DNA of 11,487 nucleotides from Candidatus Latescibacterota bacterium (lineage in GTDB: Bacteria > JAAXHH01 > JABIQT01). The notes below the pieces were generated by a model, which was not told the origin of the DNA, made no database searches, and worked only from the letters and a program-made list of their open reading frames with translations. Shown here one piece after another: positions 1 to 11,487 of this stretch. The stretch lies in the NCBI GenBank assembly GCA_018667995.1, contig JABIQT010000373.1, positions 1-11,487 on the forward strand, in the 5' to 3' direction. How positions within the stretch are numbered: position 1 is the stretch's first letter; each line of letters starts with the position of its first letter. The position numbers were made by a program, and so were the translations under genes.

Positions 1-1
1 T

Positions 2-139
2 CCGCTCAATACCGAAACCACAACGACTACGGTGGACGACACCTATATGAGGATTGTGTTGCCGCCTGCCACCCAGATTCGCCTGGACTGTACCTTTGCT
101 CGTTACGTCAACAAGCCGCGATACATGGTCGATTTTTAG
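2..139 (+). CDS. C-terminal end of an unidentified protein (partial)
   Basis: The frame is open from the window edge and ends in TAG at 137-139, giving 45 residues. It holds a run of threonines, then a hydrophobic stretch MRIVLPPATQIRLD and the ending RYVNKPRYMVDF. The alternating polar and hydrophobic pattern suggests a beta-rich C-terminus, as in many secreted or sugar-active enzymes, but no family is recognised. A second frame is open to 186, with a composition less like a protein. The start lies outside the window. Confidence 0.55.
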   Translation, partial: PLNTETTTTTVDDTYMRIVLPPATQIRLDCTFARYVNKPRYMVDF

Positions 140-160
140 CGGAGCATACGAGAATGATCC

Positions 161-174
161 TTGCAGAGACTCAA
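161..174 (+). promoter_or_regulatory. possible FNR/DNR-like half-conserved site
   Basis: TTGCAGAGACTCAA fits the minimal TTG-N8-CAA pattern of Crp/Fnr-family NO or oxygen regulators (full consensus TTGAT-N4-ATCAA). It lies 137 bp upstream of the RIC gene, whose relatives are often NO-controlled. Only the outer three bases on each side match, so chance is a serious alternative. Confidence 0.2.
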
Positions 175-310
175 GGAGCAACTTAGATATGGAACGAAGA
201 GTAGCCGCAGAGGCATAGGGATACAGCAGGTTGTTGGTCCATAGTGTTCTTAGAATCCCGTGTCTCCGTGGTAAAAACGAGTTATCCATACAATAAATCT
301 GGAGGCAGGA

Positions 311-982
311 ATGACGATCTCGGCGGATACACCTGTAGGCAGGATCGCGGCCGAACATCCGGATGCGGCCCGGGTGTTTGAGAGACATGGCATTGACTAT
401 TGTTGCGGCGGGGATAGCCAGCTCGGCGAGGCATGCGCCCAAAAGGGGGTGGACGCCGGTGTTGCGCTGGCGGAGATTCAGCATGTTATCGACACGGTAG
501 AGGCGCCCGAAGCAAGCTGGGACGAGGCGCCCCTGGCAGATTTGATCGACCACATAGTGGCCACATACCACCGTTCGCTGGATGAAGAACTGCCGCGGCT
601 GATGGCATTAATGGAGAAGGTGGGCAGCGTTCACGGCGAAAAGAATCCCGAGATGTTCGCTGAACTTTCCCGTGTCTACCTGGGCCTCAAGGACGAGTTG
701 GAACACCACATGATGAAAGAAGAAGGCATCCTGTTCCCCATGATCAAGAACGACCAGGGGGCCATGGGAGGCGGCCCGATTTCCTGTATGATGCACGAGC
801 ATGACTCGGCCGGCGCTGCACTGGCCCGGATTCGGGCATTGACGGACGATTATATGGTGCCCGAAGAGGCCTGTAATTCATGGACCGCACTGTGGCACGG
901 CCTCGAAAAGTTGGAAGGAGATCTTCACACGCACATTCACCTCGAAAATAACATCCTCTTTCCAAGAGCTTTGCGCGGATGA
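311..982 (+). CDS. ric: Iron-sulfur cluster repair di-iron protein, RIC/YtfE/ScdA family
   Basis: This is a cytoplasmic di-iron protein of 223 residues, the usual length for RIC proteins, which restore Fe-S clusters damaged by nitric oxide or peroxide. Residues 1-55 form the ScdA_N (DUF542) domain, with PVGRIAAEHPDAARVFERHG followed by the hallmark Cys-Cys pair at 31-32. Residues about 75-220 form the hemerythrin-like bundle. Candidate iron ligands are H81/H87, H133 with E137, H164 (HEHD motif) and H208 with E212, a spacing like that of E. coli YtfE. The ATG at 311 has a strong GGAGG at 301-305 with a 5-nt spacer. The gene stands alone on its strand and is convergent with the next gene. No clear sigma-70 promoter was found; a weak TTG-N8-CAA site lies upstream. 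Family assignment is secure; the physiological trigger is inferred. Confidence 0.95.
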   Translation: MTISADTPVGRIAAEHPDAARVFERHGIDYCCGGDSQLGEACAQKGVDAGVALAEIQHVIDTVEAPEASWDEAPLADLIDHIVATYHRSLDEELPRLMALMEKVGSVHGEKNPEMFAELSRVYLGLKDELEHHMMKEEGILFPMIKNDQGAMGGGPISCMMHEHDSAGAALARIRALTDDYMVPEEACNSWTALWHGLEKLEGDLHTHIHLENNILFPRALRG

Positions 983-998
983 GTTGATTAAATCCGCG
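974..998. terminator. stem-loop spanning two convergent stop codons
   Basis: A perfect 7-bp inverted repeat (CGCGGAT at 974-980, ATCCGCG at 992-998, loop 11 nt) covers both the RIC stop (980-982) and the stop of the opposing gene (988-990). Being symmetric, it could act on both transcripts. No T-run follows on either strand, so intrinsic termination is uncertain; it may instead protect 3' ends. Confidence 0.35.
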
Positions 999-2373
999 TC
1001 CAGCCCATCCGGTCACGCCTCCATCCAAGCGTATCAAGGTGGCGTGCCCGGATGGCCTCTATGTGGGCCGTATGAGTGGCTTGCTTCTCGTCCGTCCACT
1101 TATAATGCTCCAGAAGGTCAGAATCCAGCTCGACGCCGATGCCTGGTCCTTCGGGTAGGGCCAGGCATCCTTTCTCGTACGCCATCTTTCCACCGCGAAT
1201 CACATCGCCCTCCCACTGATTGTAGTGGGCATCCAGGGCATGGAGCGCGGAGGGGGCGGTGCCGTTGCCCCAAACGATGTGGTACGAGATGTTGTAGGGA
1301 AACGTGAAGGCCGCCGTATGCAGTCTGATGGCCGTTCCTGGACCTAATTCATAGGCGCTGTGCATGCCTATGTCCATTCCCATGAATCGTGCCGTATCGT
1401 AATACCGCTTCAGGGCCAGTGGTCCTGCGTAGGCGTCGGGTGCCGAGATATCTGCTGCCACAAATCGGCGTAGCGCATGCAGGTCGAGGGGCTGGTCGAC
1501 CGTTTCATCTCCATATCTTCCCGATGGATACTTGCCGTACCTCAGGGGCTGCTTATCACGCCTCAATGGCGGCAGCCACACGTGGGATGAGATGGGCACG
1601 GTGCTCATCTGACGAAGTCGGTGACCGGCACGGTAGATGTTCTCGAAGTACCCTCCCACGGGTTCCTCGATCCATTCCAGGTGACAGTCTTCCACGCCTT
1701 TCATAAACCGCAGGGCCTCCGATTCACTCCAGGAAGCATGGGGGTCTACACGGATGTTCACGTCGAAGCCTATGACGTCGCGGATATTGTGAATCAATTC
1801 GACGTATCTCATGGGTTCAAAATCACACATGGATAGCTTTAGATGATGAAACCCGTGATCATGTATCAGTTGCTTCAGGTGCGCCGGGTAAGTCTCGAAG
1901 GTGACCTCGTGCTCATCGTTGATATCGGGAAACCGATACCACGTATAGGCCGCCATGGGCACGTGAGTAGCCTCGGGAGTGTCGACCTCAAAGATGTCCC
2001 TCAGGTATCGATATAGGGGCTGGCCAGCGATCTTCCCCGCAAAGTCCCAATAAGCCATGCCAAGATCACCGCGAATGGAGTGATCGAATACATTTTTCCC
2101 AATAACGCGATCCGAGAGTTCTGATTCATCGGAGGAGACGCCCTCCGCAATGCCGACGAGCCCGTGATTGGTCTCGAATTCGGCAAAAGAGAATCCCTCC
2201 GCCGAACCGTCCCATCGCTTGGTGCCTGTCCATGGCATCAGTACGCGATGGCATCGAACGGACGTGATGACGTGTCCTGTGGCGCGTCCGCTCTCGTTGA
2301 TATAGGCCTGCTTTTCCTTGATATCAGCCACCACCTGGTGGTCGTATGCTTCAATTGCATCCACATCGTACAT
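988..2373 (-). CDS. Enolase-superfamily protein, mandelate racemase/glucarate dehydratase-like
   Basis: This 461-residue protein has the fold order of the mandelate racemase/muconate lactonizing subgroup: an N-terminal capping domain (about 30-130) and a TIM barrel (about 135-400). Such enzymes abstract a proton alpha to a carboxylate, often dehydrating acid sugars, using Mg2+. Visible candidates are K179 (HLKLS), metal ligands D210 (RVDPHASW) and E236 (WIEEP), and a glucarate-dehydratase-like Asp-His pair, D313 and H338 (GMHSAYELGPG). Two points are odd. The second lysine of the usual KxK appears to be S181, and the third metal-ligand position reads SSHVW (262-266), followed by an Arg/Lys/Tyr-rich stretch at 267-300 that looks like an insertion. 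Substrate cannot be named. The ATG at 2373 is supported by AAAGGA 7 nt upstream. Residues after about 420 form a charged tail. The gene is transcribed away from the permease; no partner gene for sugar-acid use is in view. Confidence 0.85.
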   Translation of the reverse strand: MYDVDAIEAYDHQVVADIKEKQAYINESGRATGHVITSVRCHRVLMPWTGTKRWDGSAEGFSFAEFETNHGLVGIAEGVSSDESELSDRVIGKNVFDHSIRGDLGMAYWDFAGKIAGQPLYRYLRDIFEVDTPEATHVPMAAYTWYRFPDINDEHEVTFETYPAHLKQLIHDHGFHHLKLSMCDFEPMRYVELIHNIRDVIGFDVNIRVDPHASWSESEALRFMKGVEDCHLEWIEEPVGGYFENIYRAGHRLRQMSTVPISSHVWLPPLRRDKQPLRYGKYPSGRYGDETVDQPLDLHALRRFVAADISAPDAYAGPLALKRYYDTARFMGMDIGMHSAYELGPGTAIRLHTAAFTFPYNISYHIVWGNGTAPSALHALDAHYNQWEGDVIRGGKMAYEKGCLALPEGPGIGVELDSDLLEHYKWTDEKQATHTAHIEAIRARHLDTLGWRRDRMGWTRI

Positions 2374-2463
2374 GAATCGGTCCTTTGGTTTCTGTGGCGT
2401 GTTCGTGTAATTTGCGCTACAGTTAGGTTCGTCAACGGCCCATTGTCAAGAGGTGTCCTGTTC

Positions 2464-2480
2464 AGAATCGATAGGATTCT
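2464..2480. promoter_or_regulatory. 17-bp dyad upstream of the permease sigma-54 promoter
   Basis: AGAATC (2464-2469) and GATTCT (2475-2480) form a perfect 6-bp dyad around GATAG. Its centre is about 120 bp upstream of the predicted permease transcript start, a usual distance for a sigma-54 activator site. It shares only a CGATA core with the palindromes at 7242-7285, so binding by the neighbouring activator is speculative. Confidence 0.25.
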
Positions 2481-2568
2481 TCCCATTTACGGACAATTGA
2501 CGGGCGTGATTGCGGACCGTTTGACTTGTAATGCCCTGTAAACACGGTACCTGTGTGTTCCCACTAAA

Positions 2569-2584
2569 TGGCATACCAATTGCG
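2569..2584 (+). promoter_or_regulatory. sigma-54 (RpoN) promoter for the permease gene
   Basis: TGGCATACCAATTGCG has GG at 2570-2571, exactly ten bases, then GC at 2582-2583. It matches the consensus TGGCAY-N5-TTGCW except at the last base. The predicted start of transcription is about 2595, six bases before the ATG at 2601. The position, strand and presence of a sigma-54 activator gene nearby all agree. It should be silent without an ATP-hydrolysing activator. Confidence 0.7.
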
Positions 2585-2600
2585 ATAGTACCACAATTAT

Positions 2601-5084
2601 ATGAACTCTCTACTTCAAGATCTGCGATACACCGTGCGCAGTTTGGCGCAGAAACCCGGTTTCACCGCGGCCGTCATTCTGACGCTGTCTCTCGGCATCG
2701 GAGCGAATACCACGCTCTTCAGTTTGATCAACGCTGTACTGTTGCGCCCGCCTGCCATCGAACGTCCTGACGAGATCGTCGAGCTCTTCACCGGGGATTA
2801 TGACGGGAGAAGATACGGGGCCTCGTCCTATCTCGACTATCTCGATTTTCGCGAACGGATAGAGGGCCTCACGGGTATTGTGGCCTATGCGGTAACGCCG
2901 GTCAGTATGATGAGCGATGGCGCGACCAGCCGCGAGAGCTGCATGCTGACTACGCCTAACTATTTCTCGGTGCTGGGGATCACGCCGCGCCTAGGCAGGT
3001 TTTTCGATTCGGAGGTGTCGGGCGATTTCGAAGCTGATCCTGTGGCGGTGATCGGATACGGAATCTGGCAACGCGTCTACGGAGGGAACTCCGAGATAAT
3101 CGGTCGTTCCATTACACTGAACGGGCAGATCCTAACGGTTATCGGTGTGGCGCCACCAGGATTCTCCGGCACGGATCGTGGAGCTGCTGCTGCCCTGTGG
3201 GCACCCCTGGGATTGGAGCGTCAGTTGACCAGAGCCTCTTATTCCCGGCTCGATCGAGGATCGCCATGGTTACGCTTGCTCGGGCGTCTCAAAGCGGGCA
3301 CATCGGCTGTTGATGTGCAGTCACAACTGGGTGTAATCGCCGGACAGCTGAATCAAGCCTATCCTGAAATCTGGTCCGACGGCGAGGGCCGTCCACGCGC
3401 CGCGACGGTGCTCCCGGAAAGCGAAACCAGATTGCCGATGACCTATCGGGGCGACCTCCTCGACTATATGAGCATGCTCATGGTGGTTGTGGGCCTAGTT
3501 CTCGTGATCGCCTGTGCCAATGTGGCGAACCTCATGCTGGCACGTACCATCGAGCGACGGCGCGAGATAGCCGTTCGGCTGGCCGTCGGCGTCACGAGAT
3601 GGAGACTGATCCGACAGCTGCTTTCTGAGAGTATCCTGCTCTCGCTGGTAGCAGGCGCCTCGGCGCTCCTTGTCATGCTGTGGAGCACGGATCTGCTGAT
3701 GGCATTTCAGAGTCTGCTGCCCGTCCCCATGGTTCTGGATGTGAGCATAGACTGGCGGATACTGGCTTTTACCGGCGGCGTCTCGGTTCTCTCGGGACTG
3801 ATGTTCGGCGTCATTCCTGCATTACAGGCATCCGGAAAGAGCGTAATGCCCATATTGAAGGCGGCGGCTACGGCAGTATCGGGCGGTTCGCCTGGAACTA
3901 TCCGACTTCGTTACGGTCTGGTAATCGTTCAGATATCGCTTTCACTGCTCTTGCTTGCAGGAGCGGGACTCTTCTTGACGAGCCTCCAGCAGGCCCAATC
4001 AGTAGACATAGGATTCAATCCCGACAATACGCTCATTACCTCCTTCGATCTTCACCAGCAAGGCTATGGAACGGAATCGGGGTCGGTGTTTTACTCCGAG
4101 TTACTAGAGCGAATCTCCCGGCTGGCGAACGTCGAGTCGGTCAGTTTGGCTGCCACCGTTCCTCTTGGGGGTGGTCCGGGAGGGCGCATGATATCCTTGG
4201 ACGCCGGTACAGGTGGCTCCGGCGGAGAGATTCTGATGAATCTCGTGGGGCCGGACTATTTCAGGACCACACAGACTCCGCTGGTCTCGGGAAGAGGGTT
4301 TTCATTGCAGGATCGTGTCGGCGCGGCCTATACGATTGTGGTTAACGAGAGTTTTGCGCAGGCTTATCAGGTAGGGCAGGATCCGCTCAATCAGCGGATT
4401 CGTCTGGACATTGTCGGTGAAGGCGCGGAATTCGAGATCATAGGCGTGGCCCGCGACGGTAAGTACCGGACCCTTGAGGAGCGGCCGACACCACTGTTCT
4501 ATCTGCCCATGTTACAGCACATTGAGACGCTAAACAGTCTGCAGACTGCGACCACGCTCCTGGTGCGTACCGCCGTGGACCCTATGGAATTAGAGACCAC
4601 GGTCCGACGCGTGATCGGATCGCTGGACGAGGCATTGGCGCTGTTCAATACGAATACCCTCGCGAATCATATCAGTGTGGCTTATCTGCCCGTACGATTC
4701 GGGAGCACCATGCTCGGTCTTTTTGGTCTACTTGCCCTTTTGATATCGTCAATTGGTCTCTACGGCATCATGGCCTATACCGTGAATCAGCACGCCCACG
4801 GCATTGCCCTCCGCATCGCCCTTGGCGCCCAGCGGATGGATATCCTGAAAATGATTCTCGGGCAAACGCTCCTGGTCACATTCATAGGGATCGGCATAGG
4901 ACTCGCCGTGGCATTCGCCGTGACGCCCGTTCTCACGCGCTACCTGTACGGCGTCACCTCATTGGACCCGTGGGTACTCACGGCCATCGGACTATTGCTT
5001 GCCGGCGTGGCGCTCCTGGCCGGATACCTCCCTGCGCGACGAGCGATGAGTCTGGAGCCCATGCAAGTGTTGCGATATGAATGA
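2601..5084 (+). CDS. ADOP-type duplicated orphan ABC permease (MacB/FtsX-like)
   Basis: This 827-residue inner-membrane protein is a tandem duplication of the MacB periplasmic core plus FtsX permease module. The N-terminus (LLQDLRYTVRSLAQKPGFT...LSLGIGANTTLFS) is the signature of the acidobacterial duplicated orphan permease family. Membrane segments are visible at about 21-47, 290-315, 340-370, 387-410, 435-465, 697-730, 752-780 and 790-812, eight in all, with large periplasmic domains at about 50-285 and 466-690. The ending EPMQVLRYE is typical. MacB-type permeases export macrolides, peptides or lipoproteins or act as mechanotransmitters; the ADOP role is unknown. No ATPase or HlyD-type adaptor gene is in the window, so any ATPase must be encoded elsewhere. 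No Shine-Dalgarno sequence precedes the ATG, yet the family N-terminus fixes this start. A sigma-54 promoter six bases ahead implies a nearly leaderless transcript controlled by the neighbouring activator. Confidence 0.92.
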   Translation: MNSLLQDLRYTVRSLAQKPGFTAAVILTLSLGIGANTTLFSLINAVLLRPPAIERPDEIVELFTGDYDGRRYGASSYLDYLDFRERIEGLTGIVAYAVTPVSMMSDGATSRESCMLTTPNYFSVLGITPRLGRFFDSEVSGDFEADPVAVIGYGIWQRVYGGNSEIIGRSITLNGQILTVIGVAPPGFSGTDRGAAAALWAPLGLERQLTRASYSRLDRGSPWLRLLGRLKAGTSAVDVQSQLGVIAGQLNQAYPEIWSDGEGRPRAATVLPESETRLPMTYRGDLLDYMSMLMVVVGLVLVIACANVANLMLARTIERRREIAVRLAVGVTRWRLIRQLLSESILLSLVAGASALLVMLWSTDLLMAFQSLLPVPMVLDVSIDWRILAFTGGVSVLSGLMFGVIPALQASGKSVMPILKAAATAVSGGSPGTIRLRYGLVIVQISLSLLLLAGAGLFLTSLQQAQSVDIGFNPDNTLITSFDLHQQGYGTESGSVFYSELLERISRLANVESVSLAATVPLGGGPGGRMISLDAGTGGSGGEILMNLVGPDYFRTTQTPLVSGRGFSLQDRVGAAYTIVVNESFAQAYQVGQDPLNQRIRLDIVGEGAEFEIIGVARDGKYRTLEERPTPLFYLPMLQHIETLNSLQTATTLLVRTAVDPMELETTVRRVIGSLDEALALFNTNTLANHISVAYLPVRFGSTMLGLFGLLALLISSIGLYGIMAYTVNQHAHGIALRIALGAQRMDILKMILGQTLLVTFIGIGIGLAVAFAVTPVLTRYLYGVTSLDPWVLTAIGLLLAGVALLAGYLPARRAMSLEPMQVLRYE

Positions 5085-5123
5085 GGGTTAGGTGGTGGGA
5101 TTCCGTAGGGAACGAGACTTAGG

Positions 5124-5160
5124 CGCTCACCTTATCCCTGTTGTCGGATAGCGATGAGCG
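5124..5160 (+). terminator. interrupted stem-loop after the permease gene
   Basis: Nested inverted repeats CGCTCA/TGAGCG (5124-5129, 5155-5160) and TATCC/GGATA (5133-5137, 5146-5150) form a two-part hairpin with an 8-nt loop, 40 bp after the permease stop. No T-run follows, so it could be a weak or factor-assisted terminator, or a chance structure. Confidence 0.3.
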
Positions 5161-5265
5161 GAAGGCGCTGTCCCTTTGCTCTCCCGGCGGCGGCCATTGA
5201 GTGAGGCTGCAATAATCCTTGAGAGTGGTTTGTATAAGCCCAGGACTCATACGTGCCGCTCGGAT

Positions 5266-5291
5266 TGACTCAAAGAAAGGGCAGTGAGTCA
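5266..5291 (-). terminator. inverted repeat downstream of the activator gene
   Basis: TGACTCA (5266-5272) and TGAGTCA (5285-5291) pair perfectly around a 12-nt loop, 70 nt past the end of the minus-strand activator gene. A shorter GTTCG/CGAAC pair (5326-5347) is nearer to the stop. Neither is followed by a T-run. A terminator role is only a guess from position between convergent genes. Confidence 0.2.
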
Positions 5292-5360
5292 TTACGGCAA
5301 ATTGGCAGTCTGGATCCAGGCAAACGTTCGGGTATTTTCGGACGAACTCTTTCCGCCGTC

Positions 5361-6794
5361 CTAGTCGCCGAAGGTATCAATCTCGTACTTATCCCGTAGC
5401 CGTTCGATTCTCTTCCGCTGTGTGGGCGGCAATCCCAGCAGAGCCGCCGCCTTGGATACCTTGCCACCCGATTGTTTCAATGCTGTTCGAACCGCGAGTT
5501 CTTCCAGATCGTCGAGGACATTTGTCTCCGCCTCTGTTTCTCCGTTTTCCTGCAAGAGGTCGCCGATGAAGCCGCTGGCGGAGCTGCTTTTTCTATTTTG
5601 CGGCTGCGCCGAAGCGCGTCGTCCCACTATCTGGGCCGGAAGATCTTTGGGGCGTATGTGCGTTTCATCGCAAATCAAGACTGCACGTTCGATAGCGTTC
5701 TGCAACTCTCTCACATTTCCACGCCACTCGTAGTCCATCAGACTGGCCATCGCCGCTTCAGAAATACTTGATATGTCTCGACCAAATTCAATGGCATATT
5801 TAGAGAGAAAGTACGCAGCCAAATCGGGAATATCTTCGCGCCGGTTCTGTAGGGACGGTAACTCAATAGGAAACACATTCAGACGAAAGTAGAGATCTTC
5901 CAGGAACCGGCCTTCCTCAATCTCCAGTTCCAGGTCGCGATTGGTGGCGGCAATGATCCGCACATCAGTGCTGATGGGAGTCTCACTTCCGATCCGATTG
6001 ATCTCTCCATCCTCGAGTACCCTCAGCAGCTTCACCTGGAAACTCTTCTCCGTGGCCCCGATTTCATCAAGGAGGATCGTGCCCCCGTGGGCCAGTTCAA
6101 ACTTACCCAACTTCATTTTGTCCGCACCGGTAAAGGCATTCTTCTCATGTCCGAACAACTCGCTTTCTATCAGAGTTTCCGGGAGAGCGGTACAGTTGAC
6201 AGGTATAAAGGGGCGATTCTTGCGATCACTGTTACCGTGAATTCGGCGTGCAATCAGCTCCTTTCCTGAGCCCGATGGTCCCAGAAGAAGGACTGTAGCC
6301 GACGTCGTGGCCGCTCGGTCAGCCAGGTTCAGCACAGCAGCCATACCGTCGGAATGTCCGACAATATTCGGTGCTTCGCCCGATGCCTCATCGCGGAGGA
6401 ACGAATTCTCTCTCTTCAACCGAACCCGCTCCATGGCTTTGTCGATGACTACTTTAAGCTGATCCGACTCGTAGTCTTTGGGCACAAAATCAAAGGCGCC
6501 GGCCTTCATGGCCTCGACTGCCCTGTCCACGTTTCCGAAGCCGGTAGAGAGGATCGCCGTTACATCGAGCCCCTCTTTTTCGATCTGGTGCAGTACTTCG
6601 ATGCCATTCATTTCGGGCATTTGCAGATCGAGAATGACGAGGTCGGGAGATACTTCGTGTATGCGTGCGAGTCCTTCCCGACCGTTAGCGGCATGGATGA
6701 CCTCATAGTTATTAGCTTCAAGCCAATCCCCCAGGGACAGCCTGATATCCTCATCATCGTCAACAATCAGTATACGTCCTTTGCGTGATTTCAT
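5361..6794 (-). CDS. NtrC-family sigma-54-dependent response regulator
   Basis: This 477-residue transcription activator should be phosphorylated by a histidine kinase and then use ATP to open sigma-54 promoters. The receiver domain is at about 6-120, with acidic pair D12/D13, phosphoacceptor D56 (LDLQMPEMNG), T84 and K106. The AAA+ domain is at about 143-372: Walker A GPSGSGKE (172-179), Walker B GGTILLDE (237-244), arginine-finger region LYFRLNVFPI (301-310) and WRGNVREL (357-364). The sigma-54 contact loop reads NAFTGA (219-224) instead of GAFTGA. A Fis-type helix-turn-helix lies at about 428-470 (GGKVSKAAALLGL), with an unusually basic second helix. The ATG at 6794 is preferred because the receiver domain begins there and AAAGGT lies 6 nt upstream; the frame remains open to a GTG at 7049. 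The long sensor kinase gene upstream, without a receiver of its own, is the likely partner. A sigma-54 promoter at 7118-7133 suggests self-activation. Confidence 0.94.
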   Translation of the reverse strand: MKSRKGRILIVDDDEDIRLSLGDWLEANNYEVIHAANGREGLARIHEVSPDLVILDLQMPEMNGIEVLHQIEKEGLDVTAILSTGFGNVDRAVEAMKAGAFDFVPKDYESDQLKVVIDKAMERVRLKRENSFLRDEASGEAPNIVGHSDGMAAVLNLADRAATTSATVLLLGPSGSGKELIARRIHGNSDRKNRPFIPVNCTALPETLIESELFGHEKNAFTGADKMKLGKFELAHGGTILLDEIGATEKSFQVKLLRVLEDGEINRIGSETPISTDVRIIAATNRDLELEIEEGRFLEDLYFRLNVFPIELPSLQNRREDIPDLAAYFLSKYAIEFGRDISSISEAAMASLMDYEWRGNVRELQNAIERAVLICDETHIRPKDLPAQIVGRRASAQPQNRKSSSASGFIGDLLQENGETEAETNVLDDLEELAVRTALKQSGGKVSKAAALLGLPPTQRKRIERLRDKYEIDTFGD

Positions 6795-7117
6795 ACGTGA
6801 ACCTTTGCCTCTCGACGGCTTGCTTCTTTCTCCCGGCCGTTCCTTGGATTCAGAAGGAGTTTTTCCGGTGCATGTTTGGGGTAAAGCCTCTATGAGAACC
6901 TCTATAGATTCGGTCCTATTTGGAACCGGTTGAGTATACTCGGATATGAGTCTTGAAATGGGTCTGTCTCCCTGATATAGAAATGTATGGTCACATTGGC
7001 AGTTAGCGATTTCGCGATGCAGGTACGACAGGCGGAAGAAATTCGTCACTCAAACAACTTGGAAGCGACAAAGGCACAGCCCCCTTCGTATCTTTCTGCC
7101 TCAATCAAACCTATATA

Positions 7118-7133
7118 TGCAGGGATTGTGCCA
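7118..7133 (-). promoter_or_regulatory. sigma-54 (RpoN) promoter for the activator gene
   Basis: Read on the minus strand, TGGCACAATCCCTGCA has a perfect -24 element TGGCAC, ten bases between GG (7132-7131) and GC (7120-7119), and a -12 element CTGCA that differs from consensus at one base. Transcription would begin near 7107, giving a 313-nt leader to the ATG at 6794 or 57 nt to the alternative GTG at 7049. Its position ahead of a sigma-54 activator gene suggests positive autoregulation. Confidence 0.65.
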
Positions 7134-7241
7134 TGCCCTCACTTTTCTATATTATCGTGATTAATCGTTTAACCACAAGCTGTTACAGAGTAAGAATTAT
7201 GACTGATGATGTTTGTGGATTGGAGAGCGTGGTAGATCATC

Positions 7242-7285
7242 TGGTCGATAATGACCAAATACGATTAGTTGGTCATTATCGACCA
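7242..7285. promoter_or_regulatory. paired inverted palindromes, probable activator sites (or 3' hairpin of the kinase gene)
   Basis: A perfect 17-bp inverted repeat: left arm TGGTCGATAATGACCAA at 7242-7258, right arm TTGGTCATTATCGACCA at 7269-7285, loop 10 nt. Each arm is itself a near-palindrome (TGGTC-N6-GACCA), so the element is two 16-bp sites facing each other, centres 28 bp apart. They sit about 135-178 bp upstream of the start predicted from the sigma-54 promoter, as expected for NtrC-type enhancer sites. The element also directly abuts the kinase stop codon and could form a strong RNA hairpin there, although no T-run follows. Confidence 0.55.
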
Positions 7286-10200
7286 CTATGTATTAGGTGT
7301 AGATGATAGGGGAAGCGTAAACTCGAATGTAGCGCCGGCGCTCACTCTACTACTTACACTGATTTTACCGCCATGATGGCTGACCAGCTCTCTGGCGATG
7401 GCCAGTCCCAAGCCGATTCCTTTGCTCGATTTCATGCTAGAGTCCACCCGGAATCCGGGCTCGAACACTAGAGGCAAATGCTCGTCCACAATGCCTTCTC
7501 CGGTATCAATGACTGCTATCTGCGCGAATTCATGATTCGTTACAGTACGCACGGTTACCGAACCAGTAGGCGGCGTATGTTCGATAGCGTTGGAAATCAG
7601 GTTGGCCAGGATCCGATGCACCTGATCTGGATCTCCTAGTATCCGAGTGGAGACATCCGAATGATCCAGTGATAAGATGACGCCCTTCTCCTCTGCCGAC
7701 GGCCCATATGAACTCATCACGTCCTGAATCACCGGAATGAGAGCAATAGGTGATTTTGCTACACGCTCGGGGCTGATCATCATGGACTGAAGGTCCAGCA
7801 GATTGGTGATAAATCGGGTGAGCCGATCGTTGTTGTTCTGCATCCTGCGCAGATAATCCACATGTTTATCGGAGAGATCACCACCGATGCTCTCGAGCAT
7901 GTTTCGAGCCATAAGTTTGTTGGCGCCAACCGGGTTCTTCAGGTCGTGTACGATCTGTGCTACCAGAGTGTTCCTGAGCCGATTTAGCTTCTCAAGCTCT
8001 GAGTTGGCTTCGGCGAGGTTTGAATTGGAGATCAGTAGTGCATGATTTGTATGGTCAAGCTCCTGGTTTGTTGATCGAAGTCTCATGCCGCCTTTTACCA
8101 GTCTGCTGCCCTGCCAGGTAAGCGCAAGTACCAGAATGCCGATGACCGCATAAAATCCTATACGCTCGTAGGGAAGATGGACATTCACGTCAACTACGGC
8201 CGGCTCCAATGAAAACGACATGTTTCTGTCTATCGCTACGACCTCGAACCTATGATCACCCCGCGGTACGTCCAGATACTCAACACGGTTCTCACGCGTT
8301 GTCCTCCAGTCATCCTCCACTCCCGTCAAACGATACTTGTACAGCATGCCGCTGGGGCGGGTCTTCAGACTGGCCCCATGATATTCGAAAACCATCAGGC
8401 CAGGGCTTTCCGGAAGGCTTAGCGGGTTTCCGCCTTCATAGCGTTGGTCAAAGGTCAATGCATCGAAATTGACAGTTGGATTACCAGAATTACTAGGGCT
8501 ATAGCGGGTCAGACCATTTCTCGTGCCAAACCAGAAGTCGTCGTCCTGGGCCTGCAGCAGGCAGATTACCTCAATGTCAGCGAGGCCATCCCCGATGGTT
8601 AGGGTCTGGAAGACATCACCGTCATATCGGGTTACCCCCGAAGGCGAACCAAGCCACAGGTTGCCATCAGAGTCCTCGATAATGGATGAAATGAGATCGT
8701 CTGCCAGTCCATCTTTCTTGCCAAACGAAATCCACTCGGCGCCGTCATAGCGACTCAGGCCTTGCGTGGTTCCGAACCAGAGCAATCCTTGGCTATCTTC
8801 CATAATCGCCCAGATCAGATCACCTGCCAGTCCATCCTTCTCAGAGTAATTTTGCCAGCTATTACCGTCATAGCGACTCACTCCTCTGGTCGTGCCGAAC
8901 CACATTGTGCCGCCCGATTGCTCTTCAATTGAATACACGAAATCGGAAGCAAGGCCATCCCGCTCACTGAAGTTCGTCCAATCCGCGCCATCCAATCTGC
9001 GGAGTCCATCACCCTCGGTTCCGAACCACACCACACCGGAACTATCGCCCAATATGGTAAATACGTGATCAGATGCCAAACCGTCATCAGTGGCAAAAGA
9101 CTTCCAACGCCTACCATCAAAGCGGCTGATTTCGCCACCTTTCGATTCCTGACGATCCTTAAATGAGCTCACCCAGACGTCACCCGATGGGGTGACGGTA
9201 ACATCTTTAACCAGATTTTCGGCGAGGCCGGCCTCACTGGTCAGTGTCTGCCAGCTGTTGCCGTCAAATCGACTCAGTCCGGATTCTGTGCTGGACCATA
9301 TTGTGCCATCCTGATCCTGAGCGATCGAAGTGATTCTTCCCCGGCCACTACCTGAACCTGCAGAATAGGATCTCCACTCCCGGTCGAATCGGCTGACGCC
9401 GCCTCCATTGGCGATCCACAGGCATCCAGTTTCGTCCTCTCCTATGGCCCAGACCTCGTTGCTCCCCAGGTACTTGGGCGCAGCGTAAGTCCTCCAGTTC
9501 GACCCGTCGAAGCTTGATAATCCTCCGCCCCTCGTACCGACCCACAGGACTCCGTGCCGATCTCGGAATATAGATCGTACCTCGTCGCCAGCGAGGCCGT
9601 CACTTGTAGTGTAGGAGTGCCACGTCGCGTTGTCAAAGTGGCTGATACCTGCGCGAGTGCCAATCCACAGATCGTCTTCTCCCTCCACCATGATGGTCTG
9701 GACTTCGTTACTAACCAGGCCATCGCTGACGGTATTGGAACTCCAGGATGTACCATCGAAGCGACTGATGCCGCCTCCGAGCGTGCCGAAGAGCATAGCG
9801 CCCCCGGATTCCTCGGCAATTGCATAGACCGTATTGTGCGCCAGGCCACTGTCTGTATTAAATGTCGTCCAGGTGTTTTCGTCGTATCGCGTAGCGCCTC
9901 CTCCGATGGTTCCGAACCAGAGGTCCCCGGATTGGGATGATTTTATAGTATAGATGTCTTTGCTTCCGAGCCCGTCCTCCATAGTGTAGGTGGTCCATTG
10001 ATTTCCGTCGTAGCGACTGACCCCCATTCCAACCGTACCAAACCAAAAGTCCCCGCTTGCATCATTAGTAACAGTCAATATCTGATTCCCTGACACGCCC
10101 TCTGCCGTCGTAATAGTGGACCAGTTTTGTCCATCGTATCGGCTTGCGCCCCCACCAAAAGTACCGAACCACACTCCGCCGGGATCGAAATGCAATGCCA

Positions 10201-10441
10201 TTACGGAGTTATTGGTTAATCCATTGGTCTTATCATAGAGGTACCACGTCCCCTCCAAATATTCATCTTGCACGATCTTAGGCACCGAGCCTGGGACAGA
10301 TCGCCCAGTACCTGGACCGGCGAAGGCCGGGTGCAGAAAAAAGGACAGCATCAAAATGATAAAGGTTGCCGCTCGTGTTTCCAGGGGCGGAAGGAGGCTG
10401 CCCGAGGGGCGCCTCCTATACTTTGGGGTTCTATATATCAT
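7286..10441 (-). CDS. Two-component-propeller sensor histidine kinase (periplasmic sensor, no receiver)
   Basis: The protein has 1051 residues from the ATG at 10441. A basic N-region and hydrophobic stretch end in HPAFA-G at about 41, a signal peptide. Residues about 65-650 hold some 14 two-component-regulator propeller blades of about 41 residues (motif GGxSRYDGxxW...DGL...V..I), enough for two seven-bladed propellers. A Y_Y_Y domain follows (about 655-757), then a membrane segment at about 761-777, a coiled linker (about 790-825), HisKA with H832 in the H-box VHDLKNP, and HATPase_c with N951, D979 (DTGEG) and GIGLGL at 1008-1013. This resembles hybrid sensors for glycans in Bacteroidetes, but it lacks the receiver and AraC output, so the downstream NtrC-type protein is the likely phosphoacceptor. 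An ATG at 10522 would add 27 residues; 10441 is preferred because it gives a better signal peptide and overlaps a preceding frame by ATGA. No good Shine-Dalgarno sequence was seen. The ligand is unknown. Confidence 0.93.
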   Translation of the reverse strand: MIYRTPKYRRRPSGSLLPPLETRAATFIILMLSFFLHPAFAGPGTGRSVPGSVPKIVQDEYLEGTWYLYDKTNGLTNNSVMALHFDPGGVWFGTFGGGASRYDGQNWSTITTAEGVSGNQILTVTNDASGDFWFGTVGMGVSRYDGNQWTTYTMEDGLGSKDIYTIKSSQSGDLWFGTIGGGATRYDENTWTTFNTDSGLAHNTVYAIAEESGGAMLFGTLGGGISRFDGTSWSSNTVSDGLVSNEVQTIMVEGEDDLWIGTRAGISHFDNATWHSYTTSDGLAGDEVRSIFRDRHGVLWVGTRGGGLSSFDGSNWRTYAAPKYLGSNEVWAIGEDETGCLWIANGGGVSRFDREWRSYSAGSGSGRGRITSIAQDQDGTIWSSTESGLSRFDGNSWQTLTSEAGLAENLVKDVTVTPSGDVWVSSFKDRQESKGGEISRFDGRRWKSFATDDGLASDHVFTILGDSSGVVWFGTEGDGLRRLDGADWTNFSERDGLASDFVYSIEEQSGGTMWFGTTRGVSRYDGNSWQNYSEKDGLAGDLIWAIMEDSQGLLWFGTTQGLSRYDGAEWISFGKKDGLADDLISSIIEDSDGNLWLGSPSGVTRYDGDVFQTLTIGDGLADIEVICLLQAQDDDFWFGTRNGLTRYSPSNSGNPTVNFDALTFDQRYEGGNPLSLPESPGLMVFEYHGASLKTRPSGMLYKYRLTGVEDDWRTTRENRVEYLDVPRGDHRFEVVAIDRNMSFSLEPAVVDVNVHLPYERIGFYAVIGILVLALTWQGSRLVKGGMRLRSTNQELDHTNHALLISNSNLAEANSELEKLNRLRNTLVAQIVHDLKNPVGANKLMARNMLESIGGDLSDKHVDYLRRMQNNNDRLTRFITNLLDLQSMMISPERVAKSPIALIPVIQDVMSSYGPSAEEKGVILSLDHSDVSTRILGDPDQVHRILANLISNAIEHTPPTGSVTVRTVTNHEFAQIAVIDTGEGIVDEHLPLVFEPGFRVDSSMKSSKGIGLGLAIARELVSHHGGKISVSSRVSAGATFEFTLPLSSTPNT
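8498..10249 (-). repeat. about 14 propeller-blade coding repeats
   Basis: This part of the kinase gene repeats a unit of roughly 123 bp encoding one propeller blade. On the plus strand the repeat shows as recurring near-identical pieces such as GTxCCGAACCA and CCGTCATAGCGACT. The units have diverged, so they are a protein-level repeat with only partial DNA identity. The seventh blade lacks the DGL signature and carries a Gly/Ser-rich tail, which may mark the seam between two seven-bladed domains. Confidence 0.85.
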
Positions 10442-10698
10442 AGATTTCTGACATCTCGTGGAATAGAGGCCTTTGGTACAAAGACTGATTGGTTTTGTGC
10501 CGCCATCCGAACGCATCGGCACACGGTAATCTGGGATCCGATTGAGACGACCATCCCGCCGTCGCCGGGCCTGCTAAAATACGCATAAACCATTCGTCGT
10601 TTCGAATGGGTAGAGTCCAGATCGAGCGTGCCTCGGTAATCCATCCTGAACAGGCCCTTATATATGTATAGCAGATCTTCCTCCCAATTCGCTGCCAT
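10438..10698 (-). CDS. Small unidentified ORF translationally coupled to the sensor kinase
   Basis: An 86-codon frame starts at ATG 10698, and its TGA (10440-10438) overlaps the preferred kinase ATG (10441-10439) as ATGA, the classic arrangement for translational coupling. The product is mixed in composition, with two cysteines close together (VCRCVRM, about 59-65), no signal peptide and no membrane segment; no family is recognised. Codon use looks ordinary. It lies about 120 nt after the predicted start of transcription from the 10822-10849 promoter. No Shine-Dalgarno sequence precedes the ATG. It could be a real small protein, a leader that controls kinase translation, or a chance open frame. 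Confidence 0.35.
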   Translation of the reverse strand: MAANWEEDLLYIYKGLFRMDYRGTLDLDSTHSKRRMVYAYFSRPGDGGMVVSIGSQITVCRCVRMAAQNQSVFVPKASIPRDVRNL

Positions 10699-10821
10699 GG
10701 AAAAGCCATTAGTCCAATAGCAAACCTCGAGCGTCTACATCGTTCTCACGAAAACCGCGGTCATGGGCAGGCTGTCGTTGGAACGAGTGGGTAACTAATT
10801 TGGGGGGAGTATTATGCGGAC

Positions 10822-10849
10822 ATACTACTGAATCGCCGATCACTGTCAA
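10822..10849 (-). promoter_or_regulatory. sigma-70-type promoter for the small ORF and kinase
   Basis: On the minus strand a perfect -35 TTGACA (10849-10844) is followed by 16 bases and a -10 TAGTAT (10827-10822), four of six matches. Transcription would start near 10815, about 117 nt before the small ORF and 374 nt before the kinase. The promoter would give housekeeping expression of the sensor, unlike the sigma-54 promoters of the other two genes. Confidence 0.45.
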
Positions 10850-10935
10850 GTCGAATCAGACTCATGCTATGTAATCACACTCTCCGGGGCATGTACCTTC
10901 CTATCCTACTTTCGGATCTCCCCTTCTGGATAATC

Positions 10936-11171
10936 TCACACCCAATGGGATCGGTCAAACCGTCTGCAGGTATCACATACTAGCTGCTCGTTGATATTCT
11001 TCCCTTCTTGATACATCTGCCTCTCTTCCGCAATTCGCGGCGTTCCATCGTAGTCCGGATATCAGGACACTTACCCCAATCGTAGCCCTGATGCAAAGGC
11101 ACCATATAGACTGCCGCACGGCAAGTACGCAGACAAACGGTTGGATCTCTGGCCGATAACGGCCAAAACGC
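10936..11171 (-). pseudogene. possible decayed gene in two overlapping frames
   Basis: On the minus strand one frame is open from 11171 to a TAG at 10980 (with DPTVCLRTC and GYDWGKCPD), and a second frame, open from 11061 to a TGA at 10936, continues in a protein-like way (EERQMYQEGKNINEQLVCDTC). Joined by a frameshift near 11050-11065 they would give a Cys-rich, possibly zinc-binding piece of about 75 residues. The second frame also has an internal ATG (11016) that would give 26 residues ending in RSHWV. No family is recognised and both pieces could be chance. Confidence 0.2.
11150..11165. promoter_or_regulatory. single palindrome related to the 7242-7285 sites
   Basis: TGGCCGATAACGGCCA is a perfect 6-4-6 palindrome around ATAA. 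It differs from TGGTCGATAATGACCA at three positions, and the changes keep or restore symmetry (T-A to C-G at positions 4 and 13; T to C at 11). This suggests the same binding protein. It lies about 300 bp upstream of the predicted kinase promoter. Confidence 0.4.
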
Positions 11172-11378
11172 CTATCGAGGCCCGTTGAAATTGGACGGTA
11201 TGGCTGTGCGGGTCGTCAACTGTTGAATGGGACCGATTGATTTGATCAATTTCGAACTAATTGAAAATACGAAAGTAATGCCGATATATGGATGGGCATA
11301 TGGAAATGCAGAAGGCGATTGGCACGCTATGTGATGTAGGATCAGTGATAGGCGGATACGGTATAGCGGGAGACAGCG

Positions 11379-11408
11379 GTGATCGATGATCACGCTATTC
11401 GCAATAGC
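11379..11408. repeat. two abutting 15-bp perfect dyads
   Basis: GTGATC-gat-GATCAC (11379-11393) is followed with no gap by GCTATT-cgc-AATAGC (11394-11408). Both have 6-bp arms and a 3-bp centre. A third dyad of the same geometry, ATTGAT-ttg-ATCAAT, is at 11236-11250. The arm sequences differ, so they are unlikely to be sites for a single protein; they may be small hairpins or operators for a gene beyond the right edge. Confidence 0.3.
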
Positions 11409-11487
11409 TATCGAGAGACGCCTGCGTTTCGACGAGTACTCACAGGGTCGCAGAGGGCGACGATTCCAATAGATTCACGAGGATAGA

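Follow-up and report, generated by a model that had tools for sequence, protein, structure and literature searches.

Genes and predicted sigma-54 promoters

The DNA analyzed here, hereafter the window, is a contig (C213) of 11,487 nt taken in full from a genome (G000) of 6.06 Mb that is 85% complete (Table 1). Its permease belongs to the acidobacterial duplicated orphan permeases (ADOPs), which some genomes contain in many copies and for which we know of no settled function. The protein matches the TIGR03434 profile over its entire length (1-803 of 803) with 804 bits against a curated cut-off of 622, and it contains two MacB_PCD and two FtsX stretches. No ATPase gene was found within the window, so that the permease counts as an orphan there; ADOP paralogs on another contig of the same genome (C327) and on contig C220 of a second genome (G001) adjoin a LolD-type ATPase. 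The permease gene is convergent with that of an NtrC-type activator. In the sensor kinase we detected Reg_prop (E 2.4e-50), HisKA and HATPase_c, with Y_Y_Y slightly below its cut-off (25.0 vs 26.6) and no receiver domain. All three genes are present as described in the initial annotation, which had recognized a propeller kinase lacking a receiver, an NtrC-type activator and a convergent ADOP.

Table 1. Genes and predicted regulatory features of the window
Feature	Position	Strand	Details
Iron-sulfur repair gene	311-982	+	
Enolase-superfamily gene	2373-988	-	
Putative upstream activator site	2481-2495	+	TCCCATTTACGGACA; 88 bp upstream of -24 box
Predicted ADOP sigma-54 promoter	2568-2584	+	TGGCATACCAATTGCG (2569-2584); -24/-12, GG-N10-GC; PWM 12.0
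ADOP permease, 827 aa	2601-5084	+	TIGR03434; MacB_PCD-FtsX twice; alignment A1
NtrC-type activator	6794-5361	-	REC-AAA+-HTH
Predicted activator-gene sigma-54 promoter	7118-7134	-	TGGCACAATCCCTGCA (7133-7118); PWM 13.8
Dyad, TGGTC-N6-GACCA	7242-7257	.	TGGTCGATAATGACCA; ahead of NtrC gene
Second dyad, TGGTC-N6-GACCA	7270-7285	.	TGGTCATTATCGACCA; ahead of NtrC gene
Sensor kinase	~10441-7286	-	propeller / Y_Y_Y / TM / HisKA / HATPase_c
Third dyad, TGGYC-type	11150-11165	.	TGGCCGATAACGGCCA

Two further observations concern the kinase gene. An 86-aa reading frame at 10438-10698 (-), which gave no match in a Pfam search, has a stop codon overlapping the kinase start codon (ATGA), and this arrangement suggests a translationally coupled gene upstream of the kinase. 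A long inverted repeat past the kinase stop was considered as an intrinsic terminator and disfavoured, because no T run follows it and because the third dyad at 11150 stands single.

Both predicted promoters carry GG-N10-GC with near-consensus -24 and -12 boxes, and the genome encodes RpoN, seen as a C-terminal fragment that opens contig C643. Because the weight matrix (PWM) only approximates the published consensus, its scores are not exact in absolute terms; comparisons with controls are unaffected. The activator site is the top-scoring one of the window. The proposal of the initial annotation that sigma-54 promoters precede both activator and permease is supported, although their placement needs correcting: the activator site really lies ~320 nt before the likely ATG, and the permease leader would be only ~6 nt long. 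More specifically, the ADOP ATG stands 16 nt past its sigma-54 site, transcription is predicted to start at ~2595, and this predicted leader contains no Shine-Dalgarno sequence. Sigma-54 boxes 12-40 nt from an ADOP start codon recur at five other loci (L395, L400, L177, L174 and L239), and at these and in the window the -12 boxes stand 12-30 nt ahead of the start codon; very short mRNA leaders may be normal at ADOPs of this kind. Chance would yield either window site ~0.003-0.008 times per 300 bp of upstream sequence and 0.2-0.6 times over the whole window on both strands, so that position matters.

Across the genome, the pattern TGGCAYRN4TTGC has 39 matches, compared with 12 in the reversed control. 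Four of the 39 directly precede ADOP-like permease genes (C213, C624, C409 and C704), to which a weight-matrix scan adds C404 (16.0) and, weaker, C1127 (11.9); given 39 sites in 6 Mb and ~20 permease starts that could be scored, far fewer than one such coincidence would be expected at random. Among the other genes downstream of these sites are a MacA-type adaptor (C249, by Pfam), receiver proteins (a receiver-phosphatase by Pfam, the others by eye) and, by eye, pilin-like, chain-length-type polysaccharide and universal stress proteins. This range of downstream genes fits the earlier idea that the bacterial exterior is under sigma-54 control (PMC3162934), as well as the predicted sigma-54 enrichment at COG0577/COG1136 permeases and ATPases of Gammaproteobacteria, Opitutia and Bacteroidia (PLoS One 2025, PMC12316311).

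An upstream element at ADOP and MacA promoters

The putative activator site of the ADOP is one instance of an element with the family consensus TCCC-N5-CGRACA, whose expected position is ~57-107 bp upstream of the -24 box, a range into which the spacing in the window falls. The same element stands at equal distance at the promoters of the MacA gene (C249) and of a second lone ADOP (C404) in the same genome, and at that of a MacA-LolD-ADOP operon in G001. When 44 sigma-54 upstream regions were compared, the closest partner of TCCCATTTACGGACA was the C249 MacA promoter (TCCCATTTACGAACA), and the next-best partners were other permease promoters. Motif sampling in eight permease/adaptor promoters reached an information content of 12.8 at width 14 (null maximum 11.9) and of 15.1 at width 18 (null maximum 13.4). 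Promoter alignment of C213, C249, C404 and the G001 MacA operon gave 9 of 15 columns in common at -88, compared with a maximum of 5 among 60 random sigma-54 promoter quadruples and 40 shuffles. The composite TCCCN5SGRACA-N60-90-TGGCAY occurs in the 6.06 Mb only at the C213 ADOP, the C249 MacA and the C404 ADOP (reversed control, 1), and in G001 at the MacA operon and one other place; as the motif was derived from those very promoters, the informative part of this search is the lack of further matches.

In G001, a lone receiver gene points away from the MacA-LolD-ADOP operon, and the region between them (L151, contig C220, 2918-3086) holds two sigma-54 sites that share a single TCCC-N5-CGRACA element. 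Three divergent permeases outside TIGR03434 (C409, C704 and C1127) have sigma-54 sites and match the element only with 1-2 mismatches, and for this reason we place them outside the core regulon. An AGAATC-N5-GATTCT dyad upstream of the ADOP was rejected as a regulatory element, being absent from the other promoters. In the literature we found no published report of a TCCC-N5-CGRACA enhancer or of its activator.

The element, fixed from the four promoters, was then tested in 80 loci (~2.3 Mb of strand sequence) that a scan of GTDB genomes with an ADOP alignment had yielded from Acidobacteriota, Verrucomicrobiota, Gemmatimonadota and Myxococcota. Nine composites were found at 0-1 mismatch, and each of them precedes an ADOP, one as part of a PadR-ADOP pair; the reversed sequence contained one. 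Since a looser pattern had been examined in these loci beforehand, the test was not fully blind. Considering sigma-54 sites with a PWM of 11 or more, the element was present at 9/20 of those near ADOP, MacA or LolD starts and at 5/124 elsewhere (Fisher p 4e-6), and most of the latter five appear to precede an ADOP, PadR-ADOP or MacA gene whose start the script did not recognize.

A further genome (G043), not assigned to the window's phylum, has sigma-54 sites of PWM 13 or more at 5/11 ADOPs (control, 0). De novo motif discovery in six of its promoters returned [GT]TCCC-N5-CGRACA, with an information content of 14.8 against a null maximum of 12.7. The element is sometimes doubled there, with copies ~22 bp apart, and within this set it also precedes an operon encoding an NtrC of the ADOP-linked type described below. 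No other result speaks as strongly for the element being real as this de novo rediscovery.

Sigma-54 control of all ADOPs was rejected. A strong site (PWM 12 or more) was present at only 7/183 ADOPs in other phyla and at 0/19 in genome G021; most ADOPs of the 80 loci have no such promoter, and most ADOPs elsewhere are without the element. In a family of the same order (f3), RpoN was found in 12/13 genomes searched; the sigma-54 pattern was little or not at all enriched over the reversed control in one genus (g3), and no site was seen ahead of the permease loci examined.

These data also bear on whether the sigma-54-like string before the ADOP might be a product of chance with no regulatory meaning. 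For the site by itself, chance predicts 0.6 occurrences in the window, and the resulting leader would be very short. Against this, the composite is specific on the scale of the whole genome and recurs across phyla, and we regard a chance origin as highly improbable. The element, the promoter, their co-occurrence and their specificity are what the sequence itself shows.

The neighbouring two-component system

The initial annotation had proposed that the propeller kinase phosphorylates the adjoining NtrC, which would then activate both its own gene and the ADOP. This circuit is consistent with the adjacency of the genes, with the sigma-54 sites at activator and permease promoters alike, and with TCCAATCCACAAACA, a degenerate ADOP-type element with 2 mismatches that the NtrC promoter carries at -90; in addition, no other activator was located in the part of the assembly read. 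The upstream elements of the two promoters nevertheless differ. In front of the NtrC gene, two dyads lie ~108-152 bp upstream of the -24 box. The assembly contains just three mismatch-free copies of TGGTC-N6-GACCA, all in C213, and the best match to it at the ADOP promoter has 6 mismatches. From their position, the two dyads are probably the site at which the window's NtrC regulates its own gene, and the ADOP shares another element with MacA and ADOP promoters. Several unrelated sigma-54 sites of the genome match the ADOP element with 2 mismatches, as the NtrC promoter does. Moreover, the HTH of the window's NtrC is without the SRSALYRR helix of the ADOP-linked NtrCs described below, yet the element is near-identical across phyla. 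A weaker sigma-54-like site at 11319-11335 (+) was observed 154 bp past the third dyad, pointing off the contig end; together they may represent one more target for the window's NtrC.

The NtrC transcript would have a leader of ~310 nt (6795-7107, -) between the sigma-54 promoter and the likely ATG. The reading frame is open upstream to a GTG at 7049, so an in-frame extension is possible, and a structured leader RNA was sought in Rfam with no match. In the protein, the Sigma54_activat AAA+ domain scores 220 bits and the Fis-type HTH_8 is marginal (22.3 vs 22). The GAFTGA loop reads NAFTGA in the window and GAFTNA in the G001 ortholog, with the FT core kept, and the FREDLYYRL motif reads FLEDLYFRL and FLQDLYYRL, respectively, both without the first arginine. 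From these sequences, the two proteins look like a divergent activator subfamily. The sigma-54 site and the tandem upstream dyads resemble those of autoregulated NtrC-type two-component systems, from which the window's NtrC differs by its deviating AAA+ motifs and by 3 extra residues inserted into the HTH.

The kinase/NtrC pair has its nearest relative on contig C38 of G001 (NtrC identity 54-55%). The propeller kinase there is extended at its N-terminus, with no membrane segment evident, and the genes for kinase and regulator are so close together that a separate promoter of the window's kind would not fit between them. No ADOP adjoins this pair, no NtrC or kinase gene was found beside the other sigma-54-preceded permeases of the window's genome on their contigs, and NtrC-like matches lie near only 13/183 ADOPs in other phyla. 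Taken with the 7/183 above, these observations mean that the three-gene set expected by the initial annotation is not conserved, the G001 ortholog without ADOP speaking against it as a unit, and this agrees in part with what the initial annotation itself had named as refuting its circuit. We give control of the ADOP by the neighbouring pair little probability. Instead, propeller kinase and NtrC would form a system apart, in which the TGGTC-N6-GACCA dyads serve to regulate the system's NtrC gene.

A candidate export regulon and its activator

In several phyla, MacA/LolD/ADOP clusters contain or adjoin a gene for a distinct NtrC, usually followed by a membrane kinase gene (L173, L175, L204, L213, L223 and, in G043, L392). 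These ADOP-linked NtrCs combine the receiver motif DLNYARDTTSG with the DNA-binding helix LGLSRSALYRR and are 61-74% identical among themselves and 35-41% to the window's NtrC, which stands outside the subfamily, with DLQMPEMNG and LGLPPTQRKRIERL in place of those two motifs. In the window's own genome, a receiver domain of the ADOP-linked type is fused to a SpoIIE-type phosphatase (L143, contig C1, 4284-5519, -), with a strong sigma-54 site ahead and an ADOP ~2 kb away.

Related activators, 47-49% identical to the ADOP-linked one, are encoded in adaptor-ATPase-permease-NtrC-kinase operons of Rahnella aceris (pRAHAQ01) and of a Pseudoalteromonas xiamenensis plasmid. In these MacA/LolD/FtsX operons, too, a sigma-54-like site stands 33-38 nt ahead of the adaptor gene, and dyads that contain TCCC are found upstream. 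They differ in that permease, adaptor and activator are together, whereas in the window they are apart, and in the right half of the dyad, GGGA in the gammaproteobacterial copies and CGRACA here. The operons at L420 (Rahnella aceris pRAHAQ01, 5482-12704) and L419 (5486-12672) adjoin what look like natural-product genes. From the gene linkage in MacA/LolD/ADOP clusters, the element at the NtrC operon of G043 and these related operons, we assign the element to the ADOP-linked NtrC subfamily.

Another enhancer-binding protein, encoded at an unlinked place, may have replaced the ADOP-linked NtrC in the window's phylum while sigma-54 and the element were kept. Indeed, the G001 MacA operon adjoins a lone receiver gene and not an NtrC, and no DLNYARDTTSG-type NtrC gene was located in the part of the window's assembly or in the G001 contigs that were read. 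This negative search covers part of the two genomes, and the near-identity of the element to that of genomes with an ADOP-linked NtrC points to conservation of the DNA-binding helix; such a replacement therefore seems to us unlikely, if marginally less so than control by the neighbouring kinase.

We consider it probable that the window's ADOP is a satellite of a sigma-54-dependent MacA/LolD/ADOP export regulon under an ADOP-linked NtrC, with the neighbouring two-component system separate and autoregulated. RNA polymerase with sigma-54 would transcribe the ADOP from its predicted promoter once a bacterial enhancer-binding protein, for which the ADOP-linked NtrCs are the likeliest source, remodels the closed complex from the upstream element. 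The C249 MacA gene and the lone ADOP of C404 would be under the same enhancer/promoter pair. MacA is the probable head of a MacA-LolD-ADOP-ADOP operon split between C249 and C327, two contigs that we join across the break because of the gene order in G001, and at least one MacA-LolD-ADOP-NtrC-kinase operon of other bacteria carries the same element. It is the pair common to ADOP and MacA that would make the window's ADOP a satellite permease of the regulon, which probably borrows ATPase and adaptor in trans. From sequence we infer the binding of the protein, the identity of the activator, the sharing of subunits and the export function. Compared with other ADOPs of TIGR03434, the window permease is alike in its full-length match above cut-off and in having no adjoining ATPase, and differs by a promoter architecture common to the MacA adaptor gene; it is therefore probably not functionally orphan.

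More broadly, an ADOP/MacA export regulon may be conserved across several phyla, among them at least Acidobacteriota, Verrucomicrobiota and that of the window, and be defined by the enhancer, a dedicated subfamily of NtrC activators and a sigma-54 promoter with a very short leader. Lone ADOPs would then be permease subunits that can replace one another and are induced along with a single adaptor/ATPase core; to this generalization as a whole we give even chances. Sigma-54 control of FtsX-like permeases was already predicted for the three groups named above (2025, PMC12316311); the portion of that study available to us names no enhancer element or cognate activator, and Acidobacteria do not figure in its text.

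As a caution, a two-component system adjoining a sigma-54 gene is no evidence of wiring. The view of the initial annotation that the promoter offers a handle on ADOP function gains support, as a common enhancer and promoter link an orphan ADOP with the gene for a MacA adaptor and link ADOPs of other phyla with a specific NtrC and kinase. Two questions become concrete, namely which envelope signal turns on the exporter set and whether lone ADOPs all work with one shared ATPase/adaptor core, and since relatives of the activator occur in cultivable bacteria such as Rahnella, the regulon is testable.
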